DNA of 64,000 bases from contig NZ_CP114783.1 of NCBI RefSeq assembly GCF_027359595.1, forward strand, positions 1,426,001 to 1,490,000, in the 5' to 3' direction. Below, in pieces: positions 1 to 64,000 of this stretch (positions within the stretch are counted from its first letter, which is position 1; every line of letters begins with the position of its first letter). Both the position numbers and the translations under genes were made by a program. The notes under the pieces were generated by a model. That model was not told the origin of the DNA, made no database searches, and saw only the letters and a list, made by a program, of their open reading frames with translations. The stretch comes from Prochlorococcus marinus str. MIT 0912 (GTDB taxonomy: Bacteria; Cyanobacteriota; Cyanobacteriia; PCC-6307; Cyanobiaceae).

Positions 1-399
1 GTGTTCTTGAATGTTCATAACACCTTTGTATAACTCAGCGACTGTTCTTCCGTATCGATCTTTAGTTATCCGCCTAATTGAAACTGTTGAGCCAGCAATT
101 AATTCATTAAGGTAATCTCTGGCTGCTTTTGCAGGAATTGGATTAGCTGTTAAACCCTTTAACTCTGGAGTATCAATACAAGCAAGTCGAATCTTTTCTC
201 CTTTAGTAGTTGTGCAATTGTCCCCGTCGTAGCAATTGTGAATCGCGACGGTTGGTAGTTCAAGAGCGCTTGGATAAGAAACCAGTGTTTGAAAGAGCGC
301 AATCATCGCTAATACAAAGACAATAAATAATGCTGAGAAAAATCCAATCAGTAAATTTTTGATAAATCGTTGTTTAGAGTTAAGCCTATTTATTGGCAT
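1..399 (-). CDS. Staphylococcal nuclease-like (thermonuclease family) protein, 3' part cut by window edge
   Basis: Translation of the minus strand from the ATG at 397-399 stays open to base 1, giving 133 residues without a stop. Residues about 15-40 form one hydrophobic segment (signal anchor). After it comes the SNase-like core: a CYDGDNC segment, IRLACIDTPEL (the D-T-P-E active-site region), KAARDYL, and then KDRYGRTVAELY, matching the D-R-Y-G-R signature of thermonucleases. The family cleaves nucleic acids with Ca2+. A membrane-anchored or exported form would act outside the cytoplasm, for example in DNA scavenging. The C-terminal part lies outside the window, so completeness cannot be judged. 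The family call is confident; the in vivo role is inference. Confidence 0.85.
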   Translation of the reverse strand, partial: MPINRLNSKQRFIKNLLIGFFSALFIVFVLAMIALFQTLVSYPSALELPTVAIHNCYDGDNCTTTKGEKIRLACIDTPELKGLTANPIPAKAARDYLNELIAGSTVSIRRITKDRYGRTVAELYKGVMNIQEH

Positions 400-493
400 T
401 TTTATTTATTTAGTTTGTTTTTTCCTTTTTCTTGGAGATTGAATTCCTTTTAACTTACTTGATTAATCTATTGGAGGCTAAATAATCTAAGAG

Positions 494-793
494 ATGATGG
501 AAGTTCGTAAGATCAATTATCAGCTAAATAATTGTGATGGGTGTTCATATCAAGTTGTGGATGAGTTGATTTTTAAAACTCAGGTTAAGGTTGTTGAAAT
601 TTTTCAAATAATACAAGTGAGTCATATCCAAGATATTGAAGAATTAATAGCTGATTCAATGACGGGTCTTATGATCCGAGCTGAAAGCCTTGATGAATTC
701 GATCAATTAGCTATTAGTGAAGAGTTTAGAGAGTGGTTGAATGAGGGTGTAAGGCTCGAGGATGTCTTGAAATTAGTGACTATTAAAACATAA
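494..793 (+). CDS. Hypothetical protein, 99 aa
   Basis: Complete frame with two adjacent ATG codons (494 and 497) as possible starts. The product is soluble, acidic and rich in Ile, Val and Glu, with no membrane segment. Its only cysteines are at the N-terminus in an N-C-D-G-C-S segment. I do not recognise the family. The residue pattern (alternating hydrophobic and charged blocks, no low complexity) looks like a real small protein. It stands alone between the divergent nuclease gene and a convergent small membrane protein. Confidence 0.6.
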   Translation: MMEVRKINYQLNNCDGCSYQVVDELIFKTQVKVVEIFQIIQVSHIQDIEELIADSMTGLMIRAESLDEFDQLAISEEFREWLNEGVRLEDVLKLVTIKT

Positions 794-814
794 TCAAAAA
801 TTGGGAGGAGAACT

Positions 815-1024
815 TTATGCAGCAATTTTATTAATGTCTAATAGGTCAGCGATGTCACTATCTACAAAATCTCCTTCTTGTTTACGCTTGACGAATTTAT
901 CAAAGTCAACAACATTGCAACTTTTTCGCTTGAGTTCTGCACTTCTATTTAAATAATCGAGTGAGACTAGTAATACAGGAATAACGCAGAATGGAATAAC
1001 TAAGATGTAGTACTCAACAGACAT
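815..1024 (-). CDS. Hypothetical small membrane protein, 69 aa
   Basis: One N-terminal hydrophobic helix (about residues 5-24) is followed by a charged cytoplasmic-type tail with a K-R-K-Q-E stretch and an acidic end. No known domain is recognised. The gene converges on the 99-aa gene upstream with about 20 bases between them. Length and composition are typical of picocyanobacterial small membrane proteins, but the function is unknown. Confidence 0.55.
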   Translation of the reverse strand: MSVEYYILVIPFCVIPVLLVSLDYLNRSAELKRKSCNVVDFDKFVKRKQEGDFVDSDIADLLDINKIAA

Positions 1025-1224
1025 TTGAATTAATAATGATAAATTAAGCTTTACTTAATTAGTCAATGATTGCAATAGAGGTAAAAGTATTTTGCTGCTT
1101 TCCTTATAACTTATTAGTTTTAAGGAATTTAATAATTAATAAAGATATCTATTCCTAGGTGAGTTGATTTATCTGAAATAGAACTCAACCTGTGCACTTA
1201 GTTGATTATTGGTTTCTGATTCTT

Positions 1225-1371
1225 TTATGCAGCTTGATCTTTCAGTCGACCATACCGATATCTCATTATGTCTATTACTTGATCTTTTGTACTCCAGTTT
1301 TTAATTCGATCCTTTATGGTAAGTAGCTGTGATTCAGTGAGTTCAAGACGTGATTTTTCTAAACTTGTCAT
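1225..1371 (-). CDS. Hypothetical protein, 48 aa
   Basis: An ATG at 1369-1371 opens a 48-codon minus-strand frame ending in TAA at 1225-1227. The product is soluble and highly charged, predicted largely helical, and starts MTSLEKSRLELTESQL. The C-terminal half has an I-M-R-Y-R-Y-G-R-L segment. No family is recognised. Its composition is protein-like rather than random AT-rich sequence, which supports it modestly. Confidence 0.5.
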   Translation of the reverse strand: MTSLEKSRLELTESQLLTIKDRIKNWSTKDQVIDIMRYRYGRLKDQAA

Positions 1372-1628
1372 TTAGTTAAATACTCGTTGCAGTGATTATG
1401 ATGATTTGCAAGCAAAGCAAACAGCAAAGGGTGACCATGAAGGTAGAAACATTATGGTTGATGAATTAATTCTCTCATGTCTGTATAGCTTGTCAATTCC
1501 CTTGCTGAAGTAAACAAAAACTTAGACGTAATGTCATAGATAATCCTTAACTTCGTCAGCTCTAGCATCATATTGTTCTGACTTAATGTAATTGTTTGCT
1601 TCAACTTTTTTCTTGATAGCAATTTATT

Positions 1629-1964
1629 TTATGCAACTTTTGAATCTTCCTTTTCATATAATTCTTTCTTGATCTTTGAATACTTCCTGCCGATTTTGTA
1701 TTGCCTATGGAATAAATCTAACTGGTTACTATCATCATTTGCAGCTTTAGTTTCTATCTCTGCTATTGGTTTAGTCATTTGACTCCATACAAAAAGCATT
1801 GCAAGTGCAGACACAAGTAATGGAAGATACGCTTTAATTAAACTAACGACTACGAGAGTTGTTATAAAACAAAGAGAAAAGAGAGTCCATTTATGTAGTT
1901 TACTATTTTCTAGCTTTTTCTTCTTTGATTTTGAAGAAGGAATGATTGGTAGATCAGGAGTCAT
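1629..1964 (-). CDS. Hypothetical membrane protein, 111 aa
   Basis: The N-terminus is basic (S-K-S-K-K-K-K). Two hydrophobic segments follow at about residues 27-43 and 46-62, with only a short turn between them, so the protein is a probable hairpin membrane protein with both ends in the cytoplasm. The C-terminal 45 residues are charged and helical. No domain is recognised. It is isolated by gaps on both sides, so no operon context helps. Confidence 0.55.
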   Translation of the reverse strand: MTPDLPIIPSSKSKKKKLENSKLHKWTLFSLCFITTLVVVSLIKAYLPLLVSALAMLFVWSQMTKPIAEIETKAANDDSNQLDLFHRQYKIGRKYSKIKKELYEKEDSKVA

Positions 1965-2479
1965 TCGTTATTGAGTTGCAGGTGTATTGGATTAGAGGAT
2001 GTAGAACTTGTTTTATCAGTCTTGCAAATATTTTTTGTCAAATCAGCTTTATTTTATAGCTATTAAACTCTTCGATTGACACAGCTTTAAATCTTTGGTC
2101 CGTTGTGATATCGGAGCTAAGGTGTTTGATAATGACACAGAGATTCTATTTAACTAGATGATTTTTAACAAATTCAATCAAGCTTGTAAATGTTTCTGAA
2201 TGAATCTCCCATAGACTTTAGGAATTTGCTTGTTTTTTATAAGGTTCATGAGCTGCAGTGTTTTTTATTTATACATTGATTGCACAAGGAGTAGATTCTC
2301 TGGTTAATTAATTGGGGAGATTTTTGTAATCTAATAAGTAAGTTTAATATCTGTTAAACGGTTTGAGTTGGTTGTATTTCTTAGATAGTAATCTTAAGGT
2401 TTAATTAATTATAAATTTTAATCTTATTTGGCTTTTTGTTGGACTCAGAATATGTGAATTTAAGAAACAAAGTTAGATT
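1965..2479. other. Gene-free AT-rich stretch
   Basis: About 515 bases with no supportable gene. Short frames (for example 23 codons on the minus strand near 2170-2250) lack protein-like composition. No hairpin with a T tract, tRNA or repeat was seen. Confidence 0.5.
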
Positions 2480-3010
2480 TTATTTGATTTCGCATTTTAG
2501 TTCTGCCATGGCTTCATTAGGTAGGGCAAGAAAGGCATCTAAGATTTGATGACCAGTTTTCGGGATTGTTGCTATACCTACCAACTTTGTTGTTCCATTA
2601 CTTTGAAGAACAAGACCTTCTCCTTCATGTATTTTGCCTTTTACTTTTCCGGTTTTGAGCAAGGTCTTAACCATTAATGCTGGAAATCGATACATAGCTC
2701 CAATGCTAAATTGAAATTTGGACTCAAATTTCAATAATACGTCTCCAGAATTTGTATCAACAGTCCCTTCTAGAAGATTCATAGACATTTTTATTTTTAA
2801 ACCTGGAGGTAATGGAAGAGATAAAAATCTTGTCGTTTTTGAAGTAAGAGAAGGAATTGAAAATGTTTCAGATGAAAAACTTATATTCAGGAGATTATTT
2901 TTCTGATTTGGAATTAATGTTGCTTTACCTCCACCCCCATAAGCGTTGTAGGTAAATGGTGGATATTTACCAATTTTTAATCGACACCCCTCTAAACTCT
3001 TCAGTTCCAT
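2480..3010 (-). CDS. Conserved-looking hypothetical protein, 176 aa
   Basis: A full-length soluble protein without signal peptide or membrane helix. It has many short beta-prone stretches and a glycine run (Y-G-G-G-G-K) at about residue 25. The later part contains P-A-L-M-V-K-T-L-L-K-T-G-K-V-K-G-K-I-H-E-G-E-G and ends acidic. The pattern suggests a lipocalin- or barrel-like all-beta fold, but this is a guess from strand alternation. I do not recognise a named family. It is the largest gene in the first 4 kb and reads cleanly, so its reality is not in doubt. Confidence 0.7.
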   Translation of the reverse strand: MELKSLEGCRLKIGKYPPFTYNAYGGGGKATLIPNQKNNLLNISFSSETFSIPSLTSKTTRFLSLPLPPGLKIKMSMNLLEGTVDTNSGDVLLKFESKFQFSIGAMYRFPALMVKTLLKTGKVKGKIHEGEGLVLQSNGTTKLVGIATIPKTGHQILDAFLALPNEAMAELKCEIK

Positions 3011-3126
3011 AGGATACTTAATATGTCGTTGTTAATATCGTATTAGAAATTAATTCTTCAACAAAGCTAACTAAAGCAAATATTACTGATTTACAGTAAT
3101 GGAGTAATATTGAGTCAAATAAGTAA

Positions 3127-3261
3127 CTAATTTCTTCTTAATCTCATGCATTGCGTAGATGTGAGCAAAAGCAACGTCTGATCTGGCTCACTTAACTTAT
3201 TAAGAAAATTAATCGAAGTTTGGAACAAATCATCAAATATTTTTTTAATTACCTTAAGCAC
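3127..3261 (-). CDS. Possible small protein, 44 aa, GTG start
   Basis: The minus-strand frame from a GTG at 3259-3261 to TAG at 3127-3129 encodes an amphipathic peptide containing I-F-D-D-L-F-Q-T and K-L-S-E-P-D-Q-T-L-L-L-L. In the next frame the same strand continues as A-H-I-Y-A-M-H-E-I-K-K-K-L to a TAA near 3090, so the locus may be one small gene split by a frameshift. Support is composition only. The rest of the 3011-3363 gap shows nothing. Confidence 0.3.
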   Translation of the reverse strand: MLKVIKKIFDDLFQTSINFLNKLSEPDQTLLLLTSTQCMRLRRN

Positions 3262-3363
3262 AGAGCTTAAAGTGAAAGTTGCATTTGAAATTCAATCATT
3301 ATGTCCATTTGGTAATCTCACTTATGATTATGGACTTCATAAATTATTATGATGTATTGAATA

Positions 3364-3681
3364 ATGTTATTAATGCCTGAAAACTTAACTCCAGATTGGT
3401 CCTCAGAATTCGAACACTATAAGAAACTTTCTAGAGAAGTAGTTACAAATGAAGATATAATTAATTTTTTCAATCAACATCAGAAAGCTTTTTATCTCGA
3501 CAGCTTTGCTTCAAGCTGGTCCAAAATGATGGAGGCATATGAAGTTAAAGAGAGTTTAAGTTCAGATCAATTAAATAAACTAGAAGAAATGCAATGGCAG
3601 GAAATGCCTGATTCATTAAAATTATTTGCTTATGATTTTTGTATTAAGAAAGGATTTTGTTTTACTGGCACCTCTAGTTAG
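3364..3681 (+). CDS. Hypothetical protein, 105 aa
   Basis: Soluble, acidic and mostly helical, rich in Trp and Phe, with no membrane segment. It contains S-S-W-S-K-M-M-E-A-Y and ends in a short cysteine-containing tail (F-C-I-K-K-G-F-C-F). Starts at 3364 or 3373 (a second ATG three codons on) are both possible. No family is recognised. It stands alone. Confidence 0.55.
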   Translation: MLLMPENLTPDWSSEFEHYKKLSREVVTNEDIINFFNQHQKAFYLDSFASSWSKMMEAYEVKESLSSDQLNKLEEMQWQEMPDSLKLFAYDFCIKKGFCFTGTSS

Positions 3682-3814
3682 TTGATACAATATTTGATTA
3701 TTATATTTAAATAATATGGTTTAGACAACTAAACATAAATAATAATTTGCAGAGTCAGATAAACTATTGGCTATTCTAATATACTTATTAGTAGTTATGA
3801 GTTATTGAAACAAA

Positions 3815-4027
3815 CTATAGATTGGGATTTTCTTTTCTTTTATCTTTTAATTTTTGTCGATTGGAAAGCCACGATTTAAAGTTTTCATCCTCTACTTTCT
3901 GTCTCCATTCTTTTGAAGATATTGGTAGTTTTGTTTTTTTCTTTTGCTTGTTTTTATTAAATGATAAATATAAATTTAGATAAGCTGCTATTACTAAAAG
4001 AACAAGGCATATGGTATTGATATTCAT
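3815..4027 (-). CDS. Hypothetical small membrane protein, 70 aa
   Basis: An N-terminal transmembrane helix (about residues 4-23) is followed by a strongly basic tail with K-N-K-Q-K-K-K-T-K and an E-W-R-Q-K-V-E-D-E segment. The basic stretch after the helix predicts the tail on the cytoplasmic side. It has the same architecture as the 69-aa gene at 815-1024 but no obvious sequence similarity. Unrecognised. Confidence 0.5.
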   Translation of the reverse strand: MNINTICLVLLVIAAYLNLYLSFNKNKQKKKTKLPISSKEWRQKVEDENFKSWLSNRQKLKDKRKENPNL

Positions 4028-4135
4028 TTTGCTTTTTGAGTGATTTGGTTTCTAAGTCAAGGATAATCAACTTGATAGAATAAATATAACCTAAAAAGGT
4101 TAGATCGTTTTCACAGCAATAAATGACTTATTAAT

Positions 4136-4418
4136 TTATTTATACGAACACTGTTCGTTCAGCAAAGAATCCTTTCTTCTTAGATGATTTAGAAAAACCG
4201 AAATAATCTCATTACTAGATTCTGCTCCGCTGATAATTTGATCTAAACAGTAATTCAATCCACAAGTATCAGCAATATATCTAATAAAGCTTGTGCATAT
4301 AGTTTCAACATGGCTTTCATCAGAGATGTTTTCTCTGTAACAATGCCTAAATTCAGTAGAAGCTATAAATGATGATGCTAAACTTTCTTCAACACATAAA
4401 AATATGCATAAATTTTAT
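4136..4418 (-). pseudogene. Probable decayed gene without a start codon
   Basis: The minus strand is open for about 93 codons ending in TAA at 4136-4138. It reads as plausible soluble protein (V-E-E-S-L-A-S-S-F-I-A-S-T-E-F-R-H-C-Y, then H-V-E-T-I-C-T-S-F-I-R-Y-I-A-D-T-C-G). No ATG, GTG or TTG opens this frame: an in-frame TAA precedes it at its upstream end, and the nearby ATG codons lie in another frame that stops after a few codons. This fits a frameshifted or 5'-truncated gene. The family is not recognised. Confidence 0.4.
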
Positions 4419-4628
4419 TAATATCTATAAATTGAAGTTATATATGATCGTTCCGTAAACTATTAGTTTACGGATTTCAATTATTTACAGTCAATTCTTG
4501 AATTCTTATATACAATTATATGTAAATACTATCAATTAGCTATGAATAATTAGTTGATAACATTTCATCAGCTATTCTTTGATTCTAAAAAGAAATTTGT
4601 AATTTTTATTATGTATATAATTGAGACG

Positions 4629-5015
4629 ATGCAAAAAAAAGTGTATATAATCATCAGCTTAGGATTATTTTTGATTTTCTTTTTTCAATCATCAGGTTTG
4701 CAAGCGATGGAACTTGATTTAACAGCAGCTCAAAATGCAGTTGGTAAAAGATTTGCAAGTAAATTTTGTGAAGCTAAGGAAAAAGGATTTTCCTCGGAAT
4801 CTTCAAGTGAGTTTGCATTAAATAATACTTATTTGAAATTTGTAGCTTTTCCAGACGATGAAAAATTCCGAAAAGATCTTTGGGGATACACAATAGGAAA
4901 AATTCAAAAAGATTGTGGTAATTATATTTCTGAAGATGAAGAGAATGATTTAAGAGATTTTTTTGAGGAAGAGGGTGAAATCGCAAGTAACCGTGATTTA
5001 TATTTGCCACATTAA
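4629..5015 (+). CDS. Hypothetical exported protein, 128 aa
   Basis: I chose the ATG at 4629 because it gives a clean signal peptide: MQKK, a hydrophobic core of about 16 residues, then S-G-L-Q-A as cleavage site. An upstream ATG at 4554 is in frame but would bury the signal. The mature part is acidic and helical with two cysteines (K-F-C-E-A-K and K-D-C-G-N-Y) that could form a disulfide in the periplasm or lumen. Its TAA overlaps the ATG of the FAD oxidoreductase gene (TAATG), so the two are translationally coupled. Family unknown. Confidence 0.65.
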   Translation: MQKKVYIIISLGLFLIFFFQSSGLQAMELDLTAAQNAVGKRFASKFCEAKEKGFSSESSSEFALNNTYLKFVAFPDDEKFRKDLWGYTIGKIQKDCGNYISEDEENDLRDFFEEEGEIASNRDLYLPH

Positions 5016-6133
5016 TGAAGAATATTTATGATTTTGTAGTTATAGGGGCAGGTATATCTGCTTGTACGTTTGCATCATTTTTGAATAAAAGATTTTCTGA
5101 TTCTTCTATACTATTAGTTGAAAGTGGTAGGAAATTAGGTGGAAGAGCAACAACGAGAAATTCAAGAAAAAATAAAATTCTTGAATTTGACCATGGTTTA
5201 CCATCTATTAGTTTTAGTCAAGATACTTCACAAGATATACTGAGTATAATTTCACCATTAATAAATTCAAAAAAATTACTAGATATCTCAAATGATATTT
5301 TATTAATGAACGAATTTGGCTTTTTAAATAATGCATTTACTAATAATAAAATTTATAGAAGTTTTCCTTTTATGATTAATTTTTGTGAGGAAATAATCAA
5401 TCAATCTATCAATCCAAAAAAAATTGATTATTTATTTCAAACACTTATTAAATCAATTAAACGTGTAAATGATATATGGGAAATACAAGTTAATCCTGGA
5501 AGTTTTATTGAATCCGAAAATTTAATTTTATCTAGTTCTTTAATAGCACATCCAAGATGCTTGGAAATCCTGAAGACTAACTCTTTACCACTTAGGGATG
5601 CTTTTATTCCAGGTGATGATAATGTAGTCGAATCTGTATTAAGAGAAACAAGTAAACTAAATTATATTAAGCGAAAAATTTATATTTTATTTATTTCGTA
5701 CGTAGAATTAGTTCAAAAATTAAATAATCAGTATTTACATATTCTTTTTTCAAATGTAATTAAACAGGATTATAATTTTGAAAGAGTTATTTTTCAAAGA
5801 CAATCTGATGGATCTATGATTGTGCTCTTACATTGCTTTTATTTAAATAATATAACTGAGATTAAAATTGAGAACATTATTTCAACTTTGACATCACTAT
5901 TTGTAAACTATCCAATATTTTCTGATTTATTTTTAAAAGCAAGACTGATAGATATAATGGATTGGAGAGCTTCTCAACCTCTTAAAAACCTTTTACCCAA
6001 GGAATTGCAATGGTCTTCTAATAGCAAGATTGGTTTTTGTGGAGACTGGTTTGATATAGATAGTGGTGGTGGAGGCGTAGAGTCTGCGATGAATAGTTCA
6101 ATCAGATTGGCAAAATTATTGAACTGGAAATGA
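5015..6133 (+). CDS. FAD/NAD(P)-dependent oxidoreductase, renalase-like (COG3380 type)
   Basis: The N-terminus carries the dinucleotide-binding motif V-V-I-G-A-G-I-S-A (residues about 8-16). An acidic residue at the end of the second strand follows (L-L-V-E-S-G), then K-L-G-G-R-A-T-T-R, the usual amine-oxidase/renalase continuation. The C-terminus has the FAD-closing motif F-C-G-D-W-F-D followed by a glycine-rich loop and E-S-A-M-N-S. Length (372 aa) is normal for the group. Substrate is unknown. Start and stop overlap couples it to the small exported protein upstream. The middle third is unusually AT-rich and Asn/Ile-rich, in line with the neighbourhood. Confidence 0.8.
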   Translation: MKNIYDFVVIGAGISACTFASFLNKRFSDSSILLVESGRKLGGRATTRNSRKNKILEFDHGLPSISFSQDTSQDILSIISPLINSKKLLDISNDILLMNEFGFLNNAFTNNKIYRSFPFMINFCEEIINQSINPKKIDYLFQTLIKSIKRVNDIWEIQVNPGSFIESENLILSSSLIAHPRCLEILKTNSLPLRDAFIPGDDNVVESVLRETSKLNYIKRKIYILFISYVELVQKLNNQYLHILFSNVIKQDYNFERVIFQRQSDGSMIVLLHCFYLNNITEIKIENIISTLTSLFVNYPIFSDLFLKARLIDIMDWRASQPLKNLLPKELQWSSNSKIGFCGDWFDIDSGGGGVESAMNSSIRLAKLLNWK

Positions 6134-6289
6134 TATTAATAAACTTTTTAATCACCAATATGCTACTAGCAAAACATGATGATTTTTTAACAAAATATTT
6201 TAGATTTATCAAAATTTCAAAGAATATATGTTTTTTGCCTTGCTTTATTTATTACTAGTAGATATACATGATTTGTATATATTTTTACT

Positions 6290-6562
6290 ATGATTACGGT
6301 TGTTTTTCTGCTTGCTGTAGGTCTAGCTGGTTGGACTTTCTCAACATTAATGAGTAAAGGCAAGCATCAAGATGAGATTACTAAAGAACTAGCAAATATT
6401 TTTGAGAGTTTAAAGTTGTTAGCCTCCTCGATTACTGCTCTTATAAAACTTCTGATGAAGGACTCTATTGCTTCTGCTAAGGATGAGGACTTTCAACCTA
6501 TCAGTTCGAATGTTATTGATCTATTAAAGCTAGAAAAGAAAGATAAAGAAGAAGCGGCTTGA
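6290..6562 (+). CDS. Hypothetical small membrane protein, 90 aa
   Basis: An N-terminal hydrophobic helix (residues about 2-18, V-V-F-L-L-A-V-G-L-A-G-W) is followed by a charged helical tail. A second moderately hydrophobic stretch (L-L-A-S-S-I-T-A-L-I-K-L-L) may lie on the membrane. No family is recognised. Monocistronic by spacing. Confidence 0.55.
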   Translation: MITVVFLLAVGLAGWTFSTLMSKGKHQDEITKELANIFESLKLLASSITALIKLLMKDSIASAKDEDFQPISSNVIDLLKLEKKDKEEAA

Positions 6563-6624
6563 ATATTCGATTCAACTGTTTAGTTTTTTCTTGGCAAAGT
6601 TTTCCTTTATATTTTTTTCAGGTA

Positions 6625-6927
6625 CTAGCTTCTTCTAATCCATGAGGGTGCTCCAGTGAACCATTCGCCTAGATCATCTTGATCGGGATTGTAAGTAGAA
6701 TGGGGTTCTTCTGAATTGAGATCAAGTTCATTTAGTAACTTATCTATAGAGTTGTAAACAGGCTTGTTTCGCTGCATAAGTGAGGCTTTTCTAAGCCAAC
6801 TAGATACGTTTTGATTCTTTGTCGCATGTTTATTTATATAAATTCTTTCTTCTAGGCTTACTTGTTTTCCTTTTGAAAGTCTAGTTAATATTTCTTGTAT
6901 TCGAAGACGGGATGATGTAGTTAGCAT
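6625..6927 (-). CDS. Hypothetical soluble protein, 100 aa
   Basis: The protein is basic and helical at the N-terminus (R-L-R-I-Q-E-I-L-T-R-L-S-K-G) and acidic toward the end, closing with G-E-W-F-T-G-A-P-S-W-I-R-R-S. The repeated Trp-containing tail looks like a conserved functional motif. No known domain is recognised. It converges with the gene upstream. Confidence 0.6.
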   Translation of the reverse strand: MLTTSSRLRIQEILTRLSKGKQVSLEERIYINKHATKNQNVSSWLRKASLMQRNKPVYNSIDKLLNELDLNSEEPHSTYNPDQDDLGEWFTGAPSWIRRS

Positions 6928-7171
6928 GATTAATTACCTATTCTATTCTTTTTAGCTAGGAATAGATAAAGTGCAAGTTTAGTTGATTCAATTTTAGAAT
7001 TAATTTTAATTCTTTAGCAATTCTTTATCGAGTGCGCTTTAGCGATTATCATTTTTGGAATCTAATTTTTTCTTAATCTGTGTTATGTGAGATTTATTGA
7101 TGGTTAAATTATTTGAGATTGATTAATTTTCGCAAAAAATTGTGTGATATAAGCTATCTCTTATCTAAGTA

Positions 7172-7531
7172 TTATTTTTTGTATGAAAATTTTTTTAAAG
7201 TCTCAATATCAATAATTTTCAAAGTACTTTCTTCTGTTGCTTCAAGATCAATTAAAGGAGCCATTCCGTCTTCAAATGCTTCTTTCCATCTAGGAGCACA
7301 AAGACACCAATGATCGCCTTTCTTTAATCCAGGAAACCCTATTTGAGGCGTAGAGAGATCATTCCCTTGAGCTTTACTGTAAGAAAGAAATTGTTCAGTG
7401 ATAACAGCACAAACAGTATGCATTCCTTGATCAGATATGTCTGTTCTACATGATCCATCTCGATACCATCCAGTCATAGGATTACAACTACAAACTTTTA
7501 GTTCAGTACCTAAAACGTTTTTTTTTGACAT
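7172..7531 (-). CDS. DUF2237 family protein
   Basis: The sequence matches the DUF2237 consensus throughout: N-V-L-G at the start, C-S-C-N-P-M-T-G-W-Y-R-D-G-S-C, then G-M-H-T-V-C-A, Q-F-L-S-Y-S-K-A-Q-G-N-D-L-S-T-P and F-P-G-L-K-K-G-D-H-W-C-L-C-A-P-R-W. Five conserved cysteines suggest metal binding or redox structure, but no biochemical role is established that I know of. Length (119 aa) is normal. It is a single gene; the start ATG at 7529-7531 is the only sensible one. Confidence 0.9.
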   Translation of the reverse strand: MSKKNVLGTELKVCSCNPMTGWYRDGSCRTDISDQGMHTVCAVITEQFLSYSKAQGNDLSTPQIGFPGLKKGDHWCLCAPRWKEAFEDGMAPLIDLEATEESTLKIIDIETLKKFSYKK

Positions 7532-7703
7532 GAATTGTTTATGCCTTATGGCTATATATTATGACTTTAACTAATTGTTTCTGAGCGTTTTTCAAATTTA
7601 CGTCTCATTTAATCTTATTAGTGCTCACCCATAGATCAAATCGTTCGGTATCCCGCTCTCAAACATAGATTTAGGTAGTTAAAGTAATTTTTTTTTTTAA
7701 ACA

Positions 7704-7811
7704 ATGAATTCTAGTGCTGAACGTTTTAACGGTTTGATGGCGATGTTAGGCATCGTTGCAGGAATAGGTGCTTATGCAACAACCGGACAATTCATACCTG
7801 GAATTTTCTAA
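7704..7811 (+). CDS. hli: High-light-inducible protein, short form (35 aa)
   Basis: A 35-codon frame reads S-A-E-R-F-N-G-L-M-A-M-L-G-I-V-A-G, the chlorophyll-binding helix of Hli/Scp proteins (E-x-x-N-G-x-x-A-M-x-G), then G-A-Y-A-T-T-G-Q, ending in P-G-I-F. This is the very short Hli form seen in Prochlorococcus. It sits in thylakoids and is thought to bind chlorophyll and carotenoid and protect photosystems. A run of T and A stands just upstream of the start. A strong hairpin downstream (7825-7870) ends the transcript. Confidence 0.9.
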   Translation: MNSSAERFNGLMAMLGIVAGIGAYATTGQFIPGIF

Positions 7812-7824
7812 GAACCTAAATTTT

Positions 7825-7870
7825 AAAAAAAATTAGTTAATAAGTAATTAGTCTATTAACTAATTTTTTT
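7825..7870. terminator. Bidirectional intrinsic terminator between hli and a convergent gene
   Basis: The arms AAATTAGTTAATA and TATTAACTAATTT form a long A/T-rich stem flanked by an A run on the left and a T run on the right, so it can end transcripts on both strands. It serves hli on the plus strand and the 59-aa gene at 7896-8075 on the minus strand. Confidence 0.75.
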
Positions 7871-7895
7871 ATTCTCGATTAAAAGCTATTGCTAA

Positions 7896-8075
7896 TTACA
7901 ACAAATCAGTCTTCTTTGTTTCTTTTGAAATGTTTAAAGCTGGGGCATTCATTCCATCATAGTCTGGTCCAACCATGACTCCTACTATTGCAAATAAAAC
8001 AATAAAGGCAATTCCTACAATCGGTGCAGTTGGTGCTGGTGTTGATAGTAAGCCACCAAAAATTAATTGACTCAT
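7896..8075 (-). CDS. Small membrane protein, 59 aa
   Basis: A frame from ATG (8073-8075) to TAA (7896-7898). It starts MSQLIFGGLLSTPAPTAP, has one membrane helix (about residues 19-34, I-V-G-I-A-F-I-V-L-F-A-I-V-G-V), then G-P-D-Y-D-G-M-N-A-P and a short polar tail. Orientation and size suggest a thylakoid or plasma membrane subunit. No family is recognised. It is the convergent partner of the hli gene across a shared terminator. Confidence 0.65.
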   Translation of the reverse strand: MSQLIFGGLLSTPAPTAPIVGIAFIVLFAIVGVMVGPDYDGMNAPALNISKETKKTDLL

Positions 8076-8350
8076 GTGAGTAATGTTAGGAGTAATGTTT
8101 TAGCGATATTTCGTTCTTAACGTGAAATAAAGGGTATATTCTACTTCTTTTGTTTATTTTTGCTAGATAGGTCTTCTTAGATTTGGAAAATTTTTTTGCT
8201 TTTCTCTTCTTAGTAAGATTGGCTGTAATCTTCTTCTTGAAAACATTGACTCTCTAAAACAAGCAGAATCAAATCTGTAATTTTTTGAAATTTGTTACTT
8301 ATATGACCGACATAGATTATTTTTTGAGTATTGTTTATTTATGTTTATCT

Positions 8351-8364
8351 AAGGAGGTGATCCA
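8351..8364 (+). promoter_or_regulatory. Extended Shine-Dalgarno, 14-base complement of the 16S rRNA 3' end
   Basis: The 14 bases AAGGAGGTGATCCA are the reverse complement of the conserved bacterial 16S 3' terminus (TGGATCACCTCCTT). GGAGG ends 7 bases before the TTG start at 8365, the ideal spacing. Most genes in this window have no clear Shine-Dalgarno, so this one is exceptional. Confidence 0.75.
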
Positions 8365-8466
8365 TTGTCGCATCTACCAATCAGTCAAGAGTCAGTGGAA
8401 ATTAAAAAACCTTTTGGTTCCGTTACTCCTGCCTTGAAGGGTTTTATTATTAATAGATTTATATAG
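8365..8466 (+). CDS. Small protein, 33 aa, TTG start behind an extreme Shine-Dalgarno
   Basis: The frame begins with TTG directly after a 14-base perfect anti-16S match and ends in TAG at 8464-8466. A strong intrinsic terminator follows within 20 bases, so this is a compact one-gene transcript. The peptide runs from SHLPISQESVEIKKPFG to a hydrophobic, basic end (L-K-G-F-I-I-N-R-F-I). The second half could be an amphipathic membrane-seeking helix. No family is recognised. Start signal, frame and terminator together make it likely real. A regulatory (leader or sponge) role of the transcript is an alternative. Confidence 0.6.
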   Translation: MSHLPISQESVEIKKPFGSVTPALKGFIINRFI

Positions 8467-8481
8467 TTACCTTTATCTATT

Positions 8482-8521
8482 AAAAAAAAGATCAGCTACT
8501 TTTTAGCTGGTCTTTTTTTTT
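8482..8521 (+). terminator. Intrinsic terminator
   Basis: The stem GATCAGCTA / TAGCTGGTC (one G-U pair) has loop CTTTT, a preceding A run and a following tract of eight or more T. It ends the short transcript carrying the 33-aa gene. Confidence 0.85.
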
Positions 8522-8642
8522 ATCGTCGTCCCTAGATCTTTTTTATATGACGATTATGCATAACAACCATGTTCTATTTATCTCTTGATAAATCTTGTAA
8601 AAAGGTTAAGCTGAAAATATAGACGTTTTGTTTTTTATTTCG

Positions 8643-8801
8643 ATGTCTAATGAAGAAAAAATTGAAATCGCAGAAAGAAGGATAATTGAGTTGAAAACTT
8701 TAATTAATCATTGGAAAACAAGTCATATTTCATCCAGAAGATCTACTGTAGATTTTGTTGAAGCAATCCTTGCTGATAGACAGGAGACTAAGGCAGCTTA
8801 A
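8643..8801 (+). CDS. Hypothetical protein, 52 aa
   Basis: ATG at 8643 to TAA at 8799-8801. The product is a highly charged helical peptide (E-E-K-I-E-I-A-E-R-R-I-I-E-L-K), then H-W-K-T-S-H-I-S-S-R-R-S and a C-terminal A-I-L-A-D-R-Q-E-T. It is likely a small soluble coiled-coil or helical-hairpin protein. Unrecognised; the composition strongly resembles coding sequence. Confidence 0.55.
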   Translation: MSNEEKIEIAERRIIELKTLINHWKTSHISSRRSTVDFVEAILADRQETKAA

Positions 8802-8947
8802 GCCATCAGATTAGACCATTTAACAATTTCTGATTTCCATATCACTCGTAATTTTTGTATTAAATACAGCTAAAAAGATTAATGATAATAAAGTTTACGG
8901 TAAAAAAATAGAAACTAATTATAATATTAAATATTTTTTGATTGACA

Positions 8948-9484
8948 ATGAAAATTGGCCGTCATTTAAACTTCAAAGAAACTCTTTGGCATAGTTTAAA
9001 TAAATTTACTAATAGTTTTAGCAATTTAACAGTTAATAATCTTGGCAATGGATATATTAAATGTTTTTGGGAAATCAGCTCTATTGATAACTTGAGGATT
9101 GAGCTTAGTAAAAGCTGCTTTTGTGCTATTAGGTTATTTGATATAAGTAATAATAGAAATATAAATAATTCAACTTGTATTATGAAAGAGATTCAGGTAA
9201 GTAAATTTCAATCCTCTATCACATTTCCTATCCCTATAAATAAAGGTGTGTATTATTTTGAGTTCGGTTATCGTAAGAAAAATGGAGAGTGGAGAAAGCT
9301 TGCGTATCAAGATCTAAACTTGGGTTATAGGATTAAAAAAATAACTCAAATATTTGATGATGATGGTTGGTTTGATTCTAATATAAGAATAAGAAATAGT
9401 GATCTTAGTTTTCATGAAAAAGCCTATCAACTTTCACTAAATTCACCCATTGGTGGTTCTGAGCATGTTTCCGATAAAAGATAA
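8948..9484 (+). CDS. DUF4912-like protein, short form without N-terminal SAP/Rho-N motif
   Basis: The central part lines up with the DUF4912 domain of the longer paralogue at 43078-44163: C-F-W-E-I-S here against V-F-W-E-I-S there, P-I-P-I-N-K-G against L-P-I-P-L-G-G, and Y-Y-F-E-F-G-Y-R against Y-K-V-E-L-G-Y-R. A trailing segment around F-D-D-D-G-W-F-D and P-I-G-G-S follows. The longer paralogue has a SAP-like N-terminus that this protein lacks. Start ATG 8948 is preferred over TTG 8942. The function of DUF4912 is unknown; it is common in cyanobacteria. The copy is AT-rich like its neighbours. Confidence 0.65.
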   Translation: MKIGRHLNFKETLWHSLNKFTNSFSNLTVNNLGNGYIKCFWEISSIDNLRIELSKSCFCAIRLFDISNNRNINNSTCIMKEIQVSKFQSSITFPIPINKGVYYFEFGYRKKNGEWRKLAYQDLNLGYRIKKITQIFDDDGWFDSNIRIRNSDLSFHEKAYQLSLNSPIGGSEHVSDKR

Positions 9485-9600
9485 AATATTTTATCAAATG
9501 TTTTATCTTTTTAAATTGAAATTTTTTTATTAAATTTTTCTAATAATTTATATTTTTCCTTTTATAGATTTAAAATATAGAGAAGCAAGATATATGAACT

Positions 9601-10017
9601 ATGAAGAAGGAGTTATCAATTCTACAGACTTTGAAAATACAAGGTTTTAATAGTATTGATATTGATCAGATTTTTAATTACTTAGAAACTTTAGATTATG
9701 ATTTAAACAATACTAGATATATCGGTAAAATAATTGCAAAAAATGAACGGCTAGCAAAATATTTTTTTTTGCGAGAAAAGTTGAAAATTGAAATTAATTC
9801 TTCCGATGAGATTTTTCATATTAATGAAATTCTAGATCAATGTATAGATTGGAGTGACTTTTGGCGATTACTTGTTATTAAAAAAGGCTTTTGCTGTATT
9901 CAACTGGCTGGTGAATTAAGTGGTAAAAGATTTATTTTTCTGTCTGGTCCAAATATTCTCTTAGGACCTTCTGCGGATTTACCTGATTCTATATATGAAG
10001 ATATTAATTACCCATGA
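9601..10017 (+). CDS. Hypothetical protein, 138 aa
   Basis: A soluble protein of helical N-terminal half (L-K-I-Q-G-F-N-S-I-D-I-D-Q-I) and a C-terminal half with R-F-I-F-L-S-G-P-N-I-L-L-G-P-S-A-D. Two neighbouring cysteines occur in K-K-G-F-C-C-I-Q-L. I do not recognise a family. It follows the DUF4912 gene on the same strand, 116 bases away, with no terminator that is clearly stronger than background. Confidence 0.55.
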   Translation: MKKELSILQTLKIQGFNSIDIDQIFNYLETLDYDLNNTRYIGKIIAKNERLAKYFFLREKLKIEINSSDEIFHINEILDQCIDWSDFWRLLVIKKGFCCIQLAGELSGKRFIFLSGPNILLGPSADLPDSIYEDINYP

Positions 10018-10114
10018 TTTTTTCTACTTAATATTAAATTTTAATTGCACACTCTCAGTTTAGTATCAATTCGAAGAATTTTTGTTTTAGGCTTATTTGA
10101 GCTTATTTTTGATT

Positions 10115-10780
10115 TTGTCTACTTATTTAATTACAGGTGCCAATAGAGGAATAGGTTTAGAATTTGCTCGTCAATTGAAAAATAGAGGTGATGATGTAAT
10201 TGCTACATGCAGATCTGCTTCACCAGAATTGAATTCTTTGTCAGTAAGAGTTGAGACAGATATTGACATAACTTCAGGAGAATCGGTTATGAAGCTAAGA
10301 GAGAATTTAAATGATCTTAAAGTAGATGTTTTGATCCAAAATGCTGGAATTGCAGAATTTAACTCTCTTTCTAATTTAGATCCCCAAAGTATTGTGAATC
10401 AGTTTGAGGTGAATGCCTTAAGCCCTCTTTGTTGCGTACAAACTATGCTTAGTCAGCTCAGTAAATCTGCAAAAATAGCTTTAATAAGTAGTCGTATGGG
10501 TTCTATTGAGGATAATAGTTCTGGTGGCTCCTATGGATATAGGATGTCAAAAGTTGCCTTATGTATGGCTGGCAAGTCTTTATCTGTCGATTTAAAGCCT
10601 AGAGGTATTTCAGTAGCAATTTTACATCCAGGTTTAGTAAGTACTCGAATGACAGGTTTTACTTCCAATGGTATTCAACCTAAAGAATCTGTTAAAGGAC
10701 TTATTAAAAGAATTGATGAACTTACAATTGAAAATACGGGAACTTTTTGGCATGCTAATGGAGAGATTTTACCTTGGTAA
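10115..10780 (+). CDS. Short-chain dehydrogenase/reductase (SDR)
   Basis: Starting at the TTG at 10115 the protein begins with T-Y-L-I-T-G-A-N-R-G-I-G, the NAD(P)-binding T-G-x-x-x-G-I-G motif placed where SDRs have it. N-A-G at about residue 80 is the structural motif after strand 4. The catalytic Ser is in L-I-S-S-R-M-G-S, and Y-G-Y-R-M-S-K gives the Y-x-x-x-K pair. H-P-G-L-V-S-T follows. Length (221 aa) fits classical SDRs of the CsgA/sniffer type. Upstream TTG codons at 10097 and 10109 are also in frame. Substrate unknown; cytoplasmic. Confidence 0.85.
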   Translation: MSTYLITGANRGIGLEFARQLKNRGDDVIATCRSASPELNSLSVRVETDIDITSGESVMKLRENLNDLKVDVLIQNAGIAEFNSLSNLDPQSIVNQFEVNALSPLCCVQTMLSQLSKSAKIALISSRMGSIEDNSSGGSYGYRMSKVALCMAGKSLSVDLKPRGISVAILHPGLVSTRMTGFTSNGIQPKESVKGLIKRIDELTIENTGTFWHANGEILPW

Positions 10781-10863
10781 TAGACTTTGGATAAAACCTT
10801 TATTAACTAAATTTCCTTTAACTCTCTAAATATAAAATAATTGTTTACTAATTTGTTATAAAA

Positions 10864-11124
10864 TCATACTCTATCTAATGTTTCTCTTAACTTTTTAACA
10901 AAGCTAATACCAACTCCTGGTATAGTTAAGAGTTCTTCATCAGATGCAGAGATTATTGATTCTGGTGTCATATATCCAGCTTCATAGAAATTATTACAGT
11001 TTTTCGTACCTATGCCTGGTAAAGAAGTAAGGTTTTCACACCTAACTGATAATTCTTTTGTTTGTTTATTGAAAATATTTAAAAGCTTTCTTTTTGTGCT
11101 CAAAAAAAATTTTTTAATGAACAT
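10864..11124 (-). CDS. Helix-hairpin-helix domain protein, 86 aa
   Basis: After a basic N-terminus (F-I-K-K-F-F-L-S-T-K-R-K) two helix-hairpin-helix-like turns occur: L-T-S-L-P-G-I-G-T-K-N-C and L-L-T-I-P-G-V-G-I-S-F-V-K-K-L. The pair resembles the HhH_5/DUF4332 type of non-specific DNA-binding or interaction domain. No nuclease or polymerase domain is attached. The role is unknown; DNA binding is inference from the motif. Confidence 0.65.
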   Translation of the reverse strand: MFIKKFFLSTKRKLLNIFNKQTKELSVRCENLTSLPGIGTKNCNNFYEAGYMTPESIISASDEELLTIPGVGISFVKKLRETLDRV

Positions 11125-11373
11125 TTCTTTTTCTAAAGTATATTTTTAATATGCATTAGAAAAAACTTTTTGCAAGCATGAATATTTTATTTTGATGATT
11201 AAATTGCAAATTATAATGTGAAAGTGTATTTAAAAATACATAACAACAACTTATGCATATGTTTTTCTTATAGTTATAGTTATTTTTATTAGTATTACTT
11301 GATTGATCTCCTTATTGCTACTTGACTTTGTAGAGAGATCCTGCAGATTATTTTTAGATGTAAATCCATTCCT

Positions 11374-12045
11374 TTGTTCATAACTGTATGTGGCCAGAAA
11401 GGTGGAGTAGCTAAAACTTGTACCTCAATTCATTTAGCAAGTGTATGGTCTTCTCAAGGGAAAAATGTTTGTCTAGTTGATGCGGACAGAAATCGATCGG
11501 CTCTTGCTTATGGATCAAGAGGTAACCTTAAGTTTAATATTGTTCCTGTAGAGGCAGCTGCTAAAGCAACGAGATTCTCAGAAATTGTTATCACTGATGG
11601 ACAGGCAAGTACTGACGAAGAAGAATTAAAACATTTAGCAGCTGGTTCCGATCTCGTACTTTTACCTACAGCGCCAAAAGCAAGGTCGGTTGAATTAACC
11701 GTAGAGTTAGCATCTTTACTAAAACAGTTAGATATTCCGCATGCAGTTTTATTAGTTAAGGTTGACTTCCGCCAAAGGCGAATTGCAAATCAGGCAAGAG
11801 AAGCATTGGAAAAATTTGATTTATCTGTATTAGAAGGTGATATTCCTTTGCTATCTGCTTTTGATAAAGCAGAAAATCAGGGAGCTGCCGTCATTGATGC
11901 CGTAGATGATAAAGGTCGATCCGATCCCAGGCGAATGTCAGGGTGGTCGGCTTATTGTTCCATTGCTAAACAAATTCAATGCCAGATTTCGAAGCACTTG
12001 TTAGACATCAACAAACCAGTAGGAGACCTGCCAGTGAGCGCTTAA
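11374..12045 (+). CDS. ParA/MinD-type ATPase
   Basis: The N-terminus has the deviant Walker A C-G-Q-K-G-G-V-A-K-T (residues about 6-15) with C instead of the usual final T/S. L-V-D-A-D follows, then the switch region I-V-I-T-D-G and L-L-P-T-A-P. The family binds ATP, dimerises and positions DNA or protein cargo. At 223 aa it is a short orphan ParA without ParB, so plasmid-type partition is not implied. The TTG start at 11374 is the only one placing the Walker motif correctly. Its last 67 bases overlap the next gene in another frame, suggesting coupled expression. Confidence 0.8.
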   Translation: MFITVCGQKGGVAKTCTSIHLASVWSSQGKNVCLVDADRNRSALAYGSRGNLKFNIVPVEAAAKATRFSEIVITDGQASTDEEELKHLAAGSDLVLLPTAPKARSVELTVELASLLKQLDIPHAVLLVKVDFRQRRIANQAREALEKFDLSVLEGDIPLLSAFDKAENQGAAVIDAVDDKGRSDPRRMSGWSAYCSIAKQIQCQISKHLLDINKPVGDLPVSA

Positions 12046-12215
12046 AAGTAGTTGAACAACTACCTATGTCTACTCAAGAACCCACTACGGATGGGAAGAA
12101 TTTGAGTATATTGTTTTTTGGTTTTGTAGGGGGGCTATTTGGATCTATTATTGGAACAGCCCTTATTTTTTATCTTTCAGCTAGAGACTTTATAAATTTT
12201 AAAATTCTTTTTTAA
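11979..12215 (+). CDS. Small membrane protein overlapping the ParA gene, 78 aa
   Basis: ATG at 11979 lies inside the ParA gene and runs 67 bases in a different frame before the ParA stop. The first 40 residues are soluble and basic (R-H-Q-Q-T-S-R-R-P-A-S-E-R-L-K), and one glycine-rich membrane helix follows (G-F-V-G-G-L-F-G-S-I-I-G-T-A-L-I-F). A membrane-anchored partner of the ParA ATPase is a reasonable guess from the overlap alone. An internal ATG at 12067 would avoid the overlap and keep the helix. Confidence 0.6.
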   Translation: MPDFEALVRHQQTSRRPASERLKVVEQLPMSTQEPTTDGKNLSILFFGFVGGLFGSIIGTALIFYLSARDFINFKILF

Positions 12216-12253
12216 AGTTTATTTGATATACCATTCTTGATCTATTGTTAGAT

Positions 12254-14089
12254 TTATATATTTGATCTATGTGTTCTTTTTGCTATTTCTACCATATTAG
12301 AAAAAGTTTTGGAGTGCTTGAGTAGTTGTTGATAATTTCCAGAGGCAACTATTTTTCCACCTTTAAATTCATATATGCAATCTGATCTTTCAATTGTTGA
12401 TAATCTGTGAGCAATAGTTACTATTGTGCAACGTCTACCAATAATTTCGATTGCATCCATTACCTCTGCTTCTGTTCGATTATCTAAAGCACTAGTTGCT
12501 TCATCCAAGACCAATAATTTTGATTGTCTATAAAAAGCTCTTGCTAAGGCTAGGCGTTGTCTTTGTCCCCCAGATAATCTGATGCCATTATCACCAATTG
12601 GGGTATGTAAACCCATAGGCATTTCTGATACTAATTCTGCCAATTGAGCTGCTTTAAGTGCATCCCAAACCCTTTCCTTATCTATGACTATTTCATCTAA
12701 TCCATATGCAATATTTTCTATGATATTACTGTTTAATAAAGTAATTGATTGTGGAACGTAAGAGCAACAGTCTTGCCAAGCTGGCACTTCTCTATCATTA
12801 ACTGTCACTCCATCCAATAGTAACTGTCCTTCTGTTGGTCTAAGAAGACATAGCAATTGATTGGCGGTTGTAGTTTTTCCACTCCCAGTTTCTCCTACAA
12901 AAGCTATTCTTGAACCAACAGGGATGGTGAGATTAATATCCTTTAAAGTGTATTCTTTACTGTTGGGATATTTGTAACTCAGCTTTTCAAGTTTTATATT
13001 ACTCCTAGGCTCAATTCCTTGTTTTGTAGGAACACCTATTGATTTTTTAGTTAACCTAGAAGACGGAAGTTCTATCAACTTTAGTATTTCTTCTAAATCA
13101 GGTATTGATGCGCGCATAGAAGTTAATGCTCTAAATGAATCTTGTAATGGAGGCGTTAGTTTTAGTGCTGCTACTGCAATTGTTGCCAAGAATGGAACTA
13201 TCTCTATCAGTCGTGAGTCGTATTGTCCTGTGATATATGGGAAAAGTCCAATAGTAAAAATCAAAGTAATACCAAAAGGTTCTATTAAGGACCTAGGCAA
13301 TTCAGGTAAAACTTCAGCTTTCCAAATGAAAGGGAAAGAGCTTGTACTTGCTAATTTATATCTTTTTTCAAAGTAAGACTCTGAGCTAGTAAGATGAACA
13401 TCTATGATTGTCCTCATTGATTCAGTGAGTATATTATTTGTTTCTTTCTCTAATTTGATTCTTTGACGTGAAGAATACCTTATAAAAGGCGTTACAAATA
13501 ATGAAATAAATATATAAAAAATTAATAGGCTTATGATTAAATAAAGAGCTACAGATTTTGCTATAAAAAGAACAGCTACACATATAAAAGTAATTACACA
13601 TAATCCACTAGAAATTTGGAGAACTGGCCTTACTAGAAATTCGGAGACCCTTGAAATATTGATCAAAACTTTTGATGATAAATCAGATTTTTTCTTATTT
13701 AAGAAAAATTCATATGGTTGAGAAAGTAATTTTTTCTGTGCTAGTTCTGATAAGTCTTTCCAAACTGCTACTCGAAGTCTTTCTTGGGCTGCTTTAAGAA
13801 ATAATTTTGAAAATGATGCTAGCCAATTCATTGCTATGTATATGACTACTAGACTGATCACTTTTGTTTTTGGGTCTGCAGGTATGAAATCTTGAAATGG
13901 TAAGGGAGGTTGATTAGGTTGGCCTATAAAAACAGTAAATAATCTAGAAACAATTCCAACTACAATCACATCTACTAAGCCAGTCAAGGCTGCTACAGGA
14001 ATTAATTTCAATAAAGACCTTCTTCTTCTGACTGGTAGTGCCTTTAGAAGGCGCATACATAGATGATATGTTTTGCTAGTGCCGATCAT
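12254..14089 (-). CDS. ABC exporter, fused permease and ATPase (MsbA/PglK-like)
   Basis: 611 aa with an N-terminal six-helix type I exporter domain (about residues 25-330) and a C-terminal nucleotide-binding domain. The ATPase has Walker A G-E-T-G-S-G-K-T-T, Q-loop C-S-Y-V-P-Q-S, signature L-S-G-G-Q-R-Q-R, Walker B L-L-V-L-D-E-A-T-S-A-L-D and H-loop I-A-H-R-L-S. All catalytic residues are present. Such half-transporters act as homodimers and flip lipids, lipid-linked oligosaccharides or export hydrophobic compounds. The GT4 glycosyltransferase at 14840 makes a polysaccharide or glycolipid flippase role plausible (inference). It is convergent with the ParA pair. Confidence 0.88.
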   Translation of the reverse strand: MIGTSKTYHLCMRLLKALPVRRRRSLLKLIPVAALTGLVDVIVVGIVSRLFTVFIGQPNQPPLPFQDFIPADPKTKVISLVVIYIAMNWLASFSKLFLKAAQERLRVAVWKDLSELAQKKLLSQPYEFFLNKKKSDLSSKVLINISRVSEFLVRPVLQISSGLCVITFICVAVLFIAKSVALYLIISLLIFYIFISLFVTPFIRYSSRQRIKLEKETNNILTESMRTIIDVHLTSSESYFEKRYKLASTSSFPFIWKAEVLPELPRSLIEPFGITLIFTIGLFPYITGQYDSRLIEIVPFLATIAVAALKLTPPLQDSFRALTSMRASIPDLEEILKLIELPSSRLTKKSIGVPTKQGIEPRSNIKLEKLSYKYPNSKEYTLKDINLTIPVGSRIAFVGETGSGKTTTANQLLCLLRPTEGQLLLDGVTVNDREVPAWQDCCSYVPQSITLLNSNIIENIAYGLDEIVIDKERVWDALKAAQLAELVSEMPMGLHTPIGDNGIRLSGGQRQRLALARAFYRQSKLLVLDEATSALDNRTEAEVMDAIEIIGRRCTIVTIAHRLSTIERSDCIYEFKGGKIVASGNYQQLLKHSKTFSNMVEIAKRTHRSNI

Positions 14090-14280
14090 TTTATAAAATT
14101 ACTTACTTTTGAGAAATTATTAATGCTGATTCAGCCAGTTTCTTGGGTGTTTGGTTATGAGTTGTTTACGCCAATGCTATTAACATCATATTGAAAATGA
14201 TGAAAAAGTATTATATAGTGATTATTAAAATTATGTGAATTTGAATATTATTTAAGCTTAATTTTATGTTTAAATTGGTC

Positions 14281-14793
14281 TTAATATCTTTTAGTTGATA
14301 CCAAATATACTAAGAATATTAATATAATTAATGGCAATAAATAAATAATAATCATAAAACCTGATAAAAATATAAATAGAGTTGAAAGTATAAAAAATCC
14401 TATTAATATTAGATTTAAAATTCTTTTTATTTTATTGATCCAATATATACCTTTAAGTTTTTCTAGATTAATTTCTAATTCTCTCCGCCTCAGATATAAG
14501 TATTTAAGTTTTTTTTGATGCCAATTAATTGAATCCTCTAATTTAGTTTTGTATACATTCTTTCCAATTTGTTCTATGAAATTATTTGATCTTGAGAAAG
14601 TCGATTTGAATTTTACAATTTGTGCTTCAACTAGTGCTTTGCTGTTTTCTGATATTTTTTTATCTATATCTATAATTTCAATATTGATTTGATCTTGTAA
14701 TTCAAAGTTTTCATTTGAATGATATTGTACAATATCATGACCATTATTTTGTTTGTATTTTAAAAATTTAAATAAAAAGTTTGCTCTAAACAT
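14281..14793 (-). CDS. Hypothetical coiled-coil membrane protein, 170 aa
   Basis: The N-terminal two thirds are charged and predicted helical/coiled coil (D-I-D-K-K-I-S-E-N-S-K-A and L-Y-L-R-R-R-E-L-E-I-N-L-E-K). The C-terminus carries two adjacent hydrophobic segments at about residues 122-142 and 145-162. The architecture recalls small chain-length or adaptor proteins in surface-polysaccharide loci, but no motif supports that. It is divergent from the glycosyltransferase gene (46 bases between starts) and upstream of the ABC exporter on the same strand, so it may belong to the same function. Confidence 0.6.
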   Translation of the reverse strand: MFRANFLFKFLKYKQNNGHDIVQYHSNENFELQDQINIEIIDIDKKISENSKALVEAQIVKFKSTFSRSNNFIEQIGKNVYKTKLEDSINWHQKKLKYLYLRRRELEINLEKLKGIYWINKIKRILNLILIGFFILSTLFIFLSGFMIIIYLLPLIILIFLVYLVSTKRY

Positions 14794-14839
14794 TTGATTG
14801 ACTATTATCTAAAATAGATTCTATGCGGATATTATAACC

Positions 14840-15904
14840 ATGACTTCTATAGTTTTTAATGGGAGCTACATAACAAAAAGAAATACAGGTATTGGAGTGG
14901 TTTCAAAGGATTTACTAAATTCTCTACCCTCCCATAAAATAACTACACTTGTCCCACAAGATTCAGGAATAAAAGGTGATATTTATATACCTCATAACTT
15001 ATCGCCAGGTTCAGGCTGGAAAGCTCATTTTAGACGATTGTATTGGCTTCAAAATTCTGTTCCGAAGTTAATGAAAAAATTAAATGCTGAATATTTTTTA
15101 TCACCATTATTAGAAGCACCATTATTTACTAATGTAAAATTTATTGTTTTGGCTCATGATTTAATACCAATTAGGTATCCTTCGATATCATTATTAACTT
15201 TATATCATTTAACTTATATTCCTTTAATTTTAAAACAATCAAAGCTAATTCTATGTAATTCTATCTCTACTGCTAATGATTTGAATAAGTTTTATAAGGT
15301 ACCTATGAATAAATTATTTCCAATTAAGTTAGGATTTAATAACAAAAAGTATTATCCAATAAAAAAAATTCGAAAAAAATTCTTTCTTATTATCGGTAGA
15401 CATAATCCACATAAAAATTTGGGAAGGGTAATCAAGGCATTCGCATATGCCAAAATTAATGATTATAAGCTTATTTTCGTAGGCCCTTTTGACACAAGGT
15501 ATACACCAAGTCTTATAAAACTAATTGATGAATATAATATTAGACATTTGTGTGTCTGGAAAGGTTGGATTGATGATGATGAAAAAGTATCATTATTAAA
15601 CGAATGTCACGCACTTATTCTTGCTAGCCTTTGGGAAGGATTTGGCCTTCCAGCTCTTGAAGCAATGGCTTGTGGAACTCCTGTAATTGCCTCTGAAAGA
15701 GGAGCACTTCCAGAGGTTATGGGTAATTATGGTTATTTTATTAATCCATTCAATATTCAATCAATAGCTTTTGCGATGAATGCAGTCATAAATGATAAAA
15801 AGTGCTTCGAAAAAGCTCTTCATGAGGGCCCATCTCGGGCTGAGTCTTTTAATTGGGTTGATTCTGCTAGAACAATAGAAAAAATTATTCAAGAAATCGA
15901 TTAA
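14840..15904 (+). CDS. Glycosyltransferase, GT4 (group 1) family
   Basis: 354 aa with a two-Rossmann GT-B layout. The C-terminal domain begins near residue 180 with F-L-I-I-G-R-H-N-P-H-K-N-L-G-R, the sugar-nucleotide-binding region. The hallmark E-x7-E motif follows as W-E-G-F-G-L-P-A-L-E-A-M-A-C-G-T-P-V-I-A-S. It transfers a sugar from an NDP- (or GDP-) sugar with retention. The N-terminal N-T-G-I-G-V-V is typical of this group. It probably takes part in cell-surface glycan synthesis with the neighbouring ABC exporter (inference). Acceptor and sugar cannot be told from sequence. Confidence 0.88.
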   Translation: MTSIVFNGSYITKRNTGIGVVSKDLLNSLPSHKITTLVPQDSGIKGDIYIPHNLSPGSGWKAHFRRLYWLQNSVPKLMKKLNAEYFLSPLLEAPLFTNVKFIVLAHDLIPIRYPSISLLTLYHLTYIPLILKQSKLILCNSISTANDLNKFYKVPMNKLFPIKLGFNNKKYYPIKKIRKKFFLIIGRHNPHKNLGRVIKAFAYAKINDYKLIFVGPFDTRYTPSLIKLIDEYNIRHLCVWKGWIDDDEKVSLLNECHALILASLWEGFGLPALEAMACGTPVIASERGALPEVMGNYGYFINPFNIQSIAFAMNAVINDKKCFEKALHEGPSRAESFNWVDSARTIEKIIQEID

Positions 15905-16114
15905 CCTTTCTTTTCTAAGTTATGATTTTTTAATTACATCGATGCTACATAAAATATTCTAATTTATCTAAACAATAAATGGCTTGTACCCTTTGCTTTG
16001 ATAATAACTTAGATTCCTAAAAGTTATTAAGTGATTACTTGGAATTACTTTTACTAATATAGTTTCACACTTAATTTATAACTGCTATTATGGTTTTTAA
16101 AGTCTATTTTAAAT

Positions 16115-16285
16115 ATGCCTAGAAAAAAATCTAAAAAAAAATTAACTTCTAAAATAATCGACGCAACTGATGAGAAAAAGACAACACCTAGAACTGCAAA
16201 ATTTGTTCTCTTTGTATTTGGTGTAGGCCCTTTAATTTTGATGTGTGTATTTTTATTCTCCAATGGATTTTTCAATTCTCCTTGA
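16115..16285 (+). CDS. Small membrane protein, 56 aa
   Basis: ATG at 16115 to TGA at 16283-16285. It starts MPRKKSKKKLTSKI, a highly basic leader, followed by T-P-R-T-A-K and a single membrane helix (V-L-F-V-F-G-V-G-P-L-I-L-M-C-V-F-L-F). The positive-inside rule places the N-terminus in the cytoplasm. Codon composition is typical of the organism. The family name is not known to me; a longer minus-strand frame over the same bases is only a shadow. Confidence 0.7.
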   Translation: MPRKKSKKKLTSKIIDATDEKKTTPRTAKFVLFVFGVGPLILMCVFLFSNGFFNSP

Positions 16286-16456
16286 TAAATTGATCAATGT
16301 TTAGATGATAAAGCATTATTATTTCTGATTCGAAAACTAGTTTCTAAAGCTACTTTTTCCTTTTGTCTTCTTTTTATAACACCATTTGTTGATGGATCGA
16401 TATATCAACAAATTATTTAGTGTTTTTAGCTAAAGTTTATTTTTATTGTTCGCCTA

Positions 16457-16774
16457 ATGCAACTCTATTTGGTTGATTGCCAGTTCCCTGATACTGATAA
16501 TCAAATTGCTGCCTATAAGCAGTTTGTGGAATTTTGGGAAAATGGAGAGATGTCTAAGCAAGACAAATTTGATGGATTTGAAATGCTTTTTCGTGTTCAT
16601 GCTCCTGGAGAGGGTCGTGTTGTGATTCTCTGCAATGCAAATGGTGACAAAGAACTTTTTCAACACTTTGCCCCCTGGAGAGCTCAGTTTGGTATTGACA
16701 TGGAAATTACTCCAGTCATAAGTTGTCAAAACGTTGTTGACTATCACAAGGACTTATTTGAAAAAATGTCTTAA
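16457..16774 (+). CDS. DUF3303 family protein
   Basis: 105 aa beginning MQLYLVDCQFPD, then F-V-E-F-W-E-N-G-E, F-D-G-F-E-M-L-F-R-V-H-A-P and F-Q-H-F-A-P-W-R-A-Q-F-G-I-D-M-E-I-T-P-V. This is the ordered set of blocks I associate with DUF3303, a ferredoxin-like dimeric alpha-beta barrel of unknown role found in marine cyanobacteria and other bacteria. No catalytic residues are known. A single-gene unit. Confidence 0.75.
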   Translation: MQLYLVDCQFPDTDNQIAAYKQFVEFWENGEMSKQDKFDGFEMLFRVHAPGEGRVVILCNANGDKELFQHFAPWRAQFGIDMEITPVISCQNVVDYHKDLFEKMS

Positions 16775-16812
16775 ATAGTATTCATCACATTTATTACTTG
16801 TTTGATATTTAT

Positions 16813-16989
16813 TTATCTGTTTGAGAGAGCATTTCCGCTTGTCCATACATTTTTGAATCCAGCTTTATTCTTTAGTAATTGAATAGGAAGGCTAATTAGT
16901 ATTCCTAATGCTATCAAAGCAAACGTGTCAGTTGTAAACCTAGCAATTCCCCATTCAGATGATGCTAAAGCAATAATAGATAAATTCAT
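16813..16989 (-). CDS. Small membrane protein, 58 aa
   Basis: ATG at 16987-16989 to TAA at 16813-16815. After MNLSIIALASSEWG the peptide has a hydrophobic segment (F-A-L-I-A-L-G-I-L-I-S-L-P-I) and then a basic, polar tail ending S-G-N-A-L-S-N-R. One transmembrane helix. The family is unrecognised. It converges with the DUF3303 gene, 38 bases apart. Confidence 0.6.
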   Translation of the reverse strand: MNLSIIALASSEWGIARFTTDTFALIALGILISLPIQLLKNKAGFKNVWTSGNALSNR

Positions 16990-17840
16990 GATAATACTTG
17001 ATTTAATATAAATATTATCAGATTATTTTTTTGTAAATTGAATTACTTATTAAAAATTATTGGTATTTCATGAATAGATAAGAAATTTGCTAAATATGAA
17101 TTTATTGAATACTGATAGAAATCAAACTCCTCTCTTCCTTAAAATCATTATAGGAATTTTAATTTTTTTCTGTTGATATTACGTTTAATGGAAGATTTTA
17201 AAGAAATTGACTTTTTACTTTTGCAAAAGAATAGAGATAGATGACTTCCACTGTTTATGAATTAATTGGGTGCTATATACTCACTTTATAAGCTAATACT
17301 TATGATGAAATAGAAAAGACAATTCTATAGGTTTGTGTATGGCAAGCCTACAAGATTTGATTTAAACAATAATAAAATAAGCCAATTTTGAAGAACTACT
17401 GTCTATATTTTACTCCTCTCCAAATCATAAGTGTCATTGATGCATCAAATGTTTTATATTTTGTATTTTGGTTCTTTTCAGAGGTGTATGTATTTCCTCT
17501 ATAGGTCAGAGTTTGCATTTATAGAAGTCGAAGTCGAATGTAAATTAGCTTTTTATTTAGTGAGATACTTCCTTGAATTTACAAATATGTTTTTAGTGAT
17601 GTAACACTATGTACATTTTTTTTCTTGTAATTGATTTTATGGTCTCAATAAGTTCAGACCAATACATAAAACAACAAATTATTTAATTGTATCTTTATAA
17701 ATTCATCGATTATTTTGTAATAAAAAATCTTTTTATTGACGGCTTCTTTAAATTTATAAGCTTGAGAATTGCCTTTCAGGAGAATTATTGTGTTTAGCTC
17801 ATAATTTTCCCTTTGAGTTGTTTTGAATGTATTTTGAAAT
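16990..17840. other. Gene-poor stretch of about 850 bases
   Basis: Very AT-rich with frequent stops in all frames. A 26-codon plus-strand frame at 17096-17176 ends in a hydrophobic run (F-L-K-I-I-I-G-I-L-I-F-F-C) and could be a tiny membrane peptide. A 63-codon minus-strand frame at 17654-17845 has poor composition. No RNA gene, hairpin-T terminator or repeat was seen until 17841. It may hold remnants of decayed genes. Confidence 0.45.
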
Positions 17841-17926
17841 TCCAAGACTTAAGTAATACCAATCTAAAGGGAGGCCTTACAGCCTCCACGGATCAATTGG
17901 GTAATAGGTAAGCTCCTAACCCATCC
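17841..17926. repeat. Diverged duplicate of the tmRNA 3' end and terminator (copy B)
   Basis: About 86 bases align with 18960-19045, including a 17-base identical core (GGATCAATTGGGTAATA, 17890-17906 here, 19009-19025 there). The terminator stem differs by paired changes: GGAGGC/GCCTCC here, GGACGC/GCGTCC there. The stop codon of the 70-aa gene lies inside the repeat. Confidence 0.8.
17866..17887 (-). terminator. Intrinsic terminator (copy B)
   Basis: On the minus strand GGAGGC-TGTAAG-GCCTCC is followed by a short, weak T tract (CTTTA). It lies just after the 70-aa gene and is the homologue of the tmRNA terminator. Confidence 0.7.
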
Positions 17927-18128
17927 ACTCTCTTGCGGAATAGATGAGACTAAATATGAGTGCTGGGAAAAAAACTAATAAACCTATATGAGGAGGAATG
18001 ATTGTGAGCAAAAAAGAAATCCCTAGAGTCCAAAGCAAGGTTTTTCTTATTTGTGCTCTATTAACTTGGCGTTTTTCAACATCTTTACGCTTAGATCCAC
18101 CTTGCATTAATTTGTCGAACTCACTCAT
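17916..18128 (-). CDS. Small membrane protein, 70 aa
   Basis: A basic soluble start (M-Q-G-G-S-K-R-K-D-V-E-K-R-Q) is followed by two closely spaced hydrophobic segments (L-L-W-T-L-G-I-S-F-L-L-T-I-I and G-L-L-V-F-F-P-A-L-I-F-S-L-I-Y) and ends R-E-W-M-G. Its start overlaps the stop of the upstream 85-aa gene by four bases (ATGA), so the two form an operon. The last codons sit in the duplicated tmRNA-end repeat. Family unknown. Confidence 0.7.
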   Translation of the reverse strand: MSEFDKLMQGGSKRKDVEKRQVNRAQIRKTLLWTLGISFLLTIIPPHIGLLVFFPALIFSLIYSAREWMG

Positions 18129-18382
18129 GACTGGATCAACCTCTTGAAGTTGTAGTAGTGAAAAGTAGTTCCATTAGCAACATTGTCCTGATTGACTACA
18201 TGAGTTATTAATTCCCACCCATCCTTTCCTAGAGCCTCAAACATTTCTGGAAGAGTTGGAACTTCTTGGGTTCCTCCCCATCCACGAATTCTCTCTCCAT
18301 CAATATCAAGCAAGTTAATTTCTTGAGTGATTCCGCGTCCTTTGTAGTCGAGCCGAATGTGCTTGTATTCGAATTGGTTCAT
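18125..18382 (-). CDS. DUF4177-like small protein, about 85 aa
   Basis: From the ATG at 18380-18382 the protein starts M-N-Q-F-E-Y-K-H-I-R-L-D, and the second half has L-G-K-D-G-W-E-L-I-T-H-V-V. This is the F-E-Y-K ... G-W-E-L pattern of DUF4177-type small alpha/beta proteins. A TTG at 18415 in the same frame would add 11 residues without matching the family. First gene of a two-gene operon with the 70-aa membrane protein. Function unknown. Confidence 0.7.
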   Translation of the reverse strand: MNQFEYKHIRLDYKGRGITQEINLLDIDGERIRGWGGTQEVPTLPEMFEALGKDGWELITHVVNQDNVANGTTFHYYNFKRLIQS

Positions 18383-18436
18383 TTTTTTAATATGCTTTAG
18401 ATTGAGGCTAGACAAAATATTAAATCTAGTAAATAG

Positions 18437-18766
18437 ATGAAAAAAAGACGTATTTTACTATCCTTAATCGCTGCTTTTTCTGTACCGATTTCTATTAATG
18501 CTTACGATTTCGACAGTCAATTAGCTGCAGAATTTGGAAAGAATTTTTTACGAGAAGTAGAGGTTTTTGAGCAGGCTGGAAAAAGAAAGGATTGGGATAA
18601 TTTTTGTCTTCAAGGAAATATGGCTTTAAATACACTTACTGCAGGTTGGAGTTATATGCAAAATGCTGGTATGAGTTATAGCCAGTTAAGCAATATGAAA
18701 AAATCAGTAGTTAACAAGATGAAAAATATGCCTCCATTTTATAAAAGCTGCATGGTTCTTTATTAA
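18437..18766 (+). CDS. Hypothetical exported protein, 109 aa
   Basis: A clear signal peptide opens the protein: M-K-K-K-R-R, a hydrophobic core (I-L-L-S-L-I-A-A-F-S-V-P-I-S), then I-N-A-Y-D as likely cleavage region. The mature part is helical with two cysteines (N-F-C-L-Q-G and K-S-C-M-V) and aromatic patches. It is followed by an intrinsic terminator at 18799-18828. It is divergent from the DUF4177-like gene. No family is recognised. Confidence 0.7.
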   Translation: MKKRRILLSLIAAFSVPISINAYDFDSQLAAEFGKNFLREVEVFEQAGKRKDWDNFCLQGNMALNTLTAGWSYMQNAGMSYSQLSNMKKSVVNKMKNMPPFYKSCMVLY

Positions 18767-18798
18767 AGAATTTTTGACCAAGTGAACGATAGTGGCTA

Positions 18799-18828
18799 CA
18801 AAGGCTGACTTAGGTCAGTCCTTTTTTA
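18799..18828 (+). terminator. Intrinsic terminator
   Basis: The stem GGCTGAC / GTCAGTC with loop TTAG is followed by CCTTTTTTAT. It ends the exported-protein gene. The left part, AAGGCTGAC, also occurs in the tmRNA 3' region at about 19025-19033. Confidence 0.8.
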
Positions 18829-18870
18829 TGTTTTGAGACCATTGAGAATTGATTTTGAAGAGTTTTTGGG

Positions 18871-18932
18871 AATTTTCGCCCAGTTTTTCGCCCACTATTT
18901 CTTCTTAAAATTTTCGCCCACTTTTTCGCCCA
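18871..18932. repeat. Four copies of TTTTCGCCCA in two tandem pairs
   Basis: Twelve-base units AATTTTCGCCCA + GTTTTTCGCCCA (18871-18894) recur as AATTTTCGCCCA + CTTTTTCGCCCA (18909-18932), separated by a 14-base pyrimidine-rich spacer. It lies between the exported-protein gene and the tmRNA terminator. Confidence 0.8.
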
Positions 18933-18959
18933 TCTTTATTTTTAGCTATTTTATGAGAC

Positions 18960-19045
18960 TCCAAGACTCAAGGCATACCAAATAAAAAGGACGCCTTCCA
19001 GCGTCCATGGATCAATTGGGTAATAAGGCTGACCTAACCCCATCT
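18960..19045. repeat. tmRNA 3' end repeat (copy A)
   Basis: This is the partner of 17841-17926. It includes the tmRNA terminator and the 17-base core at 19009-19025. On the minus strand it forms the 3' end of the ssrA transcript. Confidence 0.8.
18980..19006 (-). terminator. tmRNA intrinsic terminator
   Basis: On the minus strand GGACGC-TGGAAG-GCGTCC is followed by TTTTTATTT. The stem is perfect and directly follows the coding piece of the tmRNA. Confidence 0.85.
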
Positions 19046-19255
19046 CCTAAAAGATCAAGCAGCAACAGGGGCTGTTTGACGGGAGAAACTAACGATGTTG
19101 TTAGCAGTTATGGTTTTGCTCTGACCGAGCAGGCTTCAGTCACTCGCCTGATACCCCGTCGAAGCCATTGCAGCCCCATTCATGGAGCTGAGCGGAATCG
19201 AACCGCTGTCCGAGATACTGGTGTGAATCACCTAGTCTGATAAACACAGACGAAC
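19007..19255 (-). ncRNA. ssrA: Two-piece (circularly permuted) transfer-messenger RNA
   Basis: On the minus strand the acceptor piece comes first: a T-arm like GCGGTTCGATTCCGC, then CAGCTCC and discriminator A at 19183, with CCA not encoded. Only five bases (19178-19182) separate it from the coding piece, which starts GGGGCTGCAATGGCTTCGAC at 19177, the tmRNA 5' signature. GGGGCTG pairs with CAGCTCC. The tag reading frame (19105 down to 19055) encodes ANNIVSFSRQTAPVAA and a TGA stop, close to other Prochlorococcus tags. tmRNA with SmpB rescues stalled ribosomes and marks the product for ClpXP. The outer limits of both pieces are approximate. Confidence 0.95.
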
Positions 19256-19333
19256 ATAGTCTGACAGATATTTTGGAATTAATCGATTAGTGTTGAAAGA
19301 ACCTTTTGATTGTTTTTTAGTAAAAAAAAGATA

Positions 19334-20458
19334 ATGAAACTTGTTGCATCCATTTCACAAGGTCTGGAAAATGAGGGTGCAAAAGAGTTGATAGAACTTG
19401 GAGCTCAGTCAGTTAAAGCTTCCAGAAGACATATATCATTTGAGGCTGATAAGGCTTGTTTATATAGATTACATTTAAGAGCTAGATTGTCTTTTAGATT
19501 TCTAAGAGAGATTGCAAGATTTCCTTGTAATGGCCCTTATGAACTGTATAGCGGAGTTCAAAGATCTATTGACTGGGGAAATTGGCTAAAGCCTCGAACA
19601 AGTTTCCGAGTAGATGTGACTGGGTTTGGCGAAGGATTATCACATACCCATTTCACTGCTTTGCAAGTGAAAAATGCAATTATTGATCTACAAAGAGAGC
19701 TATGGGGTGTTCGTTCAAATATCGATTTGAGCAATCCAGGTATTTGTTTTCATTTGCATTTGGCTAATAATCAAGCTGTTTTTAGTGTTGATGGTAGCAA
19801 CTCCAGTCTTCACAAAAGAGGATATAAGCCAGCAGTTGGAATAGCTCCGATTAAGGAGACATTAGCTGCAGGTTTGATGCGAATGACTGAGTGGGATGGA
19901 ACTAATAATTTGGTAGATCCATTGTGCGGTTCTGGAACATTTTTGATTGAAGCAGTTAGTTCTTTGTTGGGACATTCAGTTGGATTAGATAGAAAATTTT
20001 TATTTAAAAATTGGCCTGATTTTGATATCTCTATTTGGGATAAAGAAGTAAAAATGGCAAAGAAAATTAAACCTTTAACTAAGAAGTTACCTAAAATAGT
20101 TGGATGTGAAGTTGATGAAATGATTGCACACTCTGCTAGTGAAAATGTTAGAAAAGCGGGCTTAGATAATTACATAGAAATAATTAACTGTCCTTTTCAA
20201 GAATTTCAATTACCGTCTGGATTAGGACTTCTAATTTGTAATCCTCCTTATGGGAAAAGAATAGGAGATGAAAATGAATTACCTAATCTTTACAAAGCAT
20301 TAGGTGAATATTGCAAAACACATGCCTCTGGCTGGGATCTTTGGTTGCTTAATGGGAATCCAACACTAAGTAAACATTTAGGTATGAAAGCCAGACGACG
20401 TTTTCAAGTAAACAATGGTTCAATAGATTGCCGATGGTTGAATTATGAAATTAGATAA
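19334..20458 (+). CDS. THUMP-domain rRNA methyltransferase (RlmL/YcbY N-terminal type)
   Basis: From ATG 19334 the 374-aa protein has an N-terminal THUMP region (about residues 1-160; G-L-E-N-E-G-A-K-E-L is the typical opening). An AdoMet-dependent methyltransferase domain follows, with V-D-P-L-C-G-S-G-T-F-L-I-E-A as the AdoMet-binding loop and the catalytic N-P-P-Y-G-K-R for base N-methylation. Family members make m2G in 23S rRNA or tRNA. It has no C-terminal RlmK part. An upstream in-frame TTG at 19310 seems less likely. It is transcribed away from tmRNA. Cytoplasmic. Confidence 0.88.
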   Translation: MKLVASISQGLENEGAKELIELGAQSVKASRRHISFEADKACLYRLHLRARLSFRFLREIARFPCNGPYELYSGVQRSIDWGNWLKPRTSFRVDVTGFGEGLSHTHFTALQVKNAIIDLQRELWGVRSNIDLSNPGICFHLHLANNQAVFSVDGSNSSLHKRGYKPAVGIAPIKETLAAGLMRMTEWDGTNNLVDPLCGSGTFLIEAVSSLLGHSVGLDRKFLFKNWPDFDISIWDKEVKMAKKIKPLTKKLPKIVGCEVDEMIAHSASENVRKAGLDNYIEIINCPFQEFQLPSGLGLLICNPPYGKRIGDENELPNLYKALGEYCKTHASGWDLWLLNGNPTLSKHLGMKARRRFQVNNGSIDCRWLNYEIR

Positions 20459-20459
20459 T

Positions 20460-20846
20460 TTAATTTTTTCCTAAAACAGCTTTTGTAGTTTTTGCGATTC
20501 CCTCCAATGTTTCTGGAAGATACGGACCTTTTGCCAGATATCCTCCAATCCTTAGACTCATGCCTGCTAACGCAAGATTTATAAAAACTAAAATTAAAAT
20601 TGTTGATTTGTTATCTATTTCAAGAAAGTTTCTAAGCCAATATCCAAGAAGTAATTCAGACCCAAGTAAGGCAAATAACATTAATATCCCTCCAAAAGCC
20701 AAAAAAATTAACCCACTAATCAGACGACGTTTTTCTCTGTCCATTTCTTGCAGCGCAATGCGGACATGAAGATCCATCACTGAACTTGCTAGTGCAGTAA
20801 CTCTTGCTGCAGCTCCTATTCCTTTTTTGCGTTCTGAGTTGGTCAT
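20460..20846 (-). CDS. Holin-X/YqjE-like membrane protein
   Basis: 128 aa. A charged N-terminal helix (L-H-V-R-I-A-L-Q-E-M-D-R-E-K-R-R) precedes two membrane helices (about residues 42-68 and 82-100), and L-A-K-G-P-Y-L-P-E-T-L follows. The layout fits the phage-holin-superfamily III/YqjE group; the name does not imply lysis. Its ATG overlaps the stop of the gene upstream (TAATG), as E. coli yqjE follows yqjD. Likely a membrane-organising pair. Confidence 0.7.
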   Translation of the reverse strand: MTNSERKKGIGAAARVTALASSVMDLHVRIALQEMDREKRRLISGLIFLAFGGILMLFALLGSELLLGYWLRNFLEIDNKSTILILVFINLALAGMSLRIGGYLAKGPYLPETLEGIAKTTKAVLGKN

Positions 20847-21310
20847 TAATTTCTTCTGCCTCCACCAAGCAGTATGCCAAATAAAACTCCAATTCCAGCA
20901 GCAATACCTATGGCTAAGAGGGGCCTTTTCCTTACAGGCTGTTCAATTCGCGGTCTAAGGGTACTATTTAACTCATCTAGAAGGTCCTCAAGCTGTTTTT
21001 CGAGAGGCTCCAAAGACTCTGCCAGCCCTTTAGTTGTGTCAGATGCAGAATGAAAAATTTCTTCTAGTTGTTCTTGCACTCCAAAACTGTTTTTTCCTGA
21101 ATGTACAGATATGACATTTATTAAATCGTCGAGACTTCCTTTAGTCGCTTCTAAGGTTTGTTTAGCTAAATCCGGCCAGCGCTCTTGAATTTTTGGCAAT
21201 AAATTATCAAATTGCTCATTGAACCATTGCTCTGGAGACTTTTCAGCAATAGCTTCCTCGGCTTCGACTGAATTTGATGATGAAGAGGGTGAGGAATTCA
21301 CTGATTCCAT
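20846..21310 (-). CDS. ElaB/YqjD-type (DUF883-like) protein with glycine-zipper tail anchor
   Basis: 154 aa. The N-terminus is acidic and Ser-rich; the middle is a long amphipathic helix (L-E-P-L-E-K-Q-L-E-D-L-L-D-E-L). At the C-terminus R-K-R-P-L-L-A-I-G-I-A-A-G-I-G-V-L-F-G is a tail-anchor helix with glycine zipper, matching the C-terminal motif of ElaB/YqjD proteins. In E. coli these bind ribosomes at the inner membrane in stationary phase; that role here is inference. It forms an operon with the YqjE-like gene (1-base overlap). Confidence 0.65.
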   Translation of the reverse strand: MESVNSSPSSSSNSVEAEEAIAEKSPEQWFNEQFDNLLPKIQERWPDLAKQTLEATKGSLDDLINVISVHSGKNSFGVQEQLEEIFHSASDTTKGLAESLEPLEKQLEDLLDELNSTLRPRIEQPVRKRPLLAIGIAAGIGVLFGILLGGGRRN

Positions 21311-21527
21311 AAACCTAAAGGTTTCTTAAAGAATAGAGAGATATTGCCCTAATAGAAACCCCTTAATTCAATTCAATTTTGAAAGCTGCCTTTTAAGAAT
21401 TCTTTTTGTGGAGTTTTAAATGTTTGAAGTCCAAAATTTCACAATAATATTTCGTCGTCTTTGCTTACAAATATTGCTATTCGAATACTTATAGTGCTAA
21501 ACGTCATTGGTATCTCCTTATAAACCC

Positions 21528-21665
21528 ATGGGCGTCGGAATTTCATCAATGGTTTTTGCTTCTAATACAATTCCTACTGATTTTGGTCTAGTGTTGGCTT
21601 CAATAGCAGGAGCTGGAAGCCTTCTTTTAATTGCTTTAAGGTTTGTACCTGAGGCTAAAAGCTAA
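21528..21665 (+). CDS. Small membrane protein, 45 aa
   Basis: ATG at 21528 to TAA at 21663-21665. It starts MGVGISSMVFASNTIP, has one hydrophobic helix (G-L-V-L-A-S-I-A-G-A-G-S-L-L-L-I-A-L) and ends R-F-V-P-E-A-K-S. Its size and single helix resemble small photosystem or cytochrome subunits, but it matches none that I know. A strong terminator follows at 21691-21720, making it a one-gene transcript. Confidence 0.7.
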   Translation: MGVGISSMVFASNTIPTDFGLVLASIAGAGSLLLIALRFVPEAKS

Positions 21666-21690
21666 AGAGTTTTTCGTGCATAAATTCCCA

Positions 21691-21720
21691 ATGAGGAGAT
21701 TTATCTCCTTACTTTTTTTT
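21691..21720 (+). terminator. Intrinsic terminator
   Basis: The stem GAGGAGA / TCTCCTT with loop TTTA is followed by ACTTTTTTTT. It ends the 45-aa gene transcript. Confidence 0.8.
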
Positions 21721-21757
21721 ATGCAAATTTCCTGTTTAGTTTTTTAATATTGTTCAA

Positions 21758-22147
21758 TTGAGGACTCTTGGAACAAAAAAATTGTATAGGTGGGTGTTGT
21801 TAAGACATATTGGATCACCTGATGACATTAAGGGAGTCCATTTTGATTTGCTTTTAGAAGATAAAGATTTTTGCAGGACTTGGCGCTTGACTGACCTTCC
21901 TTTAATGGATGGACCATATGTGGGTTCCGTTTATATTGCACCTCATAAGCTTTACTGGCTTGATATCGAAGAAAAGATTGTTTCAGGTAATCGAGGAGTT
22001 GCAAAAAGAATTAAGCAAGGTATTTTCGTAGAATCATTTCCATCAGTTGAAAGTAGTTTTATAAATTTATCGTTGATATGGGACAAGCTTGAGGTGGATT
22101 TGGTAATAGATAAAAATGGTTGCAGAATTTTCAGCAAAAAAAAGTAA
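21758..22147 (+). CDS. LigD-N (3'-phosphoesterase-like) single-domain protein
   Basis: 129 aa. The pattern W-V-L-L-R-H ... V-H-F-D-L-L-L-E-D ... C-R-T-W-R-L ... H-K-L-Y-W-L-D-I-E-E-K-I-V-S-G-N-R-G follows the stand-alone LigD_N-type proteins (H-x-D-x-x-L-E, then R-T-W, then H-x-L-x-Y-x-x-x-E-G-x-x-x-G-x-R-G). In LigD the fold removes 3'-phosphates or ribonucleotides from DNA ends during end joining. Here no ligase or polymerase is attached or nearby, and one of the metal-binding His positions is uncertain. TTG at 21758 is the presumed start. It is 77 bases upstream of smc. Confidence 0.55.
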   Translation: MRTLGTKKLYRWVLLRHIGSPDDIKGVHFDLLLEDKDFCRTWRLTDLPLMDGPYVGSVYIAPHKLYWLDIEEKIVSGNRGVAKRIKQGIFVESFPSVESSFINLSLIWDKLEVDLVIDKNGCRIFSKKK

Positions 22148-22223
22148 TTATTTCTTGTGAGCTTGAAGGGCTTGAGTTTCTCTGATATTTCGCTAACGTC
22201 ATTCATATTGTGGATGCATTCTG

Positions 22224-25200
22224 TTGGTCCATATCAATCACGTAGATTTGTCTCATTTCAAGTCCTTCGGTGGGTCGATGTCGATTCCACTGGAAGAGGG
22301 ATTTACAGTAGTAACAGGTCCAAATGGCTCAGGTAAAAGTAATATTCTTGATGGGGTTTTGTTTTGTTTAGGCCTTGCCAATAGTCGAGGTATGAGAGCA
22401 GATAGATTACCTGACTTAGTTAATAGTGGCGTATTAAAAGCGGGCAGATCTTCTGAAACTAAAGTAACTGTAAAATTTGATCTTACTGATTGGGTGCCCG
22501 ATGAAGCTGAAGATGGAATAGAACCTACTGAGGAGGGACCTTGGATTAAGCCTGGTCAAAAAGAATGGACAGTCTCAAGAAGATTAAAAGTGATGCCAGG
22601 GGGGTCATATTCTTCCAGTTACTACGCAGATGGAGAGACATGTAATTTGCAGCAATTACAAACCCAATTAAGGCGTCTCAGGATTGATCCAGAAGGTAGC
22701 AATGTCGTTATGCAGGGGGACGTTACACGAATTGTTTCTATGAGCAATAAAGATCGTAGAGGTTTAATAGATGAACTGGCGGGTGTTGCCTTATTTGATA
22801 CTCGCATTGATCAAACTCGTTCAAAGTTGGATGATGTATATGAAAGGCAAGAACGTTGTCGGATTGTTGAACAAGAATTGATTCTTGGTAAACAGCGTTT
22901 GCAAAAAGATTGTGAGAAAGCAAGTTTATATAAAGATCTAAAAAATAAATTACTGATTGGTAGACAACAAGAATTAGTTTTAACCTATGAAGATGCAAAA
23001 TGTGGTTTAGAAAAATTAGATATAGATCATCAAGAATTAATAAAAAAAGAAAAAATAGATTCAGAAAATTTAATTAATAATGAGAATAATTTAAAGAAAT
23101 CTATAGAAAAATTAGATATCTTACAGAAAAATGTTAAGGAATTAGGTGAGGATCAATTATTAGCAGTACAAGCTAAACTGGCAGGAATTGAATCTCAGTC
23201 TAGAGAGCTAGAAAGACAGGGTCTTAATCATAAGAATGAGGGTAAAAAATTACAGGAATATAGGAATAATCTTCTACAAAAAAAGAAAGATTATAAGACT
23301 GAATTACAAGATAGATTTAATGATATTGATCCGAAAGACTTAGAAGAAGCTGAATTAAAGTGTAAAGAAGCTGAGGCTTGGGTTGAATCTTCAAGGAGGA
23401 AACTTTCTGATGTGGCTGGTCGTTCAGGGGCATGGATGGAGAAACATCAGAAAGCAAGAAGTGAGATCACCGAAATTCGATTAAAATTAGATCCTAAAAA
23501 ACTTGAAAAGCAAAATATTGAAGAAGACTTATTGCAGTTGAATGTTATTTTAAAAGAATTAGAGAGTGATCAAGAAGCTGATCAGTCTGCGAATAAAAAA
23601 GTACATTTAGAAATTAATAATTTAAATAAAGAATGGGATAAAGTTGTAGATTCAATATCAATTAAAAAAGAAGAATTTCAAGAGTTAATCTCTGAAAAAG
23701 GTATACAAGAGCGTACTAAATATAGATTAGAAAAAGAAGAGGCAAAGCTTCAAAACGATATTGCTCGTTTAGAAAGTAGGAAAGAAATGATCTATGAAAG
23801 TCGAGGAACTAATGCATTATCTTTGTTATTAGAATCTGGATTAGATGGAATCCATGGCCCTGTTGCTAATTTAGGCGAGGTTGAAGATCGTTATAGAATT
23901 GCTCTTGAAGTGGCTGCTGGTGCAAGGCTGGGTCAAATTGTGGTTGATAATGATCGAATCGCAGCACAGGCAATTGATCTTTTAAAACGTAAAAGAGCTG
24001 GAAGATTGACTTTTTTACCTCTTAATAAGATTTTAAAAAATGTTCAAAATAAGTCTGATGCATTTGAGAGACCTGTTTTTAATAATCCAAATACAAAAAG
24101 TGGATTAATTGGAAAAGCTATTAACTTGATTCAATTTGATTCAATATATAAATATGTTTTCTTGTACGTATTTGGGGAGACAGTTGTTTTTAGTAACTTG
24201 TCATCAGCACGTGATCAAATTGGCATTAAAAGAGCTGTTACTTTAGACGGTGAATTGTTGGATAAGAGTGGTGCTATGACTGGTGGAAGTTTAAATAATA
24301 GATCCTTGGGATTGAATTTTGGGAGATTAAAAGATAATGATGATTCTGATCTATTGAAGAATAGATTATTAGAGATTGGTGAGACTTTAGTAAATTGTCA
24401 AAAGAAAGAAAAAGAACTCATGAATAACTTAGATAAACTTAGAACTCAATTAGGAACATTAGAGCAAAAAAAAGCAGCTCTTGATGCTGAAAGATTAACT
24501 TCTAAAAGATCAAATTCACCTCTTTTAGATCGCCAAAGTATTCGTGCAAAAAGAATTGGAGATCTTCAAAAGTCTAAAAAGCAAAAAGTTTTGCAATTAG
24601 AATCTATCAACATTTATATTAAACCGTTAGAAGTTCATTTATTGGAAATTGAAAGGGAAGACAAAGCAATAGATAACTCAAACGATTCATCTCTTTGGGC
24701 TAAATTGCAAAATGAACTAGAAAATGCTGATAGAAATCTTCTTTCACTTCGGAAAAAAAGAGATGAGATCTCGAGCAAACAATCACAAAATAAACTAGCT
24801 ATTGATCGATTAAATGATCAAGAAAATTCTTTAATAGACGAAGAAAATCGGTTAAAGGATTCTATAGAGTCTCTGGCTACTGCTCATATCGCTTGGCGTG
24901 AGCAAAACAAGCTTCTTAACAATAATCGGCAAGATTTGCTAAACGAACAAAAAGATCTAGAAACTCGCTTTGGGGAACAACGACGAGAAAGAGATTTTGT
25001 TGAAGCTGAGGTATCTAAAAAACGTTTACAACTTCAAGAACTTCAATGGAGTCTCCAACGTTTAAGAGACAATCAAAAAAATATGAAAGAAGAAATGCGA
25101 ATGGAAGCTATTCGTTGTAGTGAATTAGAGAAGAAGCTTCCATATCCTATGCCTGTGATATCAGCTGAAATAAGAGATAATGGTCTGGAGTCTTTACTTT

Positions 25201-25829
25201 CTAGCTTGGAAGGTTTGCAGAAAAGAATGGAAGAATTGGAGCCTGTAAATATGCTTGCACTGGAGGAATTGGCCAAATTAGATGAGAGGCTAAATGAACT
25301 TGAAAATCGACTTCAAGTTCTCACCGATGAAAGATCGGAGCTATTGCTTCGCATTGAGACTGTTTCAACTTTACGTCAAGAGGCCTTTATGGAGGCTTTT
25401 AAAGCAGTTGACGTACATTTTCGCGAAATTTTTGCGAGTCTCTCTGAAGGAGATGGACATTTGCAACTAGAAAACCCTGACCAACCTTTGGAAGGAGGTT
25501 TGACTTTGGTTGCTCATCCCAAAGGAAAGCCTGTAAGACGGCTTGCTGCTATGTCAGGTGGAGAAAAATCGTTAACTGCTTTAAGTTTTCTTTTTGCTTT
25601 ACAACGTTTTAGACCTTCCCCTTTTTATGCCCTTGATGAGGTGGATAGTTTTCTTGATGGAGTAAATGTTGAAAGGTTAGCTGCTTTAATTGCTCAACAA
25701 GCTCAGCATGCACAATTTCTTGTCGTAAGTCATAGAAGACCTATGATTGGAGCCTCATTGAGAACTATTGGAGTTACGCAAGCAAGGGGAAATCACACTC
25801 AAGTTGTTGGGTTGCCAATCGCAGCTTGA
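22224..25829 (+). CDS. smc: Chromosome partition protein SMC
   Basis: 1201 aa, the normal SMC length. N-terminal Walker A is G-P-N-G-S-G-K-S-N, preceded by F-K-S-F-G. Two long coiled-coil arms (about residues 170-510 and 690-1010) flank a hinge near residues 520-680 (H-G-P-V-A-N-L-G-E-V and G-A-M-T-G-G-S). C-terminal signature M-S-G-G-E-K-S-L-T-A-L and Walker B F-Y-A-L-D-E-V-D complete the head. It forms DNA-loop-extruding dimers with ScpA/B. Start TTG at 22224 (M-V-H-I-N-H-V) fits the family N-terminus. It is followed 58 bases later by a PRC-barrel gene. Confidence 0.97.
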   Translation: MVHINHVDLSHFKSFGGSMSIPLEEGFTVVTGPNGSGKSNILDGVLFCLGLANSRGMRADRLPDLVNSGVLKAGRSSETKVTVKFDLTDWVPDEAEDGIEPTEEGPWIKPGQKEWTVSRRLKVMPGGSYSSSYYADGETCNLQQLQTQLRRLRIDPEGSNVVMQGDVTRIVSMSNKDRRGLIDELAGVALFDTRIDQTRSKLDDVYERQERCRIVEQELILGKQRLQKDCEKASLYKDLKNKLLIGRQQELVLTYEDAKCGLEKLDIDHQELIKKEKIDSENLINNENNLKKSIEKLDILQKNVKELGEDQLLAVQAKLAGIESQSRELERQGLNHKNEGKKLQEYRNNLLQKKKDYKTELQDRFNDIDPKDLEEAELKCKEAEAWVESSRRKLSDVAGRSGAWMEKHQKARSEITEIRLKLDPKKLEKQNIEEDLLQLNVILKELESDQEADQSANKKVHLEINNLNKEWDKVVDSISIKKEEFQELISEKGIQERTKYRLEKEEAKLQNDIARLESRKEMIYESRGTNALSLLLESGLDGIHGPVANLGEVEDRYRIALEVAAGARLGQIVVDNDRIAAQAIDLLKRKRAGRLTFLPLNKILKNVQNKSDAFERPVFNNPNTKSGLIGKAINLIQFDSIYKYVFLYVFGETVVFSNLSSARDQIGIKRAVTLDGELLDKSGAMTGGSLNNRSLGLNFGRLKDNDDSDLLKNRLLEIGETLVNCQKKEKELMNNLDKLRTQLGTLEQKKAALDAERLTSKRSNSPLLDRQSIRAKRIGDLQKSKKQKVLQLESINIYIKPLEVHLLEIEREDKAIDNSNDSSLWAKLQNELENADRNLLSLRKKRDEISSKQSQNKLAIDRLNDQENSLIDEENRLKDSIESLATAHIAWREQNKLLNNNRQDLLNEQKDLETRFGEQRRERDFVEAEVSKKRLQLQELQWSLQRLRDNQKNMKEEMRMEAIRCSELEKKLPYPMPVISAEIRDNGLESLLSSLEGLQKRMEELEPVNMLALEELAKLDERLNELENRLQVLTDERSELLLRIETVSTLRQEAFMEAFKAVDVHFREIFASLSEGDGHLQLENPDQPLEGGLTLVAHPKGKPVRRLAAMSGGEKSLTALSFLFALQRFRPSPFYALDEVDSFLDGVNVERLAALIAQQAQHAQFLVVSHRRPMIGASLRTIGVTQARGNHTQVVGLPIAA

Positions 25830-25887
25830 TTGAATTTACTAAGATGGTCCAATATGGTTCTACTGACCCCATTCCTGCATATTTGAG

Positions 25888-26931
25888 TTGACCAACACTC
25901 AAGCCCCACAAGAATCAACACCTGCTGTCCCTAGCGACAGGTTATGGCTTCGTTCTGAGTTAATGGGGACTCAGGTTATTACTCGTGATACGGGACGGAG
26001 ATTAGGCCTTGTAGGAGAAGTCGTTGTTGATATTGATCGTAGAGAAGTTGTTGCTTTGGGTCTAAGAGATAATCCCTTAACACGTTTTTTACCTGGGTTG
26101 CCACGATGGCTTCCTCTTGACCAAATTCGGCAAGTCGGTGATGTGATTTTGGTAGATACAATAGATTCCCTTAGTGAAAACTTTGTTCCTGAAAGATTTA
26201 ATAAGGTTATTAATTGCCAGGTAATTACTGAATCAGGTGATCAATTGGGGAGAGTACTGGGATTCTCTTTTGATATTGAAACTGGAGAGCTACTTACTTT
26301 AGTTATGGGAGCATTAGGTGTTCCATTATTAGGCGAAGGCGTTTTAAGTACTTGGGAGATGCCTGTTGAAGAAATTGTTAGTAGTGGACCTGATCGAATA
26401 ATTGTTTATGAGGGGGCTGAAGAGAAATTAAAGCAATTAAATAGTGGTTTTCTTGAAAAGCTTGGCGTAGGTAATTCGGGATGGGAAGATAGCGAAAGAG
26501 AAAGGTATAGAGTTAATCTCGTCCCAGTTGAAAATCAATTAACTTCTGGAGAAAGTGCAAATGATGATCAAAGACTTCTAGAGCAATCTAAAGAGGAAAT
26601 ATTTGAAGAAGATGATATGGAATACGTAGAATTACAAGATTCTGATGAAGAACAATATAATCAAGAATTAAGATACTTAGATGAACCTACCCAGTCTTCA
26701 ATTTATTCGGAAATTGATGAAGATGAAGTAAATTATAATGAATCAGACTACCCAACTAGATCTGATAGTTTTAAAGCTAATATATCCTCTAAAAATATTA
26801 AAAATAGGTCCAAAGTAATAATAGAAGAAGAACCAATGGATGTTGAGCCTTTAGAAAAATCATCTAACCAAAAACCTCAAAATTCTCTATCTAATGATAA
26901 TGAAATATTAGATATTGAGGATCCCTGGTGA
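25888..26931 (+). CDS. PRC-barrel domain protein with acidic tail
   Basis: 347 aa. Two PRC-barrel units: about residues 20-90 (R-S-E-L-M-G-T-Q-V-I-T-R-D-T-G-R-R-L-G) and about 105-185 (Q-V-I-T-E-S-G-D-Q-L-G-R-V-L-G). The final 130 residues are acidic and disordered (E-E-D-D-M-E-Y-V-E-L-Q-D-S-D-E-E). PRC-barrels bind proteins or RNA, as in RimM and photosynthetic reaction centre H. The TTG start at 25888 is deduced from the proper N-terminus. Its position directly after smc may be only shared transcription, but hints at a link. The stop abuts the convergent LpxB-like gene. Confidence 0.85.
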   Translation: MTNTQAPQESTPAVPSDRLWLRSELMGTQVITRDTGRRLGLVGEVVVDIDRREVVALGLRDNPLTRFLPGLPRWLPLDQIRQVGDVILVDTIDSLSENFVPERFNKVINCQVITESGDQLGRVLGFSFDIETGELLTLVMGALGVPLLGEGVLSTWEMPVEEIVSSGPDRIIVYEGAEEKLKQLNSGFLEKLGVGNSGWEDSERERYRVNLVPVENQLTSGESANDDQRLLEQSKEEIFEEDDMEYVELQDSDEEQYNQELRYLDEPTQSSIYSEIDEDEVNYNESDYPTRSDSFKANISSKNIKNRSKVIIEEEPMDVEPLEKSSNQKPQNSLSNDNEILDIEDPW

Positions 26932-28209
26932 TTAACTTATAAGTTTTTTGTCCTCTAGAAGATTAATAATTTCTTGACAAAACTTTTTTGTTGCTCCTTT
27001 AGTACCTCTAAGTGCTCGAAGATCTTCCTTTTGACCAGAAAGCCGTGAAGGGGAATGTAGCCAATCAATGGCTTCTTCAGCTATTTGTGCCGTGGTTATG
27101 TGACCTACTCTTTCAGGAACAATCATTCTTTTTGCCGTTATATTTGGCCAAGCCATAAATCCTCTTTTTTTTAGTTTCACGAAGCTAATTAACAAACCTA
27201 AGCACCATTTTAAAATTGGTAATCTAGCTACTAAACCTACGAGTCCATCCCATGCTTCCATAGCGATAATGTGTTGTGTAGGTACGACAACTATCATCGG
27301 AATATTTAATGAGCCCAGCTCAGCAGTATTTGCCCCTACTGTTGTTAATGCTATATCACATTGACTGAGATCACTATATGCTGGATACTTTTCCTGCACT
27401 ACAATCACTGTCGAGTTATTTGTGATTAATATTCCTCTTTCATCTTTATTATTTGCTTTAGTTATTGATTTTATCCCAGATTTATATTGTTTTGAAATAG
27501 GATTTTTTCTGCTGCCAAAGTATTTGATTTCATCTATATTTGTGGTGGGAGCTATGGGTATTAGAAACTTACAATCTGGCATTAATTTTGATATTTTGTC
27601 AGCTACATCAAGAAAAAAAGGTATTCCAATTTTTAGTTTGGCGCTTTTTGAACCTGGCATGAGAGCAATCCATCTTCCAGGAGGGAGAGGATTATCAATT
27701 TTTGCAGTTTCTGTTAAGTCAGCTGTCAGGTCTCCAATTACTGAACATCGTTTTTGAATTCGTCTTGGTAGTTTTTCAACAATACTTTTCGACATCGCGA
27801 CAATACGATTATTCCAAAAAGGCCATCTTGTGATCCATTCTGCGTATGTCATATGTAAATATCCCAATCTTGCTGAGAGCAGAACGCTCCAAAATTGATC
27901 TCCTCCTAAAAAAATTACTAATCCTTTGGATGGCCATGAACCAAATTTTTTAGGTTGTATGAGAAGCTTCCAGAAGTTTTTTGCTTTTATTATATTTTCA
28001 AATTGCAACCATTTTTTTGCAACGAGACTTTCTTTGCCAGTTGCGTTCGGGCATGGAACCAAGACAAGATTTAATGATATTGAAGAAGCCTTTTCTCTAG
28101 GTCTTAGCGGAATTTGTTTATGAAGCTCTTTAGCAAGTGGCTTAACCCAAGTAGCTAGTTCACCTGGTCCATTTGAGACAAAGATAATTGCTAAAGGATC
28201 ATTACTCAT
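26932..28209 (-). CDS. Lipid-A-disaccharide synthase-related protein (TIGR03492 type)
   Basis: 425 aa. It opens with A-I-I-F-V-S-N-G-P-G-E-L-A-T-W, the N-terminal motif of the LpxB-related cyanobacterial family, and carries the GT-B style G-R-W-I-A-L-M-P-G-S-K-S-A-K and L-T-T-V-G-A-N-T-A-E-L-G. The reaction is unproven. The similarity to LpxB suggests a UDP-sugar-dependent transfer to a lipid. Prochlorococcus lacks a classical lipid A pathway, so a different lipid acceptor is likely (inference). Its ATG lies 26 bases from the tRNA-Leu gene on the same strand. Confidence 0.8.
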   Translation of the reverse strand: MSNDPLAIIFVSNGPGELATWVKPLAKELHKQIPLRPREKASSISLNLVLVPCPNATGKESLVAKKWLQFENIIKAKNFWKLLIQPKKFGSWPSKGLVIFLGGDQFWSVLLSARLGYLHMTYAEWITRWPFWNNRIVAMSKSIVEKLPRRIQKRCSVIGDLTADLTETAKIDNPLPPGRWIALMPGSKSAKLKIGIPFFLDVADKISKLMPDCKFLIPIAPTTNIDEIKYFGSRKNPISKQYKSGIKSITKANNKDERGILITNNSTVIVVQEKYPAYSDLSQCDIALTTVGANTAELGSLNIPMIVVVPTQHIIAMEAWDGLVGLVARLPILKWCLGLLISFVKLKKRGFMAWPNITAKRMIVPERVGHITTAQIAEEAIDWLHSPSRLSGQKEDLRALRGTKGATKKFCQEIINLLEDKKLIS

Positions 28210-28235
28210 TTATTGATGAGCTTTAGTTTTGAAAA

Positions 28236-28317
28236 TGCGGATGGCGAGACTTGAACTCGCAAGGCCGAAGCCACATGTTCCTTAGACATGCGCGTATACC
28301 AATTCCGCCACATCCGC
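28236..28317 (-). tRNA. trnL: tRNA-Leu, anticodon AAG
   Basis: 82 bases on the minus strand fold as a class II tRNA: acceptor GCGGATG/CATCCGC, D-stem GCG/CGC, anticodon stem CATGT/ACATG with loop CTAAGGA, variable arm stem GGC/GCC with TTCG loop, and T-stem GCGAG/CTCGC. The loop gives anticodon AAG (Leu, codon CUU and possibly all CUN). CCA is not encoded; discriminator is A. An A34 Leu tRNA is uncommon in bacteria. Confidence 0.92.
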
Positions 28318-28443
28318 AAGTTAACTCAGTTAAGCACCAAGTAACCATGATCATAATGCTAAACCTATTAAGCTTCTACTTAATCCGTTTCTGTCTTGGG
28401 CACTAATACTGATACGATCCGCCTGTGGCCTTAATAAATTTGA

Positions 28444-29787
28444 ATGCCCATAGGCAAATTGCTGATAGCTAATCGTGGCGAAATAGCTTTAAGAATTCTC
28501 CGTAGCTGTCGCGAGATGGGGATTGCAACTGTAGCTGTGTACAGCACTGTTGATAAGAATGCTCTTCACGTCCAATTAGCTGATGAGGCTGTTTGCGTTG
28601 GAGATTCCCCTAGTAGTAAAAGTTATCTAAATATTCCGAACATACTAGCTGCTGCAACATCACGAGGTGTTGATGCTATACATCCTGGTTATGGCTTTTT
28701 AGCTGAGAATGATCGTTTTGCAGAGATTTGCGGAGACCATGGGCTTATTTTTGTAGGTCCATCTCCTCATGCAATACGTTCAATGGGTGATAAGTCGACT
28801 GCTAAATCGACTATGCAGAAGGTTGGAGTTCCAACTGTTCCTGGAAGTGAAGGTTTGTTAGAGAGCATTGAAGAGGCTTCTCAGCTGGCCTCTGAAATGG
28901 GCTATCCAGTAATGATTAAAGCAACAGCAGGAGGTGGTGGAAGAGGAATGCGTTTAGTCGGACACTCTGATGAATTGGATAATCTTTTCAAAGCTGCACA
29001 GGGGGAAGCAGAAGCTGCATTTGGTAATCCAGGGCTATATATGGAGAAATTTATCGATCGCCCAAGGCATGTAGAGGTTCAGATTCTTGCTGATCGTTAT
29101 GGGAATGTTGTGCACCTTGGAGAGAGAGATTGCTCGATTCAAAGACGGCATCAGAAATTGTTAGAGGAATCACCAAGTCCAGCTTTAGATGATCAGTTGA
29201 GATTACAGATGGGAGAAGCAGCTGTTGCAGCAGCAAAAAGTATCAATTACGAAGGTGCTGGGACGGTTGAATTCTTACTGGATCGTCAAGGAAACTTCTA
29301 CTTTATGGAAATGAATACTCGAATACAAGTGGAGCATCCTGTAACGGAATTAGTTACTGGTATGGATCTCATATCAGAACAACTAAGAATTGCAGGAGGA
29401 GAAAAATTAAAATTTAGTCAATCAGAGATCAAGCTTGAAGGACATGCAATTGAATGCAGAATCAATGCTGAAGATCCTACTCATAATTTCAGACCCTCTC
29501 CAGGCAAAATCACAGGTTGGCTACCTCCTGGCGGACCTGGTGTTAGGGTAGATAGCCATGTTTATACTGGTTATGATATACCTCCTTTTTATGATTCTTT
29601 AATAGGAAAATTAATTGTTTGGGGGAGAGATAGAGAAGCTGCACTTAAACGCATGGAAAGGGCTTTAAACGAATGTGCAGTCACAGGAATTACAACTACT
29701 ATTGACTTTCATTTGAAATTACTTAAGAGAAAAGAATTTAAAAAAGGGGATGTTCATACAAAGTTTGTTGAACAAGAAATGCTGTAA
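28444..29787 (+). CDS. accC: Biotin carboxylase subunit of acetyl-CoA carboxylase
   Basis: 447 aa. It begins [20 protein letters not shown], the strict N-terminus of biotin carboxylases. ATP-grasp glycine loop is [18 protein letters not shown] and [12 protein letters not shown] bind bicarbonate/biotin; [14 protein letters not shown] closes the active site. It carboxylates the biotin of AccB, the first step toward malonyl-CoA and fatty acids. The accB gene is not adjacent. The region ahead (28318-28443) holds only the tRNA flank and a probable promoter. Confidence 0.97.
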
Positions 29788-29800
29788 AAAGCTCTTAAGA

Positions 29801-30100
29801 TCAAAATATAATTTGAGTTAGTAAACCTTGTTGACCAAGAAACAATTCTCTAAAAAGGCTTAAAAGACCTACCCAAATAATTGGAGTAACATCTACTCCT
29901 CCTATTGGAGCCACAATTTTTCGAGTAGCTACAAGTACAGGTTCAGTTGGCAAGAAGATAATTGGCCATAAACCATTTCTTAAATCTACTTTTGGGTACC
30001 AAGTCAAAATAATTCTGAGCAGGAATGCAAGGGTTAGCGAACCTATAAAAAAACCCATTAAAAAATGTAGGGTTGGAAGACTTTTCATTAACAAAGGCAT
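29801..30100 (-). CDS. ycf19: YggT family membrane protein (Ycf19)
   Basis: 99 aa with two membrane helices (about residues 12-33 and 70-88). The diagnostic loop sequence F-L-P-T-E-P-V-L-V-A-T-R-K and A-P-I-G-G-V-D-V-T-P-I-I-W is present. YggT/Ycf19 proteins act in chloroplast or cyanobacterial membranes, possibly in cytochrome b6f maturation (CCB3 relatives) or nucleoid positioning. Convergent with accC, 13 bases apart. Confidence 0.9.
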   Translation of the reverse strand: MPLLMKSLPTLHFLMGFFIGSLTLAFLLRIILTWYPKVDLRNGLWPIIFLPTEPVLVATRKIVAPIGGVDVTPIIWVGLLSLFRELFLGQQGLLTQIIF

Positions 30101-30187
30101 AACAAAGCTAAAAGCATTATTGAATAGATGGTATAAATCATCTTTTATTGCGTAAGATTACTCGGTCTTGCATAAGAATTAGCTTAA

Positions 30188-30358
30188 ATGACTTTTCATT
30201 TTTTAAATTTGTTCCTTAGTGCTGGAGCTTCTAGTCAAGCTTCTACTAGTTCTGCTGTTGGAATGATAGGGAGTTTTCTTGCCGCTGGCGCTTTGATAGT
30301 TGCACCTGCTGCTGCTGCTTTGATTTGGGTGAGTCAAAAAGATGCATTGAGTAGATAG
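30188..30358 (+). CDS. psbX: Photosystem II protein PsbX, 56 aa
   Basis: A 56-codon frame (ATG 30188, TAG 30356-30358). The membrane helix is [19 protein letters not shown] and the C-terminus [10 protein letters not shown] resembles the S-Q-K-D end of PsbX. An N-terminal Ser/Thr/Ala-rich extension of about 25 residues makes it longer than the usual 40-aa form. PsbX is a one-helix subunit near cytochrome b559 that influences plastoquinone exchange. Its position next to ycf66 and hli agrees with a photosynthesis region. A weak hairpin (AGGTTG/CAACCT) lies downstream. Confidence 0.75.
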
Positions 30359-30441
30359 CCCTAGCAAACAGCTATTTATGCCATAGACTGATAAATATAA
30401 GGTTGTTTTCAACCTGAAAATGTTTATTTAAGAGGGCAAAC

Positions 30442-31407
30442 TTGGTCAATGCCAGTCTAAATTGGGCCAGCATTGTTGGCATAGTTCTAGCTGTATGCGG
30501 AGCTGGCCTATATTTTCTTAGATCTTTTAAGCCAGCATTGGCAAGGGATTACGATGTATTTTTTGCCGCTATTGGTTTGTTATGTGGCGGGATACTTTTT
30601 TTTCAAGGATGGCGTTTAGACCCTATCCTTCAGTTTGGACAGTTTTTGCTTGCTGGAACCACTGTTTTCTTTGCTTATGAAAGTGTTCGACTGAGAGGTA
30701 TTGCAACAGATCAAGCAAGAAGATCTTCATATTTTGATGATGAACCTGAATTGCCAAGATCTTCTAGAGGAGGTTTGTCCGATGCAGGATCTGATAGGAA
30801 TTATGATCGATTTGAAGAATCTCAACGTATTAATAGAAGATTTTCAGGCAGAGAAGATTATCAAGAAGAATATGCAGATGATGACAATTATGAAAGACGT
30901 CCATCTAGGGCGGCAATCCCAGAGCAGGCTGTAAGTAGAAGGCCCAGAAATAATAGTTCCTCAGAAATTAATACTCAAGCAACTGAGAGAGATAGGAGAA
31001 TGGAAAGATTTAATAATCCAGAATCTTCTTCAGCTAGAGCCTCGAGCTTTGGCGATAGGAGAACTAGCCGACAAGAAAGTAGGCGAGGGACTCGTCCTTC
31101 AGCAAGTGCTCAAACATCAAGTCGTAGAAGAAATGGATCACCTAATGCCTCTCAGGCATCATCTGCAAGATTGAATTCTGATAATTCAAATAGGCCTTCA
31201 CCAGGATCTATTAGGCCTTCAAAAACTAATAATAGTATTGAAGATGCTGCTTTCTCTAGTGCTGAAAAAGGAGCAAGCAGAGCTAGTAGAAGGCCCTCAA
31301 AGAGTTCTGGTTCAAACCCTGTTAATCAAAGATCATCTAAAAGCTCTTATTCATCCTCGACAAGAAAGTCGAGACCAAGAGATAACAGTTCAAGATTTGA
31401 TGATTAA
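30442..31407 (+). CDS. ycf66: Ycf66 family protein with long basic low-complexity tail
   Basis: 321 aa. The N-terminal part (TTG start, M-V-N-A-S-L-N-W-A-S-I-V-G-I-V-L) has three hydrophobic segments within residues about 8-80, including L-Y-F-L-R-S-F-K-P-A-L-A-R-D-Y-D-V-F-F, typical of Ycf66. From residue about 95 the protein becomes a Ser/Arg-rich, disordered tail (repeats such as S-S-R-R-R-N-G-S and R-R-P-S-K-S-S-G) of over 220 residues, far longer than the core. Ycf66 is a plastid/cyanobacterial membrane protein of unknown role. The tail could bind nucleic acid or protein partners (inference). Confidence 0.85.
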   Translation: MVNASLNWASIVGIVLAVCGAGLYFLRSFKPALARDYDVFFAAIGLLCGGILFFQGWRLDPILQFGQFLLAGTTVFFAYESVRLRGIATDQARRSSYFDDEPELPRSSRGGLSDAGSDRNYDRFEESQRINRRFSGREDYQEEYADDDNYERRPSRAAIPEQAVSRRPRNNSSSEINTQATERDRRMERFNNPESSSARASSFGDRRTSRQESRRGTRPSASAQTSSRRRNGSPNASQASSARLNSDNSNRPSPGSIRPSKTNNSIEDAAFSSAEKGASRASRRPSKSSGSNPVNQRSSKSSYSSSTRKSRPRDNSSRFDD

Positions 31408-31418
31408 TTAAACAATTA

Positions 31419-31658
31419 TTATTTATTAATTATTCCAGCCCATTCTAAAAAAGATATTTTGCTAAGTGCTTCAACAAATAGAACTGCCATTAGACCAATC
31501 ATTGCAAATCTTCCGTTTATTCTCTCTGCATAGCCACTCCACCCAAATTCAGGAATATCATTTGTGGTTGCGCTAGGTGAAAGATTTTTAATTTCTGAAT
31601 CAGTTGTTTCTTGCTCTACTAACTGATTATCTTGGTTTGTTTCAGTATTGGAGTTCAT
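31419..31658 (-). CDS. hli: High-light-inducible (Hli) protein, 79 aa
   Basis: The C-terminal half contains G-W-S-G-Y-A-E-R-I-N-G-R-F-A-M-I-G-L-M-A, the chlorophyll-binding helix (E-R-x-N-G-R-x-A-M). The first 45 residues are a polar, Thr/Asn-rich extension. It is the last gene of a minus-strand unit, 9 bases after the ABC transporter stop, so both are probably co-transcribed. Thylakoid membrane; photoprotection is the accepted family role. Confidence 0.92.
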   Translation of the reverse strand: MNSNTETNQDNQLVEQETTDSEIKNLSPSATTNDIPEFGWSGYAERINGRFAMIGLMAVLFVEALSKISFLEWAGIINK

Positions 31659-31667
31659 AAAAATAGG

Positions 31668-33656
31668 CTAATTTTCTGTAAATTGGTAACTTGCAGCGGG
31701 CAATAATCGCCAACCTTTGTTCTCCGTGATTTCAAGTACATTTTCATGATAGTTCTTCAGTGTTGGTCTATGACCAACGCTAATGCATGCCATATCACGT
31801 TGGTTAAGAAGTTCATAAAGATGTTTTTCTGTATTTACGTCTAATGCACTTGTTGCTTCATCTAAAACAACATATTTAGGTGAATTTAGTAAAAGTCTTG
31901 CGAAAGCCAGCCTTTGTTGCTCTCCAAGAGATAATAGCCGTTGCCAATCTTGTTTGATATCTAGGTCAGGATACCTTTGGATGATTTGAGGTAACTTTAC
32001 TTCCTCTAAAACAGCTTTTAAATGTTCATCACTGAATCTATTTTTATTTAATGGATAACAAAGCTGTTCTCTCAAAGAGCCTAGAGTCATATATGGTTTT
32101 TGCGGGATAAATAGTAAATCACCATTTGAGGGCGTTTCTATTTCACCAGATTGGATTGCCCAGAGACCGCTAATAGCTCGAAGTAAAGAGGTCTTACCGC
32201 AACCAGAAGGTCCTACAACAAGTAAACTTTGACCAGACTCAATACTTACATTTAAGTTATTAATTAAGAAATTCTCTTTCCCTGGAGTTTTAATACTTAC
32301 ATTTTTAAGAATAATAGAATCGTTCTTTTTAATTTCTACTTTGAAGTCATCATACTGGTCATTTCTAATCTCATTCATGTTTGATTGAAACCCTTCAAGC
32401 CTGCCTATCGATGCTGAGAATCGAGCTAAAGCCTCTATTTTGTAAATAATAAAAAATAATGATCCCTCAAGAAGGTTGTAGTTCAAATTGGCTTGTTGAA
32501 AACTTCCATAGTCCATTTGGCCGCTGAGAATTGGTCCTGCTAGAATAATGAAAGGAATAAAGACACTTCCATAAATTCCAGAGCGTTGAAGCACTCTTAA
32601 TAGAGCTTCCCATATTATCAAAAGATTAAAATTATCAACTACAGATTTCAGTCTTCTACTGACTTCTTTTTCTTCTTGATTTTCACCAGAATAAAAAGCA
32701 ATTGATTCTGCGTTATTTCTTACATGAACAAGACCATAACGGAAATCAGCTTCAAAGCGTAATTGATCATAATTTAATTTAAATAATTTTCTACTTGCAA
32801 AAAGTAGCAAAGATGAAACTAATGTGGCGTAAAATATTAGAGCAAGTGTTAGCTCTTTGCTTATACTTAGTAAAATAAAAATATTTAATGAAAATACTAA
32901 TAAAGAATCAAAAATATTTAAAGAGAGGTCTATTGTTTGAGCAGTAAAGTCTCTGGCATCTTCAGTAATTCTTTGATCCGGATTATCGACATTTGTTTCA
33001 GACTCATCGTTGGGATTTAATATATAATATGTTCTATCATCTAAATAATCTGTTATTAGGCTTTTTGATAACCACTCTCTCCATAAAAGCTGAAGTTTTG
33101 CGGAAAAATAAAATTGGAAGCTTCTTATTGGAAGAGCTGCAATGAAACAAATTCCAAGAATCCACAAATTTTTATAACTTTCATTTTCATCTTTTTGTAT
33201 TAAGGCATTAGTTATATCTCTTACTAGAAAAGTGATTCCAGCGTTAATTCCATTTACAGACAACAACATTAAAATAATTACTCCTAGCAAAAGCCAAGGA
33301 AGCCATCTCCTTTGCCTTAATTGACCACGAATCGTAATAAATGAAAAAATACCTAAGGTAAATAAGCTTGAAATTATTATTCCCGAAGGACCATCCCATA
33401 TGACCTTTAATGAATTTTGAACACCTCCCAAAAATTGGTTTGTTATCTCTGGAGCTACGTTGGTTAACAAGCTCATTAAACCTGTTAGTAAAAATAGAAC
33501 TGTTCCGCCTACACAAAATAATAAAGCTATTAATAAATAGACAAACAACCAGCCATTACTTTTTGTATAAGGTAGAAAATATGGCTGAGTAAGCTTTCTT
33601 AATTTAATAAGTTGGCTTACTAGTCCTTTTTGAGCTTTCGAAATTGATGAGGTCAT
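31668..33656 (-). CDS. ABC transporter, ABCD/SbmA-BacA-type fused permease and ATPase
   Basis: 662 aa. An N-terminal membrane domain has six or so helices in residues 35-420. The ATPase domain (about 440-655) has Walker A G-P-S-G-C-G-K-T-S, a signature L-S-L-G-E-Q-Q-R-L-A-F-A-R that replaces the usual S-G-G, Walker B Y-V-V-L-D-E-A-T-S-A-L-D and H-loop S-V-G-H-R. This is the family of peroxisomal ABCD/YddA-type transporters; substrates range from fatty acids to peptides. Co-transcribed with hli. The substrate cannot be inferred. Confidence 0.88.
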   Translation of the reverse strand: MTSSISKAQKGLVSQLIKLRKLTQPYFLPYTKSNGWLFVYLLIALLFCVGGTVLFLLTGLMSLLTNVAPEITNQFLGGVQNSLKVIWDGPSGIIISSLFTLGIFSFITIRGQLRQRRWLPWLLLGVIILMLLSVNGINAGITFLVRDITNALIQKDENESYKNLWILGICFIAALPIRSFQFYFSAKLQLLWREWLSKSLITDYLDDRTYYILNPNDESETNVDNPDQRITEDARDFTAQTIDLSLNIFDSLLVFSLNIFILLSISKELTLALIFYATLVSSLLLFASRKLFKLNYDQLRFEADFRYGLVHVRNNAESIAFYSGENQEEKEVSRRLKSVVDNFNLLIIWEALLRVLQRSGIYGSVFIPFIILAGPILSGQMDYGSFQQANLNYNLLEGSLFFIIYKIEALARFSASIGRLEGFQSNMNEIRNDQYDDFKVEIKKNDSIILKNVSIKTPGKENFLINNLNVSIESGQSLLVVGPSGCGKTSLLRAISGLWAIQSGEIETPSNGDLLFIPQKPYMTLGSLREQLCYPLNKNRFSDEHLKAVLEEVKLPQIIQRYPDLDIKQDWQRLLSLGEQQRLAFARLLLNSPKYVVLDEATSALDVNTEKHLYELLNQRDMACISVGHRPTLKNYHENVLEITENKGWRLLPAASYQFTEN

Positions 33657-33778
33657 ATTAATTAGATTATTTCAAAGTCAATAAATACTTGATTAGCAAT
33701 AAGGCTAGCTTATTTTTTTAAGTTAATTTGAAGTTTTTTAAAGCAAAAACTCATTAAAAAGTTATTCATCTGTATATA

Positions 33779-34060
33779 TTAGCTAAACCCAAAATATGTT
33801 TTTATTATCATAGGTATTGGTAGTGAAGAAATAAGCTTCATATCAAAAGAGTGAACTGCAGGAATAGTTTGATCTAATATCCAAAAAACCAAAAAAGGGG
33901 CATTCAAAATTATCTGCCATTGCCATTTGTAAGTTAAAATTGACCATATTTTTTTTAAAATAGATTGCTGGTTCTCATTAAGGTTTCCCCAGAAACTTTG
34001 TAGGGTTGTGTTGAATTTATTAATAATGCTGTTTTTATCTGCAGCAGTTTGGGAATCCAT
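33779..34060 (-). CDS. Hypothetical membrane protein, 93 aa
   Basis: A polar N-terminal 35 residues (F-W-G-N-L-N-E-N-Q-Q-S-I-L-K-K) are followed by one or two hydrophobic segments (Q-I-I-L-N-A-P-F-L-V-F-W-I-L-D and S-L-P-I-P-M-I-I). Unrecognised; Trp-rich. It lies in the minus-strand string def - HIT - this gene - ABC - hli. Confidence 0.65.
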   Translation of the reverse strand: MDSQTAADKNSIINKFNTTLQSFWGNLNENQQSILKKIWSILTYKWQWQIILNAPFLVFWILDQTIPAVHSFDMKLISSLPIPMIIKTYFGFS

Positions 34061-34170
34061 TGGACGCGATTAATTAAATATCTTATAGCGCATTGATGGG
34101 CGAAGCTGAGTCAGTAACTAAGCCAGTAAAGCAATCGTGTGTATTGATAAAAATCATGGAAATCCAAGAG

Positions 34171-34506
34171 TTACCCTGGCGGCCAACTTAATTTTCTTCC
34201 GCCAATAATATGAATATGTAAGTGAAATACTGTTTGACCTGCTTCTTCTCCTGTATTTATTATGGTTCTCCAACTTTCTAAACCAGCAGCATTCGCAATT
34301 TCGGTCCCTTTTAGCAGTAAGTGACCCAGTAATTCTTGATCTTCTTCTTTTATATCTTGCAGACTTGGGATAGGCTTTCTAGGAATTATTAAAATGTGAG
34401 TAGGTGCTTGAGGGGTAATGTCTTTGAATGCTAAGCATTTGTTATCACTAAAAACCTCATCACAAGGGATGTCACCACTCAGAATTTTATCGAAAATTGT
34501 TGTCAT
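34171..34506 (-). CDS. HIT family (histidine triad) nucleotide-binding protein
   Basis: 111 aa. It has F-D-K-I-L-S-G-D-I-P-C-D-E-V-F, then L-I-I-P-R-K-P-I-P-S and the histidine triad H-L-H-I-H-I-I-G-G near the end. HINT-type enzymes hydrolyse nucleoside phosphoramidates such as AMP-lysine; the cellular role is often unclear. Gene length is normal. It lies downstream of def on the same strand. Confidence 0.93.
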   Translation of the reverse strand: MTTIFDKILSGDIPCDEVFSDNKCLAFKDITPQAPTHILIIPRKPIPSLQDIKEEDQELLGHLLLKGTEIANAAGLESWRTIINTGEEAGQTVFHLHIHIIGGRKLSWPPG

Positions 34507-34575
34507 TGAATTTGAGGAGAAACCAATAATAAAGATCTAATAGGATTCTGTAGAGTTTGAAAGGACATTATTCTT

Positions 34576-35184
34576 TCAATTCGTTTCTTTTATTACATCG
34601 TTGTGATTGAAGTTATTCTCATTTAATTGTTTTTTCAGTTCTTCTTCATCAGTTACTTTATCAACAAAACAGACACCATTTAGGTGGTCTATTTCGTGCT
34701 GAATGCATCTTGCCATTAGACCATCTGCATTCATTTTTTTGGGTCTACCCATTTCATCTCGATAACTTAATTTGATCGAGGAGGGTCGTAAAACATTAAG
34801 GTAAACTCCGGGGATACTTAGACAACCTTCTTCATATGTATCTAAGCTTGCACTAGATGAAATTATCTCAGGATTTATAAATACCATTGGCGGGGAACTT
34901 GGGTCTTCAAAATTTAAATCTATAACTAACAATCTCTTTTTTATTCCTACTTGAGGTGCTGCCAAACCAATACCTTTAGATGAATACATAGTTATGAGCA
35001 TATCTTTCACTAACTTTCGAATTGAATCATCAACTTTGACGATGCGATTGGCTGGCGTTCTTAAAGCCTCGTGTCCTAATTGATAGACCTTCAAAGGGGG
35101 GTTCTTGACAGGTTCTTTCGAAACTGAAATGGAGGGCTTCTTTTTTTCTGCATTTTTTGCAAGTTGAGCAAAACTGCCAGCCAA
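34576..35184 (-). CDS. def: Peptide deformylase
   Basis: 202 aa with all three motifs: G-I-G-L-A-A-P-Q-V-G-I, E-G-C-L-S-I-P-G and Q-H-E-I-D-H-L-N-G (metal-binding Cys, His, His and catalytic Glu). It removes the N-formyl group from new polypeptides at the ribosome. The first 30 residues are a basic extension (S-I-S-V-S-K-E-P-V-K) as in cyanobacterial versions. It is divergent from the S9 peptidase gene, 80 bases between starts. Confidence 0.96.
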   Translation of the reverse strand: MAGSFAQLAKNAEKKKPSISVSKEPVKNPPLKVYQLGHEALRTPANRIVKVDDSIRKLVKDMLITMYSSKGIGLAAPQVGIKKRLLVIDLNFEDPSSPPMVFINPEIISSSASLDTYEEGCLSIPGVYLNVLRPSSIKLSYRDEMGRPKKMNADGLMARCIQHEIDHLNGVCFVDKVTDEEELKKQLNENNFNHNDVIKETN

Positions 35185-35264
35185 AGGAGTCTTAAGACAA
35201 CAACTTTTACACTTTACTTTGTTTTAAGTTCTATGAGTGAATTAATCATTGACTCTCAACATCA

Positions 35265-37199
35265 ATGAAGAACAAAACAATGAGAATCTTGGATGCTGAA
35301 AAAGTTTATGGAGAAGCTCCTATATTTAAAGAGCCTCGTATAATAGGTGATTGGGTTTTATGGTTAGAACAAAGACCAAAGGAAAAGGGGAGAACTACAG
35401 CTGTAATTAGACCTTGGGGGCAACAAGACGTATTACCTCAGGAGTTAACACCTTATCCAAGTGATTTAAGGACAAAAATCCATGGATATGGTGGTGCTCC
35501 TTTAACAGCTACCCTTGATGGATCAGATCTGATATTGACTTGGGTCGACAATCAAGATAATTGCTTATGGATGAGAACTTGGTCTTATGAGGAAGAAAAT
35601 GACAATTCTGCTTCTTTTAAATTCATACCTAAAATACAATCAATTTGTCTTACAAAAAAAGATAATTATTTTCTAGCAGGTGGCGTGATAGACCTTGAAA
35701 ATAATATTTGGATTGGATTGATGGAAGATGAAGAAGGAGATCATATAGTTTCTTATTCTCTAAAAGAAATTGACCAATATCCAAAATTTATTTATTCATC
35801 TCAGGGGCTATTAGGTTATCTTGCTCTGAATTCTAAAGATAGAAAGTTGGCATGGGTTGAGTGGAATAATACTTCAATGCCTTGGGATTTAAATGAATTA
35901 AAATTAGCTAAATTGGATGAGTATTTAAATATCATAAATATAGTAAATTTTAATAATAAATATTTAAAATGCACAGAAAAAATATCATTTTTTAATCCCA
36001 TTTGGTCTGATAAAGGTGATCTTTTTGTTGCGGAAGATAGTAGTGGCTGGTGGAATATTACTCAGATTAAAACTGACATTAATAACAATTCAATTACTAT
36101 TTCTCAGAATCAATGGACTATTAAGGCTGAAATTGCTTTCCCACAATGGGTTCTTGGGATGTCGAGCTTTTCATGTGTGGGGGATGATGTCGTTGGGGCT
36201 TTTGCTCAGGAAGGAATTTGGACTTTAGCTCTATTTCAACAAAATGGATGTATCAAGCCTTTGGATCAGCCTTTTATTGAGTTCTCTAGTCTTCATTCGT
36301 ATCAAAATCGACTTGTTGCTATTGCCAGTAGTTCAGAAGTTACTGAAGGGATTTTTGAAATAGACTTATTAGATAAATATTGGGTACATACTCCTGCCTC
36401 TTCATTTAGCTTGGATCCAACGGAAATAAGTATTGGCGAATCTTTTTGGTTTATGGGATCGAATGAAGAGAGTGTTCATGCTTGGTATTATCCACCTCTT
36501 AATAAACAAAAATTGTTACCTCCTTTATTGGTGAAAAGTCATAGCGGACCTACTGGTATGGCTCGTTGTGGATTGGATCTAGAGGTGCAATTTTGGACAT
36601 CGAGAGGTTGGGCGGTTGTTGATGTTAATTATGGAGGCTCTTCAGGTTTTGGTAGGGAATATAGAGATCGATTGAGAGGTAATTGGGGAGTAAGCGATGT
36701 TTTGGATTGCACTAAGGCGGCTCAGTCATTGATTGCATCTTTTAAGGTTGACAAAGACCGTATAGCAATTGTAGGGAGCAGTGCATCGGGTTTTACAGCT
36801 TTAGGTTGTTTGATATCTACTGAAATTTTTAATATCGGAGCATGTAAATATGCTGTAACTGATTTAATAGCTATGGCTAAATCAACTCATAGATTTGAAG
36901 AATTTTATTTAGATTATTTAATAGGCAATATAGGAACTGATTATGAAAAGTATCTTAAAAGATCGCCTATTGAACATGTTAATTCTATCAACATGCCATT
37001 GATTTTATTTCATGGCTTAAAAGATAAAGTTATACCTTCTGATCAATCTATTGCAATCAAAGATGAATTATTAAAACGTGGAATTCCAGTACAAATAAAT
37101 TTATTTGAGAACGAAGGTCATGGGTTTAAAGACGGCAATATAAAAGTTGATGTATTAAAAAAAATAGAGGCTTTTTTTAGACAGCATCTAAATATTTAA
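35265..37199 (+). CDS. S9 family (prolyl oligopeptidase-like) peptidase
   Basis: 644 aa. An N-terminal beta-propeller (about residues 20-380) precedes a C-terminal alpha/beta hydrolase domain. Catalytic Ser lies in I-V-G-S-S-A-S-G-F-T-A, Asp in G-L-K-D-K-V-I-P, His in N-E-G-H-G-F. The oxyanion region has S-H-S-G-P-T-G-M. Family members cleave small peptides or act as acylaminoacyl peptidases; some resemble dienelactone hydrolases. No signal peptide, so likely cytoplasmic. It overlaps sufS by four bases (convergent). Confidence 0.9.
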   Translation: MKNKTMRILDAEKVYGEAPIFKEPRIIGDWVLWLEQRPKEKGRTTAVIRPWGQQDVLPQELTPYPSDLRTKIHGYGGAPLTATLDGSDLILTWVDNQDNCLWMRTWSYEEENDNSASFKFIPKIQSICLTKKDNYFLAGGVIDLENNIWIGLMEDEEGDHIVSYSLKEIDQYPKFIYSSQGLLGYLALNSKDRKLAWVEWNNTSMPWDLNELKLAKLDEYLNIINIVNFNNKYLKCTEKISFFNPIWSDKGDLFVAEDSSGWWNITQIKTDINNNSITISQNQWTIKAEIAFPQWVLGMSSFSCVGDDVVGAFAQEGIWTLALFQQNGCIKPLDQPFIEFSSLHSYQNRLVAIASSSEVTEGIFEIDLLDKYWVHTPASSFSLDPTEISIGESFWFMGSNEESVHAWYYPPLNKQKLLPPLLVKSHSGPTGMARCGLDLEVQFWTSRGWAVVDVNYGGSSGFGREYRDRLRGNWGVSDVLDCTKAAQSLIASFKVDKDRIAIVGSSASGFTALGCLISTEIFNIGACKYAVTDLIAMAKSTHRFEEFYLDYLIGNIGTDYEKYLKRSPIEHVNSINMPLILFHGLKDKVIPSDQSIAIKDELLKRGIPVQINLFENEGHGFKDGNIKVDVLKKIEAFFRQHLNI

Positions 37200-38443
37200 G
37201 AATTTTTCTTTAAAAAAGAAATTACTGATTTTAGTTCTTCGGCAAGACAATCAATTTCTGATGGAGTAGATGTAAAGCTCAAGCTTGCTCTAGCTGTGCT
37301 TTTTATACCATAGAAGCGATGCAGTGGTTGGCAGCAATGATGACCACTCCTTATGCAAATATTGCTGTTATCGAGTAACTCAGCAACATCATTAGAGTGA
37401 ATACCTTTTATATAAAAAGTTGCTAAAGGTCCTCTATCAGGCTGAATTAAAGGGCTAGGACCAAGAATCTGTAAATCATCTATTTCCTCTAATTTTTCAA
37501 AAAGATATTTTGTTAATTCTTTTTCGTAATTATGGATTTCTTTTAATCCAATTGATTGTAAATAATTAAGTGCGGTTCCCATACCGATTGCTTCCCCAAT
37601 AGCTGGGGTACCTGCTTCGAATTTATGCGGTAAGTCTGCCCAAGTGCTTTTATCCGTGAAAACCTCATTAATCATCTCTCCTCCACCAAGAAAAGGAGGT
37701 ATTTTTTTTAAAATTTCTTCTCTACCCCATAAAAAACCTACACCAGTAGGTCCGCAAAGTTTATGAGAAGATCCTGCCAAAAAATCAATACCAAGTTTTT
37801 TAATATCTATCGGCTTATGAGCAAGACTTTGGCAAGCATCTAAAAGAACTAAGCTACCTTTTTGATGTGCAAGGTCTGAAATTTCCTCGATAGGATTACA
37901 ACAACCAAGTGTATTACTTACATGAACAAGACTAACTATTTTAGTTTTATCACTCAATTTTTTTCTAAAATCATCAAGATCTAACTCTCCATTTTGATTG
38001 ATATTGATATAAATTAGCTTGCACTTTTTTGCGTCAGCTATTAATTGCCAAGGTACTATATTACTATGATGTTCCATTAAACTTATTATGATTTCGTCAT
38101 TTTCTTGAAGTTCATAATTGCCCCATGTATAGGCTACAAGGTTGATAGCTTCCGTAGCATTTCTAGTGAAAATGATCTCTTTTTCATTCTTACTATTGAT
38201 AAAATTTGCTGTTAACTTTCTCGAGTTTTCAAATTTTTCTGTTGCGATTGCACTCAGTTGATGAGCACCTCTATGAACGTTAGCGTTTTGATAGCTATAA
38301 TAGTTTTTTAGAGAATCGATAACTTCTTGTGGCTTTTGACTTGTAGCTGCATGATCTAAATAGATTAAATTATTACTATTTTCATTCAATAGTGGAAAAT
38401 CATTTCTACTTTTCTCAGCAATCTTTTTTATTAAATTTTTCAC
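37196..38443 (-). CDS. sufS: Cysteine desulfurase SufS
   Basis: 415 aa, class V aminotransferase fold. PLP lysine lies in S-S-H-K-L-C-G-P-T-G, with the histidine of N-V-H-R-G-A-H-Q-L-S upstream. The active-site Cys is in C-I-R-S-G-H-H-C-C-Q-P-L. It extracts sulfur from cysteine for Fe-S assembly. Last gene of sufBCDS, four-base overlap with sufD (38440-38443). Confidence 0.96.
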   Translation of the reverse strand: MKNLIKKIAEKSRNDFPLLNENSNNLIYLDHAATSQKPQEVIDSLKNYYSYQNANVHRGAHQLSAIATEKFENSRKLTANFINSKNEKEIIFTRNATEAINLVAYTWGNYELQENDEIIISLMEHHSNIVPWQLIADAKKCKLIYININQNGELDLDDFRKKLSDKTKIVSLVHVSNTLGCCNPIEEISDLAHQKGSLVLLDACQSLAHKPIDIKKLGIDFLAGSSHKLCGPTGVGFLWGREEILKKIPPFLGGGEMINEVFTDKSTWADLPHKFEAGTPAIGEAIGMGTALNYLQSIGLKEIHNYEKELTKYLFEKLEEIDDLQILGPSPLIQPDRGPLATFYIKGIHSNDVAELLDNSNICIRSGHHCCQPLHRFYGIKSTARASLSFTSTPSEIDCLAEELKSVISFLKKNS

Positions 38444-39678
38444 TTTTTTATATCTTGTATTAACTTTTCAATAAAATTCCACTTACGAGCACTTTTAGGA
38501 AAGTGTGAAATCACTTCATCATAATATCCTTTTAATAACAAAGAATTGGCATGTTTATTATCAATACCTCTACTAAGTAAATAAAATAATTCCTCATCTT
38601 GGAGTTGACTTACAGTTGCTCCATGAGTACACCTAACATCATCAGCAACTATTTCAAGCTCTGGTTTTGTATCTATTCTGGCGCGTTTGGAAAGTAATAA
38701 ATTTCTACTTAGCTGAGCAGCTTCTGTTTTTTGTGCTTTTTTTGGAACTTCAATCGAACCATTGAAAATGCAATGGGAATATTCAGAGGCTACGGCTTTT
38801 TGTAATTGATCAAGCTTTCCATTTGGACCTTCAAATCTAATTAAAGAGTGTGTGGCTATTTGCTCTTTTGATTTTGTAACTTGAAGCCCTTTGATAATGG
38901 TTGAAGCTTGACCTTCACTTTGAATTATTCTTGGTTCAAATCGGGCATAGTCCCACCCATGATGAATTGAATGAAGAGAGTATTTACTCTTCTCTGATTG
39001 TTCTACCGCTAAAGTGCAAATTGAGGAGGATTCTTTCTCTTCCCCCAAAGAAATCAACCCATGAGTTAGCTTTGCTTTCGACTCTAGTTTTATTTCGATT
39101 AAATGATTTTGTGCGGAATTAGTATTACCTTTAAAAATTTGTAAAAGATCTAATTTTGCTCCCTCCTCTATAAGGAGAAAGATTCTAGTTGAGATTGACT
39201 TTCCTTCTATTGATGGAATTATTATTTCTAATGCTTGATTGGAATTACGTTTAACTTTTAAAGCTAGAAGATTTGAGCTTGAGGCCTGATTAAGACATAC
39301 TGAAATATCATTTTTTATATTAGTTGACTTAACTATTTTGCTAAGATTATCTTCGATTTCTTGGCTATTTAGCTTCTCAATTCCATTAGGTAAATTAATA
39401 TTTAAAAATGGATTTTCATTAGGCTTAATTATAATTCTTTCTCTATTTTTATCCTTTTCTGGAAAGATAGATTTCACATCTTTGCTATCGATAATTATTG
39501 GTAATGACAAAAAACTATTTAATTTATTGAAGTTGGATAGTCTCCACGCTTCATCTTTTTTAGAGGGCATTCCTTTCTCTAAAAGAAATTCTCGCCCTAT
39601 TGATTGTTCTTTTTTTAAATAACCTTCAGTTGGCGGAAGAGATTCAAGCCAGTCTTGGCAAATAGTTGATGGTTTCAT
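38440..39678 (-). CDS. sufD: Fe-S cluster assembly protein SufD
   Basis: 412 aa. The C-terminal half holds the beta-helix repeats shared with SufB, including [22 protein letters not shown]. It lacks the SufB cysteine set, as expected. SufD forms the SufBC2D scaffold complex. It overlaps sufC by four bases upstream (39675-39678) and sufS downstream. Confidence 0.94.
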
Positions 39679-40466
39679 TTTGCCATTTCCTTCTCTTTGG
39701 TATTTTTGTCAATAAACTCATACCCTGATTTCTCAAGGTCAATGGCTAGTTCTTTGTTGCCAGTTTTTATTATTTTTCCATCAGCCATTATGTGTACAAA
39801 GTCAGGAGTAATTTCATTGAGCAGTCTTTGATAATGGGTGATTAAAATTGTTGCTGAATTTGGTTGCGAGAGTCTATTGATCCCAGATGCAACAATTCTC
39901 AAAGCATCAATATCAAGTCCTGAGTCAGTTTCATCGAGTATTGATATGACAGGTTCAAGAAGAGCCATTTGAAGAATCTCGTTGCGTTTTTTCTCTCCGC
40001 CTGAAAAACCCTCATTTACGCTTCTTTCTAGAAAGGCTGGATTCATTTCAACTATTTTCAATCTTTCTTTTACTAGATCTTCGAATTCAAAAGTATCTAA
40101 TTCACTTTTAAGTAATTCTTTTCTTCGTGAATTGGTGGCAACTCTGAGGAACTCGAGATTACTAACACCAGGAATTTCTACTGGGTATTGGAAACCAAGG
40201 AAAATCCCAATTCTTGCTCTTTCCTCAGGTTCTAACTCAAGAATATCCTTACCTTTAAATTGGATAGATCCCGATAAAACTTTATAAGATGGATGACCAG
40301 CTATAACTTTTGAAAGTGTACTTTTTCCGCTTCCATTACGACCCATAATCGCATGTACTTCTCCTTCTTTTACGACCAAATTGACTCCATGAAGTATCTC
40401 TTGATCCTCAACACTTGCATGAAGATCTTTAATAGATAATATTGTTTCTGAAGTTGATGAAATCAC
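39675..40466 (-). CDS. sufC: Fe-S cluster assembly ATPase SufC
   Basis: 263 aa ABC ATPase. Walker A is [10 protein letters not shown], the signature [13 protein letters not shown] is characteristic of SufC, and [12 protein letters not shown] is Walker B. H-loop is L-I-T-H-Y-Q-R. It energises the SufBC2D scaffold. The start ATG lies 51 bases after the sufB stop. Confidence 0.96.
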
Positions 40467-40516
40467 TAAATTAGGAAGAAAGTTGTAGAGAGAAAAAGCA
40501 TGGTTTTAATTTATTT

Positions 40517-41959
40517 TTATCCAACCGAACCCTCTAATTTTAGAGCTAAAAGTTTATCTGCCTCAGATGCAAACTCCATAGGTAATTCATTGAAAACATC
40601 ACTACAAAATCCACTGACTAACATTGAAACTGATTCCTCGAAATCAATTCCTCTACTTTGTAAGTAAAAAAGTTGATCTTCTGAAATCCTACAAGTACTT
40701 GCTTCATGTTCAATATTTGAATGAGGTTGTTTGGATTGAATATATGGGTATGTATTTGCACTGGCTTTGTCACCGATCAACATGGAGTCACATTGACTGT
40801 AATTTCGGGAGCCCTCAGCATTTGGGCTTATGGAGACAAGACCTCGATAGCTATTTTTAGATTGTCCAGCACTTATACCTTTACTTACGATTTTTGATTT
40901 TGTATTTTTTCCTATGTGAATCATTTTTGTCCCAGTATCCGCTTTTTGAAAATTATTAGTTAGTGCAATTGAATAAAACTCACCAATGGAATTGTCTCCT
41001 TGTAATACGCAACTTGGGTATTTCCATGTAATGGCAGACCCTGTTTCGACTTGAGACCAGCTTATTTTGCTTTTCTTTCCTCTACATTCTCCTCTTTTTG
41101 TGACGAAGTTATATATTCCTCCAATTCCCTCCTCATTACCTGCATACCAATTTTGTACGGTTGAATATTTAATAGATGCATTATCGAGTGCGACAAGCTC
41201 AACGACAGCAGCATGGAGTGTATTGGTATCAAACATAGGCGCTGTACAACCCTCTAGATAACTAACGGAGGAAGATTCTTCTGCGATGATTAAAGTTCGT
41301 TCGAATTGGCCAGTATCGCCAGAATTTATTCTGAAATAAGATGATAATTCCATTGGACATTCGACACCTTTGGGTATGTAAACAAACGAACCATCACTAA
41401 ATACTGCAGAATTTAGGGCTGCAAAAAAGTTATCATTTATAGGAACAACTGAACCCATATATTTCTCAATTATATCTGGATATTTGCTAATCGCTTCACT
41501 AATAGAGCAGAATATTACTCCATGTTCAGCTAGTTTTTCCTTGTATGTAGTTGCTATCGAAACACTGTCAAAGACAGCATCTACAGCTACATTAGATAAT
41601 CTTTTTTGTTCACTAAGCGGTATTCCAAGTTTTTCAAAAGTTTCAAGTAACTTAGGATCAACCTCATCTAAACTCTGCTTTTTTATGTCTTGTTTTGGGG
41701 CAGCATAATAAACTAGATCCTGATAATCTACTTTGGCATAAGTTAAGTTAGACCAATCCGGTTCTCTCATCTTCAACCATTGTTCATAAGCTCTTAAACG
41801 AAATTTTAATAAAAAATCTGGTTCATTTTTTTTCGCGGAAATCAACCTAATAACATCTTCATTCAATCCTTTTGGGATCTTTTCAGTTTCAATTTCAGTT
41901 ATAAAACCGTATTTATAAGGTTTGGAAACAATTTCTTCGACAGTATTAGATTGGGTCAT
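40517..41959 (-). CDS. sufB: Fe-S cluster assembly protein SufB
   Basis: 480 aa. Full-length SufB with [29 protein letters not shown] and [15 protein letters not shown]. The conserved Cys in L-E-G-C-T and the late Cys in E-A-S-T-C-R are positioned for cluster assembly. First gene of the operon. The 476-base upstream region is the likely promoter; sufR is not adjacent. Confidence 0.96.
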
Positions 41960-42435
41960 TTTATTTTGATTAAATCAAGTCGTAGTAGTTTTTATTTATG
42001 AAAAGTTTGGTTTTTAAGATCCTAGATAATTTTCAATTATGACATCTGGGGTTCATCATTGGATCAGAGTGTTTTGATAGTTGGATCTCAAATGTCATTC
42101 TAAGTCAAATCAAGGGGGAAAACTCAGTGTTACGAAAGTAGTTTTAATCTCTTATTACTATAAGCTAAAATTCTTACAATCGTTCACAGCTCTAATTGTC
42201 CTGGAACAAACTCTTAATCTTTTTACAATTCGTCAAAGCTTTTTTAGTGTATACAAATAGCTATGTAAATCCTTATAAATACAGATGATTTCATTTGTTA
42301 ATTACTTTTTTGGATTTGTAATTGTTAATGAATGAATGTCTTTCCCTTGTTTATACGTGGAAAAAATAAGATAAAACCTATTTAAAGATAAATATTCTTT
42401 TAAACTTTACAGATCAGAGATGCTCCTGTTACCAG
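41960..42435. other. Divergent intergenic region upstream of the suf operon
   Basis: 476 bases with no supportable gene. It separates sufB (minus) from the 120-aa gene (plus) and must hold at least one promoter. I saw no clear inverted repeat of the CAAC-N6-GTTG type expected for a SufR site. TTGGATC occurs twice near 42060-42090, which is not enough to call an operator. Confidence 0.5.
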
Positions 42436-42798
42436 ATGATGGAATCTACTTTTAACGATAATGCTAAAAATAGTCCCTTGAGTAAAGAGGATATAAATTT
42501 GATCGGATTGACTAACCTTTCAGCTAGCGAAAAGCATCATTTAAGGATGCTTGCACATTGCTTACAATGTTTTAAATCCATGAGTAAGGACAATCCAAGA
42601 GGTTTGATACCTGTGAAAGAGGAATGGCTTGAATGGTGCTTAAAAAATCCCATCATGATGAAAGATGATGAGTTTGTGCAGATTATGTTTGAGCAATTTT
42701 CTGGAGCAGCTATCCAGCTGGAAAGACTTTCAAATGATTTAAAAGTTGCTCCATTGGATTTGACATTGAGAAATTTAATCGATGCGTATGAGGTTTGA
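42436..42798 (+). CDS. Conserved-looking hypothetical protein, 120 aa
   Basis: A helical, acidic soluble protein. It contains S-A-S-E-K-H-H-L-R-M-L-A-H-C-L-Q-C-F and W-L-E-W-C-L-K-N-P. Several conserved-looking Cys/His residues are present, but no complete metal site can be drawn. Starts at 42436 or 42439 (two adjacent ATG). It is divergent from sufB and might be linked to Fe-S metabolism only by position. Confidence 0.65.
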   Translation: MMESTFNDNAKNSPLSKEDINLIGLTNLSASEKHHLRMLAHCLQCFKSMSKDNPRGLIPVKEEWLEWCLKNPIMMKDDEFVQIMFEQFSGAAIQLERLSNDLKVAPLDLTLRNLIDAYEV

Positions 42799-42833
42799 AA
42801 TCGTTCTAGTCCATAGATGCGAAGAAATTTAAT

Positions 42834-43028
42834 TTAAAGACGGTGATCCCAAAGAAAAAAGTCTTCGAAACTTTCAAAATCTGAATTTATTTCTGATTGA
42901 CTTTGAAATTCGTGGATTGGTAATGAACTCCTAGTTTTTAGTTGCCGCAACGCTTTTTGTCTGTAGATACCACTTTTTGATCTCTTCTTGGAGTCAGTAG
43001 ATGCTGACCACACCAACGAGAAGAGCAC
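42834..43028 (-). CDS. Possible small protein, 64 aa, GTG start
   Basis: A minus-strand frame from GTG at 43026-43028 to TAA at 42834. It is basic in the middle (K-K-R-S-K-S-G-I-Y-R-Q-K-A-L-R) and acidic at the end (D-F-E-S-F-E-D-F-F-L-W-D-H-R-L). The composition looks protein-like, and the frame fills the gap between two plus-strand genes. A chance antisense frame in a promoter region is equally possible. Confidence 0.4.
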   Translation of the reverse strand: MLFSLVWSASTDSKKRSKSGIYRQKALRQLKTRSSLPIHEFQSQSEINSDFESFEDFFLWDHRL

Positions 43029-43077
43029 ATTTCATCACATACTTATCGGACTGATCCCAAACAAAAAATGGAGGTTT

Positions 43078-44163
43078 ATGGGCGTGACTTTTGATCAAGA
43101 ATCCCTGTCACGTTTAACACTTCGTCAGCTTCGTATTAAAGCGAGTGAATTAGGTATTCCTCTTTACAGTAGAAAATCAAAGGCTGATCTAGTTAAAAGT
43201 GTTTTTCTATACGAAGAAAAAAAGGAATTAGAAAAACAGTTGATAAATAATAAGGCTGAACAATCCAACGAAGATTCATATTCAAGTTCTACTGAGACTA
43301 AAGTCGTTTTTCTACCTCGCGATCCCGAGTGGGCATATGTATTTTGGGAGATTTCAGATAAAGACCGTGCTAATGCTCAAAATGAAGGAGCTATTAGACT
43401 TTGCCTGCGTTTAGCTGATGTCACCAATAAAAACGATGGAGAAGCTAATCCTGGTACTCTTCAAGAAGTTGTCGTTGATAGTCACAGTACCGAGTGGTAC
43501 TTACCTATTCCTCTAGGTGGAAGAGATTATAAAGTTGAACTCGGTTATCGAATAGGTCATAAATGGATGTCACTTGCTCATTCATCTTCAGCCAAAGTAC
43601 CTTCTCTTCATCCAAGTGAACAAATTCTTGATCAATTTGTTCCTTTTAGCCTGGAATCCCCAGTTGCCTTGACTGGTCCAAAGATAGAAAGTTTTGCATC
43701 AGAACAACCAGATAGTGGTTTGCATGAGCGCTTGTATCAATCAGCTACCACAAAATTCAGAACTCGAAGAGTTGGTTCAGAAGAATTCCAAGAGGGTGTT
43801 CAAGGAGATCTAAATTCAAACAATGAATCTGGTAGTGGTCTTTGGGCTAGTGGGTTGAATGAATCTGGTATTGGAGGGGTTTCTCAAGCACGTTCTTTTT
43901 GGTTGGTTGCTGATGCTGAATTAATCGTTTATGGAGCTACTGATCCCTCAGCTAAATTGTTTATCGAAGATGAAGAGGTTCCATTGGCAAATGATGGAAC
44001 CTTTAGATTGCAAGTCCCATTCAGAGATGGTACTCAGAACTATTCAATTAAAGCGATTGATAAAGATGGTATAGATTCAAGGAACATAACAATGAAATTC
44101 GAAAGAGTTACTCCAGTTGATAATACTAATCCAAATTCAAAAGCTGAATCAGAATGGTTTTAA
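43078..44163 (+). CDS. DUF4912 protein with N-terminal SAP/Rho-N-like motif
   Basis: 362 aa from ATG 43078. Residues about 5-50 (L-T-L-R-Q-L-R-I-K-A-S-E-L-G-I-P-L-Y-S) are a SAP/Rho-N-like nucleic-acid-binding helix pair. Residues about 75-200 are DUF4912 (Y-V-F-W-E-I-S-D-K-D, P-I-P-L-G-G-R-D-Y-K-V-E-L-G-Y-R). The C-terminal part has an Ig-like or beta-sandwich segment (L-I-V-Y-G-A-T-D-P-S-A-K-L-F-I). An in-frame upstream start at 42988 seems unlikely. Function unknown; transcription- or nucleoid-related guesses rest only on the SAP motif. See the shorter paralogue at 8948. Confidence 0.85.
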   Translation: MGVTFDQESLSRLTLRQLRIKASELGIPLYSRKSKADLVKSVFLYEEKKELEKQLINNKAEQSNEDSYSSSTETKVVFLPRDPEWAYVFWEISDKDRANAQNEGAIRLCLRLADVTNKNDGEANPGTLQEVVVDSHSTEWYLPIPLGGRDYKVELGYRIGHKWMSLAHSSSAKVPSLHPSEQILDQFVPFSLESPVALTGPKIESFASEQPDSGLHERLYQSATTKFRTRRVGSEEFQEGVQGDLNSNNESGSGLWASGLNESGIGGVSQARSFWLVADAELIVYGATDPSAKLFIEDEEVPLANDGTFRLQVPFRDGTQNYSIKAIDKDGIDSRNITMKFERVTPVDNTNPNSKAESEWF

Positions 44164-44182
44164 ATCTAATCCCCCTTAATTA

Positions 44183-44353
44183 ATGGTTCGCTTAATTGTC
44201 GCTTTTACTCCATTAGTTGGCGCTATTGCTTTCCCTTTATTAATTCCTACTACGATTGAGCGTTTTGGACTTGGTCCGGGTGTTTTAAGTGCCTTGATAT
44301 TAAGTACTCTTTGGTTTATCGCAATGCTTCGTACTTCTGAAATGCCTCACTGA
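44183..44353 (+). CDS. Small membrane protein, 56 aa
   Basis: ATG at 44183 to TGA at 44351-44353, 19 bases after the DUF4912 gene on the same strand. Two hydrophobic segments (V-A-F-T-P-L-V-G-A-I-A-F-P-L-L-I-P and V-L-S-A-L-I-L-S-T-L-W-F-I) are separated by T-I-E-R-F-G-L-G-P-G. Probably co-transcribed with the gene upstream. The high density of hydrophobic residues with proper flanks supports it. Unrecognised. Confidence 0.75.
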   Translation: MVRLIVAFTPLVGAIAFPLLIPTTIERFGLGPGVLSALILSTLWFIAMLRTSEMPH

Positions 44354-44415
44354 ATTCAAAGTGTTGCCATTTCATTTCTATTCATTTTTAGATCATTCAC
44401 TAATTTATTTTTAAA

Positions 44416-46065
44416 GTGTTTTCTACAGAATTTAGCCAACTTACAGTTAAGTTAAACTCACCTTTTACTGATCAGAAACCAGGTACTTCTGGATTAAGAA
44501 AAAGTACTTTGCAGTTCGAAGAGGCTCATTACCTGGAGAGTTTTATTGAATCAATCTTTTGTTCCCTGCCTGGGGTGCAAGGAGGTATTTTGGTTGTGGG
44601 AGGTGATGGTAGATATGGCAACAAAAGAGCGATTGATATTATTGTTAGGATGGCAGCTGCACATGGAATTCAAAAAGTCATAACAACCGTAGACGGGATT
44701 TTGTCGACCCCTGCGGCTTCAAATTTGATTCGAATAAATAAAGCAATAGGTGGAATTATATTATCTGCTAGTCACAATCCAGGTGGACTTAAAGGTGATT
44801 TTGGCGTCAAGCTAAATGGTTCAAATGGCGGACCTGCCTCAGAATCTCTAACTGATGAAATTTATAATTACTCCAAGAACCTTAAAGAATATAAGATCAT
44901 AAAATGTCAATCAAATAATTCTTTTTCACGTGGTAAATATAAATTAGCTTCAATGGTTGTCGAGATCATTGATGGAATAGACGATTACATAAATTTAATG
45001 AAAGAAATTTTTGATTTTGATTTGATTAGTTCCCATATCAACAAAGATTTTCCGATTGTTTTTGATGCACTAAATGCCGTAACCGGTCCATATGCAAAGC
45101 GTCTTTTTGTTGATCATTTAGGAGCTAATGCAGAAACAGTAAGGAATGGAATACCTTTGGAAGATTTTGGAGGTCTTCATCCTGATCCAAATTTGACTTA
45201 TGCAAAAGATCTTGCTGATTTGCTTTTAAAAGGTAATTTATTTTCTTTCGGAGCAGCATGTGATGGGGATGGCGATAGAAATATGATTTTGGGACGTAGT
45301 TGCTTTGTAAATCCTAGTGATAGCCTTGCGATTTTAACTGCTAATTACGATTGTGTACCAGGATATGCCAAAGGTTTATCGGGGGTCGCTCGTTCCATGC
45401 CTACGAGCTCAGCTGTAGATGTTGTTGCAAAACATTTAGGGATAAATTGTTTCGAAACTCCTACTGGATGGAAATTCTTTGGCAATCTTTTGGACGCTAA
45501 TAAAATTACTCTGTGTGGAGAGGAGAGCTTTGGAACTGGAAGTGATCATGTAAGAGAGAAAGATGGATTATGGGCTGTTCTCTTTTGGTTGCAGATACTT
45601 GCGTCAAAGAAAAAATCAGTTTCTGAGATAATGAAGAATCATTGGCTATTTTATGGTCGCCATTACTATTCTCGGCATGATTATGAATCTATTCCATCTG
45701 ACGTTGCAAATTCTCTTTATTCCAGACTGAGGAATATGCTTCCCACTTTGATAGATCAATCTTTTGCTGGAAGAACAGTGCAAAATGCTGACGATTTTAG
45801 CTACACAGATCCAGTTGATGGTTCAATTACGCTTAATCAAGGTTTGAGGATTTTATTAGACGATGGTAGTCGAGTGTTAGTGAGACTTTCTGGTACTGGC
45901 ACTCAAGGAGCTACGTTGAGAGTTTACTTTGAAAGCTATGTTCCTAGTGATGGTGATATCACTCAAGATCCTCAGTTAGCTTTGGATCCGTTAATTAAAA
46001 GTATCGATTCTCTAGCTGAGATTTCAAAACGAACAGGCATGTCCACTCCGACAGTTATTACGTAG
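44416..46065 (+). CDS. pgm: Phosphoglucomutase (alpha-D-glucose phosphate specific)
   Basis: 549 aa from GTG at 44416, normal for the pgm/phosphoglucomutase-1 type. Active-site loop L-S-A-S-H-N-P-G-G contains the phosphorylated serine; D-G-D-G-D-R binds Mg2+; G-E-E-S-F-G is the sugar-binding loop; R-L-S-G-T-G-T-Q-G-A-T is the phosphate-binding loop. It converts glucose-1-P and glucose-6-P in glycogen and sugar-nucleotide metabolism. Cytoplasmic. Confidence 0.95.
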   Translation: MFSTEFSQLTVKLNSPFTDQKPGTSGLRKSTLQFEEAHYLESFIESIFCSLPGVQGGILVVGGDGRYGNKRAIDIIVRMAAAHGIQKVITTVDGILSTPAASNLIRINKAIGGIILSASHNPGGLKGDFGVKLNGSNGGPASESLTDEIYNYSKNLKEYKIIKCQSNNSFSRGKYKLASMVVEIIDGIDDYINLMKEIFDFDLISSHINKDFPIVFDALNAVTGPYAKRLFVDHLGANAETVRNGIPLEDFGGLHPDPNLTYAKDLADLLLKGNLFSFGAACDGDGDRNMILGRSCFVNPSDSLAILTANYDCVPGYAKGLSGVARSMPTSSAVDVVAKHLGINCFETPTGWKFFGNLLDANKITLCGEESFGTGSDHVREKDGLWAVLFWLQILASKKKSVSEIMKNHWLFYGRHYYSRHDYESIPSDVANSLYSRLRNMLPTLIDQSFAGRTVQNADDFSYTDPVDGSITLNQGLRILLDDGSRVLVRLSGTGTQGATLRVYFESYVPSDGDITQDPQLALDPLIKSIDSLAEISKRTGMSTPTVIT

Positions 46066-46153
46066 ATAAAAAATCTTTCAATTTGAAACCATCAAAACGA
46101 CGTTATAAGTTATTTTTTACTTTTAAAGTGTCAAAAATGCTTGTTTATTAGTT

Positions 46154-48361
46154 TTGGCCAAAGATCTATTTGATTTTAATGGTGAACAGCTAATAAAGAA
46201 GAATGCTCCTTTAGCTGATCGCTTAAGGCCTCAAACACTTGATGAATTTGTTGGTCAAGATCACATTCTTGCTCAAGGACGTTTATTGAGACGTTCAATT
46301 ATTGCTGATAAAGTAGGCAATTTATTGCTTTATGGACCGCCTGGAGTTGGTAAGACTACTTTAGCTAGGATTATCGCCTTAAATACTCTGTCTCACTTTA
46401 GTATCGTAAATGCAGCATTGGCTGGCATTAAGGATTTGAGATCTGAGATTGAGTCCGCAATTGATAGGTTAAACAAATATGGTAAACGAACGATTTTATT
46501 TATTGATGAGGTTCATAGATTTAATACTGCTCAACAAGATGCTTTATTACCTTGGGTTGAAAATGGAACTTTGACCCTGATTGGGGCGACAACGGAAAAT
46601 CCATATTTTGAAGTCAATAAAGCTTTGGTAAGCAGATCTAGATTATTTCGGTTGAATAGTCTAAATACGACAGCATTACATCAATTGCTGCAACGAGCTT
46701 TGAATGATAAGGAAAGGGGGTATGGGTTGAAATTAATCAATTTAACTAGTGAAGCTGCGGATCATTTGGTTGATGTGTCTAATGGTGATGCACGGGTTCT
46801 GCTTAATGCGCTTGAACTTGCTGTAGACAGCACTATTGCAAATCAAGATAGTTCAATATTTATTGATCTCGAGATTGCTGAGGATTCAATTCAAGAACGA
46901 GCGGTTTTATACGACAAACAAGGTGATGCTCATTTTGATACGATCAGCGCTTTTATTAAGTCATTACGAGGCTCGGATCCAGATGCGGCATTGTTTTGGC
47001 TGGCTCGAATGTTGGAGGCTGGAGAAAATCCACGCTTCATTTTTAGACGTATGCTCATCGCTGCAGGAGAGGATATTGGTCTCGCTGATCCCAATGCAAT
47101 TGTCATAGTTGAGTCATGCGCGGCGGCTTTTGATCGAATAGGTCTGCCAGAGGGTATTTATCCACTAGCTCAGGCAACCTTGTACTTAGCTGCCACTGAG
47201 AAAAGCAATAGTGTGAAGGCTATTTTTAAGGCAGTTCAGAAAGTTAAAGATTCCCAAAAGCAAAATGTTCCGTCTCATCTTAAAGATGCAAATCGAGATC
47301 AAGAAGCATTTGGAGATGGCCTGGGTTACAGCTATCCTCACTCATTTTCAAAAAATTGGGTACCTCAGCAATATTTACCAGATAGTTTGCTAAACGAGAA
47401 TTTTTGGGAGCCAACTGAACATGGATGGGAAGGGCAAAGACGATCTCTTTTGAATGAGAGACGATCTGAACAGTTAGCTTCATTAGTTGAAGTTGAGCAA
47501 CAAAATCCTTTAACTATTACATCTGGAAAAGTTGATAGTGATTTGGAGAAATGGTTATCTCGCCAAGTTTTGCAAGAGGGAGAACGATTAAAAAACTTGA
47601 TGACTAAATTATGGTCGGGTATTACTTGGAGAAAAAATCATAGAGTTTTAGTTTTAGAACCTAGTTCTTTGCTTTGGTCTTTAAGGCCTTTAAGAGAGAC
47701 ATCTGAAGGGGGAGTTGTTTTGGCTGTTTCAGAAGATAATCAGCCAAGATTATTAGCTGAATTAGAAGTTTTAGCGCCAATGGAGCGACCTGTTTTAATT
47801 GATTCAAAAGTTGAATCAATTAAAAAATTAGAACACAATCTCAAATTTGAGGTGATTGGAGGAAGGATTCCATGGAAAGTTTTTTCTGAAATAAATTTTA
47901 TGGAATTGTGGCCGATTCTTACTGAGAAATGTACAGAGAATGCAGAATTAAGTTTAATTATAAGTAACCCATGCTCTGGTCCTGCACTTTCTTTAAAGGA
48001 AAGTTTAGAGGATGATAGTAATAAGAACAATACTGATTTTTCATTGTTGAGTGATTTAATTTGCAAAGAAGATAATTGGTTAAATAAGCAAGATCATAAA
48101 AAGAAATTTATTCTAAGATTAGAAAAATTAGGCTGGAATATTTCTTTTGAAGAATGGACTGAGTTTGTATATCAAAAAGTTGATAGTTCTACAATTAAAA
48201 GATGGCTTGATGAAGGAAGTGAATATAGAGAAATCATTCTAAAAGATTGTAAGGAAGAAACATTAGATCGATGGCAGAAATTATTTAAAAGATTGGAAGG
48301 CCAGACTATAAAACAGAAACTTCTACATACTAAATATATTGCCAAAAGAATAATTAATTAA
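46154..48361 (+). CDS. rarA: RarA/MgsA-type AAA ATPase fused to a C-terminal methyltransferase-like domain
   Basis: 735 aa from TTG at 46154. Residues about 1-430 are RarA: Walker A L-Y-G-P-P-G-V-G-K-T-T, Walker B I-L-F-I-D-E-V-H-R-F-N, sensor 1 I-G-A-T-T-E-N-P, and the later G-E-D-I-G-L-A-D-P. RarA works at stalled replication forks and is related to clamp loaders. After a linker near residue 460 comes about 270 residues unlike RarA (V-L-V-L-E-P-S-S-L-L-W-S-L-R-P), resembling a Rossmann/methyltransferase fold without a clear AdoMet motif. Such fusions occur in cyanobacteria; the role of the extension is unknown. Its end overlaps the convergent phosphopantetheinyl transferase by eight bases. 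Confidence 0.85.
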   Translation: MAKDLFDFNGEQLIKKNAPLADRLRPQTLDEFVGQDHILAQGRLLRRSIIADKVGNLLLYGPPGVGKTTLARIIALNTLSHFSIVNAALAGIKDLRSEIESAIDRLNKYGKRTILFIDEVHRFNTAQQDALLPWVENGTLTLIGATTENPYFEVNKALVSRSRLFRLNSLNTTALHQLLQRALNDKERGYGLKLINLTSEAADHLVDVSNGDARVLLNALELAVDSTIANQDSSIFIDLEIAEDSIQERAVLYDKQGDAHFDTISAFIKSLRGSDPDAALFWLARMLEAGENPRFIFRRMLIAAGEDIGLADPNAIVIVESCAAAFDRIGLPEGIYPLAQATLYLAATEKSNSVKAIFKAVQKVKDSQKQNVPSHLKDANRDQEAFGDGLGYSYPHSFSKNWVPQQYLPDSLLNENFWEPTEHGWEGQRRSLLNERRSEQLASLVEVEQQNPLTITSGKVDSDLEKWLSRQVLQEGERLKNLMTKLWSGITWRKNHRVLVLEPSSLLWSLRPLRETSEGGVVLAVSEDNQPRLLAELEVLAPMERPVLIDSKVESIKKLEHNLKFEVIGGRIPWKVFSEINFMELWPILTEKCTENAELSLIISNPCSGPALSLKESLEDDSNKNNTDFSLLSDLICKEDNWLNKQDHKKKFILRLEKLGWNISFEEWTEFVYQKVDSSTIKRWLDEGSEYREIILKDCKEETLDRWQKLFKRLEGQTIKQKLLHTKYIAKRIIN

Positions 48362-49010
48362 GGCAAATTATTGGTTCTTTTGTTAAGGAGTCTTCATCTA
48401 ATGCAATCGCATAATTCCACTGATCATAAATTCGTTCGTAAATTTTTACTTTATGTCCAAGTCTTTGATGATATGCAAATAATGATTTATTTTCCCAAAT
48501 CCATTGATTTATATTAGTTGCTATTTTTCCACTCTGCCATTTGATTGCGGCTTCTTTTACTACCCATCTTTTTAGTACTATTTCTTTAGCTTGACTTGGC
48601 GTTAAATATTCTATTTCGCTATTTTCATCTTGAGTGAAAAAGCGTTTGGACAATTTATGAGCATGAAACTGTCTATCCTTTCTTTCTATATCTACACCAA
48701 TTTTTGTTGAAGACCATCCTATTAATAACGCATCAGAACAGTGGCTCATGCTGATATGACCCAATCCCTCCGCCAATAAAGGTGGTTTCCCAGGTTCGGC
48801 TTTAAGAGGGATCTCTAGAGGTTCTAAGCCAGTTATGTTGGACATGACATGTCTAAGGCAGCCTCTAGAAAAGTGGTAATTCAATGCTCTTCTTGGGGTT
48901 AAATTGTTAACCCATTTTTTCTCTTCGCTGCTTATGGGTAAAAGTTTTGATGGCATTAAAAAAAGCCAAAGACCTAGTACGCTTTTATTGTTTATTTGAG
49001 TAGTAATCAT
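48354..49010 (-). CDS. 4'-phosphopantetheinyl transferase (Sfp type)
   Basis: About 218 aa from ATG at 49008-49010, or 230 from an in-frame ATG at 49046. Key motifs are G-V-D-I-E-R (Mg2+-binding D and E) and W-V-V-K-E-A-A-I-K-W (the W-x-x-K-E-A motif). R-R-A-L-N-Y-H-F-S-R-G precedes them. It transfers phosphopantetheine from CoA to acyl or other carrier proteins. In Prochlorococcus it is the likely activator of ACP. The coaX gene for CoA synthesis lies 450 bases away. Start codon shares CATG with the divergent bcp. Confidence 0.9.
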   Translation of the reverse strand: MITTQINNKSVLGLWLFLMPSKLLPISSEEKKWVNNLTPRRALNYHFSRGCLRHVMSNITGLEPLEIPLKAEPGKPPLLAEGLGHISMSHCSDALLIGWSSTKIGVDIERKDRQFHAHKLSKRFFTQDENSEIEYLTPSQAKEIVLKRWVVKEAAIKWQSGKIATNINQWIWENKSLFAYHQRLGHKVKIYERIYDQWNYAIALDEDSLTKEPIICLN

Positions 49011-49476
49011 GACTCTCTGTATAGGCGATTCTGCACCAAATTTCACTCTCCCTAATCAAGATGGTGTTGATACCAGTCTCACATCATTCAAGGGGTCGAG
49101 AGTTGTAATTTATTTTTATCCAAAAGATGATACTCCTGGCTGCACTAAAGAAGCTTGCAGCTTTAGAGATAGTTGGGACCTTTTTGAATCAAACAATATT
49201 AAAGTTTTAGGCATTAGTAAGGATGCCTCGAAGTCGCATATAAAATTCATTGATAAACATAAACTGCCATTTATACTTTTAACTGATAATGAGCCTTGTC
49301 CTGTTGCGGCATCATACGAAAGTTATGGCTTGAAGAAATTTATGGGTAGAGAGTATTATGGAATGATGAGACATACTTTTGTTATAGATAAAGATGGGAA
49401 AATAGAATTAATCTATTTAAAAGTAAAATCAGCAAATATGGCTAATCAAATTTTAAATGATCTTAAATTGAATTAA
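49009..49476 (+). CDS. bcp: Peroxiredoxin Q/BCP
   Basis: 155 aa. It starts M-T-L-C-I-G-D-S-A-P-N-F-T-L-P-N-Q-D-G as expected. The peroxidatic Cys lies in D-D-T-P-G-C-T-K-E-A-C-S-F, and the second Cys five residues later is the resolving Cys of the BCP subtype. Later H-T-F-V-I-D-K-D-G-K matches the family end. It reduces peroxides with thioredoxin. The 3' end overlaps convergent coaX by 14 bases. Confidence 0.95.
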   Translation: MTLCIGDSAPNFTLPNQDGVDTSLTSFKGSRVVIYFYPKDDTPGCTKEACSFRDSWDLFESNNIKVLGISKDASKSHIKFIDKHKLPFILLTDNEPCPVAASYESYGLKKFMGREYYGMMRHTFVIDKDGKIELIYLKVKSANMANQILNDLKLN

Positions 49477-50164
49477 TTTTTTGGTCTATATCAATCATTC
49501 CTTCTAGAACTAGATTCGGACAATAATTTATATCAATATTTGTCTTTTTAAGTTCGTTTAATATAATTGGAGCATCACCTCCGCACATCCATATTGGTAA
49601 TTTTGTTTCCTCTAACAATTTTATGATTAATCCTAATAATCCATTTATTGCACCTTTGATCATTGCATCTTTAGTCTCATGTTGAAATGTTTCTATTGGG
49701 ATTGTCTTGATGACTGGATTTTCTAAATTTAATGAACCATTTGCCATAGAAGATAGTTGAAGTCTTAATCCAGAAATTAATTGCCCTCCTGCGAATACAC
49801 CTTTTTTTGTTATTTTTGTGACGCTCATGATTGTGCCTGCATCAATAACAATTAAGCCTTGCTCTTTGCTTGTGAAAGATGATTGCTTTTTATAAGCACT
49901 CCATGAAGCTAGAGCTCTATCAATCCCTAAATAAGGTGGAAGATTGATGAGTGGAACATCATCTAAATTTATTTTATTTGAAGGGCATAATTTAATTTTC
50001 TCAGGGACGGAACCAACTGAGGCCCAAGTTAATTGAGAATAATCCTTATCTTTAAATTCGATGGGATTTGGCGAGGTATGAAAATATTTCCAATCTTTTT
50101 TTCTCTTGCTGGCCCAATGCCATCTTGTATTCCCAATCATTAAATAATTTTTTTCTGAAAACAC
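49463..50164 (-). CDS. coaX: Type III pantothenate kinase
   Basis: 233 aa. Recognised by I-G-N-T-R-W-H-W-A near the N-terminus (the D-x-G-N-T phosphate loop), V-I-D-A-G-T (catalytic), and G-G-Q-L-I-S-G-L-R-L-Q. The first loop reads L-M-I-G-N-T, so the usual Asp is replaced, and the P of the G-G-x-x-x-P-G motif is a Ser. It phosphorylates pantothenate to begin CoA synthesis. Downstream of cysH with three bases between, so co-transcribed. Confidence 0.85.
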   Translation of the reverse strand: MFSEKNYLMIGNTRWHWASKRKKDWKYFHTSPNPIEFKDKDYSQLTWASVGSVPEKIKLCPSNKINLDDVPLINLPPYLGIDRALASWSAYKKQSSFTSKEQGLIVIDAGTIMSVTKITKKGVFAGGQLISGLRLQLSSMANGSLNLENPVIKTIPIETFQHETKDAMIKGAINGLLGLIIKLLEETKLPIWMCGGDAPIILNELKKTNIDINYCPNLVLEGMIDIDQKINSI

Positions 50165-50167
50165 CAG

Positions 50168-50959
50168 CTATATCCCTTCTCCTAAAAAATTATTTTCATC
50201 AACATGAATACCACACTCTTCACTGACTCCTCCAAATCTTGTTGATCTTCCTTTGGAATTATTATTTTCAGCTACGCTTGAATGCCAATCTCCGACAGTA
50301 GAATAGCCTTTTTCAAATAAAGGGTGTTGAGGTAAATCATTATTTTCCATGTAATAGAAAATATCTTTCTTAGTCCAGTTTAATAGTGGTCGGAGAGTTA
50401 AACGTTCTCTGATGTAATCAATATGTGACATGGATTCTCTGTTTTTGGTTTGACCTTTTCGAACTCCGCTAGCCCAACAAAGAGTGTCGAGTTCTGATAA
50501 GACATTTTCTAAAGGTTCAATTTTTCGTATTTGGTGATATTTGTTTAGATCTCTGAGTTCGCCTGTTTCCCAAAGTTTTCCATATATTGCTTCCATCCTG
50601 GCCGGTGAGATAGAGCTTTGGGCTACGATTAAATCTAATTCGAATAGTTTTGTTAGTTCTTCTGCATAGTTATAAGTTTCTTTAGGTAGATAACCAGTAT
50701 CTATCCAAATTACCTTTGGTTTTTTTCTAGATTTTAAAGCCACTGTCATATGAAGTAAAACCGCAGATTGGATTCCAAAACTGGTTGTTAAAACAAATTT
50801 CTCATCAAATTTCTCATGGGCCCATTGAAGTTGATCTGGAGCAGCAAGTTTTTCAAGATATTTACTTGTTGCATCAATTGATTCCACCAGAAAAGGTTGA
50901 GCGAAGTTAGTTGATTCTCTCAAATCATCGGTGTAACTGTCTTGGGATTCTTTCTGCAT
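50168..50959 (-). CDS. cysH: Phosphoadenylylsulfate (PAPS) reductase
   Basis: 263 aa. Nucleotide-binding region T-T-S-F-G-I-Q-S-A-V-L-L-H, then V-I-W-I-D-T-G-Y-L-P-K-E-T-Y, C-W-A-S-G-V-R-K-G-Q, and the C-terminal E-E-C-G-I-H with the catalytic Cys. The CC...CxxC set of Fe-S APS reductases is absent, so the PAPS-using, thioredoxin-dependent type is indicated. It makes sulfite for cysteine synthesis. Starts 71 bases from the divergent NADH dehydrogenase gene. Confidence 0.93.
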   Translation of the reverse strand: MQKESQDSYTDDLRESTNFAQPFLVESIDATSKYLEKLAAPDQLQWAHEKFDEKFVLTTSFGIQSAVLLHMTVALKSRKKPKVIWIDTGYLPKETYNYAEELTKLFELDLIVAQSSISPARMEAIYGKLWETGELRDLNKYHQIRKIEPLENVLSELDTLCWASGVRKGQTKNRESMSHIDYIRERLTLRPLLNWTKKDIFYYMENNDLPQHPLFEKGYSTVGDWHSSVAENNNSKGRSTRFGGVSEECGIHVDENNFLGEGI

Positions 50960-51030
50960 ATTTGAGAATTGAATGCCGAATCGGTCAAAGTTTGTTTAGG
51001 GTCTCTAAAATAATCTTAAATCTAGTCCAT

Positions 51031-52233
51031 ATGGACTTGAACAATTTGAAAACTGACCCAATAGTTGTTGTAGGTGGTGGCTTCGGAGGACTGGCTACTG
51101 TTCAAGCTTTGTTAGCCAAGTTAGATGGAACTTCAGTGATTTTGATTGATGAAGGCAATAGATTTCTTTTTAAGCCATTGCTTTATGAGTTATTAAGCGG
51201 TGAGCTTCAATTATGGGAGGTGGCACCTCAGTATTCTGATTTAGCGTCAGAATTAGGATTTATTTTTTTACAAGAACGTGTAGTTGAGATTGATGAAATA
51301 GCACAAAAGTTAGTTACTTCCTCTGAGATTGAAATCAATTATTCTCAACTTGTAATTAGCACAGGAGTGACAACTAATTATTCCTTGCTAGAAAATTTAC
51401 AAGACTATGCTTCTGGCTTTTCTAATTTAAATGACTTTCGAATACTTAAAAAGTTAATAACTAACATAAATAATTCTTCTGAATATACTAATCCTATAGT
51501 GATTGCTGGAGCTGGTCCAACTGGAGTTGAGCTTGCATGTAAAATTTCTGATTTAATAAAAGATCGGGTTGAAATATATTTAGTTGATAAAGGAGATAAA
51601 ATTCTACCTACTTGTAAATCATTTAATAGAGAAAAAGCAATCGAAGCAATACGTAAGAGAAATATTAGAGTTTATTTAGACTATTATATAAATTCTGTTG
51701 ATAAAAATTTTTTAGAACTTTATAGTACTGATAATGAAACAAACAATTTCATTAAAATTGATTATTCTAATCTATTATGGACTGCAGGATTAAAACCTTC
51801 AAAATCAAGATTTTTACATCATTTTTTGAATGACAATCTGAAGATTAAAGTAAATAAGTTTATGCAAATGGATGAATATAAAAATATTTTTTTCGTTGGA
51901 GATATCACATTTTGTGAAAATGCCCCTTTCCCTTCTTCTGCGCAAGTTGCAATGCAGCAAGGTTCTTTAGTGGCTCAAAATATTATTTCTTTAAGGAAGG
52001 GAAATGATCTTAAACCATTCCAATTTGAAGATCTTGGAGAAATGTTGAGTCTTGGCATTGGTAATGCATCTATTACTGGATATGGAATCACCTTGGCAGG
52101 ACCTCTTGCATTTGAAATTAGGCGTTTTGCATATCTAATGAGAATGCCAGGGTTTCTTCTATCGTTTAAATCGTCTGGTTCATGGTTATTTAGTAAAAAA
52201 ATAATTAATCATTTATTATCTCAATCTCCTTAG
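51031..52233 (+). CDS. Type II NAD(P)H dehydrogenase
   Basis: 400 aa from ATG at 51031 (an earlier in-frame start would run into the cysH region without family match). FAD motif V-V-V-G-G-G-F-G-G at the N-terminus; NAD(P)H motif V-I-A-G-A-G-P-T-G-V-E-L; then W-T-A-G-L-K-P and F-V-G-D-I-T. A C-terminal amphipathic helix (about 330-400) should attach it to the membrane. It oxidises NAD(P)H and reduces quinone without proton pumping. Typical cyanobacterial Ndb. Confidence 0.92.
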   Translation: MDLNNLKTDPIVVVGGGFGGLATVQALLAKLDGTSVILIDEGNRFLFKPLLYELLSGELQLWEVAPQYSDLASELGFIFLQERVVEIDEIAQKLVTSSEIEINYSQLVISTGVTTNYSLLENLQDYASGFSNLNDFRILKKLITNINNSSEYTNPIVIAGAGPTGVELACKISDLIKDRVEIYLVDKGDKILPTCKSFNREKAIEAIRKRNIRVYLDYYINSVDKNFLELYSTDNETNNFIKIDYSNLLWTAGLKPSKSRFLHHFLNDNLKIKVNKFMQMDEYKNIFFVGDITFCENAPFPSSAQVAMQQGSLVAQNIISLRKGNDLKPFQFEDLGEMLSLGIGNASITGYGITLAGPLAFEIRRFAYLMRMPGFLLSFKSSGSWLFSKKIINHLLSQSP

Positions 52234-52303
52234 CTCCTTTACGCAGTAGTCTTAAAATTAATACTTGGACAGAGTCAGTTGAAAAGGTTATTAATTAAAT
52301 AAT

Positions 52304-54121
52304 ATGAATGAGATATTAACTGTTTTTGAAAATCCAAAAGCTGTCATAACTTTGGCAGTGTTAATTAGTGCAGTTTGTTTATTTATAAGTAGTGCTCTGG
52401 CTCCTGAACTGACTGGACTTTTGAGTGTTGCATTATTAATGGCAACAGGAGTTCTTTCTCCTCAAAAAGCATTGGCTGGTTTTGGAAGCCCTGCTTTGAT
52501 TACATTGATGGGCTTATTTGCTGTTTCTGCTGCACTTTTTAAAAGTGGAGCTCTTGATCGTTTAAGAGAGTTAATAGCTTCTGAAAGTATTCGAACTCCG
52601 CGCAGGTTAATAGCTTTACTTGGTTTGGTTGTTGCTCCTGTGTCAGGCGTTGTTCCTAATACTCCAGTGGTTGCTTCGCTTTTACCAGTTATTGAGGCTT
52701 GGTGTATAAAGCGAAAATTATCTCCTTCTCGTGTTTTGCTGCCACTATCTTTCGCTACGGTTTTAGGTGGCACTTTAACTCTTTTGGGGAGTTCAGTAAA
52801 TTTGTTAGTGAGCGATATTAGCGATCAACTTGGCTACGGTCCTTTTGATCTTTTCACTTTCACTTCAATAGGTATACCTATATGGTTGCTTGGGACGGCT
52901 TATATGTTGTTAGCTCCTCAATCTCTACTACCGGATAGAGGAAGAATTAGTTCAGAGTATGGAGGTAGTTCGGATCAAACTGGTTATTTTACGGAGGTTA
53001 CAATTCCTTCTGGTTCCGAATTGGTTGGGAACTCCTTGAGGAATAGTCGGTTACAAAGAAGATTTGATGTCGATGTTTTAGAAATACAGCGAGAGAATGA
53101 GAGGCTTTTACCACCTTTGGCTGATCGAATAATTCAATCTGGAGATCGCTTATTGATAAGAATTACACGCTCAGATCTTTTGCGTTTAAAACAAGAACAT
53201 ACAGTTCAATTAACTAAAAATTTAAATACTGAAAAGAATTTTTTTCTATCCAATACTGATGAAGGCCAACAAACTGTAGAGGTCCTTTTGCCAGCTGGCT
53301 CAACCTTGGCTGGAGCGAGTTTGCGAGAATTACGATTTAGGCAAAGGCATAATGCAACTGTTTTAGCTTTAAGACGAGGGCAGCAAACTGTTCAAGAAAG
53401 ATTGGGACAAGCAATTTTAAGAGAGGGGGATGTACTACTTCTTCAAGCACCTAGAGATTCAATTAGAGGATTGCAAGATAGTAATGATCTACTCGTTTTA
53501 GATCAATTTGATAATGATCTACCAACTGTCACAAGAAAACCCATAGCAATTGGTATCGCCATTGCTATGTTGATTCTTCCTTCACTCACTGATTTGCCTC
53601 TGGTTGCTTCGGTTTTATTGGCAGTAATTGGAATGGTTTGGGGTGGATGTTTAAGGCCCGCAGAGGTTCAAAGATCAATTCGACTTGATGTAATTCTTTT
53701 GCTTGGATCTCTCTCTAGTTTTAGTGTCGCAATGCAAAACACAGGCCTTGCAGATGCTTTTGCGAATATTTTAATTTTTATATTGAAAGACCTATCTACT
53801 TATTCCGCTTTACTAGTAATTTTTCTCTCGACTACAATATTCACTCAATTTGTCAGTAACGCCGCTTCAGTAGCTCTTTTGGCACCAATTGCTGTTCAAC
53901 TGGCTCCAAGTATGGGTCTACCTCCTTTGGCTTTATTGATAACAGTTCTTTTTGGGGCTAGTCAATCTTTTCTTACTCCTATGGGTTACCAGACAAACCT
54001 TATGGTATTTGGACCTGGGCGTTATCAGTTCTTAGATGTCACTAGATACGGAGCTGGGTTGACCATCTTAATGACGTTTCTTGTTCCTGGGTTGATTTTG
54101 CTAAAGTATGGTATTTCTTAA
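52304..54121 (+). CDS. SLC13-type anion/sodium symporter with two RCK-C (TrkA-C) domains
   Basis: 605 aa. About ten membrane helices in two blocks (residues about 15-215 and 410-605). Between them are two cytoplasmic TrkA-C units (V-T-I-P-S-G-S-E-L-V-G-N-S-L-R and V-L-L-P-A-G-S-T-L-A-G-A-S-L-R). The membrane part has P-N-T-P-V-V-A and S-N-A-A-S-V-A-L-L-A-P as in SLC13/DASS carriers. The substrate may be sulfate, dicarboxylate or similar; ligand-binding RCK domains suggest regulation. It precedes ktrB and ktrA on the same strand. Confidence 0.85.
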   Translation: MNEILTVFENPKAVITLAVLISAVCLFISSALAPELTGLLSVALLMATGVLSPQKALAGFGSPALITLMGLFAVSAALFKSGALDRLRELIASESIRTPRRLIALLGLVVAPVSGVVPNTPVVASLLPVIEAWCIKRKLSPSRVLLPLSFATVLGGTLTLLGSSVNLLVSDISDQLGYGPFDLFTFTSIGIPIWLLGTAYMLLAPQSLLPDRGRISSEYGGSSDQTGYFTEVTIPSGSELVGNSLRNSRLQRRFDVDVLEIQRENERLLPPLADRIIQSGDRLLIRITRSDLLRLKQEHTVQLTKNLNTEKNFFLSNTDEGQQTVEVLLPAGSTLAGASLRELRFRQRHNATVLALRRGQQTVQERLGQAILREGDVLLLQAPRDSIRGLQDSNDLLVLDQFDNDLPTVTRKPIAIGIAIAMLILPSLTDLPLVASVLLAVIGMVWGGCLRPAEVQRSIRLDVILLLGSLSSFSVAMQNTGLADAFANILIFILKDLSTYSALLVIFLSTTIFTQFVSNAASVALLAPIAVQLAPSMGLPPLALLITVLFGASQSFLTPMGYQTNLMVFGPGRYQFLDVTRYGAGLTILMTFLVPGLILLKYGIS

Positions 54122-54212
54122 AGATGATGGATATGATTATTAATTTAGAAAAAAATCCAAAGTTTCTATTTGATTTTGATTATTTAATCTTGTCAGAATT
54201 AGTCTCAATGTA

Positions 54213-55610
54213 TTGTCGAAAAAAGTGAGTATTAAGCAAGAAACTTATAGAAGGCTTACCGTTCCACAGTTTACAGTGGTAACGGGTTTAATTGTGATTA
54301 CTATTGGAACATTATTATTAGCTTCCCCTTTATGTTCTCATGCAAATGTAGGCTTATGGGAGGCATTATTTACGGCAACTTCTGCTGTTACAGTTACTGG
54401 ATTATCTATTATTGATATAGGGCTAGATTTGACATTTTTTGGGCAAATAATTTTAGCTATTATGTTATTAACTGGGGGCCTTGGTTTAATGGCAATCACT
54501 ACTTTTCTGCAGGGCTTTATTGTTAGTGGAACAGAATTAAAAACACGTCTTGATAGAGGAAAAACTCTTGATGAATTTGGAGTCGGCGGTGTGGGAAGAA
54601 CTTTTACAGGGATAGCGATTACAGCATCTATTCTTATTTTTCTTGGTGCTATTACTTTGTATTTTTTTGGTTTCAATAATATAACTAGCTCAAGTGATAG
54701 GATATGGGCATCAATTTTTCATAGCATATCTGCTTATAATAATGCCGGATTTAGTTTATGGGCAAACAGTTTACAAGATTATAGAAGTAATTGGGTGGTG
54801 AATTTTGTTTTAATTACTTTAATTATATTAGGTGGTTTTGGATGGAGGGTAACTAATGATATTTGGATAAATCGTAGATCTTTAAAATTAAGAAATTTAA
54901 GTCTTCATACACGTTTAGTAATTAGATCATCTTTTATATTAGTTTCTCTGGGATTCTTCGGATTGCTTTTTACTGAATCGTTAGCTAGGGGTAGTTTCTT
55001 TTCGTTAATTAATTTTGATGATCGTATTTTAACCGCTCTATTTACTTCTGTTAGTGCTCGAACTGCAGGCTTTACGAATTTACCTATATCAATTGAGAGT
55101 GTCTCTGATTCTGGTCTTCTTTTAGTAATGTTTCTTATGTTTATTGGAGCAAGTCCAGGTGGTACTGGAGGCGGAATTAAGACAACAACTATTGCGGCAT
55201 TAATGGCAGCTACTAGAGCAACTTTACGTGGTCAAAATGAAATTATTATTCGGAATCGGCAGATATCTGACAAAGTAATTCTGAAAGCTTTAGGTATTAC
55301 TGTTGGTTCATTTTTATTTGTATTAATTATGGCTCTATTATTGAGTTTGAGTAATGGTTTAAATAGTGGAGAGAATTTTTCATTTTTAGAAATGCTTTTC
55401 ACTTGTATTTCTGCTTTTGCAACTGTAGGTTTCGATCTTGGCGTGACCTCTAAGCTAGGACATGTAGGTCAATTAATTCTGATTATTGGAATGTTTGTTG
55501 GCAGACTGGGAATCCTTTTATTCTTGAGCGCTGTATGGCAAGCTCTTAATAAAAGCAAGCTTCAAAATCGGAATCGAATTGGCTATCCGAGGGAGGATCT
55601 TTATGTTTAA
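54213..55610 (+). CDS. ktrB: Potassium uptake membrane subunit KtrB (TrkH family)
   Basis: 465 aa from TTG at 54213. Four P-loop repeats each carry the selectivity glycine: V-T-V-T-G-L-S, N-N-A-G-F-S, R-T-A-G-F-T and A-T-V-G-F-D. About eight membrane helices. With KtrA it forms a sodium-dependent K+ uptake system. Followed 12 bases later by ktrA. No regulatory site was evident in the 91-base gap before it. Confidence 0.93.
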   Translation: MSKKVSIKQETYRRLTVPQFTVVTGLIVITIGTLLLASPLCSHANVGLWEALFTATSAVTVTGLSIIDIGLDLTFFGQIILAIMLLTGGLGLMAITTFLQGFIVSGTELKTRLDRGKTLDEFGVGGVGRTFTGIAITASILIFLGAITLYFFGFNNITSSSDRIWASIFHSISAYNNAGFSLWANSLQDYRSNWVVNFVLITLIILGGFGWRVTNDIWINRRSLKLRNLSLHTRLVIRSSFILVSLGFFGLLFTESLARGSFFSLINFDDRILTALFTSVSARTAGFTNLPISIESVSDSGLLLVMFLMFIGASPGGTGGGIKTTTIAALMAATRATLRGQNEIIIRNRQISDKVILKALGITVGSFLFVLIMALLLSLSNGLNSGENFSFLEMLFTCISAFATVGFDLGVTSKLGHVGQLILIIGMFVGRLGILLFLSAVWQALNKSKLQNRNRIGYPREDLYV

Positions 55611-55622
55611 GGAGAACAAATC

Positions 55623-56327
55623 ATGAGTGATTGGTGGCAATGGTCTCCCATAAAAGCGAACCAGAAACTTGGGTTTGCCGTAGTTGGAATTGGTCGTTTT
55701 GGAAGTGCGGTATGTAGAGAACTAATGAGAAATGGTGCTGATGTTTTGGCTGTTGATTTCTCAGAGAAGGCAATAGAGGAATTACGTCAACTCGAGCCAA
55801 CAATTGAAGCTAGGGTGATTGACTCAACGGATGAAGAGTCTATGAAGGAGGCAGGTGTTCTTGAAATGGGGACTGTAGTGGTAGGCATTAGTGAGCCAAT
55901 TGAGGCAAGTATTACGACAACTCTTATTGCTAAAGACACAGAGGGAAGTTTAGTCAAGCAGGTTATTGCTAGAGCAACAAGTGATCTGCATGAAAAAATG
56001 CTGAAAAGGGTTGGTGCTGATCGGGTGGTATTCCCTTCAAGAATGCAAGGAGAAAGATTGGGTTTGGAATTAGTTAGACCTAATTTGATTGAAAGATTAG
56101 AACTAGATGATAAAACCGGTATTGATGAGATTAAAGTTCCTGAGGTATTTGTAGGCCGTTCTCTAAGAGATTTGAATCTTAGAAAAAATTATTTTGTTAA
56201 CGTTTTAGCTGCTGGTCCTGCTCAACTACTGACGGTTAATCCTCCAGCTAAATATATTTTAGAAAAAGACCATGTACTTGTAGTTATGGGCTCAATGGAA
56301 GATCTTCAAAAGCTGCCACAAACTTAA
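55623..56327 (+). CDS. ktrA: Potassium uptake regulatory subunit KtrA (RCK/TrkA)
   Basis: 234 aa. RCK-N Rossmann motif V-V-G-I-G-R-F-G-S-A-V-C-R near residue 20, acidic residue in L-A-V-D-F-S-E; RCK-C after about residue 150 (V-G-R-S-L-R-D-L-N-L-R). It forms octameric rings gating KtrB with ATP/ADP or c-di-AMP. Operon with ktrB (12 bases) and anmK (3 bases). Confidence 0.94.
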   Translation: MSDWWQWSPIKANQKLGFAVVGIGRFGSAVCRELMRNGADVLAVDFSEKAIEELRQLEPTIEARVIDSTDEESMKEAGVLEMGTVVVGISEPIEASITTTLIAKDTEGSLVKQVIARATSDLHEKMLKRVGADRVVFPSRMQGERLGLELVRPNLIERLELDDKTGIDEIKVPEVFVGRSLRDLNLRKNYFVNVLAAGPAQLLTVNPPAKYILEKDHVLVVMGSMEDLQKLPQT

Positions 56328-56330
56328 TCC

Positions 56331-57467
56331 ATGCGTGTCTTGGGTTTAATGAGTGGTACTAGTGCTGATGGAATAGATGCAGTTTTGGTTGAATTTAAAG
56401 GTGATCCTTCAAAGCCAAAATGGAAAATTTTAAATACATGTTCATATCAATATCCTTCCTCAACAAGAAAAAAAATAGTACAAGTTGGACAAGGATTAAA
56501 AATTAACAGCAAAAATTGGCTTGAGTTGTCTGAGGAAATTACGGAACTAAATGCTCTTGTTGCAAGGAATTGTGATCCTGAATCAACCGCAGACGTTGTT
56601 GGATGTCATGGCCAAACTTTATTTCATAGAAGCGTAGAAAGATCAAAAAAAGGAGGAAGTCTTCAGATTCTTTTAGGACCTTTACTTGCAAATATTTTAG
56701 ATCAAAGTGTCATTTATGATTTTAGATCAAAGGATATTGCTGCAGGTGGTCAGGGTGCCCCTTTAGTAGCGTTAGTAGATGAAGCTTTATTTGGAAGGCT
56801 ATATGGATGGAGAGGTGTTCTCAATCTTGGAGGCATTGCTAATCTTACAATTATTCCACCTAAAACTGGAATTGATAAAACCTCTGAATGTTTAGGCTGG
56901 GATTGCGGGCCAGCTAACTCTTTAATTGATTTGGCTATTCAAGAAAGTACTAATTCATCTTTAATGTTTGATCAGAATGGATCAATGGCAACTCTTGGGA
57001 TACCTAAATTAGAAGTTATTAAAAAGTGGTTAAGGGATCCTTTCTTTCATCTAGAGCCTCCAAGATCAACAGGTAGAGAGCAATTCGGTTATCAATATTT
57101 ACAAGAAAGGAAAAAGGAATTGGGTGATATATCAAAAGAAGATTTACTATCAACATTAACTACATTTACTGCGTCAATTGTCTCTCAAGATTTAGATAAT
57201 CTTTTTAGGTTCAAAAATATTCGTTTAATTGAGCTTTTGGTTGCTGGAGGTGGGAGCAGAAATTCATTTTTAATGAGGCAAATACAGAAAAAATGTCGTG
57301 GTTGCCATGTTCGTCAAATTAATGAAATTGGTATTCCATCTCAATTTAGAGAAGCTCTAGTTTTTGCTACTTTATCTTGGTGGAACTTATTAGGGAAAAA
57401 AGTTAATCCTAAGTTCGTTACTGGAGCTAATAAATCTATTTTATATGGAGTAAGAGTTGATCCTTGA
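56331..57467 (+). CDS. anmK: Anhydro-N-acetylmuramic acid kinase
   Basis: 378 aa. It begins [20 protein letters not shown], the AnmK N-terminus. [24 protein letters not shown] and [10 protein letters not shown] complete the ASKHA-kinase motifs. It opens and phosphorylates 1,6-anhydroMurNAc from peptidoglycan turnover. The start is three bases after ktrA's stop, so it is co-transcribed, although the functions look unrelated. Confidence 0.95.
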
Positions 57468-57485
57468 TTTTAATTTATAAAATAG

Positions 57486-57788
57486 TTAGTCTCTTTTAAA
57501 TTTTAATCTTTTTGGAATACCTTTTAATCTTTGTGTCTTTTGTTTTTCTAGTGCGTTTATAAAATTTTGTGTTTTAGTTTTTTTTGTTTCTAATTCTTTA
57601 GATCCTGAACTTTCTCTCAATTCATGATTCTTAACTCCCTCTTGAATTAAAACTTTGGCCATATTGCTAACAGTTCTAGATTCTGTTTCAGCTAGTTCTG
57701 ACAATCTTTCACATAAATCCTCTGGTAGGACAACTTGAATGCGAGGCGACTTTTGCTTCCCGTTCGATGAGTTTTGACGAGTAGCCAT
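57486..57788 (-). CDS. Ribbon-helix-helix (CopG-like) DNA-binding protein
   Basis: 100 aa. After a polar start, P-R-I-Q-V-V-L-P-E-D-L-C-E-R-L-S-E-L-A-E forms the strand and first helix and T-V-S-N-M-A-K-V-L-I-Q-E-G-V the second helix of a ribbon-helix-helix fold. The C-terminus is a basic, coiled-coil-like tail (N-A-L-E-K-Q-K-T-Q-R). Its own start region is packed with inverted repeats, suggesting autoregulation and control of the divergent gene at 57927. No toxin gene is adjacent, so a toxin-antitoxin pair is not supported. Confidence 0.75.
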   Translation of the reverse strand: MATRQNSSNGKQKSPRIQVVLPEDLCERLSELAETESRTVSNMAKVLIQEGVKNHELRESSGSKELETKKTKTQNFINALEKQKTQRLKGIPKRLKFKRD

Positions 57789-57862
57789 GCGTACAAAGAA
57801 CTACCAAGTAGTAAATAGTGTACACTTGTACGCAAAGGTAGTATCCTTGTGTATGATACTTA
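57786..57862. promoter_or_regulatory. Inverted-repeat cluster, probable operator of the ribbon-helix-helix gene
   Basis: A perfect 9-base inverted repeat TGCGTACAA (57788-57796) / TTGTACGCA (57826-57834) brackets a palindrome GTGTACAC (57818-57825). A further pair AGTATC (57840-57845) / GATACT (57855-57860) follows. The left arm touches the minus-strand start codon. Confidence 0.55.
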
Positions 57863-57926
57863 CTAATCTGGCCAATTTTGCCTTTTCCGCCTTTACTTAA
57901 TTTTTTTGATTTAACAGGAGTATTTC

Positions 57927-58283
57927 ATGTCTAAGCCATCTCTCCCCGCAACATCAAAACCTCTTTCTAGGAATGTTGTTGTAAATAAAGGGACTGTAAA
58001 ACCACAAAAAAAGAAGAGTCGTACTAATGGTAAGAATGGAGACGTTCTGATTTCTGCTGTTGTGAGTTCTTATTTATTGACTCATTTACACCATGTCTTG
58101 CAAAGAGCAGAATATGGGGCTAGTAAAGAAGGAAGATCTTCTCATGCTGCAAACTTTGCTCAACTTCGTAAAGTTCTTTGTATGGACGCTAGAAGTATGA
58201 AGGACGCGTCTGCCGTAGGTTTAAAGGAAAGTGATTTAGATATGTGCAATGGATCTTCCTGCTTAGAGACAAAAGCTGCATAA
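57927..58283 (+). CDS. Conserved-looking hypothetical protein, 118 aa
   Basis: A basic, disordered N-terminal 35 residues (K-G-T-V-K-P-Q-K-K-K-S-R) is followed by a helical region (V-L-I-S-A-V-V-S-S-Y-L-L-T-H-L-H-H-V-L-Q-R) and a Cys-containing end (L-D-M-C-N-G-S-S-C-L-E). A good Shine-Dalgarno (CAGGAG) precedes the ATG. Family not recognised. Divergent from the ribbon-helix-helix gene and 33 bases upstream of the Nif11-like gene on the same strand. Confidence 0.7.
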   Translation: MSKPSLPATSKPLSRNVVVNKGTVKPQKKKSRTNGKNGDVLISAVVSSYLLTHLHHVLQRAEYGASKEGRSSHAANFAQLRKVLCMDARSMKDASAVGLKESDLDMCNGSSCLETKAA

Positions 58284-58316
58284 TTGAATATTCTTTAACT
58301 AATCAATATTTTTATC

Positions 58317-58547
58317 ATGAGTGGTAATGCTGCAGAGCTTTATAAGCTTATAAATGCAGACCCTAAGAAAAAACAAGAACTTTTTCGTCAAGCTCTTCAA
58401 AATCCAAAAGGTGCGATGCAATCTATATGTGCATTCGGGATTGAAATGAATTTGCCAGTTACCTCAGAAGAGGTAAAAGAATATTTGACTACAATTGATG
58501 ATTTAGATACTAAACAATGGCTAGTAAAGGCTAGGGGTGGGTTGTGA
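58317..58547 (+). CDS. Nif11-like small protein ending in Gly-Gly
   Basis: 76 aa. Residues 1-55 match the Nif11 helical domain (A-A-E-L-Y-K-L-I-N-A-D-P-K-K-K-Q-E-L-F and F-G-I-E-M-N-L-P-V-T-S-E-E-V). The C-terminus is W-L-V-K-A-R-G-G-L, that is a Gly-Gly two residues from the end and no core peptide. Nif11 domains serve as leaders of ribosomally made peptides such as prochlorosins, but also occur alone. No lanthipeptide enzyme is in the window. Its stop abuts the convergent 54-aa gene. Confidence 0.75.
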   Translation: MSGNAAELYKLINADPKKKQELFRQALQNPKGAMQSICAFGIEMNLPVTSEEVKEYLTTIDDLDTKQWLVKARGGL

Positions 58548-58712
58548 TTAATTTTTGAATGAAGATTGGATCTCTAAGGTATCTTGTCCATTGTCTCTAA
58601 TTCCTCTTCTTTCATAGCCACCTCCGCCTGCCATCGTCCAAAAAAACCAATAACTTGGAATTGCAAGAGCAGCGGCGAGCACTAAAGCAGAAATTTGTTC
58701 GAGTCTTAACAT
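58548..58712 (-). CDS. Small membrane protein, 54 aa
   Basis: ATG at 58710-58712 to TAA at 58548-58550. One hydrophobic helix (I-S-A-L-V-L-A-A-A-L-A-I-P-S-Y-W-F-F-W) is followed by a glycine run (A-G-G-G-G-Y-E-R-R-G) and a polar tail. It resembles small photosynthetic-membrane subunits but matches none I know. It directly abuts the convergent Nif11-like gene. Confidence 0.7.
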   Translation of the reverse strand: MLRLEQISALVLAAALAIPSYWFFWTMAGGGGYERRGIRDNGQDTLEIQSSFKN

Positions 58713-58797
58713 AGTTCACTTAAGTAATGTAATTTAAATCAGTTGGCATCATTTAAAGCTAAATGATCGAAGCTAATTCACTTGAGGTTTTGTTGTA

Positions 58798-60516
58798 GTG
58801 TTGCGACTTGAAAAGATAAGTAAGATTTATCCTACTGGGGAAGTGTTGAAAGATGTTAGTTGGGAAATAAGAAACGGAGAGAGAATTGGTTTGGTTGGAG
58901 TCAATGGGGCAGGGAAATCAACACAATTAAAGATTATTGCTGGACTAGAAGAGGCAACTGATGGATCTTTGATTAGGGAAGGAGATCCATCTATTGCATA
59001 TTTAAAACAGGAATTTGATGTCGATCTCTCAAGAACTGTCAGAGAAGAGTTATTTGAGGCATTTCAAGAAGCATCCAATTTGCTTCAAAGTCAAAAATTA
59101 ATTCAAGAAAATATGGAATCTGATTTAGCCGCTAGTGATTTGGATTATCTGGATTCATTAATAAAAGAATTAAGCGTTATTCAAAGCAAATTTGAATCAA
59201 TAAATGGTTACGATTTAGAGTCTAAAGTTGAAAAACTATTACCTACGATAGGCTTCAACCAAAATCAAGGAGATCGACTAGTTGGAGACTTCTCGGGTGG
59301 CTGGCAGATGAGAATAGCTTTAGGAAAAATTCTCCTGCAAACTCCTGATTTATTGTTGTTAGATGAACCAACTAATCACTTAGATTTAGAAACTATTGAA
59401 TGGCTAGAGAATTATTTAGTTAATCAGAAAGTTGCCATGGTAATTGTTAGCCATGATAGATCTTTTTTAGATAAGGTTTGTACTAAAATCGTTAATACAG
59501 AGCGAGGACAATCAAAAAGTTATCTTGGTAATTATTCATCATATCTTCAACAGAAAGATTTTGAATTGGAATCAACAAGAGTTGCATATGAAAAACAGCA
59601 GAAGGATATACAAGTTCAAAAGGCATATATAGAAAGATTCCGAGCAAGTGCTACTAGAAGTACACAAGCTAAAAGTAGAGAAAAGTTATTAGATAAAGTT
59701 GAAAAAATAGAAGCTCCTGAGAATAAGTTGAAAGGACCTATTTTTAACTTTATGGATGCACCTCGTGCAGGTAAGGATATTTTGAGTATTAAGGACTTAA
59801 CGCATAGCTATGAAGATAATATTTTATTTTTAGGAGCCTTTTTGGAACTTGAACCTGGTGAAAGAATAGCATTTTTAGGTCCAAATGGTTCTGGTAAGTC
59901 TACTTTACTTAGGCTAATTATGGGCTTAGAAGAACCTGATGAAGGATCTATTGTGATAGGAAAATATAATATTATTCCTAGTTATTTTGAACAAAATCAG
60001 GCTGAAGCCTTGGAATTAGAAAAAACAGTAATCGAGACAATTTCTCAATCTGTACCAAATTGGACTCAAACACAAATGCGATCTTTGCTGGGTAGCTTTG
60101 GTTTGACTAATGATTCAGTCTTTAAGGAGGTGAGTCAGATCAGTGGAGGAGAAAAAGCAAGGCTTGCTTTAGCTTTAATGATAATTAAGCCATCAAATTT
60201 ACTTATCCTTGATGAACCGACAAACCATTTAGATATACCTTCAAAGCAAATGTTAGAGAAGGCATTGTCTAATTATAGTGGAGCTGCATTAATAGTTTCT
60301 CATGACCGATACTTTATTTCAAAAGTTGCAAATAAAATTGTTGAAATAAGAGATGGTCAATTAATTAAGTATCAAGGTAATTATAAATACTACAAAGAGA
60401 AAAAAATTGAAGAAGCACAAACAAAAGAAAAAGAATTACAATTAGCTGAACGTGAAAGGAAAAGGTTGGCTAATCGAGAAAAACAACGAAAGAAGAAAAA
60501 ACTAAATAAAAAATAA
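58798..60516 (+). CDS. ABC-F family ATPase (EttA/Uup-like)
   Basis: 572 aa from GTG at 58798. Two ABC domains without membrane part: Walker A G-V-N-G-A-G-K-S-T and G-P-N-G-S-G-K-S-T; signatures F-S-G-G-W-Q-M-R and I-S-G-G-E-K-A-R; Walker B L-L-L-D-E-P-T-N-H-L-D and L-I-L-D-E-P-T-N-H-L-D. The interdomain linker (about residues 245-310) is basic and helical as in ribosome-binding ABC-F proteins. It acts on translation by entering the ribosome E-site. The C-terminus is Lys-rich. Confidence 0.92.
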   Translation: MLRLEKISKIYPTGEVLKDVSWEIRNGERIGLVGVNGAGKSTQLKIIAGLEEATDGSLIREGDPSIAYLKQEFDVDLSRTVREELFEAFQEASNLLQSQKLIQENMESDLAASDLDYLDSLIKELSVIQSKFESINGYDLESKVEKLLPTIGFNQNQGDRLVGDFSGGWQMRIALGKILLQTPDLLLLDEPTNHLDLETIEWLENYLVNQKVAMVIVSHDRSFLDKVCTKIVNTERGQSKSYLGNYSSYLQQKDFELESTRVAYEKQQKDIQVQKAYIERFRASATRSTQAKSREKLLDKVEKIEAPENKLKGPIFNFMDAPRAGKDILSIKDLTHSYEDNILFLGAFLELEPGERIAFLGPNGSGKSTLLRLIMGLEEPDEGSIVIGKYNIIPSYFEQNQAEALELEKTVIETISQSVPNWTQTQMRSLLGSFGLTNDSVFKEVSQISGGEKARLALALMIIKPSNLLILDEPTNHLDIPSKQMLEKALSNYSGAALIVSHDRYFISKVANKIVEIRDGQLIKYQGNYKYYKEKKIEEAQTKEKELQLAERERKRLANREKQRKKKKLNKK

Positions 60517-60541
60517 TCATTATTCAAGATCTTTTTTAAAT

Positions 60542-61720
60542 TTATAGTTGAAGATCATAGATATCGATTGGCTTTATGATTTTTATAAAATATATATTCT
60601 CTCTAATTATTTTGATTTTCAAATTCGATTTTAAATTATTCCGATTTATTTTTTGAACCACATCGGCAGGAGTATAAATTTTTTCATTATTGATTGAAAT
60701 TATTAGATCATTTACTTTTAATCCACCTTTTTCAGCAGGACCATTTGGCATTAAATATTTAATAATGGCTCCATCTTCTGTTTGGGAAAGAAAATTACTT
60801 TTTTGTTTGATATTACTTGAAAGGGTTACTCCGATCATGGGATGTTTGGCCCTGCCACTGGTAATTAAATCTTTGGCTATTTTTCTAGCTCTATTTATTG
60901 GTATTGCAAAACCTAACCCTGCTCCTGGTCCTGAGCGGACAAGAGTATTAATACCAATTACTTCTCCAGCAGAATTCAATAATGGTCCTCCAGAATTACC
61001 TGGATTAATTGCTGCATCGGTTTGAATAAGATCTATTCTTTTGTCGGATATACCTAATTGGGCAACATCTCTATTGAGATTGCTAATGATTCCAAGAGTA
61101 ACCGTATTTTCAAGTCCAAAAGGATTTCCAACTGCAATTGCCCAATCACCAACTTTTAAATTATCGGAGTTACCTAATTGAGCAGTGGGCCAAGGACCTT
61201 TTGCTTTCAGTTTAATTACTGCAAGATCTGTTAAAGAATCCTCTCCAACAACATTTCCAAGAACTCTTCTTCCATCTGATAAACCCACTATTAGCTGGTC
61301 AGTTTTTTCAATAACATGAGCGTTGGTCAAGACTAGACCTTCTTCAGAAAAAATTACGCCACTCCCTTGGCCTTTCTCAATTCTGGATCGTGGAACTTGG
61401 AGGCCTCTTAGACCAAATAATCTTTCAAAATATCGATCATTCAAGATTCCAGGAGGAAATACACCTTCAGTTGAAGAAAAAACCTTACGCTGTGTCTCAA
61501 TGGTGACCACTGCATCTCCACTGATATTTAATGCGTTTGATACAAAAGATTGTTTATTGCGATTCTGCGGAGATGATAGTAAAGCTTCGCTTGAATGAAG
61601 CGGAGTTTCATATCGGAAATTACAAAAAATAAGAATAACTAAAACAACAATTTTAAAATATTTTTTTTGACTAAATTTTAGTGATTGTATTAAAAGTCTA
61701 TTCGAATCTAACCCAAGCAT
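60542..61720 (-). CDS. HtrA/Deg serine protease with PDZ domain
   Basis: 392 aa. Signal anchor at about residues 22-40. Trypsin-like domain: G-Q-G-S-G-V-I-F, T-N-A-H-V-I-E (His), D-L-A-V-I-K-L (Asp) and N-P-G-N-S-G-G-P-L-L (Ser). C-terminal PDZ around residues 290-385 (G-G-L-K-V-N-D-L-I-I-S-I-N). It degrades misfolded proteins in periplasm or thylakoid lumen; cyanobacterial HhoA/HhoB/HtrA type. Convergent with the ABC-F gene, 25 bases between. Confidence 0.94.
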   Translation of the reverse strand: MLGLDSNRLLIQSLKFSQKKYFKIVVLVILIFCNFRYETPLHSSEALLSSPQNRNKQSFVSNALNISGDAVVTIETQRKVFSSTEGVFPPGILNDRYFERLFGLRGLQVPRSRIEKGQGSGVIFSEEGLVLTNAHVIEKTDQLIVGLSDGRRVLGNVVGEDSLTDLAVIKLKAKGPWPTAQLGNSDNLKVGDWAIAVGNPFGLENTVTLGIISNLNRDVAQLGISDKRIDLIQTDAAINPGNSGGPLLNSAGEVIGINTLVRSGPGAGLGFAIPINRARKIAKDLITSGRAKHPMIGVTLSSNIKQKSNFLSQTEDGAIIKYLMPNGPAEKGGLKVNDLIISINNEKIYTPADVVQKINRNNLKSNLKIKIIRENIYFIKIIKPIDIYDLQL

Positions 61721-61951
61721 GATCTTTTGGAAGGGATTAGTTTTGTATTATCAGAAATCATCATAGCTAATTTGGAAATTGAAAGGTCCAACAATTTAAT
61801 TACCATAGATTTTTACTAACGAACTATTCATTGAACTTTCTTTCCTTTAGAATGTAGATCTGATTTATACTGGGATTAATGATGAAAGTAGCGCGACTTC
61901 AAAACTTAATCTGATCAATGCATTCAGTTTTTTAGACTTCTCATTTTGCAA

Positions 61952-62230
61952 ATGTTGAGCAATTTCTTACCTTTTGTTTATGGCCTTTCAGTTTTTGCTT
62001 TGTTGATTTTGGCTGCCAGAATAATGCTGAATGGTTTTTTTTCAGGTCAAGCATCATTTAAAACTAGAAATTCATTCGCAAAGAAAAAAAGTGATGATCG
62101 AACAGGTTTGGTTACTGTTCATCCTGAGCTTTTAAACAAAGATGGTTGCATTACTGATGAAGATTTGCTCACAGTTCGTTTTTCTAAGGACACTGATCAT
62201 CCACAATCATCTGAAAAGCCTTCTGAATAA
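61952..62230 (+). CDS. DUF2973 family membrane protein
   Basis: 92 aa from ATG at 61952 (a TTG at 61946 is also in frame). The N-terminal helix F-V-Y-G-L-S-V-F-A-L-L-I-L-A-A-R opens the family, and V-T-V-H-P-E-L-L-N-K-D-G-C-I-T-D-E-D-L-L matches its conserved V-H-P-E-L-L-d-x-x-G motif. Function unknown; cyanobacteria-specific. Same strand and close to the next gene. Confidence 0.8.
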   Translation: MLSNFLPFVYGLSVFALLILAARIMLNGFFSGQASFKTRNSFAKKKSDDRTGLVTVHPELLNKDGCITDEDLLTVRFSKDTDHPQSSEKPSE

Positions 62231-62278
62231 TTTTCATTAGATTTTTTAGTTTGACATTAAATAGTTATCAAAGAGGTT

Positions 62279-62668
62279 TTGATTTTGGAACAAAGAACCC
62301 GCATAGTCGCTGCAGTTTTGAAAAACATGAAGTTACCACCAAGGTTTCGTCTCAGATTATTAAAGGAAGATCCAGTAAGGCTTGAATTAAGTCTCACTCC
62401 AGCTTATGGAAAAGATCCTATTCAAGTTGGTTTGGTAGAGTCTCTTGATTTGGTAGCTAGAAGAGACAGAGAAGGAAGAATGCCAAGAGATCTTCAAGGG
62501 ACCTGGGATTGGACTGTGCGACATGGTGAAGTTAGTACTGGTGGATGGAATCCTTATTTAAAAGAAGCACTTCAAACTATGTTTGAAACTGGATTGCCAG
62601 CAATTATTTACGAAGAACTTACTGGAGAGGACTATCATCCAGTTGATGGAGCAAGACATGTTAGGTAG
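62279..62668 (+). CDS. Conserved-looking hypothetical protein, 127-129 aa
   Basis: A soluble protein with M-K-L-P-P-R-F-R-L-R-L-L-K-E-D-P-V-R-L-E-L and G-T-W-D-W-T-V-R-H-G-E-V-S-T-G-G-W-N-P-Y. The dense Trp/Gly/Pro pattern looks strongly conserved. I do not recognise the family name. Starts at 62279 (TTG) or 62285 (TTG). It is probably in one transcript with DUF2973 (48 bases). Confidence 0.75.
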   Translation: MILEQRTRIVAAVLKNMKLPPRFRLRLLKEDPVRLELSLTPAYGKDPIQVGLVESLDLVARRDREGRMPRDLQGTWDWTVRHGEVSTGGWNPYLKEALQTMFETGLPAIIYEELTGEDYHPVDGARHVR

Positions 62669-62769
62669 GTTTTTAGAAATTTAAAAATAAATTAATTTCA
62701 AGAGTAAATTTATATTTTTTCTCACATTGAGCATTTCTTTAGTACTATTAGGCTGATTTCGATTTCCAA

Positions 62770-62916
62770 ATGAAAGATAACTTTGAACCTCGTTATGGAT
62801 TTGTCAACTTTGCTGAAATATGGAATGGCAGATTAGCAATGATGGGTATTTTAATCGGTTTAACAACAGAGCTTTTAACAGGGCAAGGCATTTTAACTCA
62901 GATGGGAATCGGTTGA
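62770..62916 (+). CDS. hli: High-light-inducible protein, 48 aa
   Basis: ATG at 62770, TGA at 62914-62916. F-A-E-I-W-N-G-R-L-A-M-M-G-I-L-I-G holds the E-x-x-N-G-R-x-A-M chlorophyll-binding helix, preceded by M-K-D-N-F-E-P-R-Y-G-F. Thylakoid membrane. 25 bases separate it from xseA on the same strand. Confidence 0.95.
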   Translation: MKDNFEPRYGFVNFAEIWNGRLAMMGILIGLTTELLTGQGILTQMGIG

Positions 62917-62941
62917 AAAACTAATTTTTAGTTTTTTCATT

Positions 62942-64000
62942 TTGAATAGTTTGACCAATCTTAAAAACGCTAAACAATCACTAACTACATATAGTGTTCA
63001 AGAATTAAATGAATCTATTGGTTTATTAATTTCAAGAGGATTTGCGCCAAGATTTATACTTAAAGCCACTGTTTCAAAGTCTACAATCAAAAAAGGTCAT
63101 TTATGGTTGACTCTAACTGATGGAAAAGCAACTGTAGATGCGGTTGCTTGGTCATCAACAATAAAGTCTTTAAAGTTTTTACCTAAGCAAGATGATGGCG
63201 TTGTTATTGTTGGTAAATTAAATTTCTGGGAGTCTCAAGCAAGATTATCTGTACAAGTTTTTGATATTCGACCAAGTATTTCTACTGTTCTAAAGAAGTT
63301 TGAAATCGTTAAATCAAAACTACTGAAAGAAGGTTTGATAGATGATTCATTACGAAGAAAATTACCAAAATATCCTCGTTCAATTGGTATTCTTACAAGT
63401 GTTCCTAGCTCTGCTTTGGCGGACATGCTTAGAACATCTAAGGAAAGATGGCCATTAACAAAACTGCAAATAATTCCTATTCCAGTTCAAGGTAATAATG
63501 AAAATGAATTGCAATCTGTTTTAAGTAAATTAAAAAAAAATAAATTAAAATTAGACGCAATAATTATAGCTCGAGGAGGAGGTAGCAGAGAAGATTTAAT
63601 GTTGTTCGATAGTGAAAGAATAGCTAGAGAAATCGCAATGTTCCCAATACCTGTTATTACAGGTATTGGGCATGAAGATGATCTAACAGTTTCTGATCTT
63701 GTTTCAGACCATAGATCTGCTACACCAACTGCCGCGATTGTTGATCTATTACCCTCAAGAGAAATTGAGAAAAGTAATTCTTTGCAAAATAAAAAAATAC
63801 TCAAAGACTATTTGAAATTGTTTTTTAAAAACAAAAAGACATTTTTAATTACAAAAAAGTCTTCTTTTCAGTCAGATTCACCACGAAAATTAATAAAAAA
63901 TGAAAGAATAAAAGTTAATTATATGTATGAGATTTTGAATGTAATTTCTCCAGAAAAACTGTTAAAAAGAGGTTTTGTACTTATTACTGATGAGTCGGGT
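62942..64000 (+). CDS. xseA: Exodeoxyribonuclease VII large subunit, 3' part outside window
   Basis: An open frame of about 353 codons continues past base 64000. The N-terminus has the OB-fold (I-S-R-G-F-A-P-R-F-I-L-K-A and G-K-L-N-F-W-E-S-Q-A-R-L-S-V). The catalytic part includes I-A-R-G-G-G-S-R-E-D-L and G-I-G-H-E-D-D-L-T-V-S-D-L, both diagnostic. With XseB it degrades single-stranded DNA. Start TTG at 62942 is provisional (a second TTG stands at 62951). Confidence 0.93.
   Translation, partial: MNSLTNLKNAKQSLTTYSVQELNESIGLLISRGFAPRFILKATVSKSTIKKGHLWLTLTDGKATVDAVAWSSTIKSLKFLPKQDDGVVIVGKLNFWESQARLSVQVFDIRPSISTVLKKFEIVKSKLLKEGLIDDSLRRKLPKYPRSIGILTSVPSSALADMLRTSKERWPLTKLQIIPIPVQGNNENELQSVLSKLKKNKLKLDAIIIARGGGSREDLMLFDSERIAREIAMFPIPVITGIGHEDDLTVSDLVSDHRSATPTAAIVDLLPSREIEKSNSLQNKKILKDYLKLFFKNKKTFLITKKSSFQSDSPRKLIKNERIKVNYMYEILNVISPEKLLKRGFVLITDESG

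Follow-up and report, generated by a model that had tools for sequence, protein, structure and literature searches.

In Bacteroidota, Shine-Dalgarno helices of 9-13 bp let ribosomes that lack bS21 translate rpsU (PMC9976891). Among cyanobacterial RNAs, Yfr6 has a structured leader of ~97 nt before its frame and lies at 627,729-627,972 in MED4 (PMC1242208, PMC2864571), and Yfr103 is an abundant, strongly structured RNA of 290-328 nt, multicopy in Synechococcus and present also in NATL strains and SS120 (PMC5069720).

Shine-Dalgarno signals are weak in the 64-kb stretch of DNA analyzed here (the window), and Prochlorococcus reportedly has few regulators. Within this stretch lies a short element that, judged from its sequence, looks like a translation switch. 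On balance we favor reading it as a monocistronic micro-gene of small-genome Prochlorococcus, ~180 nt long, that would be under extended-Shine-Dalgarno control with a start site gated by a fold-back. We found no earlier description in the open literature; supplements or subscription papers could hold the element as an unnamed ORF.

Results

A long complement of the 16S tail adjoins a TTG start

The 14-mer AAGGAGGTGATCCA is present on the plus strand at 8351-8364 and adjoins a TTG start codon at 8365. The earlier note had described it as a perfect 14-base complement of the 16S 3' end, a claim that holds for its presence before the TTG but not for its length. The genome's own 16S ends in ...TGGATCACCTCCTAAC (the same end also written TGGATCACCTCCTAACAGG and ...GGCTGGATCACCTCCTAACAGGG), which A8351 mismatches, so that the match is 13 nt rather than 14, spanning GGAUCACCUCCU and the one U preceding it. 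Going by general 16S structure, the 16S stretch covered is presumably roughly the complete single-stranded 3' tail. The predicted duplex with this tail is about -25 kcal/mol here and -22 to -27 kcal/mol across homologues, and the complement is 12 nt in many relatives, since any of the four bases (A, C, T, G) can precede GGAGG.

The match exceeds chance: of the 41 ORFs of the window that begin with ATG and have at least 120 aa, none has a 16S match longer than 6 nt in the 22 nt before its start, where the element has 13 nt. The same note had judged the match very unlikely by chance, which this comparison supports, with the qualification that AAGGAGGTGATCCA has one second copy in the genome (L029 1501-1513; genome 1160313-1160325, minus strand), antisense inside a coding frame, so that mere presence of the 14-mer proves little and the case is carried by conservation. 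The frame antisense to this second copy resembles tsaE, and the copy is apparently there by chance.

Rfam at the gathering threshold finds no rRNA in the 64-kb window and the match stops at the 13-mer, on which grounds an inverted 16S fragment was rejected. We also discarded the idea that the conserved stretch downstream pairs further with the rRNA operon, since the single match is 9 nt long and lies past the 16S end. A permuted cyanobacterial tmRNA is recognized by Rfam at window 18990-19267 (minus strand).

Leader, frame and terminator

The 33-codon TTG frame followed by a terminator, as first noted from the sequence, is borne out (Table 1). At each of the nine positions of the terminator stem 22-26 of 26 sequences pair, and two-sided changes (AT/TA, CG/TA, AT/GC) occur among the 26 relatives. 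The peptide has no Pfam or NCBIfam match.

Table 1. Features of the element and their positions in the window
Feature	Position	Strand	Basis or remark
Upstream region, conserved in low-light-I relatives; putative promoter	8269..8342	+	BLAST, alignment
TATTGT, -10-like hexamer	8329-8334	+	putative promoter
5' leader of ~22 nt, candidate	8343..8364	+	conserved GTTTAT.TA(A/C) tract right after the -10-like box
13-nt 16S complement AGGAGGTGATCCA	8352..8364	+	own 16S sequence; ends directly at the start codon
Near-invariant 26-mer GGAGGTGATCCATTGTCG(C/T)ATCTACC	8353..8378	+	complement, start codon and first codons
33-codon frame, TTG start, TAG stop (8464-8466)	8365..8466	+	peptide MSHLPISQESVEIKKPFGSVTPALKGFIINRFI
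C-terminal KGFIINRFI motif and stop	8437..8466	+	protein-level constraint
Intrinsic terminator, 9-bp stem and T-run	8490..8521	+	covarying stem

In most relatives BLAST matches begin near query position 30. A consensus promoter scan found nothing. An imperfect direct repeat is present in the upstream region, with GTTACCtAAtTTACCGAC in most relatives. Its units are spaced 10 bp (window 8269-8320 and upstream of homologues) and read GTTACCnnnTTTACCGAC in low-light-I and GTTAAAAAACTTTTAAAT in high-light genomes; they may resemble RpaB/HLR1 sites.

Two neighboring ORFs lie on the plus strand. One of 52 codons (window 8643-8798, MSNEEKIEIAERRIIELKTL...) follows downstream, is kept in low-light-I genomes and falls, at cut-off, into no family of Pfam or NCBIfam. 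The other, a short ORF at window 7704-7811 (MNSSAERFNGLMAMLGIVAGIGAYATTGQFIPGIF), resembles by eye a high-light-inducible-type protein.

The element is widespread in Prochlorococcus

Of 60 relatives searched with a 301-base query, 26 matched, a count that includes the genome of the window itself; their alignment shows the conserved region upstream as well as complement, frame and terminator. The 26-mer GGAGGTGATCCATTGTCGTATCTACC, searched with up to 3 mismatches in 400 sampled Cyanobiaceae genomes, was found in 119 of them, in single copy each and in 14 of 59 genera (reversed control 0); the carriers are Prochlorococcus, both high- and low-light, and the 26-mer is absent from the Synechococcus-type genera within this sample. 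In the genome that we take to be MED4 the element lies at 661,996 onward, apart from Yfr6, and in the one that we take to be NATL2A its copy falls within 85,700-85,930.

Of 37 same-genus genomes, 24 have the shorter pattern of GGAGGTGATCCA plus ATG, GTG or TTG, in a single copy and at this locus alone (reversed control 0); outside Prochlorococcus the pattern is sporadic (14 places in about 213 genomes). The exact 12-mer with a start is missing in three of the 15 same-genus genomes with a completeness of 90% or more; one of the three (G002) has a one-base variant, which leaves two genomes without the element. A covariance model added one further clear copy, L211 (E = 5e-15), the only one that looked real among six lower-ranked matches inspected, the other added matches being weak. 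Neither the pattern nor the peptide has a match in viral contigs, and a phage origin was therefore rejected. Gene neighbors differ between clades, with a convergent neighbor in high-light strains, which indicates that the element moved or was exchanged.

What the earlier note had proposed, a small gene behind an exceptional 16S complement, agrees with this distribution: in most relatives both the complement and the frame are conserved.

Opposite constraints on the two ends of the frame

Among 78 distinct sequences, the 12-mer occurs in its common form and in three variants (GGGGG.., GATTCA, GATCTA), all of which pair with 16S via G-U. Independent changes being so few, the pattern suggests a constraint on 16S pairing and does not prove it. 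In codons 1-4 the minority changes number one at the third position, 31 at the first and five at the second, contrary to what a purely coding constraint would give, and the nonsynonymous changes H/Y, L/Q and S/L are seen. Over the final nine codons and the stop, the minority counts are 158 at third positions against 13 at positions 1 and 2; these are counts of sequences and not of independent events. The opposite codon-position patterns indicate nucleotide-level constraint, on RNA or DNA, in the start region and protein-level constraint at the end. The comparison of synonymous with nonsynonymous change, advised at the outset, favors a coding C-terminus, where change is mostly synonymous; the indels (+6, -3, -9 and +21 nt) are all codon multiples. 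One relative has a 6-nt insertion with the frame intact, and the frame is kept in 26 of 26 low-light-I homologues as well as in other clades.

In fused and separate forms alike the frame nearly always closes with TTT ATA TAG/TAA, and the final ATA is nearly invariant at the nucleotide level although neighboring isoleucine codons vary.

A small-protein gene of the ordinary kind, with a strong Shine-Dalgarno, additional pairing of no particular use and a start kept for strong initiation, would account for the clear C-terminal coding constraint and the codon-multiple indels, as well as for the 7-nt distance from GGAGG to TTG, which is usual. We nevertheless hold it to be unlikely: GATCCA is dispensable for a strong Shine-Dalgarno, yet it is conserved in high- and low-light strains with only G-U-preserving changes, and the third positions of TCG, YAT and CWA hardly vary.

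Fused, short and separate forms

The frame with its conserved C-terminus is kept in 74 of the 78 distinct sequences. This fused frame, ending in KGFIINRFI, has 33-35 codons in low-light (a few 30-32) and 40 codons in high-light strains, and brings to notice a conserved, unnamed micropeptide family. Five genomes retain the 16S-pairing start without this ending, in part the outcome that the earlier note had named as speaking against its reading, namely the complement conserved without the frame. In four of them (L115, L117, L131, L137) complement and start are followed by the stem CAGGAGTCAA/TTGRCTCCTG, in L137 without its first pair, and by T6, an apparent intrinsic terminator; the fifth, L211, is a degenerate copy with the complement kept, a weaker stem and a frame that stops after 18 codons. 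The marks of a protein-coding micro-gene are found for the C-terminal part of the fused form and not in the short forms.

A separate 26-codon gene, MLxxLxxQLSIxSLLKxKGFIINRFI, is present in L118, L122, L126 and L128, and the genome of L128 has it together with a short form elsewhere. These four ORFs end in TTTATATAG, with a different start and no extended Shine-Dalgarno, and a related longer ending occurs in L134. In a one-protein tree, poorly resolved at depth, three short forms are nested inside fused clades. The short form was not retained as ancestor of all, since short forms nest in fused clades several times and locus positions differ, so that the change may have run in either direction.

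The short forms, which keep complement, start and terminator stem without KGFIINRFI, the retention of complement and weaker stem in L211, and the nucleotide-level constraint on the first codons would all be expected of a ribosome-binding regulatory RNA whose 5' module withholds or reports free 30S, the frame being secondary and the peptide gained or lost later. We consider this doubtful, as nearly all distinct sequences keep the frame and its C-terminus, the start codon is invariant, and a real decoy would have to be very abundant. Comparably improbable, in our judgment, is a ribosome-sensing dual-function RNA, whose 5' module would monitor or hold 30S with a free 16S tail through a 12-13 bp helix set against the fold-back; in most lineages that module would be joined to a micropeptide whose output reports the state of 30S. 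A leader-peptide attenuator of the next gene, which the same-strand 52-codon ORF downstream in low-light-I genomes might suggest, is very improbable, given the strong terminator between frame and next ORF, the clade-specific neighbors (convergent in high-light strains) and the absence of a conserved downstream gene.

A possible fold-back of the start region

Two alternative short stems could hide the Shine-Dalgarno, their partners (..AUCUACC / GUCGY) lying just inside the frame. Pairing is kept in 116 of 120 and 89 of 90 cells of 15 distinct sequences (97-99%, versus at most 75% in slid controls), with weak covariation support because most pairs never vary; the 16S-pairing region overlaps the fold-back, so that constraint on either could pass for constraint on the other. 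When the longer RNA is folded from single sequences, some members do only modestly better than shuffles and others no better.

Discussion

The favored reading, an extended-Shine-Dalgarno micro-gene, would work as follows. An independent transcript of about 180 nt with a short leader would be made in a genome whose other genes have weak or no Shine-Dalgarno. The extended Shine-Dalgarno of the leader would pair with the entire single-stranded 16S 3' tail over 12-13 bp, up to the TTG, and the fold-back would keep the start site closed until it is invaded by a 30S subunit whose 16S tail is accessible. Such subunits would then selectively make the micropeptide (33-40 aa, with KGFIINRFI at its C-terminus), or its output would scale with the number of free subunits, and its synthesis would depend on free or specialized 30S. 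The "extreme translation" envisaged in the earlier note is not shown, as the start region can self-fold and a very long Shine-Dalgarno helix does not necessarily increase output; past some 9 bp, pairing may impede initiation instead of promoting it. The note's other idea, an RNA that titrates ribosomes, gains some ground from the five genomes with the complement but not the peptide ending, and may apply.

Comparison with known systems

Like Yfr6 and the Downstream-peptide motif (PMC1242208, PMC2864571), the element is a putative short Prochlorococcus transcript with a 33-codon frame; the Downstream-peptide covariance model does not hit the window at gathering score, nor six homologous loci at up to E = 1. 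Yfr103, 290-328 nt long and strongly structured, has several copies in Synechococcus, whereas the Synechococcus-type genomes sampled lack the present element. Yfr6, Yfr13, Yfr103 and Yfr8-21 do not fit in position, length or distribution, and Yfr28 lies between ftsQ and ftsZ, an exclusion of named Yfr RNAs that does not extend to Yfr106-108. The element coincides with none of the named Yfr RNAs for which PMC2518516 and PMC1242208 give MED4 positions. With RNAIII and SgrS (PMC2518516) it shares the possible combination of an RNA module and a small peptide, the sole RNA target proposed here being 16S.

The cyanobacterial rpsU leaders inspected show no general link of rpsU itself to such pairing. 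This genome's rpsU lies elsewhere and has no extended Shine-Dalgarno, and 29 of 30 cyanobacterial rpsU leaders, chosen regardless of Shine-Dalgarno and including that of this genome, have 3-7 nt. The rpsU of L288, a distant cyanobacterium (minus strand, near 1503), has the 12-nt GGAGGTGATCCA directly before its ATG and entered the set through the 12-mer pattern itself; a general link to rpsU was rejected on these grounds.

The nearest likeness is to rpsU of Bacteroidota (PMC9976891), in which likewise a single gene has 9-13 bp of 16S pairing while most other genes have a weak Shine-Dalgarno or none; at this locus too the pairing falls in that range and well beyond that of other genes (13 versus at most 6 nt in the 41 window ORFs). 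The present element differs in being cyanobacterial, in its possible start-region fold-back and in its product, a micropeptide that is neither bS21 nor a platform protein hiding the 16S tail. It resembles Bacteroidota rpsU in anatomy and is not a member of that class, and as a near-universal gene that would read the whole 16S tail it may offer a simple natural test of long Shine-Dalgarno switches outside Bacteroidota.
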